64,000 nt of DNA from Thermaceae bacterium. Its GTDB lineage: Bacteria; Deinococcota; Deinococci; Deinococcales; Marinithermaceae. The notes beneath the pieces were generated by a model that saw only the letters and a list, made by a program, of their open reading frames with translations, searched no databases and was not told the origin of the DNA. Shown here piece by piece: positions 1 through 64,000 of this stretch. Location of the stretch: NCBI GenBank assembly GCA_027067955.1, contig JAMOUW010000054.1:1-64000 (forward strand). The letters are read 5' to 3'. Numbering within the stretch: the first letter of the stretch is position 1; each line of letters begins with the position of its first letter. Position numbers and translations under genes: made by a program.

Positions 1-1
1 C

Positions 2-475
2 TTTGAACAAAGCCACCCCTTCCCCGAGGAGTGGCAGAACTTCTTCCTCCCCGAAGTCCAGCTCAGCCTCAAGAACGCCGTCGCCCCCGTGGAGAACAGC
101 GACCACTTCACCGAGATCTGCTTCTGGGTTCCCCCGGAAGAGATGATTTACCCCCACGAGCGTGGTTCCTGGTTTTGCGAAGGCGCCTACGCCATCCGCT
201 CCGGCGACCCCACCCAAAAAGGCTCCGGCTGGGTCGCCACCACCATCAAGGGCTTCGGCCCCGAGGGCACCACCTTCTACCTCTTCCAGTACCCCCGCGA
301 CTGGGCCCGCGCCAACTGCGAGGCGGCGGGGGGAAGGTTCGATGAAGGCGCACACTTACTGGACTTTGGCAGTGCTTGCCACTACTGGGATACCGATTAC
401 AGCGTAACTCTGGGGCGTATAACGCACAACCCCGCCAAGGAAACTCCCTCACCCCCCAACCGGAGGCAGCCATGA
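2..475 (+). CDS. Unknown protein, C-terminal part (5' end outside window)
   Basis: The frame is open from the left edge and stops with TGA at 473-475, so about 157 residues are visible and the start lies outside. I do not recognise the family. The visible part is rich in aromatic residues and has four cysteines (in EICFW, WFCEG, ANCEA, SACHYW), which would suit an exported, disulfide-bonded protein. The last dozen residues are low-complexity (TPSPPNRRQ). Its stop overlaps the ATG of the next small ORF in an ATGA arrangement, so the two were probably co-translated. GC-rich third positions favour this frame over the overlapping ones. No function is proposed. Confidence 0.55.
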   Translation, partial: FEQSHPFPEEWQNFFLPEVQLSLKNAVAPVENSDHFTEICFWVPPEEMIYPHERGSWFCEGAYAIRSGDPTQKGSGWVATTIKGFGPEGTTFYLFQYPRDWARANCEAAGGRFDEGAHLLDFGSACHYWDTDYSVTLGRITHNPAKETPSPPNRRQP

Positions 476-573
476 AGAAAATCCTTCCCGCCCTTTTGAG
501 CTTGGTCATCCTGCTTGCTCTGGGCGCCTGCCGGCGCGAGGCCAAGGCAACGGCCGGTTGTCTGTCGCGCTAG
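472..573 (+). pseudogene. Truncated lipoprotein leader (33 aa)
   Basis: The ORF begins with a textbook lipoprotein signal peptide: MKKILP, a hydrophobic core, then LALGAC, a lipobox with Cys20. Only 13 further residues follow before TAG. A free-standing lipoprotein of this size is unlikely, and no other frame downstream resumes a convincing mature protein. I read it as the 5' remnant of a lipoprotein gene whose body has been lost. It overlaps the stop of the preceding ORF by 4 nt (ATGA). A genuine tiny lipoprotein cannot be excluded. Confidence 0.4.
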
Positions 574-857
574 CCCTTCGCAGCGGGAGGTGGGGCGTAG
601 GCGGACCGCCCGGGCCCGTCGGTGCGGGCGGCGAGGTTGCGTGCTTGCGCCGGACGTCATGCGGTGCCGCCAGTCTCTTTTGTGCAGCGGGGTTCCGGGC
701 CTGTCCAGGACTAGATCCGGGATCCCAGGAACCTGTGTTTGCTCGTCCAGAGCGACGGAAATTCGTTTTCTCGGTTCGGCGCCAAGTGCGTACCGACACG
801 CGCCATGCTGCAAGGCCGTAGCTCCGGCCTCCACATCCGCGGGCGTGCTCCGGCCGG
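574..857. other. Non-coding gap before dnaE
   Basis: About 285 bases hold no ORF with convincing codon use on either strand. Positions 706-733 contain a G/C-rich imperfect palindrome around GGATCCC, reminiscent of dispersed intergenic repeats in GC-rich bacteria. This stretch may be the decayed body of the lipoprotein gene that starts at 472. Confidence 0.35.
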
Positions 858-863
858 TAAACT
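858..863 (+). promoter_or_regulatory. -10 box of dnaE, leaderless
   Basis: TAAACT ends 6 nt before the dnaE ATG and there is no Shine-Dalgarno sequence, so transcription probably begins at or next to the start codon. Confidence 0.5.
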
Positions 864-869
864 GACCCC

Positions 870-3800
870 ATGAAGTTCGCCCACCTGCACCAGCACACCC
901 AGTTCTCGTTGCTCGATGGCGCGGCCAAGCTGGACGAGCTGATCCAGTGGGTCAAGCAGACGACGCCGGACGATCCGGCGCTCGCGACCACGGACCACGG
1001 GAACCTCTTCGGGGCGGTGCAGTTTTACAAGAAGGCCACGGCCGCGGGTGTCAAGCCCATCATCGGTTACGAGGCTTACGTAGCCGCCGAGAGCCGCTTC
1101 GACCGTACGATGCGCAAGGGCCTCGACGGCGGCTACTTCCACCTGACCCTATTGGCCAAGGATTTCAAGGGCTACCAGAACCTGGTGCGGCTCGCGAGCC
1201 GGGCATACACCGAGGGCTTCTACATGAAGCCGCGCATCGATCGCGAGATCCTGCGCGAGCACGGCGAGGGCATCATCGCGCTTTCCGGCTGCCTGGGGGC
1301 GGAGATTCCCCAGTTCATTCTGGCGGACCGTACCGACCTCGCCGAGGAGCGGCTGAACGAGTACCTGGAGATCTTTGGCGATCGCTACTTCATCGAGATC
1401 CAGGACCACGGGCTCGAGGAGCAGAAGAAGGTCAACGCGGTGCTGCGCGAGTTCGCACAGAAGTACGGCCTGGGCATGGTGGCCACCAACGACGGCCACT
1501 ACGTCAAACAGGAGGACGCCCGCGCCCACGAGGTGCTGCTGGCCATCCAGTCGAAGGCGACGCTGGCCGACGAGGACCGCTGGAAGTTCCCCTGCGACGA
1601 GTTCTACGTCAAGACGCCCGAGGAAATGAAAAAGGCGTTCCCCGACTGGCCCGACGAGATCTTCAGCAACAGCGCCGAGATCGCGGCGATGTGCAACGTC
1701 GAGCTGCCGGTGGGCGACAAGATGACCTACCGCATCCCGCGTTACCCGCTGCCCGAGGGGCGCGACGAGAACCAGTACCTGCGCGAGCTGACCTTCAAGG
1801 GGCTCCTGGAGCGCTACCCCGACCGGGTGAATCCGGCGCTCTACCGCGCCTACCTGACACGGCTCGAGATAGATCCGGCCGAAGACGAAGAAGACCTGGT
1901 CCTGCAGCTCGCGCGGCTGGATCGCGAAACGCGGGAGCGGGCGGACTTCTTACCCGACGTGCGCAACGTTCAGGAGTGGGACGGCTGGAGCGTGCTGGCG
2001 CGGGCCGAGTACGAGCTGGGCACGATCGAGCAGATGGGGTTCCCCGGCTACCTGCTGATCGTGCAGGACTACATCAACTGGGCCAAGAACCACGGCATCA
2101 GCGTGGGGCCCGGGCGCGGCAGCGCCGCGGGCAGCCTGGTGGCCTATGCAATCCGCATCACCAACATCGATCCGCTCGAGTTCGGCCTGCTCTTCGAGCG
2201 CTTCCTCAACCCCGCGCGCGTGAGCATGCCCGACATCGACACCGACTTCTCGGACGTGCGCCGCGACGAGGTGATCGACTACGTCCGCGAGCGCTACGGC
2301 GAGGACAAGGTGGCCCAGATCGCCACCTTCGGGACGCTGGCCTCCAAGGCCGCGCTCAAGGACGTGGCCCGGGTTTACGGGCTTGAGTACAAGCGGGCCG
2401 AACAGCTCGCCAAGTTGATTCCGGTCAAGTTCGGTAAGCCGATGCCGCTAGCCCAGGCGATGGAGCAAATTCCCGAGCTCAAGGCGGCGATGCAGCAGGA
2501 CGAGACCGTGCGCGAGGTGCTCCAAGTGGCCCAGCGGCTCGAAGGGCTCAACCGCCACGCCTCGGTGCACGCCGCCGGTGTGGTGATCGCCGACGAGCCG
2601 CTGACCAATCTGGTACCGCTCATGCGCGACACCCGGGGCGATGGCGTGGTGACCCAGTACGACATGGGCTCGGTGGAGGCGCTGGGTCTCCTCAAGATGG
2701 ACTTTTTGGGGTTGCGCACGCTTTCGTTCCTCGATGAAGCGAAGCGGATCGTCAGGGACTCGGCGGGCGTGGAGATCGACTACGACGTGCTTCCCCTTGA
2801 CGATCCCAAGACCTTCGAGATGCTCGGGCGCGGCGACACCAAGGGCGTCTTCCAGCTCGAGGGCACCGGTATGACGAACACCGTCAAGGCCTTCAAGCCC
2901 GAGCGGCTGCACGACATCATCGCCATCGTTTCGCTCTACCGGCCGGGACCGATGGACAACATTCCCACCTACCTGCGCCGCCGTCACGGGCAGGAGCCGG
3001 TGAGCTACAAGGAGTTTCCCCACGCCGAGGAGATGCTAAAACCGATCTTGGCCGAAACCTACGGGATTCCGGTATATCAGGAGCAGATCATGCAAATAGC
3101 ATCGGCCGTCGCCGGTTATACCCTGGGTGAAGCCGACCTGCTCAGGCGGGCGATGGGGAAGAAGAAAGTAGAGGAGCTGAAGGCCCACCGCGACCGCTTC
3201 ATCACCGGCGCCGAGAAGCGGGGCGTTCCCCCCGACGAGGCCAGCCGCATCTTCGACCTGCTGGAGGCCTTCGCCAACTACGGCTTCAACAAGTCGCACG
3301 CCGCCGCCTACTCGCTCATCTCTTACCAGACGGCCTACGTCAAGGCCCACTTCCCGGTTGAGTTCATGGCCGCATTGCTAACGGTCGAACGCCGTAATTC
3401 GGACAAGGTGGCCGAGTACATCCGCGACGCCGAAGCCAGCGGCATACACGTGCTGCCGCCCGACATCAACCGCTCGGGGGCCGACTTCCGCGTAGTCGGG
3501 AAGGAGATCCTCTTTGGCCTCTCGGCGGTCAAGAACGTGGGCGAGGGCGCGGTGGAGAGCATTTTGAACGAGCGCGAGAAGAGCGGGCTCTACCAGAGCC
3601 TGCCCGACTTCCTCAGGCGGGTGGACCTGCACCACGTCAACAAGCGGGCGCTCGAGTCGCTAATCAAGGCCGGTGCTTTCGACGCTTTTGGCGAGCGCGG
3701 CCAGATGCTCGACGCTATAGAGGGGTTGCTCAAGTGGGCGGCGTCCGAACAGCAAAAAGCGGCGGGCGGCCTCACCGGCCTCTTCGACGACGGTCTCACC

Positions 3801-4538
3801 GAGCCCCCGCTGCCCGAGACCGACCCCCTCGAAGAGGTGATCAAGCTGCGCTTCGAAAAAGAGGCCCTGGGTATCTACGTGACCGGGCATCCGCTCGAGC
3901 ACTATCCCGGCCTCGCCGAGGCGGCCAGCTGCCAGGTTGCCGAGCTGCCCCGCTGGTACGAGCAGAATTCGGGTTCCAAGTCACGGGTGCGGGTGCTGCT
4001 CGCGGGCATGGTCGAGCAGATTACCCGCCGTTCCACGCGCTCGGGCGGGATGATGGCGCGCTTCAACCTGGCCGACGCCTCGGGGGCGCTCGAGGTGGTG
4101 GTCTTCGGCCGCGCCTACGACCGGGTGATGACGCGGGTCAAGGAGGACATGCCGGTCATCGCCGTCTGTGACGTGGAGCCCGACGCCGACGGCGAGAGCC
4201 TGCGGGTGATGGTTCAGGACGTTTTCCTCTACGAGGAGCTGGACGGCCTGCCCCAGGTTCTGGAGCTGGGCTTCGACCTGAGCCTGATGGACGACGAGCG
4301 CCTGCTCGATTTGCGCAGCCTGCTCGACGAGTATCCCGGCGTCGTACCCGTCTACCTGAAGGTGCGCGGCCCCGGAGGCTGGGCGCTTTTGGAGGCGCGT
4401 GAGGTGCGCGTCGACCCCGACGTTGCGCCCGAGCTGGAAAAGCTGGAGGGGTTCGAGGTGCGCTCGCTGCCCGACCGCGAGGCGCTGCTCGCGGGCAAAC
4501 TGGGTGGGGAAGGTCAGGATGAAGCGGTGCCTTTCTAG
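870..4538 (+). CDS. dnaE: DNA polymerase III alpha subunit
   Basis: Replicative C-family DNA polymerase, the catalytic core of the replisome. The 1222 residues match the length of Thermus DnaE (about 1220). The N-terminal PHP domain starts with HLHQHTQFSLLDG (residues 5-17). The palm carries GPGRGSAAG (about 411) and PDIDTDF (about 453), which supplies two catalytic aspartates. YRPGPMDN and VYQEQIM follow near 690-740, and a C-terminal OB fold lies at about 1039-1110. Start: the ATG at 870 opens directly into the PHP motif, lacks a Shine-Dalgarno sequence and has TAAACT 6 nt upstream. It is monocistronic, and no clear terminator is visible downstream. Confidence 0.97.
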   Translation: MKFAHLHQHTQFSLLDGAAKLDELIQWVKQTTPDDPALATTDHGNLFGAVQFYKKATAAGVKPIIGYEAYVAAESRFDRTMRKGLDGGYFHLTLLAKDFKGYQNLVRLASRAYTEGFYMKPRIDREILREHGEGIIALSGCLGAEIPQFILADRTDLAEERLNEYLEIFGDRYFIEIQDHGLEEQKKVNAVLREFAQKYGLGMVATNDGHYVKQEDARAHEVLLAIQSKATLADEDRWKFPCDEFYVKTPEEMKKAFPDWPDEIFSNSAEIAAMCNVELPVGDKMTYRIPRYPLPEGRDENQYLRELTFKGLLERYPDRVNPALYRAYLTRLEIDPAEDEEDLVLQLARLDRETRERADFLPDVRNVQEWDGWSVLARAEYELGTIEQMGFPGYLLIVQDYINWAKNHGISVGPGRGSAAGSLVAYAIRITNIDPLEFGLLFERFLNPARVSMPDIDTDFSDVRRDEVIDYVRERYGEDKVAQIATFGTLASKAALKDVARVYGLEYKRAEQLAKLIPVKFGKPMPLAQAMEQIPELKAAMQQDETVREVLQVAQRLEGLNRHASVHAAGVVIADEPLTNLVPLMRDTRGDGVVTQYDMGSVEALGLLKMDFLGLRTLSFLDEAKRIVRDSAGVEIDYDVLPLDDPKTFEMLGRGDTKGVFQLEGTGMTNTVKAFKPERLHDIIAIVSLYRPGPMDNIPTYLRRRHGQEPVSYKEFPHAEEMLKPILAETYGIPVYQEQIMQIASAVAGYTLGEADLLRRAMGKKKVEELKAHRDRFITGAEKRGVPPDEASRIFDLLEAFANYGFNKSHAAAYSLISYQTAYVKAHFPVEFMAALLTVERRNSDKVAEYIRDAEASGIHVLPPDINRSGADFRVVGKEILFGLSAVKNVGEGAVESILNEREKSGLYQSLPDFLRRVDLHHVNKRALESLIKAGAFDAFGERGQMLDAIEGLLKWAASEQQKAAGGLTGLFDDGLTEPPLPETDPLEEVIKLRFEKEALGIYVTGHPLEHYPGLAEAASCQVAELPRWYEQNSGSKSRVRVLLAGMVEQITRRSTRSGGMMARFNLADASGALEVVVFGRAYDRVMTRVKEDMPVIAVCDVEPDADGESLRVMVQDVFLYEELDGLPQVLELGFDLSLMDDERLLDLRSLLDEYPGVVPVYLKVRGPGGWALLEAREVRVDPDVAPELEKLEGFEVRSLPDREALLAGKLGGEGQDEAVPF

Positions 4539-5011
4539 TGTGGTAAACGGCACGCAGCAGTTCGTAGTGCGCAGTAACGGTATGGCCTGTGGCCTGTAGC
4601 CGGTGGCCTGTGGTGGACACGTTAAGGGCATCGAGAAACAGGATGTAGGGGCTGGGGTGTGGGTTTGGTGCTGTTATCTGTGCGTGGTTCGTGGTATGTG
4701 GTGCGTAGTGCATGGTATGGGCGGGCCCGCTTTCGTGGTCGCTACGCTCCCTTGGCCGGGGATGAGAACGTCTTCTTTTTGTCCTCCAACCCGAAGACGT
4801 ATTTCCGGGCGAGCGGGCTATGTTGCGAACGAGACCCGGGGTTCTTGCCGCGCCCAAACTCCGCGGCTCAGTTGCCGTGAAAAGAAATCGCCCTTCCCCG
4901 GTGGAGGGCCGGAGTGGTGGTTTTAGGCAATGAAAAGCCAAAAATCAGTTGCCCTATGCAGGGCCGCCCACGCTCCATTCCCCACACCCTCATTTCACTC
5001 CTTAAACTGTT
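4539..5011. other. Long intergenic region after dnaE
   Basis: About 470 bases with no credible gene. The ORFs here are low-complexity products of repeated TG-rich words, and codon use does not match the neighbours. Positions 4560-4735 are dominated by short degenerate repeats (annotated separately). The remainder, 4736-5011, shows nothing I can name. Confidence 0.6.
4560..4735. repeat. Degenerate TG-rich short-word repeat patch
   Basis: Two word families recur. GGCCTGTGGCCTGT and GGTGGCCTGTGGTGG lie at 4584-4617. GTGCGTGGTTCGTGGTATG and GTGCGTAGTGCATGG lie at 4681-4716, echoed by GTAGTGCGCAGTA at 4564-4576. The units vary and are not perfect tandem copies, so this is a degenerate minisatellite-like patch. 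Function unknown. Confidence 0.5.
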
Positions 5012-5042
5012 TTGTGACGCTTTTGTGACGCCTGGTTATTAA
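5012..5042 (+). promoter_or_regulatory. Candidate promoter of the FG-GAP lipoprotein gene
   Basis: An 11-base motif, TTTTGTGACGC, occurs twice in tandem (about 5010-5031). A -10-like TATTAA lies at 5037-5042 and a good Shine-Dalgarno GGAGG at 5054-5058. TTGTGA at 5012-5017 could serve as the -35, with a somewhat long spacer. The direct repeat might instead be an activator site. Confidence 0.35.
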
Positions 5043-5065
5043 AGTGTTTTGCCGGAGGCAATAAA

Positions 5066-6841
5066 ATGATAAATAAGCGCATTCTTATAGCGTCTTTGGT
5101 TCTGGTCTTGTTAGCAACATTGGTTTCATGCGGACAGGGGCGAGCAGCCAAGCCGTCGGCCCCGACACTGAACCTCGACTATCAAGCGGTCAAGGTATTC
5201 AATTTTAGCTGGACCGACGTCGAGGGCGAAACCGGCTACAAGCTGTTCGAAGACGAAGACGGCTCGGGCAACTTCGTTGAGGCGGCTAGCATTCCGGCAG
5301 ATGCTAGCAGCTATCAACTCGAGGTCTTCCTGCCCGCTAAGGTCAACGCTCGCTACAAGCTAGCGGCCTGTAATGAGGGGGGTTGCAGCGAATCGGCCGA
5401 GGTTGAAGTGGCGGTAGACCAGCTGGTACGGGCGATTGGATATTTCAAGGCTTCGAATACCGATGCATGGGACGAATTCGGCCGCCACATGGCGCTCTCT
5501 GCCGATGGCAACACCCTGGCGGTAGGAGCCGAATACGAAAGCAGTAACGCGACCGGCATCAACGGCAACCAAAGCGACAACTCAGCTAAATACAGTGGCG
5601 CCGTTTACGTTTTTGCGCACGACGCCACGGGCCGCTGGGTTCAGCAGGCCTACATCAAGGCCTCGAACGCCGAAACGTGGGATACCTTCGGAGAGGCGGT
5701 TGCCCTGTCAGCCGACGGCGATACCCTGGTCGTCGGAGCTCCCGGCGAAGACAGCAAAGCCATCGGTATCGGCGGGGATCAGAGCGACAACTCGCTTTCT
5801 GGAAGCGGAGCCGTTTACGTTTTCGTTCGCGATGCAAACGACACCTGGAGTCAACAGGCCTACATTAAGGCCTCGAACCCGGGTCAGGATGATGACTTCG
5901 GCACCTCCGCCTACCTTTCCCAAGACGGCAACGTGCTTGCTGTGGGGGCGCCACGAGAAGACGCGAGCGCTACCGGCGGCCAGAACGACAACTCCGCCAC
6001 CGACAGCGGGGCCGTTTACGTTTTTACCAGGAACGCCGCTGGAAGCTGGAATCAGCAGGCCTACATTAAGGCCTCGAACGCCGGGGCCGGCGACGAATTT
6101 GGCAACGCCCTATCGCTGGCTGCAAACGGCGCCACCTTGGCGGTTGGCGCCCACCTCGAAGACAGCAACGCCGCTGGCGTCCCCGGTGACAATTCAGCCG
6201 CCGATAGCGGCGCCGTTTACGTCTTTGGGCGCAGTTCGGGCGTTTGGAGCCAGCGCGCCTACCTCAAAGCGTCCAACGCGGGCAGCGGTGACGAATTCGG
6301 TTACTCCGTAGCCTTGGCGGACGACGGAAATACCCTCGCTGTGGGTGCGAGCCGTGAAGATAGCAACGCCACCGGCGTAAATGGGGATCAAAACAACAAT
6401 TCATCGTCCGATAGCGGGGCAGCCTACATATTTACGAATAGATCAGGTAACTGGACTCAACAAGCATATATTAAGGCGTCGAATACCGATACTGCAGATA
6501 GGTTTGGATTCTCCGTGGATATTACTCGTGACGGCATGAAAGTGGTCGCTTGTTCCCCCGAGGAAAGAAGCGGAGCAACGGGGATTAATGGAATCGAGAA
6601 TGATAACTCGGGTGGAGGGGGTGCATGTTATGTATTCGTGTCTGACGGCAGTACGTGGAAGCAGCAAGCCTACATTAAGGCTTCGAACCACAGTGGTTAT
6701 TTCGGAGACTGGGTAGCCATATCGGGCAATGGAAAAACTTTGGCGGTTAGTGGCTCGTTGGAAAGAGGCGGCGCGAAGGGCATCGGTGGTGACCTTAACG
6801 ACTACTCAGCTTCGGCCAGCGGCGCGGTCTACGTTTACTAA
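5066..6841 (+). CDS. Lipoprotein with seven FG-GAP-like beta-propeller repeats
   Basis: A 591-residue exported lipoprotein. Residues 1-22 are a signal peptide with lipobox LVSC (Cys22). Residues 31-120 look like a fibronectin type III-like domain (FSWTDVEGETGYKLFE, YKLAACN). From about 126 to the end there are seven copies of a unit of 66-70 residues: Y-I/F/L-KASN, acidic turn, FG, D/NGxTLAVGA, an Asp/Asn-rich loop (GDQSDNS) and SGAVYVF. This FG-GAP pattern suggests a seven-bladed propeller with Ca-binding-type loops. Function is unknown; surface binding or adhesion is inference. Later repeats (about 6420-6720) are visibly more AT-rich. The start is fixed by GGAGG 7 nt upstream. Confidence 0.85.
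   Translation: MINKRILIASLVLVLLATLVSCGQGRAAKPSAPTLNLDYQAVKVFNFSWTDVEGETGYKLFEDEDGSGNFVEAASIPADASSYQLEVFLPAKVNARYKLAACNEGGCSESAEVEVAVDQLVRAIGYFKASNTDAWDEFGRHMALSADGNTLAVGAEYESSNATGINGNQSDNSAKYSGAVYVFAHDATGRWVQQAYIKASNAETWDTFGEAVALSADGDTLVVGAPGEDSKAIGIGGDQSDNSLSGSGAVYVFVRDANDTWSQQAYIKASNPGQDDDFGTSAYLSQDGNVLAVGAPREDASATGGQNDNSATDSGAVYVFTRNAAGSWNQQAYIKASNAGAGDEFGNALSLAANGATLAVGAHLEDSNAAGVPGDNSAADSGAVYVFGRSSGVWSQRAYLKASNAGSGDEFGYSVALADDGNTLAVGASREDSNATGVNGDQNNNSSSDSGAAYIFTNRSGNWTQQAYIKASNTDTADRFGFSVDITRDGMKVVACSPEERSGATGINGIENDNSGGGGACYVFVSDGSTWKQQAYIKASNHSGYFGDWVAISGNGKTLAVSGSLERGGAKGIGGDLNDYSASASGAVYVY
5441..6838 (+). repeat. Seven intragenic repeats of about 200 bp
   Basis: Repeat units begin near 5441, 5651, 5861, 6059, 6257, 6464 and 6671, each with a version of CAGGCCTACATYAAGGCCTC, which is nearly identical at DNA level between several copies. 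Such close nucleotide identity suggests recent duplication or gene conversion and makes the copy number prone to change. Confidence 0.8.
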
Positions 6842-6864
6842 TGACAACCGTCCGTCACAGCTGT

Positions 6865-6904
6865 GCGGCGGCCTGGCGGTTAGCCAGGCCGCCGCTTCCT
6901 TCTG
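6865..6904 (+). terminator. Rho-independent terminator of the FG-GAP gene
   Basis: A perfect 13-bp stem (6865-6877 with 6883-6895) and the 5-nt loop GGTTA, followed by TTCCTTCT. It lies 24 nt after the stop at 6841. Confidence 0.8.
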
Positions 6905-6931
6905 CCGGCGGATCAGGATCACGCTCCCGCA

Positions 6932-7213
6932 TCACGCCCGCATCGGCCGCGGCTGGCGGCCTCGCGGCTGGTCGGGGTCTTCCCAGGCGATTTCTACCAG
7001 ATCGATCAGATCATTGACCGGCACGCCCCAGCGCGCGCTCAGGCGAGCCAGGTGGCGCCCCAACCGCTTTAGCTGCTGGATGTAGGAGGGGTCTTCGTCT
7101 TCCATTTCATCGGCCAGACCCAGCAACCAGGCCAGCAGTTCGCGGGCCTCGTCTTCGGTGAGACCCTCGGTAAGAGTTTCGTCTTCGAAGAATGCTTCAG
7201 CGGGGTGGGGCAC
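6932..7213 (-). CDS. Small acidic protein of unknown function
   Basis: About 93 residues, strongly acidic in the first half (FFEDETLTEGLTEDEARELL, GLADEMEDEDP), with a basic middle (LKRLGRHLARLSARWG) and a basic tail. It appears mostly helical and cytoplasmic. I chose the GTG at 7213 because GAGGTG lies just upstream; the first in-frame ATG (7237) would deepen the overlap with the FtsB-like gene. The coding regions overlap by 17 nt, implying translational coupling. I do not recognise the family, and the link to division is by context only. Confidence 0.6.
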   Translation of the reverse strand: MPHPAEAFFEDETLTEGLTEDEARELLAWLLGLADEMEDEDPSYIQQLKRLGRHLARLSARWGVPVNDLIDLVEIAWEDPDQPRGRQPRPMRA

Positions 7214-7469
7214 GCAGCACCTCTTCCGGGTACACATAGCCTAGAGCGCGGGCCCTGGCCTCAAGATATGCGGGGTCAGCGGCGTGCGCCAGCTCGCTCT
7301 TGAGCTCCCTAACTTCCACTTCGAGGGCTTTCACCTGGCTGCTGACTATCTGCAACTCTTGATGCAAAACCCAGGCTCGCTGGGATTCCACCCCCGCCAG
7401 TAGTAGCAGGTGCGCCGTGCCCAGGGCAAAGAGCGCGTAGAGAATGCGGGTGATCGTTCCGCGATGCAT
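7197..7469 (-). CDS. FtsB/DivIC-like septum formation protein
   Basis: About 90 residues with the FtsB/DivIC layout: a short cytoplasmic N-terminus, one membrane segment (ILYALFALGTAHLLLLAGV), a coiled coil (ELQIVSSQVKALEVEVRELKSEL) and the C-terminal motif DPAYLEARARALGYVYPEE typical of the family. It should sit at the septum with an FtsL partner. Two in-frame ATGs exist; 7469 is preferred because a perfect TATAAT box ends 8 nt before it and only 2 nt before the ATG at 7475. It is followed by the overlapping acidic gene and diverges from fur. Confidence 0.72.
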   Translation of the reverse strand: MHRGTITRILYALFALGTAHLLLLAGVESQRAWVLHQELQIVSSQVKALEVEVRELKSELAHAADPAYLEARARALGYVYPEEVLRAPPR

Positions 7470-7477
7470 CGGCATTC

Positions 7478-7483
7478 ATTATA
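7478..7483 (-). promoter_or_regulatory. -10 box of the FtsB-like gene, leaderless
   Basis: A perfect TATAAT on the minus strand 8 nt before the ATG at 7469. No clear -35 and no Shine-Dalgarno sequence. Confidence 0.55.
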
Positions 7484-7534
7484 AGGAATTGCAGTCATGC
7501 GAGAAGATGCATTACCATTCATTACATACCGGTG

Positions 7535-7580
7535 TCCACTTGAGGTGGCAAGTGGAACCAGTGTAAGGTATACTTATAAT
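7535..7580 (+). promoter_or_regulatory. fur promoter region with inverted repeat
   Basis: TATAAT at 7575-7580 is followed by GGAGG at 7591-7595 and the fur ATG at 7604. Upstream, TCCACTT (7535-7541) and AAGTGGA (7550-7556) form an inverted repeat with an 8-nt spacer at about the -35 position. Autoregulation is common in this family, so it is a candidate operator, but it does not match the classic Fur box. Confidence 0.45.
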
Positions 7581-7603
7581 TGGCGAGATTGGAGGAATGA
7601 AAC

Positions 7604-8044
7604 ATGGCACGAACAAAAGAAAAAGAAGTCTACCGCTCCCGCTTGAAGGCTGTTGGGTTGCGCCACACCTTGCCCCGGGAACGCATCCTCGCTTACCTGG
7701 ATCGCAAGAACGTGCACCCCACCCCCGAAGAGCTCTACCAGGGGCTCAAGAAGAAGGGTTACTCCATTGGTCTCTCGACCGTCTACCTGAACCTGCAGGT
7801 CCTGCGCGATGCCGGTCTGCTCTGGGAATTCAAGGACCAGCAGGGCCATACCCGCTATGACGGTTTCACCAAGAAGCACCACCATCTTTTCTGCACCAGC
7901 TGCGGGCGGATCGAGGACGTAATGGAGGACGAGCTGCCCGAGTTTGACGCTGACAAGGTGGCCCGCGCCGTAGAATCCCGCACCGGCTGGTTCGTAGGTG
8001 ACCCCCGGGTGGAGCTGCGCGGTCTTTGCCCTGACTGCCAGTAG
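7604..8044 (+). CDS. Fur-family metal-dependent transcriptional regulator
   Basis: The 146-residue length is typical. An N-terminal winged helix covers residues about 10-85 (PTPEELYQGLK, STVYLNLQVL as recognition helix), followed by the dimerisation/metal domain with HHHLFCTSCG and a C-terminal CPDC pair forming a structural zinc site. Whether it senses iron (Fur), peroxide (PerR) or zinc (Zur) cannot be decided from sequence. It is transcribed from its own TATAAT promoter with a good GGAGG, divergent from the FtsB-like gene. An inverted repeat over the promoter may be its operator. Confidence 0.9.
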   Translation: MARTKEKEVYRSRLKAVGLRHTLPRERILAYLDRKNVHPTPEELYQGLKKKGYSIGLSTVYLNLQVLRDAGLLWEFKDQQGHTRYDGFTKKHHHLFCTSCGRIEDVMEDELPEFDADKVARAVESRTGWFVGDPRVELRGLCPDCQ

Positions 8045-8063
8045 TTTCTGGTTATGCGTTTGC

Positions 8064-8086
8064 GCGGCCGGCTAGCAGCCGGCCGC
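8064..8086. terminator. Shared stem-loop between fur and the PBP gene
   Basis: A perfect 10-bp stem (8064-8073 with 8077-8086) and a 3-nt loop between two convergent genes. Neither side has a clear T tract, so this is a plausible but weak bidirectional terminator. Confidence 0.5.
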
Positions 8087-8106
8087 AAGATTGTGCCACC
8101 GCGGTT

Positions 8107-10293
8107 TTAATTGCAACGATACTGCGCTATCTTACCGGGGGGCACGGCTATCCAGCGCAGCTGTTCCGGCGGCCATTCCGGCCCGGCGATGCAGTTGCGC
8201 CGCGGTTCCAGGCCCAGCAGGACGGAAGCACCGACGGGAAGGGAACTGGGCATGGGGGCGTAGCCTACGCGAAAGTAGGCGGCGGTCCCTCCTTCGTGCG
8301 CTTCGCCGTTCAGCAAGTCCATTTTTACCTGAACCAGACCCGCCGGCGCTGCCACCTCTCCTGCGGGTCGCCCGCGAAGGGCGTTCTCTACGAACTGCTT
8401 CCATATAATGGGGTTCACCCGCGATGAGGAGGGTTCGTGCCCGTCCATCCGCATTGGCTGGTTGTCGTCGCGTCCGATCCACACCACCGCGCTCATACCC
8501 CGGGTTACGCCAGCGAACCAGAGATCGCGGGCGTTGTTCGAGGTTCCGGTTTTGCCGCCAACCACCCTGCCGGGTATGCGGGCGCGCCAGGCAAGGTTCC
8601 CCCGCCCCAGGGGGTCGCTGTCGTAGACGTAACCCTTGAGCATGTCCCAGCCGAGGTAGGCTACGTCAGAGCTCCAGAGCCGCTGGCGCAGCGTCCGCGC
8701 CGTGTAGAGAACATGGCCCTGCTGGTCCTCCACCCGCAGGATCAGTTGCGGCTCCACGCGCCAGCCGCCGTTGATGAAGGCTGCATACGCTGCGGCCATT
8801 TGCAAGGGGGTGGCGCCTACTCCGCCGCCGATGGCTATGGAGAGCCCGGGCGTCTTTGGCACTTGGAACCCGGCGGACTGCAGTTCACCTGCCAGCCGCC
8901 GCACCCCGAGCGCATCGGCCGTGAGGATGGCGGGTACATTGAGCGACCTGTCCATGGCGTAGCGGACGGTGATGGCGCGGTTCAGGTAGGTGCCGTCGTA
9001 ATTCTTGGGTTTCCAGACGCCGCCCGGCTGGGTGGGATCGGGGAAGCTGACTTCTTTGTCCTCTACCATGCTTGCCTGGCTCCATCCCGCCGCCAGGGCA
9101 GCGGCGTATACGAACGGCTTGATGGCCGATCCGGGGCTGCGTCCCTTGCCGTCGCCGAGCTGGGTGGCGCGGTTAAACTCGCCCTCGGTGCCCGGCAGTG
9201 CCCCCAGCAGGGCGTATACCTGCCCGTTGCGGGGGTCCAGACCCACGAGCGCCATCTGAGCCCCCACCGGCAGACCGCGTTTTGCCGCGGCCTGGGCGGC
9301 GTCCTCGGCGGCCCGCTGCATTTCGGTGTCGAGCGTGGTGTAAACCCGCAGACCGCCCTGGCCGAACACCTTGGCGCGACCAAAGCGGCGGATGAGCTCC
9401 TTGCGAATTTCGTATACGAAGTGGGGAGCCACCTCCACCGCCAGGTCGGGCAGCGAGTTGGCGGTGGGGTCGACGAGCCTGGCGGAGATAAGGTTTCCGG
9501 CGTCGTCGTACTCGGCTTTCCAGCCGTTCGGGATTATGGGCTCGCGCCAGGCAGCGCCGGCCATTTCGCGGGTGATCCAGCCGTCCACGACCATTTGCTT
9601 GAGAAGCGCTTTCATGCGCTTGCGCACCCGGGCGAGGTCGCGGAAGCGGGCGTTGGGGCCCGGGATGAGCGCAGCCAGGTAGGCACCTTCGGCCAGCGTG
9701 AGTTCGCCGGGATCCTTACTGAAGTATGCTTCGCTGGCGGCACGGATGCCCCAGAGATTGCCTCCCCAGAAGGAAACGTTAAGGTACATTTCCAGTATCT
9801 CTTCCTTCGAGTACAACCGTTCCAGCTGCACCGCCAGGGGTATTTCCTTGAACTTGCGTTCGATGGTGCGGATGTTCGAGAGGTTGCGCAAGAGGGTGTT
9901 CTTGACCACCTGCACGCTGATCGAAGATCCGCCCTGCAGATTGCCACGCAGGGTTTGCCAGAAGGCGCCGGCGATGCGGATCCAGTCGATGCCGTAGTGG
10001 TGGAAGAAGCGCTGGTCTTCCGACGCCACTATCGCTGCTACCGCCGCAGGTGAAACATCCGCCAGTTTGACCAGCATGCGGTTGATGGCTATACCGCCTT
10101 CCTCGCTGGCCAGTTGCGCTATGGGGGTTCCATCGCGCGCGAAAACGGTAGTGGTGGAGGTGAGACGCAGGTTTTCGAGCGCTTCCAGGCTGGGAAGGTC
10201 GCGTGTCCAGCCGCGCACTACGATGAGCATGGCCAGCATCGCGCCAAAAAAGGCGGCCAGCAAGGCGAGCAGGAGGTAGCGGTACAGCTTCAC
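8107..10293 (-). CDS. Class A penicillin-binding protein (PBP1A type)
   Basis: Bifunctional peptidoglycan glycosyltransferase and transpeptidase, about 728 residues. A single N-terminal membrane anchor (YLLLALLAAFFGAMLAMLIVV) precedes a GT51 domain with the catalytic-Glu motif EDQRFFHHYG (Glu about 92) and GGSSISVQ. The transpeptidase has SAIK (SxxK), SLN (SxN) and KTGT. I prefer the GTG at 10293: it precedes the anchor by a few residues and has TAGACT 7 nt upstream. A TTG at 10332 would add 13 residues. It is convergent with fur. The next gene along the strand upstream is tRNA-Gln. Confidence 0.93.
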   Translation of the reverse strand: MKLYRYLLLALLAAFFGAMLAMLIVVRGWTRDLPSLEALENLRLTSTTTVFARDGTPIAQLASEEGGIAINRMLVKLADVSPAAVAAIVASEDQRFFHHYGIDWIRIAGAFWQTLRGNLQGGSSISVQVVKNTLLRNLSNIRTIERKFKEIPLAVQLERLYSKEEILEMYLNVSFWGGNLWGIRAASEAYFSKDPGELTLAEGAYLAALIPGPNARFRDLARVRKRMKALLKQMVVDGWITREMAGAAWREPIIPNGWKAEYDDAGNLISARLVDPTANSLPDLAVEVAPHFVYEIRKELIRRFGRAKVFGQGGLRVYTTLDTEMQRAAEDAAQAAAKRGLPVGAQMALVGLDPRNGQVYALLGALPGTEGEFNRATQLGDGKGRSPGSAIKPFVYAAALAAGWSQASMVEDKEVSFPDPTQPGGVWKPKNYDGTYLNRAITVRYAMDRSLNVPAILTADALGVRRLAGELQSAGFQVPKTPGLSIAIGGGVGATPLQMAAAYAAFINGGWRVEPQLILRVEDQQGHVLYTARTLRQRLWSSDVAYLGWDMLKGYVYDSDPLGRGNLAWRARIPGRVVGGKTGTSNNARDLWFAGVTRGMSAVVWIGRDDNQPMRMDGHEPSSSRVNPIIWKQFVENALRGRPAGEVAAPAGLVQVKMDLLNGEAHEGGTAAYFRVGYAPMPSSLPVGASVLLGLEPRRNCIAGPEWPPEQLRWIAVPPGKIAQYRCN

Positions 10294-10300
10294 GTAGCCC

Positions 10301-10306
10301 AGTCTA
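10301..10306 (-). promoter_or_regulatory. -10 box of the PBP gene, leaderless
   Basis: TAGACT on the minus strand ends 7 nt before the GTG at 10293; this supports that start over the upstream TTG. Confidence 0.45.
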
Positions 10307-10404
10307 ACGGTAGATGCTGAGAAGGTACTCAATCAGTAGCCGTGCCGGGGCGGGCGCTGGCGTTTCCGGCTCCGGAGCGGCTGGCCGGGTGTGCGACAAA
10401 AAAA

Positions 10405-10478
10405 TGGCTGGGGCGCGTGGATTCGAACCACGACCGGCGGTTCCAAAGACCGCTGTCCTGCCCTTAGACGACGCCCCA
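10405..10478 (-). tRNA. tRNA-Gln (anticodon TTG)
   Basis: A full cloverleaf on the minus strand. Acceptor TGGGGCG pairs with CGCCCCA, the anticodon stem GCGGT/ACCGC encloses CTTTGGA (anticodon TTG), and the T arm is GTGGTTCGAATCCAC. CCA is encoded (10405-10407) and is followed directly by a T7 run that may end transcription. It lies alone between the PBP and transglycosylase genes. Confidence 0.96.
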
Positions 10479-10490
10479 AAGCCAAGCATC

Positions 10491-10520
10491 ATCATAGGCA
10501 GGCAAAGGAGCCGGAGTCAA
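10491..10520 (-). promoter_or_regulatory. Promoter of tRNA-Gln
   Basis: Minus-strand TTGACT (10515-10520), an 18-bp spacer and TATGAT (10491-10496) end 12 nt before the tRNA 5' end. This is one of the best -35/-10 pairs in the window. Confidence 0.75.
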
Positions 10521-10618
10521 CGCTTTCTGACCGGCCGGGGCGGGGGCGCCGGGTTTTCCGTTGCCCCCGGCCGCGGTGCTCCGGCGGCGTTACTGGTGTT
10601 TTTCATGCTTGCTACTTC

Positions 10619-10624
10619 TATAGT
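10619..10624 (+). promoter_or_regulatory. -10 box of the lytic transglycosylase gene, leaderless
   Basis: TATAGT ends 6 nt before the ATG at 10631; no Shine-Dalgarno sequence is present. Confidence 0.5.
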
Positions 10625-10630
10625 AGGTCC

Positions 10631-12271
10631 ATGATTCGCCTGCTCGCGTTTCTGTCGCTGATTCTCGCGCCAGTGCTGGCGCAGCTTCCCCCCTCCTACG
10701 ACGCGTTCGTGGGAGCCCGGGAGCGGGGCGACATCGCTGCGCTCGAGAACCTGAGCGGGGAGCAGGGGTACGTGCGAATACTGGCGGCCAGGGAGCTGTC
10801 GCGGCAGCCCGGGCTTTCCCCGGGGAGGCGGCTCGAGCTGGCGGAACTCGCCGCCCGCTTCGACGGTTCCGCTGCCGACTGGATCTGGGTGGGGCGCCTG
10901 CGTGAGGTGCTGGGAGACGTCGCGGGAGCGGCCATGGCTTACGGCAACGCCTTGCCGGGGGACGAAGCAGAGGAGGCGCTGGCGCGTCTGGCCGCGTCGG
11001 GAGTTCGCGAGGTCTACCAGATACTCTTTGATAAGAGGTCCTATTCCAGGTTGCTGGCGGTGCTGCCGCCGGACGAGGAAACCTGGCGGGCGCGGGCGCT
11101 GCTGCGTCTGCGCCGCTACCGTGAGGCGCTGCCCCTTTACCGCCGCTGGGCGCAAAAGGAACCCTCAGGGCGGTTGGGTCTGGGCTGGGCGCTGTTCGGT
11201 CTGGGGCATTTCGGTGAAGCTGCGGGGGTGTTCCGCAGCGTGGCCGGCGCGGAGGGCAAATATGGCCTGGGGCGCGCCTATGAAGCGCTTGGCAAGGCCA
11301 TGGAGGCGGTGCGGGCTTATCAGGAAAGCGGCAGGCCGGGGGCGCTTTGGCGGGCGACCGCGCTGCTGGAGCGACAGGGGCGTATTGCCGAGGCGCTGCT
11401 GCTCTATCGCAGGCTGGCGCGTAGCGGTTCCGATTATGCCGACGACGCGACGCTGCGCATCTGGGTATTGGCGCGGCGAAGGGGGGATAAGGCTACGGAA
11501 ACCTGGGCCTACGAGCAATTGCAAGGCGGGCTTGCCGTGCTGGCCGGGAAGCCGGGCCCGCGGCCGCCGGGTCGCGGGTCTCCGCTGGAAACACCGCCGC
11601 GGCTGGCGGAGAAAGTGCGGCGGTTGCTGGATTCCGGCCGCGCGGACTGGGCGTGGGGTGAAGCGCGCTGGCAGGCGCGCCGTTTCCTTGCGGAAGGGCG
11701 GGTGGCCGTTGCGTGGTCGGTGGTCGCGCTCCTGGAGCACCTGGGAATGTGGGGCAAGGGACTGCGACTTGCAGGCGAGATACCCTTTGACGGACGCGAC
11801 GGGAGGTTCTGGCGGTTGCTTTATCCGCGAGCTTATCCCAGCGAGGTCGCCGCCGCCGCGCGCGAATTTGGGCTCGAGCCGGAACTCATCTGGGCAGTGA
11901 TGCGGGTGGAGTCGCGCTTCAATCCGCGGGCGGTCAGCCCCACGGGGGCGCGCGGATTGATGCAGTTTACCGCCGCCACCTGGAAAGATGTGGCGAAAAG
12001 GCTGGGGTCGCCCGGGGCGAGCCCCTTTGACGTTGCCAGCGCGGTTCGTTTTGGGGCTTATTATCTAGCCCACTTGCTGGAAGGGTGCGGGCTGCAGATC
12101 GTTTGCGCCCTTACGGGTTACAACGGTGGACCCGGATATACCCGCCGCGCCTTGGACGCGGTGCGCGGCGATGTTTGGGACTTTATGCGTTTTCAGCCGC
12201 GCGACGAACCGCGCGAGTATGTCGAGCGGGTTCTCCGGGTCTACGCGGTTTACAAGCGGCTCTACCGCTGA
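10631..12271 (+). CDS. Soluble lytic murein transglycosylase (SLT family)
   Basis: A 546-residue exported protein. Residues 1-18 are a signal peptide ending VLAQ. The middle is a long array of helical, TPR-like hairpins (LPLYRRWAQKEPSGRLGLGWALF, YGLGRAYEALGKAMEAV), as in Slt70-type superhelices. The C-terminal SLT domain starts near residue 415 with the catalytic Glu in MRVESRFNP, then GARGLMQF and ALTGYNGG. It should cleave the MurNAc-GlcNAc bond to form anhydro-muropeptides, complementing the nearby PBP. The start at 10631 begins the signal peptide and follows TATAGT. Its end overlaps convergent mnmA by 10 nt. Confidence 0.9.
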   Translation: MIRLLAFLSLILAPVLAQLPPSYDAFVGARERGDIAALENLSGEQGYVRILAARELSRQPGLSPGRRLELAELAARFDGSAADWIWVGRLREVLGDVAGAAMAYGNALPGDEAEEALARLAASGVREVYQILFDKRSYSRLLAVLPPDEETWRARALLRLRRYREALPLYRRWAQKEPSGRLGLGWALFGLGHFGEAAGVFRSVAGAEGKYGLGRAYEALGKAMEAVRAYQESGRPGALWRATALLERQGRIAEALLLYRRLARSGSDYADDATLRIWVLARRRGDKATETWAYEQLQGGLAVLAGKPGPRPPGRGSPLETPPRLAEKVRRLLDSGRADWAWGEARWQARRFLAEGRVAVAWSVVALLEHLGMWGKGLRLAGEIPFDGRDGRFWRLLYPRAYPSEVAAAAREFGLEPELIWAVMRVESRFNPRAVSPTGARGLMQFTAATWKDVAKRLGSPGASPFDVASAVRFGAYYLAHLLEGCGLQIVCALTGYNGGPGYTRRALDAVRGDVWDFMRFQPRDEPREYVERVLRVYAVYKRLYR

Positions 12272-13329
12272 TCCGGCAACACCCGTGCTATCACCGCCCC
12301 CCCCAGGAGCCTTGTTCCCCGGTAGAGAGCCACCGACTGGCCGGGGGTGACCGCGAACTGCGGCTCAGCGAAGCGCAGCCGCAGGCGGCCTGCACTTTCG
12401 TCCAGCTCTTCAACCCGGGCTCTCACCGGCCGGGCGCGGTAGCGGACCACCGCTTCGACCTCGTCCCCCGGCTTTGCGGTCAGCAGATTCAACTCACCGG
12501 CCTCCAGACCGCCGTGCATGACCGCCTGGCGCGGTCCCACCACCACCTCATTGCTCTCGGGGCGGACTTCTACCACGTAACGTTCCAGGTGGCTCTTCCA
12601 GAGGCCCAGCCCCTTGCGCTGGCCTACGGTGTAGAAGGCGGCGCCGGCGTGCTCGCCGATAACTTCACCGGTTTCCAGGTCCACCAGCGGGCCCGGCCTG
12701 CTTTCCAGCCGCGGGGCAAGAAAATCGCGCAGCCCTCCGGGAATGAAGCAGACGTTTTGTGACTCGGCCCGGCTGGCGCTGGCCAGCCCCAGGCTGGCGG
12801 CCCGCCTGCGGACCCCGGCCTTGGTGAGTTCGCCCAGCGGGAAGAGGATGCTTTCCAGGCTCTGACGCTTTAGCCGCCAGAGGAAATACGTCTGGTCTTT
12901 CCTGGGCTCGCCGCGGTGGAGCTCCACCTCATCGCCGGACAAGCGGCGCACGTAGTGGCCGCTTGCTACGTAGTCGGCGCCGTATTCGGCGGCCAGCTGC
13001 AGCAGGGCGGCAAACTTAATTTCCGGGTTGCAGCGAACACAAGGGTTGGGGGTCCGGCCGCGGGCATAGGCGGCGGTGAAATCGTCTACTATGCGGCGGC
13101 GAAACTCGTCCTTCCAATCGCGCAGCTCGAACTCGATGCCCAGCTGGCGGGCAACCCGGGCAGCAGCTGCGGCCGGGCAGTTTTCAGGGTCGGCCTGGCA
13201 CTTTTCCGATTCCTGCCAGAGATCGAGCATGACGCCGCGGACCTGGTAGCCCTGCTCTTGCAACAGGGCCGCGGCTACGGAGGAATCCACCCCCCCGCTC
13301 ATGGCGACGAGGACGCGGGGCTTGTTCAC
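12262..13329 (-). CDS. mnmA: tRNA-uridine 2-sulfurtransferase MnmA
   Basis: Adds sulfur to C2 of the wobble uridine in tRNA-Lys, -Glu and -Gln. 355 residues. The PP-loop SGGVDSSVAA lies at about 11-20. The catalytic cysteine pair is in NPCVRCN (about 95) and NVCFIPGG (about 191), and the PRC-barrel and C-terminal beta domains follow. GTG start (13327-13329); a -10-like TAATCT lies about 15 nt upstream. The neighbouring DUF1385 gene is on the same strand 39 nt upstream. A tRNA-Gln(TTG), a substrate of this enzyme, is encoded about 1.8 kb away, which may be coincidence. Confidence 0.95.
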   Translation of the reverse strand: MNKPRVLVAMSGGVDSSVAAALLQEQGYQVRGVMLDLWQESEKCQADPENCPAAAAARVARQLGIEFELRDWKDEFRRRIVDDFTAAYARGRTPNPCVRCNPEIKFAALLQLAAEYGADYVASGHYVRRLSGDEVELHRGEPRKDQTYFLWRLKRQSLESILFPLGELTKAGVRRRAASLGLASASRAESQNVCFIPGGLRDFLAPRLESRPGPLVDLETGEVIGEHAGAAFYTVGQRKGLGLWKSHLERYVVEVRPESNEVVVGPRQAVMHGGLEAGELNLLTAKPGDEVEAVVRYRARPVRARVEELDESAGRLRLRFAEPQFAVTPGQSVALYRGTRLLGGAVIARVLPDQR

Positions 13330-13368
13330 GGCGCTTTGTTCACCAGATTACGCCCGTAGCAACCTGTC

Positions 13369-14253
13369 TCAGGCCACCATTCCCTCTTCCAGCGGCTCTC
13401 CGGCGGCGGCTGCCGCCTTGGTGGAGGCTATGGCCACCTCGATCATCTCGTCTTCGGGTTCGCGCACGGTCAGCATCTGGAAACGGAAACCGAGACCCCG
13501 CAGAAGCCGGGAAACCGGATCGTCGTGGCTGGAGGAGAAGCGCAATAGCTCGTAGGCGAGCGCGGCCACCAGCGGCAGCAGGGCCACCCGGCCCAGGAGC
13601 AGCCACCAGATAACGTCGGGGCGTGGCAGGAAGCTGTAGACCACTATGCTGGTCACGATCACGAAGGCGATGAAGGTAGTCCCGCAACGCGGGTGGAATT
13701 TTGGCTGGGAGCGCACGTTGGCCACGGTTAGCTCCAGCCCCTTTTCGTAGGCGGCTATGGCTTTGTGTTCGGCCCCGTGGTACATGAAAAACCGCTGGAT
13801 GTCGGGGAAGCGGCCTATGATGGCCAGATACCCCACCAGCAGCGCGGCTTTGAAGAGGCCGGCCAGGAGATTGTACAAAACCGGACTGGCGGCGGCGTCT
13901 ATGAATATTCGCGATATCGCCGCCGGTAATACGATGAACAAACCTATTCCGATCAGGCTGCTTAGCGCGATCGTGCCGTAAAGGGCGGCCCCCGACAACT
14001 CTTCGGCGTCCTCTTCGCCGGCCAGCTGGGCGCTGCGCGAGAGCGCCCGGTACGATACCGAGAGGGCGTCGAAGAGGGCTACCATACCGCGTATCAGCGG
14101 CAGTTTGGTCCAGGGATACTTGACGTAGAGCGAGGGTTCTTCGTGATGCTCTACGTGGATCTTGCCACTGGGGAGCCGGACCGCCAGCGCCCAGCCATCG
14201 GGCGCTTTCATCATTACCCCTTCCATTGCGGCCGAGCCGCCAATCTGCTTCAT
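13369..14253 (-). CDS. DUF1385 family membrane protein (YqhQ-like)
   Basis: About 294 residues. It has the DUF1385 hallmarks: GGSAAMEGVMMKAPDGWALAV near the N-terminus, the His-rich loop FMYHGAEHKAIAAYE and HPRCGTTFIAF. There are four or more membrane segments (LSSLIGIGLFIVLPAAI, LLAGLFKAALLVGYLAII, FVIVTSIVVYSF, LLLGRVALLPLVAALAY). The conserved histidines and cysteine suggest metal binding or catalysis, but the function is not established. I chose the ATG at 14253, since the longer frame upstream has no family similarity. A -10-like CAGAAT lies 7 nt upstream. Confidence 0.85.
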   Translation of the reverse strand: MKQIGGSAAMEGVMMKAPDGWALAVRLPSGKIHVEHHEEPSLYVKYPWTKLPLIRGMVALFDALSVSYRALSRSAQLAGEEDAEELSGAALYGTIALSSLIGIGLFIVLPAAISRIFIDAAASPVLYNLLAGLFKAALLVGYLAIIGRFPDIQRFFMYHGAEHKAIAAYEKGLELTVANVRSQPKFHPRCGTTFIAFVIVTSIVVYSFLPRPDVIWWLLLGRVALLPLVAALAYELLRFSSSHDDPVSRLLRGLGFRFQMLTVREPEDEMIEVAIASTKAAAAAGEPLEEGMVA

Positions 14254-14317
14254 GAGCAGTATTCTGCCACAGGCCGGTGAGCGTTTGGTGGAAGGAGCAT
14301 GGTAAGCTCGGAGTGTT

Positions 14318-15772
14318 ATGGCTATTCGTGTTAAAACAACCCGCAGGAAAGTATTCGAACACGAGGCCCCGATGCGCGTTGTTGCCGTGCTAGGCGGAGA
14401 ACTGAGCGAAGAGGGGCGCTGGTTGGATTCGGAGCTCGACGGTGCCATCGGGCATATTCTCAAGGAAACCAGGTTCAAAGGGGAGATTGGAACTACTTTG
14501 TACATCCCCCTTCCTCGCCTGCAGGTGCTGCTGGTCGGTTTGGGCAGGCGGCGCGGCCACCGGCTTAGCGACGTACGGCGCCTCGGCGTTAAGGTGGCCG
14601 AGGAAGTCGTCGAGCGCGGGGTACGCGAAGTTGCAGTGGAGAACTTCCTGGCCGCGCGTTTCGGCAAGCGTGACGCCAGCCGGGTGCTGGCCGAGGGGCT
14701 GTACCTCGGTGCATACCGGTTTTCGCGTTACCAGAACGAGGGCAAGTCACCGCGCGCCCGCTTCGTGATCGCGCAGGGGTACGGCCCCGTGGTGGAGGAA
14801 GCCGGTGTGGTTGCCGAGGGGGTATATCTGGCACGCGACCTGGTAAACGAACCCCCCAACGTGCTTACCCCCGAAGAGCTGGCGTGGCGGGCCGAGCGCC
14901 TGGCCACGGAGGTGGGGCTTGAGGTCAGGGTGCTTGGCCCCGAGGGAATCCAGAATCTCGGTATGGGCGCGTACTGGGCGGTAGCTAAGGGGTCGGCCAA
15001 CGAACCGCGCTTTATCGAACTGGTCTACCGTCCGGAAGAAGAGGCCATCCGCAGGCTGGCGCTCGTGGGTAAGGGGCTCACTTTCGATACCGGTGGGTAC
15101 TCGCTCAAGCCTACCGACTCTATGAAGACAATGAAGGCCGACATGGCCGGTGCCGCCGCCGTTTTGGGGGCCATGCGGGTGATTGCCCAGCTCAAGCCCC
15201 CGGTTGAGGTGCGGGCGTACATTGCCGCCGCCGAAAACATGATCAGCGGCCGCGCCTACCGGGTGGACGACGTGCTACGCGCCCTCAACGGCAAGACCAT
15301 CGAGGTGCTCAACACCGACGCCGAGGGGCGCCTCACCCTTGCCGACGCTCTCGCCTACGCCTCCCTGGCGGAGCCGGATGCGATAGTGGAACTGTCCACG
15401 CTCACCGGTTCCTGCGTGGTGGCGCTGGGTCGTGAGATGGCGGGCCTGTTCGCCGCGGATGAAGCTCTGGGGCGTGAAGTGCAGCGAGCTGCCGAAACCA
15501 CCGGTGAAAAGGTCTGGCCGATGCCCATGGAGGAGTCCTACCGGCGCAAGCTGAAGAGCAAGATCGCCGACATCGCCAATGTGGGAGACCGGGCCGGAGG
15601 AGCGATCCAGGCCGCACTTTTCCTGTCCGAGTTCGCCGATGCTCCCTTCGTGCATCTGGACATCGCCGGGCCCGGCTTCGCCGTCAAGCCTGAGGATCAC
15701 GCCTACGGCCCCGCCGGGGGTACCGGGTTTGGGGTTCGCACCCTGGTCGAGTGGGTAATGCGCCAGGGTTAG
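14318..15772 (+). CDS. pepA: Leucyl aminopeptidase, M17 family
   Basis: Cytosolic di-metal aminopeptidase, 484 residues. The C-terminal catalytic domain carries VGKGLTFDTGGYSLKP (about 249), KADMAGAAAVLGAM and NTDAEGRLTLADAL (about 331). These contain the family's metal ligands (Lys, Asp, Asp, Glu) and the catalytic Arg. The N-terminal domain is variable, as usual. The ATG at 14318 has GGAG 4 nt upstream; TAAGCT at 14303-14308 could give a transcript of almost no leader. It is probably co-transcribed with trmJ, 30 nt downstream. Confidence 0.95.
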   Translation: MAIRVKTTRRKVFEHEAPMRVVAVLGGELSEEGRWLDSELDGAIGHILKETRFKGEIGTTLYIPLPRLQVLLVGLGRRRGHRLSDVRRLGVKVAEEVVERGVREVAVENFLAARFGKRDASRVLAEGLYLGAYRFSRYQNEGKSPRARFVIAQGYGPVVEEAGVVAEGVYLARDLVNEPPNVLTPEELAWRAERLATEVGLEVRVLGPEGIQNLGMGAYWAVAKGSANEPRFIELVYRPEEEAIRRLALVGKGLTFDTGGYSLKPTDSMKTMKADMAGAAAVLGAMRVIAQLKPPVEVRAYIAAAENMISGRAYRVDDVLRALNGKTIEVLNTDAEGRLTLADALAYASLAEPDAIVELSTLTGSCVVALGREMAGLFAADEALGREVQRAAETTGEKVWPMPMEESYRRKLKSKIADIANVGDRAGGAIQAALFLSEFADAPFVHLDIAGPGFAVKPEDHAYGPAGGTGFGVRTLVEWVMRQG

Positions 15773-15802
15773 AGTGTACGCTTGCGGTCGGGAACCTGAG
15801 CC

Positions 15803-16525
15803 ATGATTCGCGTCGTGCTGGTGGAGCCACGCGAACCCCGCAACGTGGGGGCGGCGGCGCGGGCGATGAAAAACTTCGGGCTCGAGGGGCTGGTGCTCGT
15901 AAATCCCGAACGTCCGCTCGACGAGAGCGCCTTCCGGCTCGCCACCCGCGGCGCGGCGGACGTGCTGGAGCGGGCGCGCAGCGTAAACACGCTTGACGAG
16001 GCGCTGGTGGACACCGTATACGTGGTCGCCACCAGCGCCCGGGCCCGCGAGGGGTACGCCGGCGAGGTCTTTACACCCCGCCAGGGAGCGCCGCTGGTGC
16101 ACGCCATGACGGGGCAGGGACCGGTGGCGTTGTTGTTCGGGCGCGAGAACTTCGGCCTCTCCAATGAGGAACTGGACCGGGCCCATGCGGTCTGGCGCAT
16201 TCCCACCGGGGGTTACGCCAGCCTCAACCTGGCCCAGGCGGTGTTGCTGGTGGCGTACGAGGTGTTCCTGGCGCGTGCCGATCCGGCTCCTGCGGACAGA
16301 CCGCGCCCGGCTGCGGCCGGCGAGCTGGAGCGATTGTTCGCCGACCTGGAGGCATATCTGATAGAGATCCAGTACACTGACGTCCACCGGCTGGAAGGAG
16401 CCATGCGGGCCTTCCGGCGCATGGCCCACCGGGCGCTGCTGACCGCGGGCGAGGTACAGCGTCTGCGGGGGCTCTTGCGCCAGAGTCGCTGGGCGATATC
16501 GCACGGGGGCGGGGAGGTTGAGTAG
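15803..16525 (+). CDS. TrmJ-like tRNA 2'-O-methyltransferase (SPOUT)
   Basis: 240 residues. SpoU/TrmH-family knotted methyltransferase: EPREPRNVGAAARAMKNFG at the N-terminus, LLFGRENFGLSNEEL (motif 2) and GYASLNLAQAVLLVAYEVF (motif 3, the knot). The C-terminal helical extension (LERLFADLEAYLIEIQYT) resembles TrmJ, which methylates position 32 of tRNA. It uses S-adenosylmethionine in the cytosol. It follows pepA by 30 nt and its end overlaps the candidate start of the sensor kinase, suggesting one operon. Exact target site is inference. Confidence 0.87.
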   Translation: MIRVVLVEPREPRNVGAAARAMKNFGLEGLVLVNPERPLDESAFRLATRGAADVLERARSVNTLDEALVDTVYVVATSARAREGYAGEVFTPRQGAPLVHAMTGQGPVALLFGRENFGLSNEELDRAHAVWRIPTGGYASLNLAQAVLLVAYEVFLARADPAPADRPRPAAAGELERLFADLEAYLIEIQYTDVHRLEGAMRAFRRMAHRALLTAGEVQRLRGLLRQSRWAISHGGGEVE

Positions 16526-18128
16526 CCTGCGCACCCGGCGGGGAGTGTACAGCGAGCTGTTTGCTCGCATCCGCTGGGCGCGCAAGGTGCTGCCGCCGCT
16601 GGTGGGAGCGGTGGTGGTGGCGCTCGAGTGGTGGCTGCACCTGTTGCCGTCCGATCCCTGGCTCTTCTATCTGCAGCTCATCTTTTACGGCGTCGTGGGC
16701 CCGCTGGTGATGTGGCTCACCCTGGACTGGGTTTCAGAGGAGGTGCGCGAACGCGCCCAGGCGGAGGCGAAGCTGCTGGAGGCGAACCAGCGGCTGCGCG
16801 CCCTGCGGGAGGTGCTGAGCCGTTCGCTGGCCACTGAAAACCTGGAAGAGGTGATTCGCGGGGTGGTGAACGCCCTGGCCGATGTGCTCGAGGCGGACGC
16901 CTCGCTGGAACTGGAGGGTTATCACTGGTCCACGCCGTCGTTTTATACCCGCCGCGGCCTGCCGGTGCAGCGCCTGGAGCTGGTCCGCAGCGGAGGGCGG
17001 CTGGAGCTCATACTTACGGACGCCGAAACCGACCGCGAGTTTCTGGATCTCCTCGCGGCCGAAGTGGACAGCCTGCTGGAGGCGGCCAAGGCGCGCACGC
17101 GCGACTTCCTGACCCTGTTCGAGGTGGATGAAGCCCTGAAGGCCGAGGCCAACCTGGAGAAGCTGCTCGCCGGGTTGCTCTCCAAGATCATCGACTGGGC
17201 CGGGGCCAAGGGCGGGGTCGTCTACCTGCTGGATGCCGACGGGATCCTCCATCCCTGGGCGGAGGTAAACCTGCCGGAGGCGCGCCGTTCTTTCGCCCCC
17301 AGCGGTCGCTGGGAGGAGGCCAAGCACGCCCCCACCTTCGTCGAGCCCAATCTGCTGGCCATTCCCCTGTACGACAAGGATCCGGTGGGAGTGCTGGTGC
17401 TGCGCGGAAACGCGCGCCATCTCAAGGAGGAAATCCCCTTCTTGCGGTTGCTGGCGCGCCAGGTGGCGCTGGCGGTGCGCAACGCTCAGGCGTATTTGCG
17501 CGCCGAGGAGCTGGCCATTAACGAGGAGCGCAACCGTATAGCCCGTGAGATACACGACGGCATCGCCCAGGCGCTGGCCTTTATGGCCTTGAAGCTCGAC
17601 CTGGCTACCCGCCTGCTGGAGCGCGATCCAGAACGCGCCAAACGGGAGATCGGCACGGTTAAGGAAACCCTGCGCGGCCAAATCCGTGAGGTGCGGCGCA
17701 GCATTTTCGCCCTGCGCCCCATCGATCTGGAACGCTACGGACTGGTGCAGTCTATCGAGCGTTACGCCCGCGCTTTTGCCGAGCAGGTGGGGCTCGCCAT
17801 CGAGCTGGACCTGCACGGAGAGGCGCGGCTCACCCCCGCTTCGGAAGTGGTGCTTTTCCGGGTACTGCAGGAGGCGCTCAACAACGTAGCCAAACACGCC
17901 GCAGCCGACGGGGTGCATATCCAGCTGGAGCCCCTGGGGGAAAAGGGTGCGCGACTTTCGATTTGCGACGACGGTGTGGGCTTCCATCCGGATCACCCCG
18001 CCAGCGCCGGCCTGGGGGGTTTCGGCATGGCGCAGATGCGGGAGCGGGTCGAGGCGCGCGGTGGCAGCTTCGAGGTGGCTAGCACCCCGGGTCAGGGAAC
18101 CTGCATTACGGCCGAGCTGCCCTACTAG
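16518..18128 (+). CDS. NarL/DegS-type sensor histidine kinase, orphan
   Basis: Up to 536 residues. Two N-terminal membrane helices (about 20-75: VLPPLVGAVVVALEWWLHL, FYLQLIFYGVVGPLVMWLTL), a coiled linker, a GAF-like region (about 205-325), a HisKA_3 dimerisation domain with the phospho-acceptor in AREIHDGIAQAL (His about 345), and a HATPase domain with EALNNVAKHA and DDGVGF. HisKA_3 kinases normally partner NarL-type regulators, none of which is in the window. The start is uncertain: a TTG at 16518 overlaps trmJ by 8 nt and follows GGGGAGG too closely; a GTG at 16545 is the alternative. Confidence 0.85.
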   Translation: MSSLRTRRGVYSELFARIRWARKVLPPLVGAVVVALEWWLHLLPSDPWLFYLQLIFYGVVGPLVMWLTLDWVSEEVRERAQAEAKLLEANQRLRALREVLSRSLATENLEEVIRGVVNALADVLEADASLELEGYHWSTPSFYTRRGLPVQRLELVRSGGRLELILTDAETDREFLDLLAAEVDSLLEAAKARTRDFLTLFEVDEALKAEANLEKLLAGLLSKIIDWAGAKGGVVYLLDADGILHPWAEVNLPEARRSFAPSGRWEEAKHAPTFVEPNLLAIPLYDKDPVGVLVLRGNARHLKEEIPFLRLLARQVALAVRNAQAYLRAEELAINEERNRIAREIHDGIAQALAFMALKLDLATRLLERDPERAKREIGTVKETLRGQIREVRRSIFALRPIDLERYGLVQSIERYARAFAEQVGLAIELDLHGEARLTPASEVVLFRVLQEALNNVAKHAAADGVHIQLEPLGEKGARLSICDDGVGFHPDHPASAGLGGFGMAQMRERVEARGGSFEVASTPGQGTCITAELPY

Positions 18129-19472
18129 ATCTCGAAACGCTGGCCCGCGCGCGCCCGGGACACGCGGGCGCCCCGCGACCGCAGCGCCCGCGCCAGACTG
18201 GTGCGGGCGGGCTCCTCACCGTGTACCAGCACGATTCGCGACTCCGCAGCCAGCCAGTCGAGCAACTCGTCGCGTCCCGCGTGCCCTGAAAAACCCCCCA
18301 GGGAGTGAATCTTCGCCCGCGCCGGCACGGTGCGCCCGTGAATCCGCACCTCGGGCTCGCCTTCGATGAGGCGATGTCCCAGGCCGCCGCGCGGCTGGTA
18401 GCCCACGAAAACGATTGCGTTCTTGGGATCTGGGAGCTGGTGGCGCAGGTGATGGAGGATGCGGCCGCCGGCGAGCATGCCGCCGCCGGAGATGACCACG
18501 GCGGGTCCGGTGAGTTCGTTTATGCGCTTGGATTCATCCACGCTGCGGGTATAGCGCAGCTTTTGCGGGGCGAAGGGGTCGATCCCGCGGCGGTAGAAAG
18601 ACTGCACCAGCGGGCTGAAGGCTTCCTGCAACTGCCCGTAGATTTCGCTGATGCGGCTGGTGAGGGGCGAGTCCACGAAGACGGGAACAACAGGGATTTG
18701 GCCTTCGACCTCGAAGCGGCGCAGGTAGAAGAGGATTTCCTGGGCGCGCTCGAGCGCGAATGAGGGGATGATCACCCTGCCCCCGGCCTCGAGGGTGCGC
18801 GCCAGTATCTCGGCGAACTCGACGAGGGTGGCCTGAAAGGGACGGTGGGGCCGGTCGCCATAGGTCGATTCGCTCAGCACCAGCTCGGCCACCCGCGGAT
18901 AGTCGGGATCGGGCAGGGTTTCCTTGCGACGATTGCCGAGGTCCCCCGAAAAGACGAGGGTGCGCCCGCCGGCCCGAACCTCCACGAAGGCGCTGCCGGG
19001 CAGATGACCGGCGTTCCTGAGCACGACCCGCCCGGAAGGGTCCTATCTTGCGCGGGCTGTAATAGGGAAGGGGCTTGCTGCGCTCGATCAGGGCGCGCAC
19101 GTCGGCCTCGTCCCAGAGAATTTCTGGTACGGGCAGGCCCTTGCGGCGGGCGCGTTTGCGGTCTTCCTTCATGAGCTTGAGGGCGTCCTCGAGAAGAGGC
19201 CGGATCAGCTTGAGGGTCGGCGCTGTGGCGTAGACACGACCGCCGTATCCCTGGCGGTAAAGCCGCGGAACACGCCCGACGTGATCGAGGTGGGCGTGGC
19301 TGAGCAATACCGCGTCCACGTCGGCGGGTTTGAAGCCGAAGGGTCCGTAGTTGTCTTTTTCGGGCTCGCCCTGGTACAAACCACAGTCGAGCAGGAGCCG
19401 GAACCCCTGATGTTCCAGCAGATGGCAGCTGCCGGTTACCGTACCGCAGGCTCCCCAGGTGGTAAGTCGCAT
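18125..19472 (-). pseudogene. CPSF-like MBL/beta-CASP ribonuclease, frameshifted
   Basis: Two overlapping frames together encode a complete metallo-beta-lactamase/beta-CASP RNase of about 449 residues, like T. thermophilus TTHA0252. The first frame (from ATG 19472) has GACGTVTGSCHLLE and the zinc motif SHAHLDHVG. The second has NAGHLPGSAF, SGDLGN, the beta-CASP motifs STYGDR and GGMLAGGR, and the RMMBL motif GFSGHAG. They switch at the G-run read on the minus strand at 19027-19033; removing one base restores continuity. All catalytic motifs survive, so this is a sequencing error, a very recent mutation or programmed frameshifting. TAGGCT 5 nt upstream supports the start. Confidence 0.85.
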
Positions 19473-19477
19473 ACCCC

Positions 19478-19483
19478 AGCCTA
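19478..19483 (-). promoter_or_regulatory. -10 box of the beta-CASP RNase gene, leaderless
   Basis: Minus-strand TAGGCT ends 5 nt before the ATG at 19472. Confidence 0.4.
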
Positions 19484-19553
19484 TCGCGCTCGCCGCGGCT
19501 GGCGGGTCATGCTTACGCCGGGCTGCGATAGCCCCGGGTAGACTGAAGGAGGG

Positions 19554-20213
19554 ATGGCCCGGGTCCTGGTGGTGGAAGATGAAGCCAGCCTGCGTTTTGT
19601 GCTGGAGCATGGTCTGCGTCAGGCCGGGTTCGAGGTGCTCGCCGCCGCCGACGCGGCTACGGGCTGGGAGTTGCTCGAAAGGGCGGACGTCCTGGTGCTG
19701 GACTGGATGCTTCCCGACGAAGACGGTCTCGCTTTTCTGGGCCGCCTGCGGCGGACGCCACGTTACGAGGAGCTACCGGTGCTGATGCTCACGGCGCGCG
19801 CTGGAGAGCGTGACCGGGTGGAAGGCTTGCTCGGCGGCGCCGACGATTACCTGACCAAACCCTTTTCTACGGCCGAGCTTGCCGCGCGGCTGGTGGCGCT
19901 GTTGCGACGCGCGCGCGGCCGCCGGGTGCTGGAGCGGGGAGAACTGCGGATAGATCTCGAGCGGGCGCGGGTGTCGCTGGCGGGGGAGGAAGTTCCCCTG
20001 ACGCGGCGCGAGTTCGACCTGCTGGCATTTCTGGGGCGCCGGCCCGGCCGGGTGTTCGCCCGCGGGGAATTGATTGAAAGGGTCTGGGGTGGAGATTTTC
20101 GGGGCACGGCGCGCACGGTGGACCAGCACGTAGCCCAGTTGCGGGAGAAACTGGGTGACGGCTGGATAGAAACGGTACGCGGTCGGGGCTACCGTTTCAC
20201 GGAGGAGCCGTGA
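19554..20213 (+). CDS. phoB: PhoB-type response regulator
   Basis: 219 residues, OmpR/PhoB family. Receiver domain: acidic pocket in VVEDE (8-10), phospho-acceptor Asp50 in LVLDWMLP, Lys102 in LTKPF. The C-terminal winged helix (about 125-217) contains LTRREFDLLAFL and RTVDQHVAQLREKLG. By context it activates the pst genes in phosphate starvation. The start at 19554 sits immediately after AAGGAGGG, with TAGACT at 19539-19544. It overlaps phoR by 4 nt (GTGA). Assignment as PhoB rests on the phoR-phoU-pst neighbours. Confidence 0.9.
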   Translation: MARVLVVEDEASLRFVLEHGLRQAGFEVLAAADAATGWELLERADVLVLDWMLPDEDGLAFLGRLRRTPRYEELPVLMLTARAGERDRVEGLLGGADDYLTKPFSTAELAARLVALLRRARGRRVLERGELRIDLERARVSLAGEEVPLTRREFDLLAFLGRRPGRVFARGELIERVWGGDFRGTARTVDQHVAQLREKLGDGWIETVRGRGYRFTEEP

Positions 20214-21115
20214 ACCCCTGGCGGGAGGCGTGGAACGCGGCCGCGGAGGGGCTGGTTTTATTCGAGGGCGGCAGGGTCGCTTATCTCAACCCCGCAGCTG
20301 CCCGGATGCTCGATGCCGGCATCGAGCGGGCCGTCGGCAGGCCGGCGGCGCTGCTGTTGCGACATCACCGCCTGCTGGAATTGCTGGAATCGGGTGGGGT
20401 GGTACGGCTGGCGCTGCACGGTCGCCGGGTTGAGGCCAGGGTTGAAGGGGAACGGCTCTTCCTGCGTGACGTTACCGAAGCGGAACGCGAGCGCGCGGTG
20501 CTGGAACAGGAAAGGCGCATGCTCGCCCATGAGTTTCGCACACCGGTGGCAGGCCTGGCGGGGCTGGTGGAGGTTCTGGCGGGCGATTCGGGCGGGGGCG
20601 AGGAGCGTGACCGGGCGCTCATGCTGCTACGCTCCGAGGTGGAACGCTTGTTACGGCTGGTGGAGGGGCAGGGCCGGGAGCGCACGCCCCCCTGGCGCCC
20701 CGACGAGCTGCGGTCACGGCTGGAGCGGTTGCTCCCCGAGGCGGGGGAGGTGCTGTGGGATACCCGGCATCCTGTCACCGTGGACCGCGACCGGGTTTTT
20801 CAGGTGCTCCTCAACCTGGTGGAAAACGCATTGCACTACGGTCGCCCGCCCGTGCGGGTGCGCACGCGCAGCGATGGGGGGGTGGTGGCGCTCGAGGTCG
20901 TGGACGGCGGCGGGGAACTCGGCGACTACGAGCGCCTTTTCGTTCCCGGACGCCGCGGTTTGCACGCTGCGGGGATCCGCGGCAGCGGGTTGGGGCTGGC
21001 GTTGGTGCGGAGGATAGCCCGCGGCTGGGGCGGGGAGGCCTATGGGCGCAGGTCGGGCGAAGGCAACGTTTTCGGGGTAACGATACCGGAGGAGGGGGAA
21101 GAAGAGCATGCGTGA
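20210..21115 (+). CDS. phoR: PhoR-like histidine kinase without membrane segment
   Basis: 301 residues. PAS-like N-terminal domain (about 8-90: LFEGGRVAYLNPAAARMLD, RDVTEAERER), HisKA domain with phospho-acceptor His107 in LAHEFRTPVAGL, and HATPase with NLVENALHYG (N box) and GSGLGLALVRRI (G2 box). Typical PhoR has an N-terminal membrane anchor; none is visible here, so the protein is probably cytosolic and may sense phosphate through PhoU and the Pst transporter. GTG start with GGAGG upstream; it overlaps phoB by 4 nt and phoU by 8 nt. Confidence 0.86.
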   Translation: MNPWREAWNAAAEGLVLFEGGRVAYLNPAAARMLDAGIERAVGRPAALLLRHHRLLELLESGGVVRLALHGRRVEARVEGERLFLRDVTEAERERAVLEQERRMLAHEFRTPVAGLAGLVEVLAGDSGGGEERDRALMLLRSEVERLLRLVEGQGRERTPPWRPDELRSRLERLLPEAGEVLWDTRHPVTVDRDRVFQVLLNLVENALHYGRPPVRVRTRSDGGVVALEVVDGGGELGDYERLFVPGRRGLHAAGIRGSGLGLALVRRIARGWGGEAYGRRSGEGNVFGVTIPEEGEEEHA

Positions 21116-21770
21116 AGCACTGGATCGCGATCTGAACCGGATAACCGAACATTTTCTGCGTATGGTCAGCCTGGTGCGCGAAGAGCTGCAACTCGCCACC
21201 GCGGGGCTGGTGGAGCAGGACGTCGAAAGCGCCAAGGCGGCAGTCAGGCTCGACCGCGAAGTCGACACCCTGGAGCTTGAGGTCGAGAACGAGGTGCTGG
21301 CGGCGATCGCCCGCCATCAACCGGTGGCCCGCGACCTGCGTTTTCTGGCCACGGTGCTCAAGGCGCTTACCGACATGGAGCGCGCCGGCGACTACGCCGC
21401 TCACGTGGCCGAGGACGCCCTGGCCCTGGCGGCGGGACCGCCTTTAAAGAAGTACATTACCCTGGCCGAGATGTCCGAGCGCATCGAGAGCATGCTGGAC
21501 CTGCTCGCCAAGGCGATCGCCGAGCGCGATCTGCACGCTGCGCAGCAGGTGCTGAAGGTGGACGACGACGTAGACGATCTCTACGAGCAGATCGTACGCG
21601 AATTGCTGACCTACATGATGGAGGATCCGCGCACCCTTTCCACCGCACTTACGCTCATGCGCGTCGCCCGGAGCTACGAACGGCTCGGCGATCACCTGGA
21701 AAACATCGCCGAGCGGGTTTTCTTCTGGCTTACCGGCAAGCTGGAGAGCTCGAGTGCGGACGAGGGCTGA
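21108..21770 (+). CDS. phoU: Phosphate signalling protein PhoU
   Basis: 220 residues, the normal length, formed of two three-helix repeats. Each repeat has a conserved acidic metal-binding motif: LKALTDMERAGDYAAHVAE (about 86-104) and RVARSYERLGDHLENIAER (about 185-203). PhoU links the Pst transporter to PhoR and dampens the response when phosphate is plentiful. It overlaps phoR by 8 nt. Here it sits before pstS, whereas in many bacteria it is the last gene of the pst operon. Confidence 0.95.
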   Translation: MREALDRDLNRITEHFLRMVSLVREELQLATAGLVEQDVESAKAAVRLDREVDTLELEVENEVLAAIARHQPVARDLRFLATVLKALTDMERAGDYAAHVAEDALALAAGPPLKKYITLAEMSERIESMLDLLAKAIAERDLHAAQQVLKVDDDVDDLYEQIVRELLTYMMEDPRTLSTALTLMRVARSYERLGDHLENIAERVFFWLTGKLESSSADEG

Positions 21771-21817
21771 CGCTGCCCTGACAATCAGGCTGCATCCTTG
21801 AAGAGGAGGACTGTGCG

Positions 21818-22873
21818 ATGAAGAAGATCGTAATCCTGGTCATGATGCTGCTGCTCGCCGCGGCTTTTGCCCGGGGCGTGACCTTGAGCGGTGCCGGAGC
21901 CACCTTTCCCTACCCGCTCTATGCAAAGTATTTCAGTGTTTACCACAAGGCCACCGGCGTACGTGTCAACTACCAGTCAATAGGTTCCGGGGGCGGTATT
22001 CGCCAGCTCTTCGCGGGAACCGTTCATTTCGGCGCCAGCGATGCGCCGCTCACCGATAAAAAACTCGCCGAGTTCGAGCAGAAGCGGGGTACCCGGGTCA
22101 TCCACGTTCCCACCGCCCTTGGCGCCGTGGTGCCCACCTACAACCTCCCCGGGGTTCGTGCCGCCGTGCGCTTTTCCGGGCCCGTGCTCGCCGACATCTT
22201 TTTGGGCAAGATTCGTAAGTGGAACGATCCCGCGCTGGCCGCGCTGAACCCGGGGGTAAAGCTGCCCCCGCTGCCCATAACCGTAGTGCGGCGTTCCGAC
22301 GGTTCGGGCACCACCTACATCTGGACCGAATACCTGGCCAAGGTTTCGCCCGAATGGAAAAAGAGGGTGGGCGTGGGCAAAAGCGTGTCCTGGCCTGCGG
22401 GCATGGGAGGAAAGGGCAATGAGGGCGTGGCCGGTCTGGTGCGCCAGATTCCCGGCGCGCTCGGGTACAATGAGCTCGTTTACGCCGTGCAGAATGAGAT
22501 CGCCTACGGCGCGGTGCAGAATCGCGCCGGTAAGTTCGTGCGCGCCGACCTCGCATCGTTGCGGGCGGCCGCCGAACTGCCCGATTTTCCGCCCGACACC
22601 CGGGTCTCGCTCACCGATACGCCGGCGCCGGAGGGCTATCCCATTGCCAGCTTCACCTGGATCCTGGTTTACCGGGATCTCGACAAGAACCGGGCGGTCA
22701 AGTCGGCCGCCGAAGCTAGGGCGCTCGCTGCGCTGCTTGACTGGATAATTCATGACGGACAGCAATTCAACGAGGCGCTGCACTACGCGACGCTGCCAGA
22801 GGTGGCGGTGCGGGCCAGCGAAGCCAATCTGGCCGGGTTGCTTTACCGGGGCGAAGCGGTGATACCGAAGTAA
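21818..22873 (+). CDS. pstS: Phosphate ABC transporter substrate-binding protein PstS
   Basis: 351 residues, periplasmic. Signal peptide 1-18 (MKKIVILVMMLLLAAAFA). PstS motifs: LSGAGATFPYPLYAKYF at the mature N-terminus, YQSIGSGGGIRQL and GASDAPL (phosphate contacts), VVRRSDGSGTTYIW and GNEGVAGLV. There is no lipobox, so it is either soluble or held by the permease. AAGAGGAGG precedes the ATG. The 47-nt gap after phoU may hold an internal promoter, though I see no strong one. Confidence 0.96.
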   Translation: MKKIVILVMMLLLAAAFARGVTLSGAGATFPYPLYAKYFSVYHKATGVRVNYQSIGSGGGIRQLFAGTVHFGASDAPLTDKKLAEFEQKRGTRVIHVPTALGAVVPTYNLPGVRAAVRFSGPVLADIFLGKIRKWNDPALAALNPGVKLPPLPITVVRRSDGSGTTYIWTEYLAKVSPEWKKRVGVGKSVSWPAGMGGKGNEGVAGLVRQIPGALGYNELVYAVQNEIAYGAVQNRAGKFVRADLASLRAAAELPDFPPDTRVSLTDTPAPEGYPIASFTWILVYRDLDKNRAVKSAAEARALAALLDWIIHDGQQFNEALHYATLPEVAVRASEANLAGLLYRGEAVIPK

Positions 22874-22934
22874 AATTTAGAAACCGCCTCATGCCCGCTG
22901 CAGCGTCATCGCGGCGGGCGCACCTGGGGGAAGC

Positions 22935-23879
22935 GTGCGAAGCAAGATATACGGAAAACCGGGGGATCGCGTTTTCACAGCATTGCTGGTGGTACTGGGT
23001 CTGACGGTCATGCTCGTCGCCGCGCTGATGGCGTGGGAGCTGGGCTTTGGGGGCCGGGAGGCGTTCCGGGCCTTCGGGTTCTGGGGATTCCTGCGCGGTA
23101 CGGCCTGGGATGCGGTTGCGGAACAGTTTGGCGCCTGGCCGTTCCTCGTCGGGACACTCATAACCAGCGCCGTCGCCCTGGCGCTGGCATTCCTGCCCGC
23201 GCTGGCGGCGGCGATCGCCGTGGCTGAATACGCCCCGCGCTGGCTGGGTGAACTGGTGGCTTATCTCATAGACCTGCTAGCGGCGTTGCCCAGCGTCGTC
23301 TACGGCCTTTGGGGAATTTTCGTGCTGGTGCCGCTGGTGCGCGATCACGTCGAACAGCCGCTGTTTCTCTGGAGCGCCGAACATGCCCCGGCGCTCATGG
23401 GGGTGCTCGGTCCCCCCACGGGCATCGGCATGCTTTCGGCGGTGCTGGTGCTGGCCCTGATGATCGTGCCCTATGCTTCCTCGCTGGCGCGGGACGCCAT
23501 CCGCCTGGTGCCGCGCTCGCAGCGCGAGGCGATGTACGCTCTCGGCGCGACCCGCTGGGAGGTGGTGCGGCGGGTGGTGCTGCCTTACGCCCGGGGTGGC
23601 ATTTTCGCCGGGGTCATTCTCGCCCTGGCGCGGGCGATAGGCGAAACGATGGCCGTTACCATGCTTATCGGCAACTCGGGGCAGCTTCCCTATAGCGTCT
23701 TCGGGCCTGCGGCCACGATGGCGAGCGTCATCGCCAACGAGTTCGCCGAGGCCGAGGGCGGGCTGCAGCTTTCGAGCCTGCTGGCCGTGGGCTTTTTGCT
23801 CATGCTGCTCTCGCTGGCGGTCAACCTGGTGGCCGACTTCATCCTGCGGCGTATGAGCGTGGGGGAGGGTCGCAAATGA
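22935..23879 (+). CDS. pstC: Phosphate ABC transporter permease PstC
   Basis: 314 residues with about six membrane helices. The binding-protein-dependent transport (EAA) loop reads LGATRWEVVRRVVLPYARGGIFAGVILALARAIGE in pieces; the run LGATRWEVVRRVVLP (about 199-213) contacts PstB. A large periplasmic loop follows the first helix. The GTG at 22935 is followed by a charged leader (RSKIYGKPGDR) before the first helix. It overlaps pstA by 4 nt (ATGA). Confidence 0.94.
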   Translation: MRSKIYGKPGDRVFTALLVVLGLTVMLVAALMAWELGFGGREAFRAFGFWGFLRGTAWDAVAEQFGAWPFLVGTLITSAVALALAFLPALAAAIAVAEYAPRWLGELVAYLIDLLAALPSVVYGLWGIFVLVPLVRDHVEQPLFLWSAEHAPALMGVLGPPTGIGMLSAVLVLALMIVPYASSLARDAIRLVPRSQREAMYALGATRWEVVRRVVLPYARGGIFAGVILALARAIGETMAVTMLIGNSGQLPYSVFGPAATMASVIANEFAEAEGGLQLSSLLAVGFLLMLLSLAVNLVADFILRRMSVGEGRK

Positions 23880-24703
23880 ATCTGCGCCGCCGCTACCTGC
23901 GTGACCGGATCATGGTGGTCTTCGTCTACCTGGGCACGCTGATCGTATTGCTGCCCCTGGGGTTCATCTTGCTGCACGTCTTTACCCAGGGGATAGGCGC
24001 TTTGAACTGGGATTTCTTCACCAAGCCGCCTGCTCCGCCGGGTGAGGGCGGGGGCGGGATGCTGCCGGCCATCGTGGGCACCTTCGTAATCGACCTGATG
24101 GCGCTGGCCATGGGCGGTTTGCTAGGGCTGGGCGGAGGGATTTTAATGGCGGAATACCCCGACCATCCCCTGAACCGGCCGCTCAGGCTCGTGGCCAATG
24201 TTCTCGGCGGCATTCCCGCGATCTTGATGGGCCTGTTCGCCTTCGTGCTCGTGGTGGTGCCCATGGGTGGATTCTCGGCCTTTTCGGGTTCGGTGGCGCT
24301 TGCCATCCTGATGATTCCCATCATCATGCGCGCCACCGAGGAGGTGTTGCGTATCCTGCCCTGGGAGTTGCGCGAGGCGGGCCTGGCCCTGGGGCTGCCG
24401 CGCTGGCGGGTGACGCTGAGCCTGATTTTGCCCGCGGCCAGGGGGGGCATAGTGACCGGATTGCTGCTGGCGCTGGCGCGGGCCGCGGGGGAGGCGGCGC
24501 CGCTGCTTTTCACCGCTTTCGGCAACCCCTTTCTGTCCTTCGATCCGCTGGGGCCGATGGACAGTTTGCCGCTGAAAATATACGTATACGCCATCTCACC
24601 TTACGAAGACTGGATCAGACAGGCGTGGGGAGCGGCTCTGCTGCTCGCGCTCTTGCTGATGGCGACCAACTACCTGGCGCGCCGGGCCATGCGCCGGGGC
24701 TAG
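23876..24703 (+). CDS. pstA: Phosphate ABC transporter permease PstA
   Basis: 275 residues, about six membrane helices. The EAA loop [20 protein letters not shown] (about 178-197) and [15 protein letters not shown] are typical of PstA. It forms the phosphate channel with PstC. The ATG overlaps the pstC stop. An SD for the next gene (GGGAGG, 24705-24710) follows immediately. Confidence 0.95.
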
Positions 24704-24717
24704 AGGGAGGATCCGCG

Positions 24718-25479
24718 TTGGAAGCTTTGCGCATGGAAACCGAGAACCTGACCGTCTACTACGGTAAGAACGCCGGGGTGCGGGGGGTGAGCCTCCCCGT
24801 CTACGACCGCAAGATCACCGCGCTGATAGGTCCTTCCGGCTGCGGCAAGACCACCTTCTTACGGGCGCTCAACCGCATGCACGACCTCAACCCGATCGTG
24901 CGTATCGAGGGCAGGGTCCTGCTCGACGGCGAGGACGTCTACGCCCCGGGCGTGGACCCGGTGGTGATTCGCCGGCGCGTGGGTATGGTTTTCCAGCGTC
25001 CCACCCCGTTTCCCACCATGAGCATTTTCGAGAACGTGGTCGCCGGTTTGCGGCTGGTGGGGATCAGAGAACGCGACCGTCTCAGGGAAGTGGCCGAGCG
25101 TTCGCTCAAGGCCGCGGCGCTCTGGGACGAGGTCAAGGATCGCTTGAACGACCCGGCCGTGGGTTTGTCGGGGGGGCAGCAGCAGCGGATCTCGATTGCC
25201 CGGGCGCTGGCGGTGGAGCCGGAGGTGCTGCTGATGGACGAGCCTACCAGCGCGCTCGACCCCATCTCCACCCAGGCGATCGAGGATTTATTGGGCGAGC
25301 TCAAGGAGCAGGTCACCATCGTTATAGTGACCCACAACATGCAGCAGGCGGCCCGGGTGTCGGACCGCACCGCCTTTTTTCTGGATGGCGAGATGATCGA
25401 GTTCGGTCCGACCGAACGCCTGTTTACCAATCCTGCGGACGAGCGCACCGAGGCCTATATTACCGGGCGGTTTGGCTGA
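24718..25479 (+). CDS. pstB: Phosphate ABC transporter ATP-binding protein PstB
   Basis: 253 residues. Walker [10 protein letters not shown] (about 37-45), the PstB-specific [17 protein letters not shown], signature [15 protein letters not shown], Walker [14 protein letters not shown] and the switch His in VTHNM. The TTG at 24718 is chosen because GGGAGG lies 7 nt upstream; the ATG at 24733 lacks a well-placed site and would trim five residues. The stop overlaps the sixA start by 1 nt (TGATG). Confidence 0.95.
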
Positions 25480-25973
25480 TGACCGAGGTGCACCTGATCC
25501 GCCACGCCCGCGCCCAGCCGCGCCGCGAGGGGTTGCCCGATGGCGAGCGCGCCCTTACCCCCGCGGGAAACGAGCAGGCGCAGCGGTTGAAGCTGGTCCT
25601 TGAGCGGTTGGAGGTCCGTTACGCCCTGCTTTGGACCAGCCCGCTGCTGCGGGCGCGCCAGACCGCCGACTTCCTGGCTCCGCTGGCCGAGATGGTGGCC
25701 ACAGAGCCGGAGCTGGCCGGACCCTGGCGCGCCGATCTGCTGGACCGTTTGTTGGTACGGGGAAGGACGGTGGCGGTCGTGGCCCACGAACCCGAACTGA
25801 GCCAGGTGGCGGCTGAGTTGCTGGCTGGCGATGCGGAACGCGCGCCCGCTTTTGCTTTTAAGAAGTCGGGCCTGCTTGCCCTGCGGATGCGGCGCGGCGG
25901 TGTGGAGGCGCGCTACCTGCTAACACCCGGGGTGTTGCGGCGGCTTTTAGCGCCCCCGGACCAGCAGTCTTGA
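25479..25973 (+). CDS. sixA: SixA-like histidine phosphatase
   Basis: 164 residues, a branch 2 histidine-phosphatase fold. RHG-type motif LIRHARA with catalytic His9, ALTPAGNEQAQRL, TSPLLRARQTADFL (second Arg) and VVAHEPELSQ (second His). SixA removes phosphate from phosphohistidine of HPt domains. Translationally coupled to pstB, it could dephosphorylate PhoR or another phosphohistidine; that role is inference. Its 3' end overlaps convergent ppx by 27 nt. Confidence 0.83.
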   Translation: MTEVHLIRHARAQPRREGLPDGERALTPAGNEQAQRLKLVLERLEVRYALLWTSPLLRARQTADFLAPLAEMVATEPELAGPWRADLLDRLLVRGRTVAVVAHEPELSQVAAELLAGDAERAPAFAFKKSGLLALRMRRGGVEARYLLTPGVLRRLLAPPDQQS

Positions 25974-27446
25974 ACCGAAAGCCTTTTCGAACAGGGCGGC
26001 GTCTTTCTGGGCTTCCCATACCTCCACCCAGGGGTTTTCGGGACCGCTCACCTCGAGGATGACCTCCCCATCGCGGATGGTAACATCCAGACTTTTAACG
26101 CGTCCGCTGCGGGCGCGCTCCAGGTGTTCGGCGAGGCGCAGTATGGCCGCCAGACGCAGGAGCAGCTCGGCGTCGCCGGGCTCGAGCAGCGACTCCAGTG
26201 CTCCCGGGCGCGGGCGACCTTTGCGATGATAGCGCACCAGCAGCGCTAGCAGTGCTTGTTCGCGATGACTCCAGCCGGCCAGCGTGTGCTGCAGGACCAG
26301 GTAGGCGCCGTGCTTGTGGTGATCGTAGAAATCTACCACCAGCCCGATGTCGTGCAGGCGGGCGGCGGCGTCGAGTAACCGGGCGTCGCCGGGTTTCATC
26401 CCAAAATGCCGGGCCAGAGCCGTAAAGAGGCGGGCGGCGAGGTCGCGTACACTTTGGATATGCGCGCGAGATTGTGGAAAGCGGGCCGCCAGATTGGCGA
26501 GGTGAAGTTCTCGTACACAGGCGGGGCGGTGGGGCGGCGGCAGAAAGTGGCGGAAGAAGGCGCCTTCGCGCACCCCCAGACCCGAGATCCAGATCTCGGA
26601 GAGGCCGCCGGTGCGCATGAGGGTGCGATATACGAGGGCCCCGGCGGCGATTACGTCGGCACGGTCTGGCGAGATGCCGGGAATGCGCTTGCGCTCCGAG
26701 GCACGCCGGGTCAGCAGGCGCTGGCTCAATTTGTCCAGGTCGCGCGTGCTCAGGGCGTAACCGTGCAGGCGCTCGAGCGGGTAGCGCCGGGCCCGCTGCA
26801 CCGCCCGCGCCAGGTTGCGCACCGTACCGCCCATGGCGACCAGCGGCAGGGGTTGCTCGCGCAGTCCGCGGATGACCCCGCTCAGGCGGTTTTCCACCTC
26901 GGCCACGAGCGCCTGCACCTCGCGCGGTTTGGGGGGATCGTGCTTGAAAAAGCGCTCCGCGAGCCTCACCGCTCCCAGGGGGTGGGCGTTTCCATGCGCG
27001 AACCCGCGTTCCCGCATCAGGCTCAGCTGGGCACTGCCGCCGCCCAGGTCCATTACCCAGGCATCCTCGAAATCGAACCCGGCCGTGACCGCCAGCACCC
27101 CGTAGCGCGCCTCTTCCTCCCCCTCGAGAACGCGTACCTCCAGCCCCATGCGTCGCGCCGGTTCCAGCAATTCGCGGGCGTTGGCGGCGCTGCGCACCGC
27201 GCTGGTGGCGAAGATGTCGAGCTGCTCCAGCCCGGTGGCGCGGGCGTAGTCCTGCACGGCGGAGAGGAAAGAGAGCGCCCGCACTACCGCCTCGGGCGCA
27301 AGCCGCCCGCTGGCGGCGAGCCCCTGACCCAGGCGCACCGGTTCCCGCATCTCGTCGACGAGACGGTAGTGGCTTCCCGGTTCGTAGGCGTAGACCACCA
27401 GCCGTGCGGTGCCGGAGCCCAGGTCCACGATGCCCACGCGTTCCAT
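25947..27446 (-). CDS. ppx: Exopolyphosphatase, Ppx/GppA family
   Basis: 499 residues. The actin-like ATPase fold has the phosphate-1 loop VDLGSGTARLVV (7-18), FATSAVRSAAN, the catalytic Glu in LEGEEEARYG, and the phosphate-2 loop WVMDLGGGSAQLSL. The C-terminal half carries an HD-type domain (ARLHDIGLVVDFYDHHKHGAYLV), as in long Ppx proteins. It degrades polyphosphate and/or pppGpp. It diverges from ppk, the synthetic partner, with about 30 nt between start codons. TAGGGT 6 nt upstream supports a leaderless start. Confidence 0.92.
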   Translation of the reverse strand: MERVGIVDLGSGTARLVVYAYEPGSHYRLVDEMREPVRLGQGLAASGRLAPEAVVRALSFLSAVQDYARATGLEQLDIFATSAVRSAANARELLEPARRMGLEVRVLEGEEEARYGVLAVTAGFDFEDAWVMDLGGGSAQLSLMRERGFAHGNAHPLGAVRLAERFFKHDPPKPREVQALVAEVENRLSGVIRGLREQPLPLVAMGGTVRNLARAVQRARRYPLERLHGYALSTRDLDKLSQRLLTRRASERKRIPGISPDRADVIAAGALVYRTLMRTGGLSEIWISGLGVREGAFFRHFLPPPHRPACVRELHLANLAARFPQSRAHIQSVRDLAARLFTALARHFGMKPGDARLLDAAARLHDIGLVVDFYDHHKHGAYLVLQHTLAGWSHREQALLALLVRYHRKGRPRPGALESLLEPGDAELLLRLAAILRLAEHLERARSGRVKSLDVTIRDGEVILEVSGPENPWVEVWEAQKDAALFEKAFGSRLLVRGR

Positions 27447-27452
27447 ACTTCC

Positions 27453-27458
27453 ACCCTA
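27453..27458 (-). promoter_or_regulatory. -10 box of ppx, leaderless
   Basis: Minus-strand TAGGGT ends 6 nt before the ppx ATG at 27446, within the 29-nt gap shared with ppk. Confidence 0.4.
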
Positions 27459-27475
27459 CCGCGGGGAGGTCGCCG

Positions 27476-29329
27476 GTGAAGCTCAGCCGCGAACGCTCGT
27501 GGTTCCGTTTCAACCACCGGGTTTTGCTCACCGCCCGGCGCGAAGACGTGCCGTTGCTGGAGAAGCTGCGCTATCTGGCCATCTTTGCCGCCAACACGGA
27601 CGAATTCTTTTCCGCCCGGGTATACCGGATGTTTCGCGCCTCGCGCGAGCGCCCGCGCGTGCCGCGCGACTACCGCGCCCTGCTGCGCGAGGTGCAGGAG
27701 TACGTGCGCGAGGCCGGAGCCCTTTTCGCCGAGCTGCGGCTCCAGCTGGAGGCGGCGGGGATACGCCTGCTGGAACCCGACCAGCTGGGGGTTACCGAAT
27801 CCCGTTATTTCGGCGCTTATCTGGCAGAGGAGGTGGCCCCCAAAACCGACCTGCTTGATGCCGCGCAGGTGCAGGATCTGTCTTCGGGAGCGCTCTATCT
27901 TGCGGCGGGTCACCGGCGCCTGCGTTACCTGCTGCGCCAGCCAGCGCAGCGGCGTTTCCTGCCCGTGCCCGGCCGCCCCGGCGCTTTCGTACGGTTGGGG
28001 GCGCTGATGCGAGCACGCAGCGACCTCTTTCTTCCCGAAACGATGCCCATGTACGAGCTGCGCCTGACGCGCATCGCCCAGTTAGAGGCCGTGCGCATGG
28101 ATTGGGAAGAACTCCCGCTGGCCCTGGAAACGCGGCTCGATGGGGCACCGGCGCGGCTGGAGCTGGAGGCCGGTTTTCCCTGGCGCGCGGCGATCGCTCG
28201 CAGTTTGGGCCTGCTGGACCTCGAAGTGTTCGAAACGCCTCCCCCGCTGGATCTGCGCGCCCTTTTCGAGCTGGCGGACATCGGGGCTCCCGGGCTGCAC
28301 TTTCCGCCCCTGCGGGCACGCCGGCGGCGCGGGTTTTCGCGCGATCCCTTTGCCTGCCTGCGCGAGCGCGACGTGGCGCTTTACCATCCCCGCGACGACT
28401 ACACCCAGATGATAGGTTTCGCGCGGGCCGCGGCGCGCGACCCCGGGGTGCGGCGGATCCGGGCCACGCTCTACCGGGTCGGACGCGATAACCCCATTCT
28501 GGATGCGCTCATCGAGGCTGCCGACCGCGGCAAGGAGGTGGAGGTTCTGCTCGAGGGCAGGGCCCGCTTTGACGAGCTGGTGAATCTTTACTGGCGGTTG
28601 CACTTCGAGGGGCACGGGGTGCGGGTGCTCGACTACCCTCCGGGCGCCAAGGTGCACGCCAAGCTTTTCCTGGTGGAAACCGGGAGCGAGCGCTTCGCCC
28701 ACCTGGGTACCGGAAACTACAATCCCCGTAATGGACGGCTTTATACCGATCTGTCGTTTTTCACCGCGCGTACACCGCTTACCGCCGACGTGGCGGCGTA
28801 CTTCGAAGCGCTGGCCGCGGGGCGTGCGCCGGTTTTGCAACACCTGGCCAGCGGACCCGCTGCCCGGGAGCTGCTGCTCGCCAGGATCTCCGCGGCGGCT
28901 GCCGCGCGCGGCGAGATTATCGTCAAGGTCAACCACCTGACAGACGCCCGCCTTTTGCGGGCGCTGGCCCGCGCCGCCGGCCGCGGCGCGCGGGTGCGGT
29001 TGCTCGTGCGTTCCACGCTTACCGAGCTGCATCCCCGCGTTGAGGCCGTGAGTTTGGTGGGGCGCTATCTGGAGCACGCCCGCCTGGCCGCGTTCAGGAC
29101 CGCCAGGGACTGGGAACTCTGGGCGTCCAGCGCGGATTGGATGGAGCGTAATTTTGACCGCCGCCTCGAGGTTTTCTTCCCGATAGAAGACCCTGGAATA
29201 AAGGGGAAGCTCTTGCGGCTGCTCAGGGCCCAGCTGGCCGACGACGTGAACGCGTTCGAGCTCCTTCCCGACGGCGCCCACCGGCCGCGCTGGGGCGGAC
29301 GCCGGAACTCGCAGCTGCGGACGTTGTGA
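27476..29329 (+). CDS. ppk1: Polyphosphate kinase 1
   Basis: 617 residues, somewhat shorter than the usual 680-720. N-terminal motif SWFRFNHRVL, then AANTDEFFSARVYR. The phospholipase-D-like catalytic halves contain RIRATLYRVG, the phosphorylated His in GAKVHAKLFLV (about 393), the ligand motif HLGTGNYNPRNGRLYTD, and the second conserved His in YLEHARLA (about 535). It makes polyphosphate from ATP. GTG at 27476 with GGGGAGG 6 nt upstream. It lies back-to-back with ppx so synthesis and breakdown genes share a control region. Confidence 0.93.
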   Translation: MKLSRERSWFRFNHRVLLTARREDVPLLEKLRYLAIFAANTDEFFSARVYRMFRASRERPRVPRDYRALLREVQEYVREAGALFAELRLQLEAAGIRLLEPDQLGVTESRYFGAYLAEEVAPKTDLLDAAQVQDLSSGALYLAAGHRRLRYLLRQPAQRRFLPVPGRPGAFVRLGALMRARSDLFLPETMPMYELRLTRIAQLEAVRMDWEELPLALETRLDGAPARLELEAGFPWRAAIARSLGLLDLEVFETPPPLDLRALFELADIGAPGLHFPPLRARRRRGFSRDPFACLRERDVALYHPRDDYTQMIGFARAAARDPGVRRIRATLYRVGRDNPILDALIEAADRGKEVEVLLEGRARFDELVNLYWRLHFEGHGVRVLDYPPGAKVHAKLFLVETGSERFAHLGTGNYNPRNGRLYTDLSFFTARTPLTADVAAYFEALAAGRAPVLQHLASGPAARELLLARISAAAAARGEIIVKVNHLTDARLLRALARAAGRGARVRLLVRSTLTELHPRVEAVSLVGRYLEHARLAAFRTARDWELWASSADWMERNFDRRLEVFFPIEDPGIKGKLLRLLRAQLADDVNAFELLPDGAHRPRWGGRRNSQLRTL

Positions 29330-29359
29330 GCTTTTTCTACCGCGATCGCAGAAGGCGGT

Positions 29360-29365
29360 TAAAAT
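29360..29365 (+). promoter_or_regulatory. -10 box of the 29373 diguanylate cyclase gene, leaderless
   Basis: TAAAAT ends 7 nt before the ATG at 29373; no Shine-Dalgarno sequence. Confidence 0.5.
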
Positions 29366-29372
29366 ACAGGAA

Positions 29373-31550
29373 ATGCGCGTATCATGGGTTCCCGGCCTAG
29401 CGGCCGCCTTTCTGCTCGCTTTGGGGCTCTGGACGCCGGCGGTAACGTTCGGCGCCTTTGCGGTCTTCATGGCCGCACGCTTGTGGGGGGTTGTCGCGGG
29501 CTTGCTGGCGGTCGCGCTGCTGGTGGGCGGCTACCATGCTCTGGGCTTGCACGCTCCGGGCGGCTGGCTGGACGCCGTCGGGCTGGTGCTGATCGCGCTC
29601 GGGGGGGAATATCTGAAGCGCCGCGCCGATGCTACGCGGGCGCGCCAGACGCGGACGCGCGAGCTCGTGCGGGCGGTCTTGCAGGCCTCGCGGCAGGCGG
29701 CCCGCTTCGAGGATCCCGAAGAGTTGCTGCAGCGGATGCCGCGTTTTTTCGAGCAGGGGCCCGCCAGCAGCGCCTGTGTGCTGCGCATGGACGGCGGGGA
29801 GGCCGTCAGGGTGGCGGGGGACTGCGAGCGTGCGGATTGCCTCGCTGACGTCTTGCGGGTGGCCGAGGCGGGCGCCCCGGTGTATTCCGCCCCTGGCGCG
29901 GGGGTGCGGGGACGGTTTTTGGTACCCGTTTGCGATAGCTATGTGCTCTGCATCGAGCTTGCGGACGCACTTGCCGATGACGAGCGCGATCTGGTGCAGA
30001 TGCTTAGCGATCTGGTATGCCTGGTGCGCCGCCGTCTCCAGGAAAACCGCGAGGCCGAGCAGTTCAGCCGGCTTATGACGGCCCTGGCCTCCAGCCGCAG
30101 CCTCGCCGAAGCCGCCGAGAAAGTGATCCAGCTGCTCATCCCGGTGCTGGGGGTCACCTCGGGTTTGGTCATGATCTTCCGCGGCGGCAGGTTCGAGCCG
30201 CTGGCCATGGTAGGCAGGCTCAGCGAGCTGGAACGCGAACGGTTGAAAGAGGGTTTTTCCGCCGGCTGGGGCGGTGTCTGGCGGAGTTATATCGAACGCC
30301 AGCCGCTTTTCATAGAAGATTACGGAGCCTTCGATCGCAAGGTCGACTCGGTTTACCGAGCGGGCTACCGGGCGCTGGCTTTCGTGCCGGTATCGGGCGA
30401 GAAGCGCGCCCGCATAGTGCTGGTGGTGCAGGACGAAAAGGTGCGCCCCTGGACCGAGGCGGAACGGGATTTCATCATCGTGGTGGCTCGCGGCCTGGGG
30501 CTGATGGCCGAGCAGTTCCTCACCCGCGAGCGCATGAACGCGCTTTTGCGGTTGGAGCGCGAGGTGTTTCACTCGCACATCGAACACGCCTACGACCGTC
30601 TGCTGGAGTACGCCGTCCGTCTGGTTCCCGGAGGCGAGGCAGGCAGCCTGATCGTGCGTACTACGGAAGGTGATTTCAAGTATACCTCGGTGATCGGGTA
30701 CGACCTTGAGGGCTTGCGCGAAATTCGTTTCACCATCGAGGACGTGCGCGACGCCTGGTATGCGGCGGGGGTGGATGCCTGGAACCGGGGCGACCCGCGG
30801 GTATATTCGTCCACCAGGCAGGACATCGCCGAGGCCAGCTACAAGACCGCCCCTATCGAGGTCATCGATCGTGCGGGACGGGTTCGCGAGATAAAGGCCA
30901 ATTTGAGTCTCCCCATCGTTTACCAGGGGGAGGTGCTGGCGTTGCTCAACATCGATTCCTTTTCCGACCCCGAGGCCTTCGACGACGAGTCCATAGAAGC
31001 GGCGCGCGTATTCGCCCAGCAGGCGGCGCTGCTGCTGCACGAGCAGCACTACCGCAACCTGCTCGAGCGCGCCGCCCACACCGACCCGCTAACCGGGCTG
31101 CCCAACCGCCGGGCCTTCGACCGCCGCTTCAGCGCCATCTGGCGGAACGCCGAGCGTTATGGCTATCCGATGGCAATTCTGATAATGGACCTGAGCAAAT
31201 TCAAAGAAATAAACGACCGCTTCGGTCACGCCGCCGGGGACAGGGTGCTGATGCAGGTGGGCAAGGTGCTCCGGGACTCCACCCGCGACGGGGACCAGGT
31301 ATGCCGCTGGGGCGGGGACGAATTCGCAGTTCTTCTTTCGCACACCAATCTGATGGGTGCGGCCCGGGCGGCCGAGCGTTACGCGCGCGCCATCGAAGCG
31401 GTTTGCATAGAGGACGTATGCGTGGGCGTCAACATCGGCGCGGCGGCCACCCCCGAAGACACCAGCGATCCCGATGAGCTGATAAAGATAGCCGACGCCA
31501 GAATGTACCAGGCCAAGCGGTCCGGTCTTGAGGTCGAACCCAGACCTTGA
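29373..31550 (+). CDS. Diguanylate cyclase with membrane and GAF domains
   Basis: 725 residues. Three N-terminal membrane helices (about 5-80), a linker with helices (TRARQTRTRELVRAVLQASRQ in pieces), then two or three GAF-like sensor modules (about 110-560), and a C-terminal GGDEF domain: DPLTGLPNRRAF, FGHAAGDRVL and an intact RWGGDEFAVL (about 645). An RxxD inhibitory site (RDGD) lies 5 residues before GGDEF, so product inhibition is likely. It should make cyclic-di-GMP in response to a cytosolic ligand of the GAF domains. It stops just before a convergent ABC gene. Confidence 0.9.
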   Translation: MRVSWVPGLAAAFLLALGLWTPAVTFGAFAVFMAARLWGVVAGLLAVALLVGGYHALGLHAPGGWLDAVGLVLIALGGEYLKRRADATRARQTRTRELVRAVLQASRQAARFEDPEELLQRMPRFFEQGPASSACVLRMDGGEAVRVAGDCERADCLADVLRVAEAGAPVYSAPGAGVRGRFLVPVCDSYVLCIELADALADDERDLVQMLSDLVCLVRRRLQENREAEQFSRLMTALASSRSLAEAAEKVIQLLIPVLGVTSGLVMIFRGGRFEPLAMVGRLSELERERLKEGFSAGWGGVWRSYIERQPLFIEDYGAFDRKVDSVYRAGYRALAFVPVSGEKRARIVLVVQDEKVRPWTEAERDFIIVVARGLGLMAEQFLTRERMNALLRLEREVFHSHIEHAYDRLLEYAVRLVPGGEAGSLIVRTTEGDFKYTSVIGYDLEGLREIRFTIEDVRDAWYAAGVDAWNRGDPRVYSSTRQDIAEASYKTAPIEVIDRAGRVREIKANLSLPIVYQGEVLALLNIDSFSDPEAFDDESIEAARVFAQQAALLLHEQHYRNLLERAAHTDPLTGLPNRRAFDRRFSAIWRNAERYGYPMAILIMDLSKFKEINDRFGHAAGDRVLMQVGKVLRDSTRDGDQVCRWGGDEFAVLLSHTNLMGAARAAERYARAIEAVCIEDVCVGVNIGAAATPEDTSDPDELIKIADARMYQAKRSGLEVEPRP

Positions 31551-31563
31551 GAGGGGTGGCTTT

Positions 31564-32244
31564 TCAGCCAGGGGGGCGCTCGCTCACCCCGGCGAGCCGG
31601 CCGTCGCGCAGGCTCAGCACCCGGTCCGCGAGACCCGCGATTTCGAGATCGTGGGTGACGAGCACCAGCCGGCGTTCTCCGGAGGCGTGTTCCAGCAGCA
31701 GTTCCAGCACCTTGCGACCGGCGGCCGAGTCCAGGTTGCCGGTGGGTTCGTCGGCGAAGAGCACTGCTGGTTCGAGCGCCAGGGCGCGGGCGATGGCCAC
31801 CCGTTGCTGTTCGCCGCCGGAGAGCTGGTTGGGGCGGTGGTTCGCGCGGCCCGCAAGCCCCACCCGTTCCAGCAGGGTCAGGGCGCGCTCGCGCCGCGCG
31901 GCGGGCCGCCTTCCGGCCAGCAGCAGCGGGAAGGCCACGTTCTCGAGTGCGGTGAGCGTGGGCAGCAGGTTCCAGCTCTGGAAGACGAAGCCGGCGCTCT
32001 GGAGCCGCACCCCGGCCCGCTCGTCCTCGCCCAGCCGGTCGATGCGCGTTCCCGCCAGGACAACCTCGCCGCTGCTGGGCCTGTCGAAGCCCGCCAGCAG
32101 GTTGAGCAGGGTCGTCTTTCCCGAACCGCTGGGCCCCACCACCGCGGTGGCGCCGGGGGGGAAGTCGTAACTGAAGTTCTCCAGGGCGGTCACGGTCACG
32201 CTGCCCTGGCGGTAGCGTTTGCTCAGGTTTTGCGCCCGCAGCAT
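31564..32244 (-). CDS. LolD/MacB-type ABC transporter ATP-binding protein
   Basis: 226 residues. Walker [10 protein letters not shown] (about 38-46), Q-loop [18 protein letters not shown], signature [16 protein letters not shown], Walker [13 protein letters not shown] and VTHDLEIA. The [12 protein letters not shown] and DEPTGNLD signature is typical of MacB/LolD ATPases, which work with FtsX-type permeases. Its start overlaps the permease stop by 1 nt. Substrate unknown: peptide, lipoprotein or drug efflux are the family's choices. Confidence 0.92.
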
Positions 32245-33383
32245 CAGATCCTCCCCAGGGCTTCGGTAACGGGGATGCGGCTGGCGTTGCGCGCCGGCAG
32301 CAGGCCGGCGATCAGACCCAGCGCCAGCGCGATTCCCATGGAAAACAGCGCCAGCCGCGGAGTGACCGCCGAAAGCGCCAGCCCCACGGCTTGCTGGGTA
32401 TACAGGTTGATGACTGCCGAGCCGGCGATTCCCGCCAGCACTCCGGCCAGCCCGCCTGCGAGCGCCAGGAAGAGCGCTTCGGCGAGCACCAGACCGAAGA
32501 TGAAGCGGCGGCGGGCGCCGATGGCGCGCATGACCCCGAACTCGCGGGTGCGCTCGTAGACGCTCATCATCACGGTGTTAGCGACTAGCAGGCCGCCCAC
32601 TATCAGTGCCACCAGGCTGATGCCGAAGCGGATCAGGTCGCCGATGCGCAGCGCCCGTTCGGCGAACTTGATGGCCTCGGTGGTGCTCTGGGCGTCGATC
32701 CCGGGGATGGCTGCCTCCAGCTTTGCGGCTACCGCGTCCACGTCGGCTCCGGGATCGAGCAGGAGCAGGAATACCCCGTAATTCTCGGTACCGAGCACGG
32801 TTTGCAGGGTTTCCAGCGGCACGAAGATGAAGCTGTCCACCATGCTGCCAGCGGGCTCGAGCACCCCCACCACCGGCACGGTTACATCGCGGCTGAGGCG
32901 CAGCTTTTTGCCCAGCGTCAGCCGGTTCAGCTCTACCTTCTTTGCGCCTACTACGGCGCCGTCCGGGTGGGGGTCGATGCGCCCCGCGGCCACCCGGGCG
33001 GGCGGGTAGAAGTCGCGCGGGTCCGCGCCCTCGGGCAGGCCGTAGAAGAGAAAGCTGGTGGCGGGGTCGAAGCCGCCGCGGAACATCACCACCGCGGGGA
33101 TGATCTTCTGGATGCCCAGCTCGGGAGCCAGCGCCTCGATCTGCCCCAGCATCTCCGGCGGCAGTTCCGGCAGCGGCGGGCTGAAGGCGTCGGTGCCCTC
33201 GGCCACGACCCGGATCTGGGGGCCGAAGTTGCCCATTTCGGTGGCCAGCGCCTGGCGCAGCCCCTCGCCGAACGAGAGGAAGAGCACCATCGAGGCGGTG
33301 GCCACGGCGATGCCCAGCCAGGTGAAGAGGCTGCGGGTGAGGCGGGCGGTCAGGTTGCGCCAGACCAGAACTGTCAGTTCCAC
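32244..33383 (-). CDS. FtsX/MacB-type ABC transporter permease
   Basis: 379 residues. One N-terminal membrane helix ([20 protein letters not shown]), a large periplasmic MacB-like domain (about 45-250), then three C-terminal helices forming the FtsX domain ([61 protein letters not shown]), with the family motif [13 protein letters not shown]. It pairs with the adjacent ATPase. The GTG at 33383 has TAGACT 6 nt upstream. It diverges from alaS. Confidence 0.9.
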
Positions 33384-33389
33384 CGCAAA

Positions 33390-33395
33390 AGTCTA
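33390..33395 (-). promoter_or_regulatory. -10 box of the ABC permease gene, leaderless
   Basis: Minus-strand TAGACT ends 6 nt before the GTG at 33383. Confidence 0.45.
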
Positions 33396-33428
33396 GCCTG
33401 AAAGCGGGTGAATAAAAGTAGAGCGCGG

Positions 33429-33434
33429 TATAAT
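33429..33434 (+). promoter_or_regulatory. -10 box of alaS, leaderless
   Basis: A perfect TATAAT ends 7 nt before the alaS ATG at 33442, with no Shine-Dalgarno sequence. Confidence 0.6.
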
Positions 33435-33441
33435 CCCGCTG

Positions 33442-36129
<2,688 letters not shown>

Positions 36130-36141
36130 ACGACTGCGGCA

Positions 36142-36177
36142 CCGGAAAACGCCCGGCGCGCGCCGGGCGTTTTCCGG
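36142..36177 (+). terminator. Terminator after alaS: perfect 36-bp palindrome
   Basis: Positions 36142-36159 and 36160-36177 are perfect reverse complements with no unpaired centre. The GC-rich core is flanked by AAAA on the 5' side and TTTT on the 3' side, so the hairpin ends in a T run, 12 nt after the alaS stop. Confidence 0.85.
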
Positions 36178-36319
36178 GAAAGGAGGTGGTGCGCTCTCGC
36201 GCAGTAGCAGGAGCAATTAAGGGGAAGGGACTGTTGCTCCGTAACCTCAGGGTAGATGCCGGACGCGGGGTTCGGTACCCCCGAATGAGGGACCCCAAAT
36301 GGGGGTGTTCTCGTTTTGC

Positions 36320-36325
36320 TAGCAT
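36320..36325 (+). promoter_or_regulatory. -10 box of ruvX, leaderless
   Basis: TAGCAT ends 7 nt before the GTG at 36333. The preceding leader (36178-36319) also contains the small inverted repeat GGGGT/ACCCC at 36267-36281. Confidence 0.45.
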
Positions 36326-36332
36326 GGTGAGC

Positions 36333-36740
36333 GTGAAGGTGCTGGGGCTCGACGTGGGTGATGCGCGCATCGGGGTAGCCGTTGCCGAAGAGGGGCGCCC
36401 TTTTGCCTTTGGTCGCGGCTGGATCGTCAGGAGCGCGGATGCGGCCGACGTGGTAGCCGTGTGCGAACTCGCCCGCGCGGAGGGAACGACCCGGGTGGTG
36501 GTGGGGCTGCCGCGACGCAGCGATGGCGCGGAAGGCGCCCAGGCCGCCAAGGTGCGTCGCTTCGCCGCGGCGCTCGGGGCGGCGGGGTTGGAGGTGCGCT
36601 TCGTAGACGAACGCTACACCACCCGGGTAGCAGCGCAGAGGATAGCCCACCTGCCCCGCAACAAGCGACGGGAAAAAGGCAGGCTGGATGAGGCCGCGGC
36701 GGTGGCTATACTGGAAACCTATCTCGAGGGGGGTTCGTGA
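36333..36740 (+). CDS. ruvX: RuvX/YqgF, Holliday junction resolvase-like nuclease
   Basis: 135 residues, the usual length. RNase H-like fold: LGLDVGDARIGVAVA (catalytic Asp), VVVGLPRRSDG, FVDERYTT (Glu) and the terminal Asp in RLDEAAAVAILETYL. The protein acts in 16S rRNA maturation in E. coli and as a resolvase-like nuclease elsewhere. I prefer the GTG at 36333, which opens the first beta strand and has TAGCAT 7 nt upstream; the ATG at 36324 would add three residues. It overlaps mltG by 4 nt (GTGA). Confidence 0.93.
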   Translation: MKVLGLDVGDARIGVAVAEEGRPFAFGRGWIVRSADAADVVAVCELARAEGTTRVVVGLPRRSDGAEGAQAAKVRRFAAALGAAGLEVRFVDERYTTRVAAQRIAHLPRNKRREKGRLDEAAAVAILETYLEGGS

Positions 36741-37771
36741 GCACCGGTGCCCAACCGTCCTCCCCCGGGCCGCGAAAGCACCGGTTGTGGCTATGGGGGC
36801 CGGCGGTCGTCGCGCTGCTGGCCGTGGCCGCCGCAGCCTGGGCGGGCTGGCTGCTGGGACCCACCGGGGCCAGCGCTATCGTCGAGATTCCCGGTGGTGC
36901 TGGTGCCGCTGTTGTAGGGCGCATTCTGGAAGATAACCATCTCGTTCGTTCGGGACGGGCGTTCGCGCTTTATGCGCGCTGGAAAGGAGCCGCTTCAAAG
37001 CTGCAAAGCGGGTACTACCAGCTCGAGGGCCGGGGGGTGAGGAGCCTGCTTGAGGACCTCACTGGTGGCAGGAAGCCGGTGATGGTGCGCCTGCTGTTTC
37101 CCGAGGGATGGCGCGCGGTGGATTACGCGGAGCGCCTGGACGCGGCCGGTTTTGACGCGGGGGGCTTTTTACAGATAGTAAATGATCCGCCTGCTGAATG
37201 GATTCCCGAATATATAGAGGGTCCTTCGCTTGAGGGATATTTGTTTCCTGACACCTACGATCTGCCCAAGGGCGCGGAGCCGGCGCTGATCGTCACCGTG
37301 ATGCTGCGCCGCTTCGGGCGCGAGCTTACCCCCGAACGTCTGGAGAGGGTGCGGAGCCTGGATCTGAACGTACACGGCTGGGTTACGCTCGCCTCAATAG
37401 TTCAGGCAGAGGCAGGCGACGCCGAAGAGATGCCCCTGATCGCCGGCGTTTTTCTCAACCGCCTTGATGCGGGCATGCCGCTGCAATCGGATCCGACCGT
37501 CGCCTACGCCCTTGGCAAGAGGCTTCCTGAGCTGGACCGCGGTGCAGGCGATTTTGAAGCGGACTCGCCCTATAACACCTACAAGATTACCGGTCTTCCC
37601 CCGGGCCCCATAAACAACCCGGGGCGCGCCGCATTGCTGGCGGTGCTGCGGCCGGTGCGAAACGACGCGGCCGGTCTGCCCTATTTCTACTTTTTTCACG
37701 CAGGGGGCAGGCTCTACCTGAGCAGCACTTTCAGCGAGCACCTGCAAAAACTCAATCGCTACTACTATTAG
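36737..37771 (+). CDS. mltG: Endolytic transglycosylase MltG
   Basis: 344 residues. A Pro-rich cytoplasmic start, one membrane helix (AVVALLAVAAAAWAGWLLG, about 24-42), a LysM-like region and the YceG catalytic domain: EGYLFPDTYDLPKG, the catalytic Glu in ASIVQAEAGD (about 222), GVFLNRLDAGMPLQSDPTVAYALG and GLPPGPINNPG. It cuts nascent glycan strands and so sets their length. ruvX-mltG coupling is common in bacteria. Its end overlaps the convergent VOC gene by 20 nt. Confidence 0.94.
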   Translation: MSTGAQPSSPGPRKHRLWLWGPAVVALLAVAAAAWAGWLLGPTGASAIVEIPGGAGAAVVGRILEDNHLVRSGRAFALYARWKGAASKLQSGYYQLEGRGVRSLLEDLTGGRKPVMVRLLFPEGWRAVDYAERLDAAGFDAGGFLQIVNDPPAEWIPEYIEGPSLEGYLFPDTYDLPKGAEPALIVTVMLRRFGRELTPERLERVRSLDLNVHGWVTLASIVQAEAGDAEEMPLIAGVFLNRLDAGMPLQSDPTVAYALGKRLPELDRGAGDFEADSPYNTYKITGLPPGPINNPGRAALLAVLRPVRNDAAGLPYFYFFHAGGRLYLSSTFSEHLQKLNRYYY

Positions 37772-38360
37772 CCTCCACCAGCAGCACCGGCAATCCTCCG
37801 GGCGCGGCATATGCGGCCATACGGCCCCAGGGTACGCTGCGAGTCCAGACCGGCAGATAATCGTGCTCGCTCAGACGCCCTACCTCGGCGGCGGCGTCGC
37901 GGACGCTGAGCGCCAGCATTGCCGGGGTGTCCAGGTCGGGCGCGAACGCCAGCACGATCCGCCCCCCGCCGGGGTGTTCCAGCTCCGCCCAGCCGGTGTC
38001 GGCTTCCGAAAAGATTTCGCGCATGCCCAGCTGGTGCTCGTACCAGGAGAGGCTTGCCGGCAGGTCCACCACCGGTATTACCGGGCCCAGTACCCGCCCC
38101 TGCCCCCTGGAGACCGCAGCTCGGGGCGGCGGCTCGTGGCGCAGGGGGTTTCCTTCCATGTCTTCGCGCGGGCCCATGCCGTCCAGAACCGGCACCAGCA
38201 GCGGCTGCGACGCGGCTTCCAGGCGGAGCTCCGGACCTCTTGCGGGAATCAGGCGGGCGTGGGGATTGTCCAGCTCGCAGAGAGCAAAGCCCAGCACCTG
38301 GAAGAAACCCAGGTCCGCCGTGAGATCAGGGGTGGCCAGGTGCAGGGTGTGCAGCCCCAT
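37752..38360 (-). CDS. Glyoxalase-fold (VOC) protein
   Basis: 202 residues with two VOC-like modules. The first starts MGLHTLHLATPDLTADLGFFQVLGF; the second, from about 95, has VIPVVDLPASLSWYEHQLGM, TGWAELEHPGG and APGGLPVLLVEAN. His/Glu positions compatible with metal binding are present (HTLH, ELE). The reaction is unknown: VOC members include dioxygenases, glyoxalases and antibiotic-binding proteins. TAGCAT 6 nt upstream of the ATG marks a leaderless start. Confidence 0.82.
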   Translation of the reverse strand: MGLHTLHLATPDLTADLGFFQVLGFALCELDNPHARLIPARGPELRLEAASQPLLVPVLDGMGPREDMEGNPLRHEPPPRAAVSRGQGRVLGPVIPVVDLPASLSWYEHQLGMREIFSEADTGWAELEHPGGGRIVLAFAPDLDTPAMLALSVRDAAAEVGRLSEHDYLPVWTRSVPWGRMAAYAAPGGLPVLLVEANSSSD

Positions 38361-38366
38361 GGGTTC

Positions 38367-38372
38367 ATGCTA
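38367..38372 (-). promoter_or_regulatory. -10 box of the VOC gene, leaderless
   Basis: Minus-strand TAGCAT ends 6 nt before the ATG at 38360. Confidence 0.45.
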
Positions 38373-38384
38373 GCGATAAATGAT

Positions 38385-38408
38385 GAGCGCTCCCAGGTGG
38401 GAGCGCTC
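38385..38408 (-). terminator. Terminator of the TRAP permease gene
   Basis: A perfect 10-bp stem (38385-38394 with 38399-38408) and a 4-nt loop. On the minus strand it is followed by ATCATTTATC, only moderately T-rich. It lies 22 nt after the permease stop. Confidence 0.65.
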
Positions 38409-38429
38409 GTAAAGACAATGGAGCCTGCT

Positions 38430-40886
38430 TCAGGCGGCTTCTTCTTCCGTTTCGCGACCCATCCGCGCCCGCTGGCTCACGAATACGGCGGCGATGAGGA
38501 TGGCGGCGATGGCCGCGTAAGCCAGGTCGGGGTTGCCGTCGAGGACGTGCAGCCCCAGGGTGTTGCGCAGGAAGTCAGGCAGGTTGGCCAGCCAGTCGAT
38601 GCCGATGGCGTGCAGCATTCGCTGGGTGGTGAAAAGCAGGAAAGAGGCCAGCAGCAGCCCGATGCGTTCGGGCCAGTTGGCACGCGTCAGCCACCAGCCC
38701 TGGGTTCCGGCTACGAATAGGAGCATAGCCACCAGGGCCGTGAATACGACGTAGACGATATATGCCCAGTGCCCTTCAGGATGGATAAGCAGCAGCGCCG
38801 GTTTGAAGAAGAAGATGAAGGGCAGAATGGCGGTTCGCATGTCGTATATGAATCCCTGAATACCGGTTTTGATGGGGTCGCTGCGGGCGATCGCAGCGGC
38901 GGCATAGGCGGCGAGACCGACCGGCGGGGTATCGTCGGCGAGGATGCCGAAGTAGAAGACGAAGAGGTGTACGGCCACTATGGGCACGGCGAACTCGGCC
39001 TTGTCGGCCAGATTGGCGATTACCGGTGCGATCAGCGAGGCCATGACGATGTAGTTCGCGGTGGTGGGCAACCCCATGCCCAGCACCAGGCTGGCGACTG
39101 CGGAGATAAGCAGCACCAGCATGATGTTGCCGCCGGACATGGCCTCGACGATGTCGGCGAGGCCGAAGCCGAGGCCGGTCATGGTCACGATGCCCACTAT
39201 GATTCCCGCAGAGGCGGTAGCGATGGCGATCGAGGTCATGTTGCGGGCGCCGCCCTCGAAACCCTGCACGATGTCGATAAAGCCTTCCCATAACCCCTTG
39301 AGCGTACCGGCACCGATGTCGCTGTGCTTGGCCCGCAGGGCGAGCACCCACTCCTGTACTACGAATACCGCCAGGGCTATGGGCACCGCGTATTCAAACT
39401 CCATGCGGAAGTACTGCTTGAAGGCAAGCATGAGCCCCATGGGTACGATGTAATCGGCAAAGTTGCCCTTGTCGCCGCGCACTGCCAGGGCGATCCGCTG
39501 CATGACGATCATGCCGATCATCATGAACATGGCGTTGAGCGCCGAGCGTTCCGGGGTGTGGCGCAGACCCACCAGCTCGTACATCAGCCAGCCCACCGGG
39601 ATCAGGTACTGGGCTCCCGAGAAGAAGGTGGACCAGAAGGGCGGTAACTCGCTCTTGGGCAGGCCCTTGAGTCCCAGCTTGAGGGCTTCCAGGTGCACCA
39701 CGTAGAAGAGACCGATATACGAGAGCACTGCGGGTACCGCGGCGTAGATGATCAGCTTGTAATAGGGCAGGTCGAGAAACTCGGCCATGATGAAGGCCGC
39801 CGCGCCCATTACCGGTGGCATCAGCTGTCCGTTGGTGGACGAGCCCACCTCGGTGGCACCGGCTTTTTCGGGCGGATAGCCTACCTTTTTCATCAGCGGG
39901 ATGGTGAAGGTACCGGTGGTCACCACGTTGGCTATCGAGGAGCCCGAGATGATGCCGGTGAGCATGCTACCCACCACCGCCGCCTTGGCCGGACCGCCGC
40001 GGTAGGTGCCCAGACCCGAGTAGGCAAGATCCACGAAGTACTTACCCGCCCCTGCCTTGTCAAGCAGGGCTCCGAAGAGCACGAAAAGGAATACGAAGCG
40101 CGCGGAAACCTGGATCGGGGTTCCCCAGATGCCCTCGGTGGTCAGGTACAGCTGTTCGACGATGCGCTTCCAGGGGTACCCGGAATGCAGATAAATGATG
40201 TCGGGGAGCTCGATGGGGATGATGCCCTTGGGACCGGTGACCCCGTAGAGGATGAGCACGCCGGATATGGCCAGGAGCGCAACGCCGACGACGCGAATGG
40301 TGGCCAGGAAGAGTGCTGCGAGGGCGATGGTTCCCATCACTATATCTGTGGTATTGGCCACGCCTCCGCGCTGGAGGACGATACCTTCGAAGTCGTAGAT
40401 GATGTACAACGCTCCGGCCAGGCCCATGGCCAGCACCGCCCAGTCGACCCAGGGGATGCGGTCGCGCGGGGCCTTCTTGGGGGTGAAGTACCAGATCACG
40501 GCCCCTGCCAGCAGGGTCGCCAGGGCGATCCAGATAAAGTATGCTCCGCTGGTGAGAATATTGAGCACTACCCCGGCCGCCAGCACCACCACGGCGGCGT
40601 CCCGGGGAGGGTTCTTGGAGGGGTAGGCCAGGAACGCGAGCGCAAAGGCGAACGCCAGGTGAGTAGACCCCAGTATGAGAATGTCCAGGTTGCCCTTCCA
40701 GGTCGCCCAGACCTGGAAGGCGCTCCAGGCGACCGCTATCAGGAATATTAGCCATTTCTGCCAGGGGGATTGGGGATCGCGTGCGCCATATTCGACCTCC
40801 TGCATCAGCTCGACGGCCTTATCCAGGTCGCCGGTGTCGCCTGCTGGCATGGGGTCGGTGCGGATATCGGATTCTTCCGGTTTCAT
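38430..40886 (-). CDS. TRAP transporter fused permease (4TM-12TM, TAXI type)
   Basis: 818 residues with roughly 17-20 membrane helices. The N-terminal part is the small (DctQ-like) subunit and the rest is the large (DctM-like) subunit, fused in one chain as is usual for TAXI-type TRAP systems. DctM-like motifs: SGSSIANVVTTGTFTIPLMKK, GSSTNGQLMPPVMGAAAFIMAE in pieces, GMGLPTTANYIV and ADDTPPVGLAAYAAAAIA. It imports an organic acid or amino acid with the ion gradient. The ATG at 40886 has GAGGTG upstream. It is downstream of the receptor gene, separated by a stem-loop. Confidence 0.93.
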   Translation of the reverse strand: MKPEESDIRTDPMPAGDTGDLDKAVELMQEVEYGARDPQSPWQKWLIFLIAVAWSAFQVWATWKGNLDILILGSTHLAFAFALAFLAYPSKNPPRDAAVVVLAAGVVLNILTSGAYFIWIALATLLAGAVIWYFTPKKAPRDRIPWVDWAVLAMGLAGALYIIYDFEGIVLQRGGVANTTDIVMGTIALAALFLATIRVVGVALLAISGVLILYGVTGPKGIIPIELPDIIYLHSGYPWKRIVEQLYLTTEGIWGTPIQVSARFVFLFVLFGALLDKAGAGKYFVDLAYSGLGTYRGGPAKAAVVGSMLTGIISGSSIANVVTTGTFTIPLMKKVGYPPEKAGATEVGSSTNGQLMPPVMGAAAFIMAEFLDLPYYKLIIYAAVPAVLSYIGLFYVVHLEALKLGLKGLPKSELPPFWSTFFSGAQYLIPVGWLMYELVGLRHTPERSALNAMFMMIGMIVMQRIALAVRGDKGNFADYIVPMGLMLAFKQYFRMEFEYAVPIALAVFVVQEWVLALRAKHSDIGAGTLKGLWEGFIDIVQGFEGGARNMTSIAIATASAGIIVGIVTMTGLGFGLADIVEAMSGGNIMLVLLISAVASLVLGMGLPTTANYIVMASLIAPVIANLADKAEFAVPIVAVHLFVFYFGILADDTPPVGLAAYAAAAIARSDPIKTGIQGFIYDMRTAILPFIFFFKPALLLIHPEGHWAYIVYVVFTALVAMLLFVAGTQGWWLTRANWPERIGLLLASFLLFTTQRMLHAIGIDWLANLPDFLRNTLGLHVLDGNPDLAYAAIAAILIAAVFVSQRARMGRETEEEAA

Positions 40887-40950
40887 AGATCACCTCGCAA
40901 TGGGACTGGGACAAACTCGACTCGTCTGTACGTTCTAACAGTATACAAAT

Positions 40951-40974
40951 ACCCCCGGCCGCAAGGCCGGGGGT
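40951..40974 (-). terminator. Intercistronic stem-loop between receptor and permease genes
   Basis: A perfect 10-bp stem (40951-40960 with 40965-40974) closed by a GCAA tetraloop, and followed on the minus strand by ATTTGTATACTGTT. It may be a leaky terminator or an mRNA-stabilising 3' end that keeps receptor expression above permease expression. TATACT at 40940-40945 could restart transcription of the permease. Confidence 0.65.
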
Positions 40975-40994
40975 CGTGATGGCGATGCTGACTG

Positions 40995-41981
40995 CTAGTC
41001 GATGGGTTTGGCGGCGTCGGGAATGGCGATGCCTTCTTCCTGGAAGAACTTGGCCGCGCCCTTGTGCAGCGGGATGGGCATCCCGTCGAGGGCCTTCTTC
41101 ACGGAGAAGTGCTGAGCGATGACGGGCTTGATGGCCTTGAACTGGTTGACCTTCTCCTTGAAGACCAGCTTGGCGATCTGGTAGACCACGTTCGCGTCCA
41201 GGTCGGCGGAGGCGGCCAGGGTGGCCTTCACGGCGACGGTCTGGAAGGGCTTGTCCTGACCCTTGTAGGAGCCCGCGGGGATGATGATCTCGGCGTAGAA
41301 GGGGTACTTCTTCTTGAGGAAGTCGATCTTGGCGAACTCGATGGGCAGGAAGACGATGTCGGTGGTCAGCGCGGCCTGGGCGATGGCGCTGGAGCCCACG
41401 CCGGCGGTGTAGAACATCGCGTCGATACGGCCGTCCTGGAGCAGCTGGGCGGCCTGCTTGGGCTTACCGCGTACGGCGGTGCCGAGGTCGCTGAAGGTGA
41501 GGCCGTAGGCCTCGAGCACCTGCTTGGCGTTCTGCTCGACGCCCGAGCCGATGTCACCCACGTAGACCTTCTTGCCCTTGAAATCGGCGATCGTGGTGAT
41601 GCCCGAGTCCTTGCGCGCGAATACGTGCACCGGCTCCGGGTAGATGGTGGCCATGCCGCGCAGCTTGTCGGCGGGGGTGCCGATGAACTTCTTGACGACG
41701 ATGCCGTTAAAGGCGTAGTAGGCGATGTCGTTCTGGATCATCGTCATCTGCAGGTCGCCGGTCTGGATCGCGCCAGCGTTATAGACCGAGCCGCCGGTGG
41801 AGATGGCGTTGGCCTTAACGTCGGGCAGGTTCTCGTTGATAATCTTCGCGATGCCGACGGCAGTGGGGTAGTAGGTACCCGTGGTGCCGCCGGATCCGAT
41901 GGTGACAAAGGTTTTGGCCGAGGCGCCTATGGCGAGGGCCAGACCCAGTACTGCAGCGAGGATCAACTTGCTATTCTTCAT
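40995..41981 (-). CDS. TAXI-family TRAP solute receptor
   Basis: 328 residues, periplasmic. Signal peptide of about 22 residues (ending AIGASA). TAXI hallmarks: TIGSGGTTGTYYPTAVGIAKIIN at the mature N-terminus, VYVGDIGSGVEQNAKQVLEAYG and GKPKQAAQLLQDGRIDAMFYTAGVG in pieces. A T. thermophilus relative of known structure binds glutamate or glutamine; the ligand here is unproven. AAGGAGG precedes the ATG by 8 nt. It is transcribed from a strong-looking promoter, with the permease gene downstream. Confidence 0.93.
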   Translation of the reverse strand: MKNSKLILAAVLGLALAIGASAKTFVTIGSGGTTGTYYPTAVGIAKIINENLPDVKANAISTGGSVYNAGAIQTGDLQMTMIQNDIAYYAFNGIVVKKFIGTPADKLRGMATIYPEPVHVFARKDSGITTIADFKGKKVYVGDIGSGVEQNAKQVLEAYGLTFSDLGTAVRGKPKQAAQLLQDGRIDAMFYTAGVGSSAIAQAALTTDIVFLPIEFAKIDFLKKKYPFYAEIIIPAGSYKGQDKPFQTVAVKATLAASADLDANVVYQIAKLVFKEKVNQFKAIKPVIAQHFSVKKALDGMPIPLHKGAAKFFQEEGIAIPDAAKPID

Positions 41982-42023
41982 GCGCTTACCTCCTTGGCGA
42001 TATTCTTGGCATTGCCAGTATTT

Positions 42024-42052
42024 ACTTTAGCGCGTGAGGATGAGAGGGTCAA
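42024..42052 (-). promoter_or_regulatory. Promoter of the TAXI receptor gene
   Basis: Minus-strand TTGACC (42047-42052), a 17-bp spacer and TAAAGT (42024-42029). The predicted leader is about 35 nt and contains AAGGAGG. Confidence 0.75.
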
Positions 42053-42317
42053 TTCGTTTAGGTTTAGGTGCGCATAGATTAACCTGCATATGTACGAGCA
42101 ATTCCGATGCAGACCGCAACCTGGCGGTCGGCCGTACTCAGGCGGAGCTCATCGTGCTCAGCGCGGGCTCATGAATATCTAGCAAAATTCGCGCCGCCAT
42201 CCGTCCGCGAAAACAGGATTCGGTATAACTATGCGTCTGCGGGCGGCTGCCTCTTTTATTTTCGCCTTCGTTGTGCCAGATTATGGGGTAGTCGAACGAC
42301 CCTCCCGAGGAGGCGGC
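42053..42317. other. Divergent control region before the M29 peptidase gene
   Basis: No gene. TATAAC at 42224-42229 is the best -10-like box for the rightward genes. TTTAGG occurs twice near 42057-42068. A Shine-Dalgarno GAGGAGG (42307-42313) precedes the ATG at 42318. Confidence 0.45.
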
Positions 42318-43340
42318 ATGAACCGACAACGAATCATAGACGCGATTGATCTTGCTCACCGAATCGTCCGGCAGCACCTCAACGTGCGACCGGGCGAAAA
42401 TGTTTTGATAGTGGCCGATCCCGAAACCGAAATGGAGATCTACCTGGCGCTTGCGGGTGCGGTGCAGGCGGTAGGGGCCGAGTTCACGGTTTCGCTGATG
42501 CCCACCCGCGGCCGGGATCGCGCAACCTACCTGACGCGCCCCATCGAAAAGGCCCTGGACGCTTCTGACGTTCTCATCGGGGTGACCAAGGCTTCGGGCG
42601 CGCCTACTTACGCCCGCAAGGTGGCGCAGCTGCTGAGCGCTGGTAAGATCCGGGCGCTCTCGATGGTCATGCGCGAGCTCGACAACTACCTGAAGGGTGC
42701 GGCCACGGCGGACTATGAAGAGCTCGAAGACCTCGGTCAGCGGGTGGCCGGGTTGTGGGCGCAGGCGGAGGAGATCCGCATCCAAACCCCGCGCGGCAGC
42801 GATTTTCGCGCCGGCGTGACCAAGGAGCCGGTTATGGGGCAGCCGGTCATCGTCGAGTGCGGCCTGGCCCGCGAGCCCGGGCGCGAAGCGGCCTTCTCCG
42901 ACGGCGAGGTCTCCCAGCGCCCGCGCGCCGGGACGGCCGAGGGCAAGCTCGTCATCGACGGCCCGGTGGCGGGCATGCGCGGCCTCGACCCCTTCGAGGT
43001 GGAGGTCGAAAGCGGCGAGGTGGTGCGCATCGCCGGTGGCGGCAATCGCACCCGTCAGCTGGCCTCGGTCTTCGCGCGCCTGCCGTGCGCCAAGCACATC
43101 GCCGAGATCGGCCTGGGGCTCAACCCCGAAGCGCTCCACAACGGCGACTTCGAGGAGGAGAAGAAGGCCCAGGGGAACGTGCACGTGGCCCTGGGGGACG
43201 ACATCTTCTACGGCGGCTCCCACGGTTGCGACATTCACTGGGACATGGTGCTCTACGACGCCACCGTCTGGCTCGACGACTTCCCCCTCTTCAAGGAGGG
43301 CAAGCTGCAGTCGAAGGAAGTCCTCGAGGCGGCGCGCTAG
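42318..43340 (+). CDS. M29-type aminopeptidase / NicX-like metalloenzyme
   Basis: 340 residues. The thermophilic aminopeptidase T (M29) fold also includes NicX-type 2,5-dihydroxypyridine dioxygenases. The C-terminal half has the family's metal-binding elements: HIAEIGLGLNPEAL (Glu), HVALGDDIFYGG and SHGCDIHWDMVLYDATVW (His/Asp). The protein is about 70 residues shorter than classic aminopeptidase T, so peptidase activity is not assured. The start is fixed by GAGGAGG and MNRQRIIDA; the frame extends upstream but without family similarity. It precedes a CoA-transferase gene by 12 nt, which suggests a shared catabolic role. Confidence 0.8.
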   Translation: MNRQRIIDAIDLAHRIVRQHLNVRPGENVLIVADPETEMEIYLALAGAVQAVGAEFTVSLMPTRGRDRATYLTRPIEKALDASDVLIGVTKASGAPTYARKVAQLLSAGKIRALSMVMRELDNYLKGAATADYEELEDLGQRVAGLWAQAEEIRIQTPRGSDFRAGVTKEPVMGQPVIVECGLAREPGREAAFSDGEVSQRPRAGTAEGKLVIDGPVAGMRGLDPFEVEVESGEVVRIAGGGNRTRQLASVFARLPCAKHIAEIGLGLNPEALHNGDFEEEKKAQGNVHVALGDDIFYGGSHGCDIHWDMVLYDATVWLDDFPLFKEGKLQSKEVLEAAR

Positions 43341-43352
43341 GGGGTGTGTGGA

Positions 43353-44561
43353 GTGGGAGCGCTGGACGGCCTCGTTGTGCTGGATCTCTCCCGCATCCTG
43401 GCGGGGCCCTACGCCACCCAGATGCTTGCAGATCTGGGTGCTGAGGTATGGAAGGTGGAGTCGCCCTGGGGCGACGACACCCGGCGCTGGGGGCCGCCGT
43501 TCCAGGAGGGGGAAAGCGCCTATTTTCTCTCCGCGAACCGGGGCAAGAAGAGCCTGGCTGTCAACCTCAAGGATCCCGAGGGTCAGCGGATCGTGCGCCG
43601 CCTGGCGGAGCGGGCGGACGTGCTGGTAGAAAACTTCAAGGCCGGAGATCTTGCCCGCTACGGTCTCGACTATGCGAGCCTGGAAAAGCTGAACCCGCGC
43701 CTGGTCTATGCTTCCATCACCGGTTTCGGGCAGACGGGCCCGCGCGCCACCGAACCCGGCTACGACGCCGCGCTGCAGGGAATGACCGGGATCATGAGCG
43801 TCACCGGCGAGCCCGACGGGCCGCCGGTGAAGGTGGGCGTCGCCTGGATTGACGTGCTCACCGGTCTCACTGCCGCGGTGGGCATTCTTGCCGCTTTGCG
43901 CGAGCGCGACGCCAGCGGCCGCGGGCAGCACCTTGACCTGGCCCTCTTCGACGTTGGCGTAGCGGCGATGGTCAACCAGGCGCAGGCCTTCCTGATGTCC
44001 GGCCGGGCCCCGACCCGGATGGGCAACGCCCACCCCCAGATCGTTCCCTACCAGGCATTCCGGGCCCGGGACAAGTGGTTCATCCTGGCGGTGGGTAACG
44101 ACACCCAGTTTCAGCGTTTGGTGGAAGCGCTGGGACGGCCTGACCTGGGTAGCGACGAGCGTTACCGCACCAACGCCGGGCGGGTGGAGCACCGCCGGGA
44201 GTTGGTCGCGGAGCTGGAGGGCATCTTCAACCAGCGCGACCGGGAAGTCTGGCTCGAGCTCCTGCGCGCCGCCGGAGTTCCCGTTACCCCGGTGAACGAC
44301 GTAGGTGAAGCGCTGGCCGATCCTCAGGCCGGGGCCAGGGGGCTGCTGTGGGAGCTGCCCCATGCCCGGCTGGGCCCCACCCCGCTTCTGGCCAGCCCCT
44401 TGCAGCATATGAGCCGCACCCCCGCCGCCCCTACCGTGGCCCCGCCGCTGCTGGGGCAGCACACCCGTGCGGTACTGGCCGCTGCGTTGGGGATGACAGT
44501 GGACGAGCTTGACGGGCTGGAGTCGGCGGGGGTGATAGGGAAAAGCGGAGCCGCCGGCTGA
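43353..44561 (+). CDS. Class III CoA-transferase (CaiB/BaiF family)
   Basis: About 402 residues. CaiB/BaiF features: VLDLSRILAGPYATQMLADLGAEVWKVE at the N-terminus (in pieces), FLSANRGKKSLAVNLK, VENFKAG, ITGFGQTGP, and the catalytic Asp in GYDAALQGMTG. It moves CoA between organic acids by way of an aspartyl thioester. Substrate unknown; the neighbouring TAXI-TRAP importer and M29/NicX-like gene hint at organic-acid catabolism (inference). Start choice is weak: GTG at 43353 gives the usual MGALDGL opening; a GTG at 43344 adds three residues. Confidence 0.9.
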   Translation: MGALDGLVVLDLSRILAGPYATQMLADLGAEVWKVESPWGDDTRRWGPPFQEGESAYFLSANRGKKSLAVNLKDPEGQRIVRRLAERADVLVENFKAGDLARYGLDYASLEKLNPRLVYASITGFGQTGPRATEPGYDAALQGMTGIMSVTGEPDGPPVKVGVAWIDVLTGLTAAVGILAALRERDASGRGQHLDLALFDVGVAAMVNQAQAFLMSGRAPTRMGNAHPQIVPYQAFRARDKWFILAVGNDTQFQRLVEALGRPDLGSDERYRTNAGRVEHRRELVAELEGIFNQRDREVWLELLRAAGVPVTPVNDVGEALADPQAGARGLLWELPHARLGPTPLLASPLQHMSRTPAAPTVAPPLLGQHTRAVLAAALGMTVDELDGLESAGVIGKSGAAG

Positions 44562-44664
44562 TAGGAGGTGGCAACTGGCGCAGCGTCCGGACCGCTGGTT
44601 GAACAAAGCCGCGACCTTATCTTTCTAATGGAAACTGCAGGGTTAAAAAATACTTAGCCCGATA

Positions 44665-45639
44665 TTAAGCCGTATCACCCTGTTCGTCGCGGGGCAGGGC
44701 GGTTTTGAGAGTCCGCCCCAAAGCTTCACCGGGGGTCTCTCCCTCGCCGCGCTCGGCTCTAGTTTCGCGCTCGAGCCAAACTGTCATTTTTCCTCCGGCA
44801 TCCCTGCCAAAGAGTATTCCCCGCCAGCCCCCCTCCAGCAGTTCTTCCAGCGTTTCCCCCAGCGACCCGGCTTCATACCCCAGCTCCGCAAAAGCCGCAG
44901 CCGCCGCGACCGGCCAGTCGGCCACGAACCCCTGCAGTGCCGCCAGCAAGCCGTAGGCGGGGTCGCGCTGCTCCATGGCGCCCCCGCTGGCGAAGTAGCG
45001 CTCGAGCACGTGAAGCCAGTCGCCCCTGCGGCTGGCTCCCGCCATGGCGGCGTAAGCGGCGTCGAGATCGCGCGGGTGATATTTGCGGTAACGGTTTTCG
45101 TGCACCACCAGCGCTTCGGGCAGGCGCGGCCGCGGGGAGGGGTCTTCGGCGGGCACCCCCACTACCAGGCCGCTTACGGGGACGGTTCCCCTTGGCAGCT
45201 CCAGGAGCCGGGCGACCTCGAGCGGCTGGTTCAACAGGCCCCCGATCCAGCAGGTGCCGTAGCCGAGTGCTTCGGCGGCCACGGCCAGGTGCGCGCCCGC
45301 CAGGGCGGCGTCCACGAGGGCGAAGTGCAGCCCCGTACGCGGCCAGCGCGCCATCGTTTTGCCGCGGTGAATCAGCAGCTGCTCGAGACGGTACACGTCG
45401 GCCAGGGGTATGAATAGTTCGGCGGCGCTGACCACGTGCTCCTGGCCGCCTGCCAGACGGGCCAGCTCGCGCCGCAGCCCGGGATCGCTGACGCGCAGGA
45501 TGGAGTAAAGCTGGGCGCCGGCATCGGTGGGGGCCTGACGGGCGGCAGCGAGGATCTTCTTCAGGTCGCCTTCCGGGACCGGACCGCCCTTAAAGCGCCG
45601 CAGCGAGCGGCGTTCCAGCATGCGCGCTAACAGGTCCAT
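44665..45639 (-). CDS. Nitroreductase with C-terminal extension
   Basis: 324 residues. The first 190 or so form an FMN nitroreductase domain: ERRSLRRFKGGPVP (FMN-phosphate Arg/Ser), AARQAPTDAGAQLYSILRV, DAALAGAHLAVAAEALGYGTCWIGG and PVSGLVVGVPAE. Residues about 205-324 are an extra region, unusual for NfsA/NfrA proteins, with helices (LHVLERYFASGGAMEQRDP) and a strand-rich end (GWRGILFGRDAGGKMTVWLERE in pieces). It likely reduces quinones, flavins or nitro compounds with NAD(P)H. TAGGCT 6 nt upstream marks a leaderless start. Confidence 0.85.
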   Translation of the reverse strand: MDLLARMLERRSLRRFKGGPVPEGDLKKILAAARQAPTDAGAQLYSILRVSDPGLRRELARLAGGQEHVVSAAELFIPLADVYRLEQLLIHRGKTMARWPRTGLHFALVDAALAGAHLAVAAEALGYGTCWIGGLLNQPLEVARLLELPRGTVPVSGLVVGVPAEDPSPRPRLPEALVVHENRYRKYHPRDLDAAYAAMAGASRRGDWLHVLERYFASGGAMEQRDPAYGLLAALQGFVADWPVAAAAAFAELGYEAGSLGETLEELLEGGWRGILFGRDAGGKMTVWLERETRAERGEGETPGEALGRTLKTALPRDEQGDTA

Positions 45640-45645
45640 GCCCCC

Positions 45646-45651
45646 AGCCTA
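45646..45651 (-). promoter_or_regulatory. -10 box of the nitroreductase gene, leaderless
   Basis: Minus-strand TAGGCT ends 6 nt before the ATG at 45639. Confidence 0.4.
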
Positions 45652-45696
45652 ACCGACCGGGTACACACGCCCCATGTCAGCGCGTATTCCTCTCTG

Positions 45697-45702
45697 TATA
45701 AT
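45697..45702 (+). promoter_or_regulatory. -10 box of the pnt operon
   Basis: A perfect TATAAT about 34 nt before the pntA1 ATG. Here a leader with GAGGGGG is predicted, unlike the leaderless neighbours. The -35 is weak (TGTCAG at 45675-45680). Confidence 0.5.
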
Positions 45703-45736
45703 CCATTAGGTTAATGCCGATGTGAGGGGGAAAGAC

Positions 45737-46879
45737 ATGGCCATCAACATTGCAGTACCCAAGGAGGAAGCCCCGGGCGAGCGCCGGGTCGCCCTCGTGC
45801 CCGAGGTCGCCGGCAAGCTCGTGAAACAGGGGCATGCCGTCACCGTCGAGAAAGGCGCGGGCGTGGGGGCGCACTACCTCGACGAAGCCTACGAAAAGGC
45901 GGGCGCCCGGTTGTCCGCAAAGAGATCCGAGCTGCTGGGAGGCACGCAGATAGCGCTCAAGGTGCAGCCTCCCAGCGAGGACGAGATTGACGCCCTGCCC
46001 GAAGGGGCGGTGCTGATCGGCTTCATGCACCCGCACCGTCACCCCGAACTGGTGGCGAAGATGCGCGACAAGAAGCTTACCGTCTTCGCCATGGAGCTCG
46101 TGCCGCGCATCACCCGCGCCCAGGCTATGGATGCGCTCAGCAGCCAGGCCACCGTGGCCGGGTACAAGGCGGCACTGATCGCCGCCGACACCATCGACCG
46201 CTTCCTGCCCATGCTGACCACGGCGGCCGGCACCATCCGCCCGGCCCAGGTGCTGGTGCTGGGCGCCGGGGTGGCGGGCTTGCAGGCCATCGCCACCGCA
46301 AAGCGTCTGGGTGCGATAGTAAGCGCCTATGATGTGCGCCGCGCCGCCGGCGAGCAGGTGCGCAGTCTCGGCGCCAAGTTCCTGGAGCTGGAGATCGACG
46401 CCGAGGCCGAAGGCGGTTACGCCCGGGAACTGACCGAGGAAGAGAAGAAGAAAGAGCGGGAAATGGTCGAACAGGCCATCGTCGCCGCCGACGTCGTGAT
46501 TACCACCGCCAACATCCCCGGCCGGCGCGCACCGATTCTGGTGACTACCGACATGGTCGAGCGGATGAAGCCCGGTTCGGTAATCGTCGACCTGGCGGCC
46601 GAGTCGGGTGGTAACTGCGAGGCCACCAAGCCGGGCGAAACGGTGCAGGTGGGCGACGTGCGCGTGGTTGGACCGCTCAACTTGCCGAGCGCGCTGGCGG
46701 TGCACGCATCGGAGATGTACGCCAAGAACCTGCAGAACTTCCTGGAGCTCATCATCACCGAAGACGGCGATCTCAAACTCGACTGGGACGATGAGATCCT
46801 GGCGGGGAGCGTGCTGGTCCACGCCGGTGAGATCAAGCACGAGCCTACGCGCGAACTGGTGGAAGGAGGCGCGCAATGA
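45737..46879 (+). CDS. pntAA: NAD(P) transhydrogenase subunit alpha, part 1
   Basis: 380 residues, the soluble NAD(H)-binding dI domain. N-terminal AVPKEEAPGERRVALVPE, GFMHPHRHPEL, the RQD-loop region of AlaDH/PNT proteins, and the Rossmann motif VLGAGVAGLQAIATAKRLGA (about 172-191). The alpha subunit is split in two genes, as in Rhodospirillum and Thermus. ATG at 45737 with GAGGGGG upstream; the longer frame from 45722 lacks similarity. It overlaps pntA2 by 4 nt (ATGA). Confidence 0.95.
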   Translation: MAINIAVPKEEAPGERRVALVPEVAGKLVKQGHAVTVEKGAGVGAHYLDEAYEKAGARLSAKRSELLGGTQIALKVQPPSEDEIDALPEGAVLIGFMHPHRHPELVAKMRDKKLTVFAMELVPRITRAQAMDALSSQATVAGYKAALIAADTIDRFLPMLTTAAGTIRPAQVLVLGAGVAGLQAIATAKRLGAIVSAYDVRRAAGEQVRSLGAKFLELEIDAEAEGGYARELTEEEKKKEREMVEQAIVAADVVITTANIPGRRAPILVTTDMVERMKPGSVIVDLAAESGGNCEATKPGETVQVGDVRVVGPLNLPSALAVHASEMYAKNLQNFLELIITEDGDLKLDWDDEILAGSVLVHAGEIKHEPTRELVEGGAQ

Positions 46880-47169
46880 TCGGCGGAACCTGGGCTGCGT
46901 TGTATATCTTCATGCTCGCGGCGTTCACCGGATACGAGGTGATCAGCCGCGTCCCTGTTGTGCTTCACACCCCCCTGATGTCGGGGTCGAACTTCATCCA
47001 CGGCATCGTGCTCGTGGGGGCGATGGTGGTGCTCGGACACGCCGAAACCACCCCGGAGCTGGTAATCGGTTTCATTGGCGTCCTCCTGGCGGCGGCCAAC
47101 GCCGCGGGCGGCTATGCGGTCACCGAACGGATGCTCGAGATGTTCGAGCGTAAACCGAAGGAGGGTTAG
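46876..47169 (+). CDS. pntAB: NAD(P) transhydrogenase subunit alpha, part 2
   Basis: 97 residues with three membrane helices (ALYIFMLAAFTGYEVI, NFIHGIVLVGAMVVLGHA, VIGFIGVLLAAANAAGGYAV). It is the small part of the proton-channel domain dII. The motif HTPLMSGSNFIHGIV is characteristic of PntA dII. The end (MLEMFERKPKEG) is cytosolic. It is coupled to pntA1 by overlap and precedes pntB by 3 nt. Confidence 0.95.
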   Translation: MIGGTWAALYIFMLAAFTGYEVISRVPVVLHTPLMSGSNFIHGIVLVGAMVVLGHAETTPELVIGFIGVLLAAANAAGGYAVTERMLEMFERKPKEG

Positions 47170-47172
47170 GCC

Positions 47173-48546
47173 ATGGAGATTTTCATTCAACTCGTTTACT
47201 TCATTACGGCCTTCCTCTTCATCCTGGGCCTCAAACAAATGAGCCATCCGGCCACCGCCAAGCGCGGCATCGTTTGGGCGGGTTACGCGATGCTGGCGGC
47301 AACCATAGTCACCTTTGCCTGGCCGGGCATGAACAACTTCTTCCTGATCATCGTGGGTATTCTTGTTGGCGGCGGTCTCGCCTGGGTGGTGGCCGAGCGG
47401 GTGGCCATGACGGACATGCCGCAGATGGTGGCCATTTACAACGGCATGGGTGGTGGCGCCGCCGGTGCGATCGCTGCGGTCGAGCTGCTGCGGCACAGCG
47501 CCGGACACGGGGAGATGACCGCCGGCCTGCTGGTGCTGGCCCTTCTGGGCGGCCTCATCGGTGCGGTTTCGTTCAGCGGTTCGATGGTGGCTTTCGCCAA
47601 GTTGCAGGGTTTGGTCAATTCGCGCGCGGTAACCTTCCCCTACCAGCAGCCCATAAATATGTCGGTGCTGGCTTTGTCGGTGGCGCTAGCGGTAGCGTAC
47701 CTGATGGGAATTCAGGCCACCCAGGTCGTGCTCTGGTTCTTCCTGCTGGCGCTGCTCTTCGGCGTACTCATGACCATACCCATTGGCGGTGGCGACATGC
47801 CGGTGGTGATCTCGCTCTACAACGCCTTTACCGGCCTGGCCGTGGGTTTCGAGGGTTTTGCCATTGGCAACCCGGCCATGATCATCGCCGGTACCGTGGT
47901 GGGCGCGGCCGGTACGCTGCTTACCATCCTCATGGCCAAGGCCATGAACCGCTCCCTCTACAGCGTGCTCTTCGGTGCGTTCGGTGCTGTTGAGCAGGAA
48001 GGCGGCGAGATCGAGGGCAGCCTCAAGCCCATGGATCCCGAAGACGCCGCCAGCTTGATGGCCTATGCCAGCAAGGTAATCATCGTTCCCGGGTACGGTA
48101 TGGCCGTGGCTCAGGCGCAGCAGAAGGTCAAGGAGCTTATGGAGGAGCTCGAAAAGCGTGGCGTCGAGGTCAAGTTCGCCATACACCCGGTGGCGGGGCG
48201 CATGCCCGGACACATGAACGTGCTCCTGGCGGAGGCCGGTATCCCCTACGAAAAACTTTACGATCTGGAAGAGATCAACTCCGAGTTCGATTCCGCCGAC
48301 GTAGCCCTGGTGATCGGCGCCAACGACGTTGTCAACCCGTCGGCGCGGCGCGAGGGCAGCCCGCTCTACGGTATGCCCATTCTCGATGTGGACAAGGCCA
48401 AGAAGGTGTTCGTGCTCAAGCGCGGGCGCGGTAAGGGCTTTGCCGGGATCGAGAACGAGCTCTTCTACGCCGACAACACCAACATGGTTTACGGCGACGC
48501 TTCCGATACGCTCAACAAGATGGTTCAGGCCCTCAAGAACCTCTAG
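47173..48546 (+). CDS. pntB: NAD(P) transhydrogenase subunit beta
   Basis: 457 residues. About nine N-terminal membrane helices form the rest of the proton channel, including GGGAAGAIAAVELL and IPIGGGDMPVVISLYNAFTG (in pieces). The C-terminal NADP(H)-binding dIII domain (about 280-457) contains VPGYGMAVAQAQQKVKEL, HPVAGRMPGHMNVLLAEA, VALVIGANDVVNPSAR and KRGRGKGFAGIENELFY. The complex uses the proton gradient to convert NADH and NADP+ to NADPH. A terminator follows. Confidence 0.96.
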   Translation: MEIFIQLVYFITAFLFILGLKQMSHPATAKRGIVWAGYAMLAATIVTFAWPGMNNFFLIIVGILVGGGLAWVVAERVAMTDMPQMVAIYNGMGGGAAGAIAAVELLRHSAGHGEMTAGLLVLALLGGLIGAVSFSGSMVAFAKLQGLVNSRAVTFPYQQPINMSVLALSVALAVAYLMGIQATQVVLWFFLLALLFGVLMTIPIGGGDMPVVISLYNAFTGLAVGFEGFAIGNPAMIIAGTVVGAAGTLLTILMAKAMNRSLYSVLFGAFGAVEQEGGEIEGSLKPMDPEDAASLMAYASKVIIVPGYGMAVAQAQQKVKELMEELEKRGVEVKFAIHPVAGRMPGHMNVLLAEAGIPYEKLYDLEEINSEFDSADVALVIGANDVVNPSARREGSPLYGMPILDVDKAKKVFVLKRGRGKGFAGIENELFYADNTNMVYGDASDTLNKMVQALKNL

Positions 48547-48567
48547 CTATCCTGAAACGACGGTACA

Positions 48568-48593
48568 CCCGCCCCGGGAGGGGCGGGCTTTTT
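48568..48593 (+). terminator. Rho-independent terminator of the pnt operon
   Basis: A perfect 8-bp GC stem (48568-48575 with 48580-48587), loop GGGA, then CTTTTT. It lies 21 nt after the pntB stop. Confidence 0.9.
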
Positions 48594-48610
48594 AGTGGCA
48601 GAATGGAGGC

Positions 48611-49798
48611 ATGAGCCAGAATTTGCGAGAACGCATCCGCTCGGTACTCGAACAGCTGCGGCAGGAAGGTCTCTATATAACGCCTCCGGTACTTCAGGCC
48701 CCGCAGGAGCCCGTGACCCGCGTGAACGGGCGCGAGGTGGTGAATCTGGCCTCTAACAACTACCTTGGTTTCGCGAATCACCCGCACCTGAAGGAGAGGG
48801 CCGCGGAATTCCTCGAAACCTGGGGCGCGGGTAGCGGGGCCGTGCGCACGATAGCCGGTACCTTTACCTACCACGAGGAGTTCGAGCGGCTGCTGGCCGA
48901 TTTCAAAGGGACGGAGAGCGCGCTGGTGTTGCAGTCCGGCTTCACCGCCAATCAGGGGGTGCTGGGGGCGCTTTTGCAGCCGGGCGATCTCGTTTTCTCC
49001 GACGAGCTCAACCACGCTTCTATCATCGATGGACTGCGACTTACCAAGGCTGCGCGCTACGTCTTCCGCCACGCCGACGTCGAGCAGCTCGAGGAGTTGC
49101 TCAAGGAGCATGACACCGATGGTTTGAAGCTGATAGTCACCGACGGAGTGTTTTCGATGGACGGCGACGTGGCGCCCCTCGACCGCATCGTGCCCCTGGC
49201 CGAGCGCTACGGTGCGCTGGTTTATGTGGATGACGCCCACGGCTCCGGGGTGCTGGGTGAGATGGGGCGCGGCACCGTGCATCACTTTGGTTTCCACGAA
49301 AATCCCAACGTAATTCAGGTGGCCACTCTTTCCAAGGCCTGGGCGGTGGTGGGGGGATACGCGGCCGGAGCCGGCGAGCTGCGGGAGCTGCTCATTAACC
49401 GGGCGCGGCCGTACCTGTTTTCGACCTCGCATCCGCCCGCCGTGGTGGGAGCGCTGGTAGGGGCGCTGGAGTTGATTCAGCGGGAGCCCGAACGCATTGA
49501 CAGGCTCTGGGAGAATACCCGTTACTTCAAGGAAGAACTCGCCGGTCTGGGGTACGACACCATGGGCAGCCAGACGCCCATCACACCGGTGCTCTTCGGT
49601 GAGGCGCCTGCGGCGTTCGCCGCGAGCCGCAAGCTGCTGGAAAGGGGCGTTTTTGCTGTTGGTATCGGTTTTCCGACGGTTCCCCGGGGTCGCGCGCGTA
49701 TCCGCAACATCGTGACCGCCGCCCATACCACCGAGCAGCTAGACCGGGCGCTCGAGGGCTATGCGGCTGTTGGCCGTGAGCTCGGGGTAATCCACTGA
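48611..49798 (+). CDS. kbl: 2-amino-3-ketobutyrate CoA ligase / BioF-type alpha-oxoamine synthase
   Basis: 395 residues, PLP-dependent alpha-oxoamine synthase. NLASNNYLGFANHP, GAGSGAVRTIAGT, LNHASIIDGLRL, VYVDDAHGSGVLG and the PLP-lysine in ATLSKAWAVVGGY (about 241). The nearest T. thermophilus type is reported to act both as Kbl (threonine breakdown to glycine and acetyl-CoA) and as BioF (biotin). No threonine dehydrogenase or bio gene is adjacent, so the choice stays open. The start has GGAGG 1 nt away and CAGAAT 6 nt upstream. Confidence 0.88.
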   Translation: MSQNLRERIRSVLEQLRQEGLYITPPVLQAPQEPVTRVNGREVVNLASNNYLGFANHPHLKERAAEFLETWGAGSGAVRTIAGTFTYHEEFERLLADFKGTESALVLQSGFTANQGVLGALLQPGDLVFSDELNHASIIDGLRLTKAARYVFRHADVEQLEELLKEHDTDGLKLIVTDGVFSMDGDVAPLDRIVPLAERYGALVYVDDAHGSGVLGEMGRGTVHHFGFHENPNVIQVATLSKAWAVVGGYAAGAGELRELLINRARPYLFSTSHPPAVVGALVGALELIQREPERIDRLWENTRYFKEELAGLGYDTMGSQTPITPVLFGEAPAAFAASRKLLERGVFAVGIGFPTVPRGRARIRNIVTAAHTTEQLDRALEGYAAVGRELGVIH

Positions 49799-49917
49799 AC
49801 TTGGTATACCCACACCCTGTTTCTAACGGCACCTGATAATGATGCCGAGGGTGTACAATGCCTTAACAGTATTTTGATACGTGAAAGGTGTTGTGCTGAT
49901 CGACGGGGTTGGGGAAG

Positions 49918-51036
49918 ATGAAGGGCGCCACGGCTAGCAACGGTTACACCAGCATGCTGGAGCGGGACGGCTCGGCACCGTTCGAGCGCGTGCGCAGGCG
50001 CCTGGTTATCACTATGCTTTTGCTGGGTGCCATTGCTAGCCTTGCCGCCCTTTATCTCGAGCTCATCATCGATGCCACCAACCCGGTTGACCTTTTTTTC
50101 CTGCCTTTGATGTTCGTGTCGTTTCTGGGGATGGGGGTCGCCCTGGTTTATCGCCGTGGCAGATTGCAGCATTTTGAAAACGCCGCTTACCTGATACTCG
50201 CCCTCTACGGTTTTCTCATGCTGGTTCACCAGGTACGGCACACGCTTACTGAAATGCACACCTTCACCGAAACCATGTTCTGGTTCCCCATGCTTTATTT
50301 GATGGCGTATCTGTTGCACCGCCGAGCTATGGCATTGCGCATTGCGGCGGGCATTTGGTTGGCGGCGTTGCTGCTCGGGGTTTTTAACACGCCGTTTGCT
50401 GAACTCTGGCTTAATAGAGATGCCAATGCGTTTAATTCCTTGGTTCAATTTTATATATCTGGCATCGTCTACATAATGTTGCTCTATGTTTTCTCGCGTA
50501 TTGAGGAGGGATATACCCAAAATAGATTGCTGGCTTACCTCGACCACCTTACGCAGCTCCCCAACCGTCGTTACGGTGAGGAGCTGCTGGCGCAGCTATT
50601 GCGGGAGCGGGGTGACCGGGGTGAGGCTTTCAGCGTCATCATGCTGGATCTGGACGGTTTCAAGAAGGTGAACGATCATCACGGCCATGACGTAGGCGAC
50701 CGGGTACTGAAACGCTGCGCTGCGGCCATTCAAAGCAACCTGCCCCTGGGGGCGCGGGTAATTCGCTGGGGCGGGGAGGAGTTTCTCGTCATCCTGCCCG
50801 ACCACGACGAAGCGGCGGCGTGCAAGGTTGCTGAAGACGTCCGCCAAGGGCTGGAGGCCACTTCCCACGAAGGGGTGGGGCCGGTTCTCGCCAGTCTGGG
50901 CGTGGCTGAGTGCCGCCGGGGCGACACCCTGGACATGCTCATTCAGCGGGCGGACCAAGCCATGTACCGGGCCAAACAGGCCGGGGGCAACCGGGTAATG
51001 GCTATCGCCCCCAAGCGGCAGGCCGTAGAGGCCTAA
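49918..51036 (+). CDS. Membrane diguanylate cyclase (GGEEF)
   Basis: About 372 residues. The N-terminal half has five or six membrane helices ([102 protein letters not shown]). The C-terminal half is [41 protein letters not shown] and an intact [11 protein letters not shown]. No RxxD inhibitory site is seen before it. It probably senses a membrane signal. I chose the ATG at 49918 with GGGGAAG upstream; a TTG at 49909 is possible. TACAAT at 49854-49859 is a candidate -10. Confidence 0.88.
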
Positions 51037-52211
51037 CTTCCCGCGGCGTTCTGCAGGTCCGCGATGCGACCGGTTTCCTCCCAGGGGAAGGCGTCGCGAC
51101 CGAAGTGGCCGTATGCTGAGGTTTCGGTGTATATGGGGCGCAACAGCTCGAGCTCCTCGATGATGGCCAGCGGCCGCGGGTCAAATACCTTGCGCGCCAC
51201 CTCGGTGAGCTGGCCGTTGGTCAGGGTCCCGGTGCCGTAGGTTTCTACCCGCAGACCCACGGGGCGCGCCTTGCCGATCGCGTAGGCCACCTCCACCAGG
51301 GCGCGCTCGGCGAGGCCGGCGGCTACGATGTTTTTGGCCATGTAACGGGCGTAGTAGGCCCCCGAACGATCTACTTTGGTGGGGTCCTTGCCGCTGAATG
51401 CGCCGCCGCCATGGGGCACCGCGCCGCCGTAGGTGTCCACGATGATCTTGCGCCCGGTAAGGCCCGCGTCTCCGTGAGGCCCCCCCTGCACGAAGCGTCC
51501 CGAAGGATTGATGAGGAAATGGGTGTCTTCGCGCAGCAGCCCCGCCGGAATGGCCTGACGGACCACCTTTTCTATCAGGTCGTCGCGCAGCTCCTCCTGG
51601 TCTATCTCCGGGGCGTGCTGGGCCGAAAGAACCACGGTCTCCACATACAGGGGCCTGTCGCCGTCGTAGGCGACCGTTACCTGGGCCTTGCCATCGGGAC
51701 GCAGGTAGGGAAGGGCGCCGCTCTTGCGAACAGCGGCCAGGCGGCGGGTCAGGCGGTGTGCGAGGGTTATGGGAAGGGGCATGAGCTCCTCGGTTTCGCG
51801 GGTCGCATAGCCGAACATGAGGCCCTGATCCCCCGCGCCCACCTGGTCGTAGGGATCGGTGGACCCCAGGACGCGCACCTCGTAGGCGGTGTTTACCCCT
51901 CCGGCGATGTCGGGAGACTGCTCGTCGATGGCGGATAGAACCGCACAGGTGTCCCCGTCGAAGCCGAACTTGGCGCGGGTGTAACCGACTTCCTTCACGG
52001 TGCTTCGTACCAGATCCGGCAGGTGCACGTAGGCCTTGGTGGAAATCTCTCCTGCCACCAGGACCATGCCGGTTTTTACCAGCGTTTCCGCAGCCACCCG
52101 CGCCGATGTGTCTTTGGCCAGAATGGCGTCCAGGATCGCGTCGGAAATGCGGTCCGCGAGTTTGTCGGGGTGCCCTTCAGTTACCGATTCGGATGTCACC
52201 AGTCGTAGCAA
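51033..52211 (-). CDS. metK: S-adenosylmethionine synthetase
   Basis: 392 residues. Catalytic motifs: [17 protein letters not shown] (His14 binds the ATP phosphates), [35 protein letters not shown] in pieces, and FINPSGRF-like [14 protein letters not shown]. It makes S-adenosylmethionine from methionine and ATP. I start it at a TTG (52211), 5 nt after GGAGG; the longer frame to 52280 adds a stretch unlike MetK. TATATT in the 65-nt gap after rsmA could give extra transcription. It ends 4 nt into the convergent GGDEF gene. Confidence 0.96.
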
Positions 52212-52276
52212 CGTTTCCTCCAAGATGCTTCTGCGGCCGGGGCCGCTCAGCTCTGAATATACCGCGCGCGCGAAGA

Positions 52277-53098
52277 TCACGAGACGGGTTTGCCGAGCGC
52301 GGCGTAGAGCGTGCGGAATTCGTCTATGCCTATGCGCTCGGCGCGCACCATGGGGTCGATTCCTGCATCCTCCAGGGCCGCCAGCACCTGTTTGCGGGGC
52401 CAGCCCGCCTGTTCCAGGTTCTTGCGCAGGGTCTTACGGCGCTGGGCGAAGGCCGCCTCGATGAGCTTGAATAATCCGGGGTCGTCGGGCTGGCCGCTGT
52501 GAACGATTTCTATCAGGGTGGAAACGACCCGGGGCCTGGGAAAGAAGACCTCGGGGGGGAAGTCGCGCACTATTCGAACGCGGGCATGGTGGGCTGCCCG
52601 CAACGAAAGCAGGCCGTACGCGGGGGTACCGGGCGCTGCGGCCAGGCGTGTGGCCACCTCTTTTTGTAATAACACGACCATGCGCGCGAAGCTGCCCCGG
52701 CGCAATAGCTCGCTGAGCAGAGGCGTGGCTATGTTGTAGGGCAGATTGGCTACTAAGAGATCTTCCCTGGAAACGGCCGACCAGTCGTGATCGAGCGCGT
52801 CGCTAAAGTGCAGCGATACCGGAAGACCGGCCAGGGTTTCGCGCAGCACAGGCTCGAGCCGCCGGTCTTTCTCTAGCGCGTGCACCCGGGCGCCCGCTTG
52901 CGCCAGCGCGCGGGTCAGCGTTCCCAGCCCCGGCCCTACCTCCCAGACCGTTTGCCCCGGTTGCGGATCGGCGGTTCTGATTATCAGGTCCAGCAACCCA
53001 GCGTCCACGAGGAAGTTCTGGCCGAACCGCCTGTCGGCGCGCAGGCCGTGGCGTTCCAGGATGGCGCGGACGGTGCTAAGTTTCGTTAGCGAGGGCAT
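52277..53098 (-). CDS. rsmA: 16S rRNA dimethyladenosine transferase RsmA (KsgA)
   Basis: 273 residues. Rossmann methyltransferase: [10 protein letters not shown] (N-terminal signature), motif [17 protein letters not shown] (about 51-66), LEKDRR, and motif [15 protein letters not shown] (about 116). The C-terminal helical domain has [12 protein letters not shown]. It dimethylates the two adjacent adenines near the 3' end of 16S rRNA. It overlaps carD by 23 nt and is followed by metK, which makes its methyl donor. Confidence 0.95.
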
Positions 53099-53570
53099 CC
53101 AGTTTCTCGGTCAAGAAGGCCTCCGCGGAGCGCAGGTCGCCCAGTCCGGCGAGGGCCAGCTCCTCGCTCAGGATCCCCACCAGTTCACGGTATTGCTGGT
53201 GTTCGGTACCCGAGAGGGGGCGCTGCTGGTGGCGGCGATGCAGCGAGGCGAGCATGCGCGCCAGCTCCAGCGGATTGCTCTCATTGAGGGCGCGGCCTAT
53301 CTCGCGCTGGCGCGCTGGCCAGCCGCTGGCTAGGTCGCGCGCCTCGCCCAGGGCCGCCAGCAGGGCGTCGCGGTCGGCTCCGGCAAGAGGATAGCGAAGG
53401 CCCAGGGTCTCGGCCTTTTCCACCGGAACCATTATCGTCCCCGGTTTTCGAAGCAGCTCTATTACGTAATAGGTGTTGCGCTCGCCCATGACCTCGCGCT
53501 CGGCGATTTCGCGAATATATCCGCCACCCTGGGCGGGGTAGACTACCGGGTCCCCGATGTTAAACCCCAT
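53076..53570 (-). CDS. carD: CarD-family transcription factor
   Basis: 164 residues. The N-terminal RNA-polymerase-interacting domain (Tudor-like) spans about 1-60: GFNIGDPVVYPAQGGGYI, TYYVIEL and IMVPVEKAETLGLR. The C-terminal helical DNA-binding domain contains SGWPARQREIGRALN and RPLSGTEHQQYRELVGILSEEL in pieces. It binds the polymerase beta subunit and stabilises open promoter complexes; in this phylum it is well studied in Thermus. The ATG at 53570 has TAAGAT 7 nt upstream; a longer frame to 53606 lacks similarity. Confidence 0.93.
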   Translation of the reverse strand: MGFNIGDPVVYPAQGGGYIREIAEREVMGERNTYYVIELLRKPGTIMVPVEKAETLGLRYPLAGADRDALLAALGEARDLASGWPARQREIGRALNESNPLELARMLASLHRRHQQRPLSGTEHQQYRELVGILSEELALAGLGDLRSAEAFLTEKLDALANET

Positions 53571-53577
53571 GGCGGCT

Positions 53578-53583
53578 ATCTTA
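53578..53583 (-). promoter_or_regulatory. Internal -10 box of carD, leaderless
   Basis: Minus-strand TAAGAT ends 7 nt before the carD ATG and overlaps the stop of the metallophosphatase gene. TTTGCC about 18 bp further upstream could be the -35. Confidence 0.5.
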
Positions 53584-54351
53584 ACCCGCGTCCGTGGTTT
53601 GGGCAAACCGCATGATCTCCCATTCGACGCTGTCGGGCAGCGGTACCAGATCCAGGTATTCCCCCAGGTCGAGGGCGTCTATGAGGGCGAAACCGTAGTC
53701 TTCGAAGACGCGGATGCCCTTTTTCATTACGGTATGGCCGTAGACGCCAAAACGGTAGCCAGCGCGTTCGAGGTAGTCGGGGTTGGTGATCCACCACTCC
53801 TTCGACTCCTTGGACTGGTAGAACATGTCGTCGTATTCCTGGAGCCAGGGAGCGGGGCCGACGTGAGCGAAATGGACGCCGTCGATTACGAACTCCTTGG
53901 GCAGACCGCCCAGCCATTCCGCCAGCGAATCCGGCAGCGCTTTGCCACCCCGTTCGGGGTCGAACTCCGCGTGCTCAATTCCCGACGCGTTGCCGAGCAG
54001 GAACTTGTGGTCCAGCGCGGCCTGGTCGTGATTGCCGCGTAGAACGATCACGTAGCCGCCGGCCTGTTCGGTAAAACGCCGGATGCGACTGAGGGCTCGT
54101 ATCTGTTCGCGGGCGGCACGGGCGAGATGATCGGGGTTGCGGGCGTCGTAGTCTTCTATTCCCGTCAGCCTGGTATAGGCGTCGCGGTTCTTCGGGTGCA
54201 CCAGGTCGCCGAGCAGCACAACCCGCAGGTGGCCGGAGCGCAGCGCCGGGGTGGGTAGATAGCTGGCGTCGGCAGCGCCCGCGTGGCGCAGGGCCTGCCA
54301 GAGCTTGCCGTACTCGGCGTGTACGTCACCGATGGCTACGATGCGCGTCAT
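53581..54351 (-). CDS. Calcineurin-like metallophosphatase
   Basis: 256 residues. All five metallophosphoesterase motifs are visible: GDVHAE (8-13), LLGDLVHPKN, LRGNHDQAAL, FAHVGPAP and VYGHTVMKKG. They bind two metals and hydrolyse phosphoesters. The substrate is not known; nucleotides, proteins and nucleic-acid ends are possible. It is coupled to the Rad52-like gene by a 1-nt overlap (TGATG), which favours a nucleic-acid or DNA repair role, but this is inference. Confidence 0.87.
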   Translation of the reverse strand: MTRIVAIGDVHAEYGKLWQALRHAGAADASYLPTPALRSGHLRVVLLGDLVHPKNRDAYTRLTGIEDYDARNPDHLARAAREQIRALSRIRRFTEQAGGYVIVLRGNHDQAALDHKFLLGNASGIEHAEFDPERGGKALPDSLAEWLGGLPKEFVIDGVHFAHVGPAPWLQEYDDMFYQSKESKEWWITNPDYLERAGYRFGVYGHTVMKKGIRVFEDYGFALIDALDLGEYLDLVPLPDSVEWEIMRFAQTTDAG

Positions 54352-54863
54352 CAGCTGGGCTCCTTTTCAATGAGCAGAGCGCGTAGTTCGCCGTAGAGTT
54401 TCTTGGTGGTTTCAGGGTCGTTGCCGTAGCCGCCATACCTGACAACCAGCGTAGCCGCTTCCTTGCCTTTTCCCTGTTCACGCAGGCGGGCAATGAGGCG
54501 ATCTATTAGCTCCTGGGCGCTTGACTTGGGGGGTGCCGCGGCGGGTTGTCCGCTGTCTGGAAGCCGGGGCGGCAACGGCTTTCTGCCTGCGCCGGCTTGC
54601 GCGAGCGCCATCCAGAATGCCGCCACTGCGGCGTCTTCCAGCGTGGGGCCGCTACCTACGCCGCTCTTGCTGGCCCCTCCCAGCTCGAGCATGCAGCTCA
54701 CCGCGGGTGGTTGCGCCGAAGCGATGGTGAAGCGGCAGCTCCAGCCTCCGGGGCCCCAGACGTCGTCGAGCTGGTCGTAAATTTCGGTGACCTGCGGGCG
54801 CTCACGATCGCCGGGCCCGATCTCCAGGAGGTCGTGCATTGCGCCCCAGGTAGCATCGTCCAT
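54351..54863 (-). CDS. Putative Rad52/DdrA-like single-strand annealing protein
   Basis: About 170 residues. The pattern VTEIYDQLDDVWGPGGWSCRF, then a strand VSCMLELGG, SKSGVGSG and the helix EDAAVAAFWMALAQAGAGR resembles the beta-beta-beta-alpha core of Rad52/DdrA proteins, where aligned motifs read LDxVxGPxxW and AxxxAFxxAAxxFGIGR. A Pro-rich linker (98-115) leads to a tail (RLREQGKGKEAATLVVRYGGYG). Family assignment is by pattern recognition and is uncertain. I prefer the ATG at 54863: TACAAT ends 7 nt before it; an ATG at 54872 adds three residues. It heads a five-gene operon. Confidence 0.6.
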   Translation of the reverse strand: MDDATWGAMHDLLEIGPGDRERPQVTEIYDQLDDVWGPGGWSCRFTIASAQPPAVSCMLELGGASKSGVGSGPTLEDAAVAAFWMALAQAGAGRKPLPPRLPDSGQPAAAPPKSSAQELIDRLIARLREQGKGKEAATLVVRYGGYGNDPETTKKLYGELRALLIEKEPS

Positions 54864-54870
54864 TTCTGCC

Positions 54871-54876
54871 ATTGTA
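54871..54876 (-). promoter_or_regulatory. -10 box of the Rad52-like operon, leaderless
   Basis: Minus-strand TACAAT ends 7 nt before the ATG at 54863. Confidence 0.5.
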
Positions 54877-54898
54877 CCCTGAAGCCCGGCAGATTCTT

Positions 54899-54914
54899 CC
54901 CCCCAAACGGGGGG
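54899..54914. other. C6/G6 stem-loop in the operon-tRNA intergenic
   Basis: Six C, AAAC, six G form a small hairpin. A second weak stem (GGAGCC with GGCTCC) follows at once. Neither is followed by a T run, so a role as terminator is doubtful. Confidence 0.3.
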
Positions 54915-55036
54915 AGCCTCGCTTCGGCTCCGGGGTGTGGACGGGCGGCCTGTTTGCAGGGGATAGCGTGGTTGTGAAAACGGTTATTCCGCCCGCCGGT
55001 TCCCGGTGTAATTTCCACCAGCGCGTTTACGAACCC

Positions 55037-55065
55037 TAGACAGGCTGCGCCTGGCTCGCTAAGAT
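55037..55065 (+). promoter_or_regulatory. Promoter of tRNA-Ala
   Basis: TAGACA (55037-55042, five of six to TTGACA), a 17-bp spacer and TAAGAT (55060-55065). The predicted start is near 55072, just before the tRNA. Confidence 0.7.
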
Positions 55066-55076
55066 GGTTCGTGCGT

Positions 55077-55152
55077 GGGGCCGTGGCGCAGTTGGGAGCG
55101 CGCCTGAATCGCACTCAGGAGGTCAGGGGTTCGAATCCCCTCGGCTCCACCA
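55077..55152 (+). tRNA. tRNA-Ala (anticodon CGC)
   Basis: A full cloverleaf. Acceptor GGGGCCG pairs with CGGCTCC and includes the G3-U70 wobble that identifies tRNA-Ala. The anticodon stem CCTGA/TCAGG encloses ATCGCAC (anticodon CGC). T arm AGGGGTTCGAATCCCCT. CCA is encoded at 55150-55152. It decodes GCG, which fits the GC-rich codon use here. Confidence 0.97.
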
Positions 55153-55154
55153 GA

Positions 55155-55176
55155 AAGGCCGGGTTTTCCCGGCCTT
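55155..55176 (+). terminator. Terminator after tRNA-Ala
   Basis: A perfect 9-bp stem (55155-55163 with 55168-55176) and loop TTTT, 2 nt after the tRNA. It lacks a long T tract. On the minus strand it also lies just after the glpD stop and could serve both. Confidence 0.65.
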
Positions 55177-55190
55177 ATCCCTACCCGCCG

Positions 55191-56801
55191 CTAGAGGGCT
55201 TCGCTGATGCGCGAGCGCGCCGCTTCTATCAGGGCTTCCTGCTCCCTTACCCCCCAGCCCAGTTCCGCCGCCATCAGATCGGCGGTGCGCTTCAGGGCGG
55301 CCAGTGCTGCTTTCTGGTCCAGAAAGGCCAGTCGTGTGCGGCGGGCGAGGGCGTCGATGGGGGTGACGGCCATCTCCGCACGCGCTGCCCAGACAATTTC
55401 TGCTTCCAGGAAAGGATGACCGTCCGCCAGGCGCTCGCCGAAGCCGCCGTCGGCGAGCGCGGCCACCTCTCCGGCGCGGTCGCCGTAACTGTTGTTGAGA
55501 TAACGGGCCACGTCTTCTTCGAGTCCGTACGTCTCCACAAGCTGCCGCCAGCCTTCGGGATCATAACCGGCGCCGCCTTCTATGAACACGCGGTCGGTTA
55601 TGCAGCCGTGCGGAGGATGCAGCTCGCGGGTGCGCACCACGTAGTCGACCAGGTCTTCGGCCATCTTGCGGTAGGTGGTCCACTTGCCGCCGGCGATGGT
55701 TACCAGGCCGCTTTGCGACTCGCTGATCAGGTGATCGCGGGCTAGTTCGGCAGTATCGTGAGCCTCCGGGTCCTTGACCAGCGGCCGCAGTCCGCTCCAG
55801 GATGCGAGGATGTCGCTGCGCTCGGGTTTGAGCGCGAAATAGCGCTGCAGATGACGCAAAATGTATTCAATTTCTTCCTCAGTGGGTTTGGGGTGGAAGC
55901 TCAGATCCGCGGGTTCGTCGGTCGTACCTGCCAGGGTGTGGCCCATCCAGGGGAGCACGAAAAGGACGCGACCATCCTCGGTCTTGGGGATTAACAGCCC
56001 CGTTCCCGGGGGGCTGAAGCGCTCCGGCAGTACTATGTGCACCCCCGAGCTGGTGACCACCATGGGCGCTGCGTCCGGGTCGTCCAGGCGGCGGATGGTG
56101 TCGGTGAAGGGGCCGGTGGCGTTGACAACCGTCTGTGCCCGCACCACGAAGGTTTCATCGCCCAGGCGGTCGTGCACTTCCGCGCCCCTGGTGCGGCCGC
56201 CTTCCTTGAGGAGTCCGGTGACCTCGGTGTAGTTGGCGGCCGTTGCCCCTTCGCGCAGCGCTGTGAGTACTACGGCGACGTTCATGCGGGCGTCGTCGAA
56301 CTGGCCGTCGTAATATTCCACCCCCCCTACGAGGCCTTCTTCCTTGAGCTGGGGGAACTCTTTCAGCGCCCGGCTGCGGGGTACGAAGCGGCTGGGTTTC
56401 AGGCGTTCATGACCGGCCAGCAGATCGTAGGCCTTGAGTCCGGAGAAATAGTAGGGTACCTCCCATGCTTTGTAAAGCGGGGTGAGCAGTGGAATGGGGT
56501 GAGCCAGGTGCGGCGCGAGCCGCAGGATCACGCCGCGTTCGCGCAGGGCATCCCGCACCAGATTGTACTGGACCTTGTCCAGGTGTTTTACGGCGGCCTC
56601 CAGATAGCGCACACCTCCGTGCACCAGTTTGGTGCTGCGGCTCGAGGTGCCCTCGGAGAAATCCCCGCGTTCCACCAGCGCCACGTTCAGGCCGCGGGTG
56701 GCGGCGTCTAGAGCTATGCCCGCGCCGGTGGCCCCGCCACCGATGACGAGCAGGTCGAAGGTCCGGTTTTTTAGCTGATCGAGTTGTCGCTGACGGTTCA
56801 T
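55191..56801 (-). CDS. glpD: Aerobic glycerol-3-phosphate dehydrogenase
   Basis: 536 residues. FAD-binding motif [20 protein letters not shown] (about 18-37), the GlpD signature [32 protein letters not shown] in pieces and [17 protein letters not shown] near the C-terminal domain. It oxidises glycerol-3-phosphate to dihydroxyacetone phosphate at the membrane and passes electrons to quinone. The start overlaps the glpK stop by 4 nt (ATGA). Confidence 0.95.
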
Positions 56802-58288
56802 GGTCCGGCTCCTTTTGCCCAGCCGCGGGCGCGTGCTACGGCTTCATGCCAGCCCGCGATCAAGCGGGACCTTTCTTCGACTTCCCCCGCGGGTTCAAAG
56901 CGCCGCTCCATCCGCCAGGAGCGCGCCAGCGTGGGCAGATCAGCCAGCCCCGCGCCCACGGCGGCGGCCGTTGCGGCGCCCAATGCAGTCGTTTCGGTGA
57001 CGCGCGGCCGTTCGACTGCGCGATCCAGCAGATCAGCCTGGATCTGCAGCAATAGATCGTTGACCGCGGCCCCGCCGTCCACCCGCAAGGTTGCCAGGTG
57101 CACACCGGCGTTTTCCATGGCGCGCACCGCGTCGTAGACCTGCAGGGCGATGGCCTCGAGTGTCGCCCGCGCGATGTGGGCGCGTCCGCTGCCGCGGGTA
57201 AGCCCAACGAGCAGGCCGCGGGCGTCGGGGTCCCAGTAGGGGCTTCCCAGCCCGGTAAGCGCGGGAACGAAGTATACTCCTTCGCTGCTGGCCACACTGG
57301 CGGCCAGCTCCTCTATTTCGGCGCTGGACTTTATCAGGCCCAGTCCGTCGCGCAACCACTGCACCGCCGCTCCCGCCACGAAGATCGAGCCTTCGAGGGC
57401 GTATTCGAGCGGCCGCCCCGACACCTGCCAGGCTACGGTGGTGAGCACGCCTTCCCCCCGCAGGGGTTCGCTGCCGGTGTGCATTACCAGGAAGGCGCCG
57501 GTGCCGTAGGTATTCTTGGCCATACCCGCTTCGAAGCAGGCCTGACCGAACAGCGCTGCCTGCTGGTCGCCCAGCACGCCGTTGATGGGAACCGGGCCGC
57601 CCAGCCACTTCGGCTCGGTGGTGCCAAAATGGCCCGTAGAGGGCAGCACCTCGGGCAGAATGGAGCGGGGAATGTCGAAAACTTCCAGCAGCTCCCCGTC
57701 CCAGTCGCCATCGTGGATGTTGAAGAGCAGTGTGCGCGAGGCGTTGGAAACGTCCGTGGCGTGCACCCTGCCGCCGGTCAGGTTCCAGACCAGCCAGCTG
57801 TCGATGGTGCCGAAGGCCAGTTCGCCGGCCTCGGCGCGGCGGCGCAGCCCCGGATCTTCGAGCAGCCAGGCCAGTTTGCTTGCCGAAAAGTAGGGGTCGA
57901 GGACCAGCCCGGTCTTTTCGCGAATTTGCGGCTCCAGGTTCGCATCTTTCATTCGCTGTGTGGCTTCCGCCGTGCGCCGGTCCTGCCAGACTATCGCGCG
58001 GCTCACGGGGCGGCCGCTGGCGCGCTCCCAGAGGACCACCGTTTCGCGCTGGTTGGTGATGCCCACGGCGGCCAGGTCGCCGGCGGTCAGGCCCGCCTGT
58101 TCCAGCGCCGCCCGGGCAGTCGCCAGCTGGGTGTGCCAGATTTCCATGGGGTCGTGCTCGACCCAGCCGGGTCTGGGGAAGTGTTGTTCGAAGGTTTCCT
58201 GCGCCAGCGCCACAGGCTCGCCGTTCAGATCGAATACCACGGCTCGCGAGCTGGTCGTTCCCTGGTCCAGGGCGAGAAGATACGCCAC
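56798..58288 (-). CDS. glpK: Glycerol kinase
   Basis: 496 residues, standard for GlpK. FGGY-kinase motifs: [16 protein letters not shown] at the N-terminus, [52 protein letters not shown] and [20 protein letters not shown]. It phosphorylates glycerol, giving the substrate of GlpD in the same operon. The GTG at 58288 has AGGAGG 6 nt upstream; the extended frame to 58330 lacks similarity. No facilitator gene (glpF) is adjacent. Confidence 0.96.
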
Positions 58289-58301
58289 GGCTGGCCTCCT
58301 G

Positions 58302-58330
58302 TTTCTACGGTACAACGGAAGCGGGGGCAA
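58302..58330 (-). promoter_or_regulatory. Candidate promoter of glpK-glpD
   Basis: Minus-strand TTGCCC (58325-58330), a 17-bp spacer and TAGAAA (58302-58307), followed by AGGAGG and the GTG start. Confidence 0.4.
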
Positions 58331-58338
58331 GCGCCGGG

Positions 58339-59961
58339 CTATTCTTCGGCGATTACGATACGGTCGCGCCCTTCTTCCTTGGCGCGCATGAGCGCATCGT
58401 CGGCTTTCAGTATCCAGTCTTCGATGTCGTCATTGCTAAGGGGTACCCGTCCTCCGGCCAGACCGACGGAGGCCGTTACCCGCTCGCGCACGTCGGCGAG
58501 GCGCAATTCGGATATGCGGGCGCGGACCCGTTTAAAAATCCTCTCCGCCTGGTGCAGATCGCTGTCGGCGAGCAGGATAAGGAATTCCTCGCCGCCCCAG
58601 CGAACGGCGAGGTCATTATCGCGCAGATTACGTTCCAGAATTTCGGCCACGGCCTGCAGAAGCACATCCCCGGCGGCGTGACCGTAGCGGTCGTTGACCT
58701 GCTTGAAGCGATCCAGGTCTAGCATGGCGATGGTAACGAGGCGCCTTTCCCGCATGGCGCGTTCCAAGGCGTAGGGCAACCGTGCCTCGAAGCCCCGGCG
58801 ATTGAGCAGTCCGGTGAGCGGGTCGGTGTGCGCCTGTACCTGCCAGTCGAGGGAACGGAGAACCTCACCCAGGCGCTGGCCCACCATGGGGGCGAGCAGC
58901 TTCAGAAAGGGACCGCAACGCTGACTGCCCCGCAGGTACACCCTTCCGAGTTTGAGGCCGCGGTCTTCCAGGGTGCGTCCGTAATGGGTGCGCTCGCCCA
59001 CCAGCAGATCGTCAAATACGCTCAGGCGCAGTCCCACCACGTGTTCGCAGGCGCGTTGAAACAGGTTCAGGAGCTCGTTGGCGAGGCCCGCGGGCGTCGG
59101 GGGGGTTTGCGTGGCGGGGAAAAGCGCCAGGTCGCCCAGGATGCTGCTCCACTGGGTGAGTTGCGTTTCGGACCGGGTTTTGAACAAGTGCACCGGGAGG
59201 ACCACCGAAAGAATACCCCCCCAGGCCGAGAGGGTGCTCAGTGCCACGATATAGCCCGCGGTTATCTCGGGAACGTCGGCATTGATCCAGCCGAGTACCA
59301 CGAAGGCCCACATGGACATGAATGCGGTAACGGTGACCACAATATGGGGGGCGTGAATGGGGCTCCGCATTTGCTCGAGCCGCAGACCTTCCACGATCAG
59401 CCACATGCTCACGGTCCAGACGAGGAAGCCCAGCTGCATGCCCTGGAGGTCGGACAGCTGGGGCAGGGTTGCCCAGCTGGTCATGCCGATTTGTACGAAG
59501 ACGAGGGTCGGGAGCCAGAGCGCCCTGCCCTCGGGGGCGCGTCCCAGGATGATCGCGTACCAGGCGGGCAGCCCGAAGGAAAGTAGGACCAGCTGCAGTA
59601 TGAGCAACAGGTGCAGGTGCATGGCGTGGCTTACCTGCTGGCTTGCGGCGAAGGTAAAGCCGATGGGGAAGAGCATCAGCAGGTAATAAGACCAGGGCAG
59701 GGTTATTTTCCGGGCCAGCGAGTACAGCAATTCTATAAATGGTATGTAGCCAATACAGAGCATGGCCCAGAGCAGCAGCCTTATTACCGGGGGTTCCGGG
59801 TTCGTGTGGTAGGCGATGGCCAGGTACATTCCCCAGGCCGCCACCCAGAGCGCCAGTCCGTTTCCCACCAGTGTTCCCAGTTTGGGTATGCGGAACGCGC
59901 GGACTACCAGCACCACATCAATGACGATGCTGATCAGCACCAGTATGGGAAGGGCCGCCAC
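58339..59961 (-). CDS. Membrane diguanylate cyclase with large multi-helix sensor
   Basis: About 540 residues. Eight or nine membrane helices fill residues 1-275. A non-membrane region (about 285-375) precedes a GGDEF domain: [33 protein letters not shown] and an intact [11 protein letters not shown] (about 475), with an RxxD site (RDND) 5 residues before. The sensor part is not a family I can name; its layout recalls 7TM/MASE-type sensors. The GTG at 59961 has TATATT 6 nt upstream; a TTG just before it is the alternative. Confidence 0.88.
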
Positions 59962-59967
59962 CAACTC

Positions 59968-59973
59968 AATATA
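59968..59973 (-). promoter_or_regulatory. -10 box of the 58339 diguanylate cyclase gene, leaderless
   Basis: Minus-strand TATATT ends 6 nt before the GTG at 59961. Confidence 0.45.
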
Positions 59974-60012
59974 TGTTACCAGCGTGTCGCCGCCACAGGA
60001 TATGTACCAGGT

Positions 60013-61695
60013 TCAATGATGCTGCCGCAGCCGCAGCCGGCGGAGGCGGTTTATTGCGCCCGCAAGTTCAAACCGCCGTGGCCGCGCCAGCTCGGGGGCG
60101 GGGTCGAAGAAGTGGAGGCCGCGGGAGTCCAGCTCTCCTTCCAGTATGTCCAGCAGCGCAGAAAGCGTCTCCTCACCCGCCAGGTTTTTCAGCTGCGCCA
60201 TGAGGTGTCCGATGGCCCGGGTCTGGGAGGGGTCCACCAGCTGGTCCAGCGCCCGCAAGTCCAGGGTTGCCGCACCGAAGAGCAGTTCGGAGCGGCTGAC
60301 GGCCCTGATTTTGACCCTTCCGTTGCGGCGGGGATCGAACGACGCTGGATCGGGGATTCGCGGCACCACCCGCAGCGGGTGTGCGGGATCTCCCAGCGCG
60401 CGCCCGGTGGGAAGCTCCCGGGCGATGTCGCGGGCCCGTGCGGTCACGTCCCTGGCGCGGTAGTGCTCGAGCAGGAGCACGCGGTCGGCGACGTCCAGAT
60501 AGTCGCCGCTGCCTCCCGTTACCAGCAGCGTCGATACTCCCAGGCGCTCGTGTAGCTCGCGCACCCGGTCGATGAGCGGTGTGATCGTTTCCTGGCGCAC
60601 CAGCCGTTGCATGCGGGCGTCGCGCACGAGCAGATTGGTGGCGGAGGTGTCTTCGTCGAGCAGGAGCACCTTGGCGCCTACCTCGAGGCCTTCCATTATT
60701 GCGGCGGCCAGACTGGTGGAGCCGGAGGCGTCGGGGGTGGTGAAGAAATCGGTGGATGCGCCCAGGGGCAGGTCGTGAATGAACGGGGTGAGGTGTACGC
60801 CCGTTACCGCACGGCCGTCCTCGCTGCGTAGCTTTACGGCCTCTGCGCGCGTCACCACCCACTCGCGCCCGTCGCCGGGGATATGGGGATAAACGCCCAG
60901 CTCGATCGCCTCGAGCAGCGTCGTTTTTCCGTGAAAACCCCCACCGGTTATGACGGTCACACCCTCGGGGATCCCCATACCGGTTACCGGTCCGTGGTGC
61001 AGGGTGTCGAACGTCACCCGCAGTTCGGGCGGGCTCTCGAAGGGCACCGCGCCCTCGAGGGGCTCCGATGACACACCGCTGGCGCGTGCCAGCACAGCGC
61101 CGTTGCGCACGAAGGTCACGAGACCCCGTTCGGCTAGCTGGCGTTGCAGGTGGGCGTGGTCCTCGGTCAGGTCGGCCCAGCGGCGCGCTTCGGCTGCGTC
61201 GAGATTGGCAGCCCGCAGGGCGTCCAGCGCCCGGGGCAGCACCTCGGTGAGCAGGCGCGCCGCGGCCCGGCCCAGCACGGTGCGTCCCTTGGCGGGAAGG
61301 CCCACGCGGAAGCGCAGCTCCAGGTATTCTGCCTCCAGACAGGCTCCGGCCCGTTCGAGCACCTCGGCGCCCCCGGCGTCCACGAAAAATACACATGACC
61401 GGCCGCTGCCCACCCCGGGGCAGCTCTGCACCACCTGTTTGAATTCCCGCAGTAGAAAGTTCAACAACCCTACACGGCGGGGGCGGTTCGACCAGAGATC
61501 CGCCGGCAGGCCGTGGGTGGTGTGCGGCAGGCGCACGCGCAGGCGCGTCGGGGTGGCGAAGGGGTCCGGTTGGACGTGGTCCACCAGCAGGGTAAAGCCG
61601 GGTCCCGCCCATCCTCCCTCTATGCGTTTGTAGGCGCGGTAACCGTGACCATCGAGACTGATGAGAAGCTGCGCCAGCGCGCCCAGGTCGTTCAC
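60013..61695 (-). CDS. ABC-class ATPase (PF09818-like), function unknown
   Basis: 560 residues, a soluble single-chain ATPase of the ABC class. N-terminal domain (LLISLDGHGYRAYKRIEGGW, FTLLVDHVQPDPFATPTRLRV), then Walker A TGGGFHGKTTLLEAIELGVYPHIPGDGRE in pieces (about 246), a signature-like SGSTSLAAAIMEGLEVGA and Walker B VLLLDEDTSATN, plus LLVTGGSGDYLDVADRV. These identify the predicted ABC-class ATPase family, whose trypanosome member MRB1590 is linked to RNA. No transport domain exists. GTG start with TAGACT 6 nt upstream. It diverges from trmL. Confidence 0.85.
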   Translation of the reverse strand: MNDLGALAQLLISLDGHGYRAYKRIEGGWAGPGFTLLVDHVQPDPFATPTRLRVRLPHTTHGLPADLWSNRPRRVGLLNFLLREFKQVVQSCPGVGSGRSCVFFVDAGGAEVLERAGACLEAEYLELRFRVGLPAKGRTVLGRAAARLLTEVLPRALDALRAANLDAAEARRWADLTEDHAHLQRQLAERGLVTFVRNGAVLARASGVSSEPLEGAVPFESPPELRVTFDTLHHGPVTGMGIPEGVTVITGGGFHGKTTLLEAIELGVYPHIPGDGREWVVTRAEAVKLRSEDGRAVTGVHLTPFIHDLPLGASTDFFTTPDASGSTSLAAAIMEGLEVGAKVLLLDEDTSATNLLVRDARMQRLVRQETITPLIDRVRELHERLGVSTLLVTGGSGDYLDVADRVLLLEHYRARDVTARARDIARELPTGRALGDPAHPLRVVPRIPDPASFDPRRNGRVKIRAVSRSELLFGAATLDLRALDQLVDPSQTRAIGHLMAQLKNLAGEETLSALLDILEGELDSRGLHFFDPAPELARPRRFELAGAINRLRRLRLRQHH

Positions 61696-61701
61696 AAGGG
61701 C

Positions 61702-61707
61702 AGTCTA
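61702..61707 (-). promoter_or_regulatory. -10 box of the ABC-class ATPase gene, leaderless
   Basis: Minus-strand TAGACT ends 6 nt before the GTG at 61695. The rightward trmL GTG at 61745 has GAAAAT 6 nt upstream, so both starts are served from a 49-bp gap. Confidence 0.45.
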
Positions 61708-61744
61708 CCGGTCCGTTTATGTGTACGCGTGGGAAAATGTACCC

Positions 61745-62203
61745 GTGTTCCGCGTAGTTCTGTACGAACCAGAGATCCCCCAGAATGTAGGCAACATCGC
61801 CCGCACCACCGCGGCCACGGCGAGCGAGCTGCACCTGGTGCGCCCCTTTGGTTTTCGCTGGGGTGATCCGCGCCTGAAGCGCGCCGGCCTCGACTACTGG
61901 CCGCACGTCAACTACGTTCTGCACGACTCCTGGCAGGCTTTTCTCGGGTCGCTCCCGCCGGAAGGGCGCATCTGGGCCTTTTCCACCAGGGCCGGGCGCT
62001 TGCTCTACGAGGCCAGCTTCGCAGACGGCGACTACCTCTTATTCGGCCCCGAAACCCGCGGCCTGCCGCCGGAGGTGCTGGCGCGCTTTCCCGCCTTGCG
62101 CATCCCCATGCCCGGCCCGGTGCGCTCGCTCAACCTGGCGGTCAGTGTGGGAGTTGGCGTTTACGAGGCGCTGCGCCAGATTGGTTTGGGGAGAACGTGG
62201 TAG
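61745..62203 (+). CDS. trmL: tRNA (cytidine/uridine-34-2'-O)-methyltransferase TrmL
   Basis: 152 residues, the minimal SPOUT methyltransferase. FRVVLYEPEIPQNVGNIART, DYLLFGPETRGLPPEVL (motif 2) and IPMPGPVRSLNLAVSVGVGVYEAL in pieces (motif 3, the knot). It methylates the wobble ribose of some tRNA-Leu. GTG start; an upstream in-frame ATG at 61661 lies within the divergent ATPase gene and lacks similarity. GAAAAT at 61733-61738 is a weak -10. Confidence 0.93.
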   Translation: MFRVVLYEPEIPQNVGNIARTTAATASELHLVRPFGFRWGDPRLKRAGLDYWPHVNYVLHDSWQAFLGSLPPEGRIWAFSTRAGRLLYEASFADGDYLLFGPETRGLPPEVLARFPALRIPMPGPVRSLNLAVSVGVGVYEALRQIGLGRTW

Positions 62204-62206
62204 AAT
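62201..62206 (+). promoter_or_regulatory. -10 box of the 62213 gene, leaderless, inside the trmL stop
   Basis: TAGAAT includes the TAG stop codon of trmL (62201-62203) and ends 6 nt before the ATG at 62213. Confidence 0.5.
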
Positions 62207-62212
62207 GGTTGC

Positions 62213-64000
<1,788 letters not shown>

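Follow-up and report, generated by a model that had tools for sequence, protein, structure and literature searches.

A reduced DdrA-family protein paired with a metallophosphatase gene in Oceanithermus

The window, a 64,000-nucleotide stretch of DNA, carries the Oceanithermus orthologue, inherited vertically, of the DdrA gene (Rad52/Erf-type) found in Thermus and related genera. This gene has lost the DNA-contact features of the family, keeps the C-terminal tail and the pairing with a metallophosphatase gene (mpp), and is under purifying selection. As for its function, which we infer, the best reading, to which a probability of about one half is assigned, is that this reduced DdrA would neither anneal ssDNA nor bind it tightly through a RAD52-type groove and would have been kept as an adaptor binding its partners through the tail.

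The initial annotation had placed here a protein of about 170 residues; both its position and its tail were borne out, the predicted product having 173 residues with the C-terminal tail GKGKEAATLVVRYGGYG. The features of the locus are the following:

54351..54872, minus strand: ddrA-like gene (reduced DdrA family), 173 aa, defined by the open reading frame and its homologues, by selection and by a core profile match
54582..54794, minus strand: remnant of the Rad52 core, residues 27-97 (helix, three strands, helix), with GPxGW and VGxG kept and the KR dyad replaced by W87-M88
54522..54581, minus strand: variable linker, residues 98-117, with pLDDT mostly below 50 and pN/pS near 1 in distant pairs
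54363..54521, minus strand: conserved C-terminal three-helix tail, residues 118-170
54349..54353, minus strand (motif coordinates on the plus strand): TGATG, in which the stop TGA of the ddrA-like gene and the start ATG of mpp share one base
53581..54351, minus strand: mpp, metallophosphatase (PF00149), the conserved partner gene
53076..53606, minus strand: carD-like gene, with a likely true start near 53570
52277..53098, minus strand: rsmA (ksgA)
51033..52280, minus strand: metK, kept downstream only within the Oceanithermus loci examined

The order proposed earlier, with a 1-nt overlap between the ddrA-like gene and mpp followed by carD, rsmA and metK (5' to 3' on the minus strand), was confirmed from the sequence. 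A divergent tRNA-Ala lies on the opposite strand (55077..55152), and the sole consensus promoter in the region sits on that tRNA strand, none being found for the ddrA-like gene; no radiation/desiccation response motif was detected upstream of it at up to 3 mismatches. The region is bordered by two predicted membrane proteins, each with a GGDEF-type (GGEEF) domain at its C-terminus (49909-51036 and 58339-59964). The open reading frame is a real gene, as supported by homologues in 37 of 41 relatives and by purifying selection among congeners. A sequencing frameshift at the N-terminus was discarded, since the short form is common to all the congeners, with 163-174 aa in five other copies.

By itself the window protein has no match in Pfam, NCBIfam or PHROGs, and neither it nor any other Oceanithermus chromosomal copy reaches the cut-off of Pfam Rad52_Rad22 (PF04098), which is passed by the same-locus orthologues of Marinithermus, the genus g2, Thermus and several Meiothermus. 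When the profile of five Oceanithermus cores was aligned with that of eight intact cores by hhalign, leaving out the tail so that it could not drive the match, a probability of 96.9 and an E value of 1.8e-10 were obtained over residues 29-99. The AlphaFold2 model of the window protein, of modest confidence as a whole (pLDDT 70.9, pTM 0.43, core blocks mostly around 78-91), shows two helices with three strands between them, followed by the three-helix tail. A fold search with this model gave human RAD52 (8rj3_C) as the best PDB match (E 4.1e-3, probability 0.98, TM score of only 0.25), and Rad52/59/22 proteins as the best named matches among viral proteins, while the intact Thermus-type core, modeled with a pLDDT of 94.9, found RAD52 and Mgm101 at E values down to 5.6e-7. 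RAD52 was reached by fold search only; it was missed by the sequence-profile searches of the PDB and by the single-sequence search, which gave just a DnaB-like chance match (E 0.09). Synteny, the core profile comparison, the predicted fold and the shared tail support the DdrA/Rad52 descent, in such a way that the comparison with Rad52 and DdrA suggested in the initial annotation came out in favor of kinship. The protein is indeed short, as had been pointed out, but what is missing is mainly a beta hairpin, corresponding to two extra N-terminal strands of the Thermus orthologue (18-24 and 30-36), rather than N-terminal helices.

The losses in the core affect the parts that would grip DNA. The basic N-terminal hairpin with R26-D27-x-x-R30 (Thermus numbering, as below) is missing in all six Oceanithermus chromosomal copies, and the K112-R113 dyad has become W-M, W-R, W-Q or E-M, the lysine being replaced by W or E in 6/6 and the arginine kept in 1/6. 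F118 is an alanine in the Oceanithermus copies, and the window protein also lacks, with respect to the Thermus-type core, the FG that closes the helix and the strand coming next. The net charge of the core is -3 to -6 in Oceanithermus (-4 for residues 27-97 of the window protein) versus 0 to +4 in Thermus, Meiothermus, Marinithermus and g2. In human RAD52 the ssDNA groove is lined by R55, Y65, K152, R153 and R156 (PMC3823998), and either R55A or K152A abolishes gene conversion in yeast (PMC12869081). No positive counterpart of R55, K152, R153 or R156 was found in Oceanithermus, save an arginine at the R153-type position in one of the six congeners, with R55 set opposite the hairpin by position and charge rather than by a structure-based alignment. 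Judged from these residues and the acidic core, the Oceanithermus protein probably no longer anneals DNA, so that of the Rad52/DdrA-like annealing protein first proposed the descent is supported and the annealing is not. The lysine is lost also in the copies of Trueperaceae and family f2, where the hairpin is mostly kept. In the mpp tree, Oceanithermus and Marinithermus group together (support 91/87) and fall, with g2, Thermus and Meiothermus, in a clade that is fully supported and in which an intact DdrA core is the rule for most members; on account of this placement, Oceanithermus and Trueperaceae seem to have undergone the loss separately.

Twenty columns are invariant over 14 sequences from five groups, mostly in the tail, which is 72-89% identical to that of the window protein within Oceanithermus and includes the conserved YGGYG of the DdrA orthologue group; LYGELR is also among its invariant residues. 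Of the 147 phage matches to the Thermus protein, none covers 80% of it, and those listed end before the tail. Within the plasmid collection, the tail was found only in O. profundus, on plasmid NC_014753 (135,351 bp; G001:C1, L046, 2904-3665), which encodes a second DdrA-type protein with the same tail and a Pfam-detectable, intact-looking Rad52 core, not located beside mpp. The other Oceanithermus genomes, not all of which are complete, showed no such second copy.

The conservation of the gene pair, whose inspection in relatives had been recommended, was studied in 111 genomes of the class outside Deinococcus, 103 of them with listed matches to both genes. In 96 of these 103 genomes the ddrA-type gene adjoins mpp on the same strand, the distance between match ends being 2 to 140 nt, supporting that the pairing is old and being consistent with a shared function. 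By families, adjacency was found in 13/13 genomes of the own family, 3/3 of f2, 30/33 of Trueperaceae, 50/50 of the Thermus/Meiothermus family and 0/4 of f5. The window gene holds the position directly upstream of mpp that the ddrA-type gene occupies elsewhere, and the mpp tree follows the genera. In the four f5 genomes mpp lies elsewhere and the DdrA-type tails have diverged; these proteins (L105-L108) bear a Cys-rich N-terminal extension, CxHLSPxGxWCRL..CP..GC, possibly zinc-binding.

The pair stays while its flanks change. The gene rsmA accompanies it in the loci of Oceanithermus/Marinithermus/g2 and of Thermus/Meiothermus, apart from one contig that ends at mpp, and is missing from the Trueperaceae and f2 neighborhoods. 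As for carD, it lies beside the pair only in Oceanithermus and Marinithermus, the only genera that have the operon copy (53076-53606), and Oceanithermus genomes have another carD-like gene at a different place; carD was discarded as a conserved partner for these reasons. Of the proposed tie of a repair protein to a phosphatase and an RNA polymerase factor, the pairing with the phosphatase gene is conserved and that with carD is reduced to a local neighborhood. Besides Mfd, two CarD-like genes are present in complete Oceanithermus genomes (that of the window at 53076-53606, and G000:C81:20794-20967).

The mpp product matches PF00149 (Metallophos) with 31.8 bits over a cut-off of 21.5, as do 12 of 12 orthologues, and the residues of its GDxH, GDxxH, GNHD and histidine motifs are invariant or nearly so. 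Its profile is nearest to a PPP-type phosphatase from Shewanella (2z72) and an ApaH-like phosphatase (2qjc), which together with the metal motifs leaves a Mre11/SbcD-type nuclease role without support. Most Trueperaceae have a second, unlinked phosphatase paralogue, 34-46% identical (for example G019:C1:2163290-2163955).

The role proposed for the reduced protein would derive from a Rad52 core cut to two helices with three strands between them and stripped of its basic hairpin, its Lys-Arg lysine and its positive charge, from which neither annealing nor tight ssDNA binding through a RAD52-type groove would be expected. What remains could be a small adaptor, possibly oligomeric, whose three-helix tail would bind a protein partner, by analogy with the C-terminal domain of Red-beta, a bundle of three helices whose ligands are exonuclease and SSB and not DNA (PMC8303780). 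The first partner candidates for the tail would be the co-translated phosphatase and SSB. What speaks against a tie between tail and phosphatase is the plasmid copy of O. profundus, in which the tail is present although mpp is not adjacent. A more speculative extension, in our estimate doubtful, is that the ddrA-type gene and mpp form an ancient two-gene module in four of the five families sampled, with the phosphatase controlling, or controlled by, the Rad52-fold protein, and that the Oceanithermus fold would have no DNA binding at all, being a pure phosphatase adaptor or regulator.

Since the core is still under purifying selection, it may keep another nucleic-acid role. The main rival to the adaptor, which we consider less likely, is that a DdrA-type protein reduced in this way still protects DNA ends. 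Orthology to DdrA-type genes, through synteny and the core alignment, speaks in its favor, and so does the fact that D. radiodurans DdrA binds and protects 3' ssDNA ends with no annealing detected (PMC515370), which is the reason why this rival stays first. Moreover, the GPxGW motif, part of a cluster at the RAD52 subunit interface (PMC3823998), is kept in 5 of the 6 Oceanithermus copies. Nevertheless, in 6/6 congeners the hairpin and the KR lysine are gone and the core charge is reversed, which argues against it.

It is improbable, in turn, that the core has become a module like the double-stranded-RNA-binding domains (dsRBDs), binding structured RNA or duplex DNA. The reduced helix-strand-strand-strand-helix unit does resemble them, dsRBDs making up most of the PDB fold matches after RAD52, and the products of the neighbors rsmA and carD have rRNA and RNA polymerase as their targets; however, the core is acidic, and the intact DdrA core matches dsRBDs too, so that these matches reflect a shared fold and not a new function.

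Quite improbable also is a decaying gene, which would owe its retention solely to the coupling of its frame with the translation of mpp. The core and the linker evolve fast, and the core is no longer Pfam-detectable, but dN/dS among the four closest congeners is 0.15-0.25 (around 0.2) for the core remnant and 0.08-0.13 (around 0.1) for the tail, values that are only rough beyond these four because synonymous sites are near saturation, and the frame is full-length in 6/6 genomes. On these ratios the gene is not a pseudogene. Finally, a chance strand-helix pattern joined to a shared tail, with no Rad52 kinship, would explain the missing database matches of the window protein, but it is largely refuted by the agreement between the core-only profile match, synteny and the fold search.

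DdrA homologues are already known in Thermus (PMC1978522, PMC1274311, PMC3235269), that of T. thermophilus being named in the first two, and the ancestral role of DdrA has been considered not tied to radiation (PMC1978522). The pairing with mpp and the reduced Oceanithermus form appear undescribed in the open-access papers searched. DdrA, a classic protein of the radiation response, has a puzzling role in thermophiles that are not radioresistant; a natural variant retaining tail and partner gene without the DNA-binding residues separates two functions, and the conserved phosphatase neighbor is a concrete candidate partner.

Among the known systems, D. radiodurans DdrA (DR0423) has 208 residues, and its core reportedly fails in vivo (Harris, Ngo and Cox 2008, cited in PMC8254717). 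It belongs to the same Rad52-related lineage, a likeness taken from the literature (PMC1978522, PMC515370). The N-terminal annealing domain of human RAD52 resembles the window remnant in predicted fold, and Red-beta likewise ends in a three-helix domain. Regarding the phage Erf-like proteins, the Thermus orthologue matches phrog_1097 (Erf-like, E 1.1e-32), unlike the window protein. The DdrA-type "Rad52/22 family" protein of Thermus, Meiothermus and Marinithermus (TTC1923 in T. thermophilus) shares with the window protein the locus beside mpp (and rsmA), the tail and a homologous core, from which the Oceanithermus form differs in being acidic and in lacking the N-terminal hairpin, the KR lysine, the FG and the following strand.
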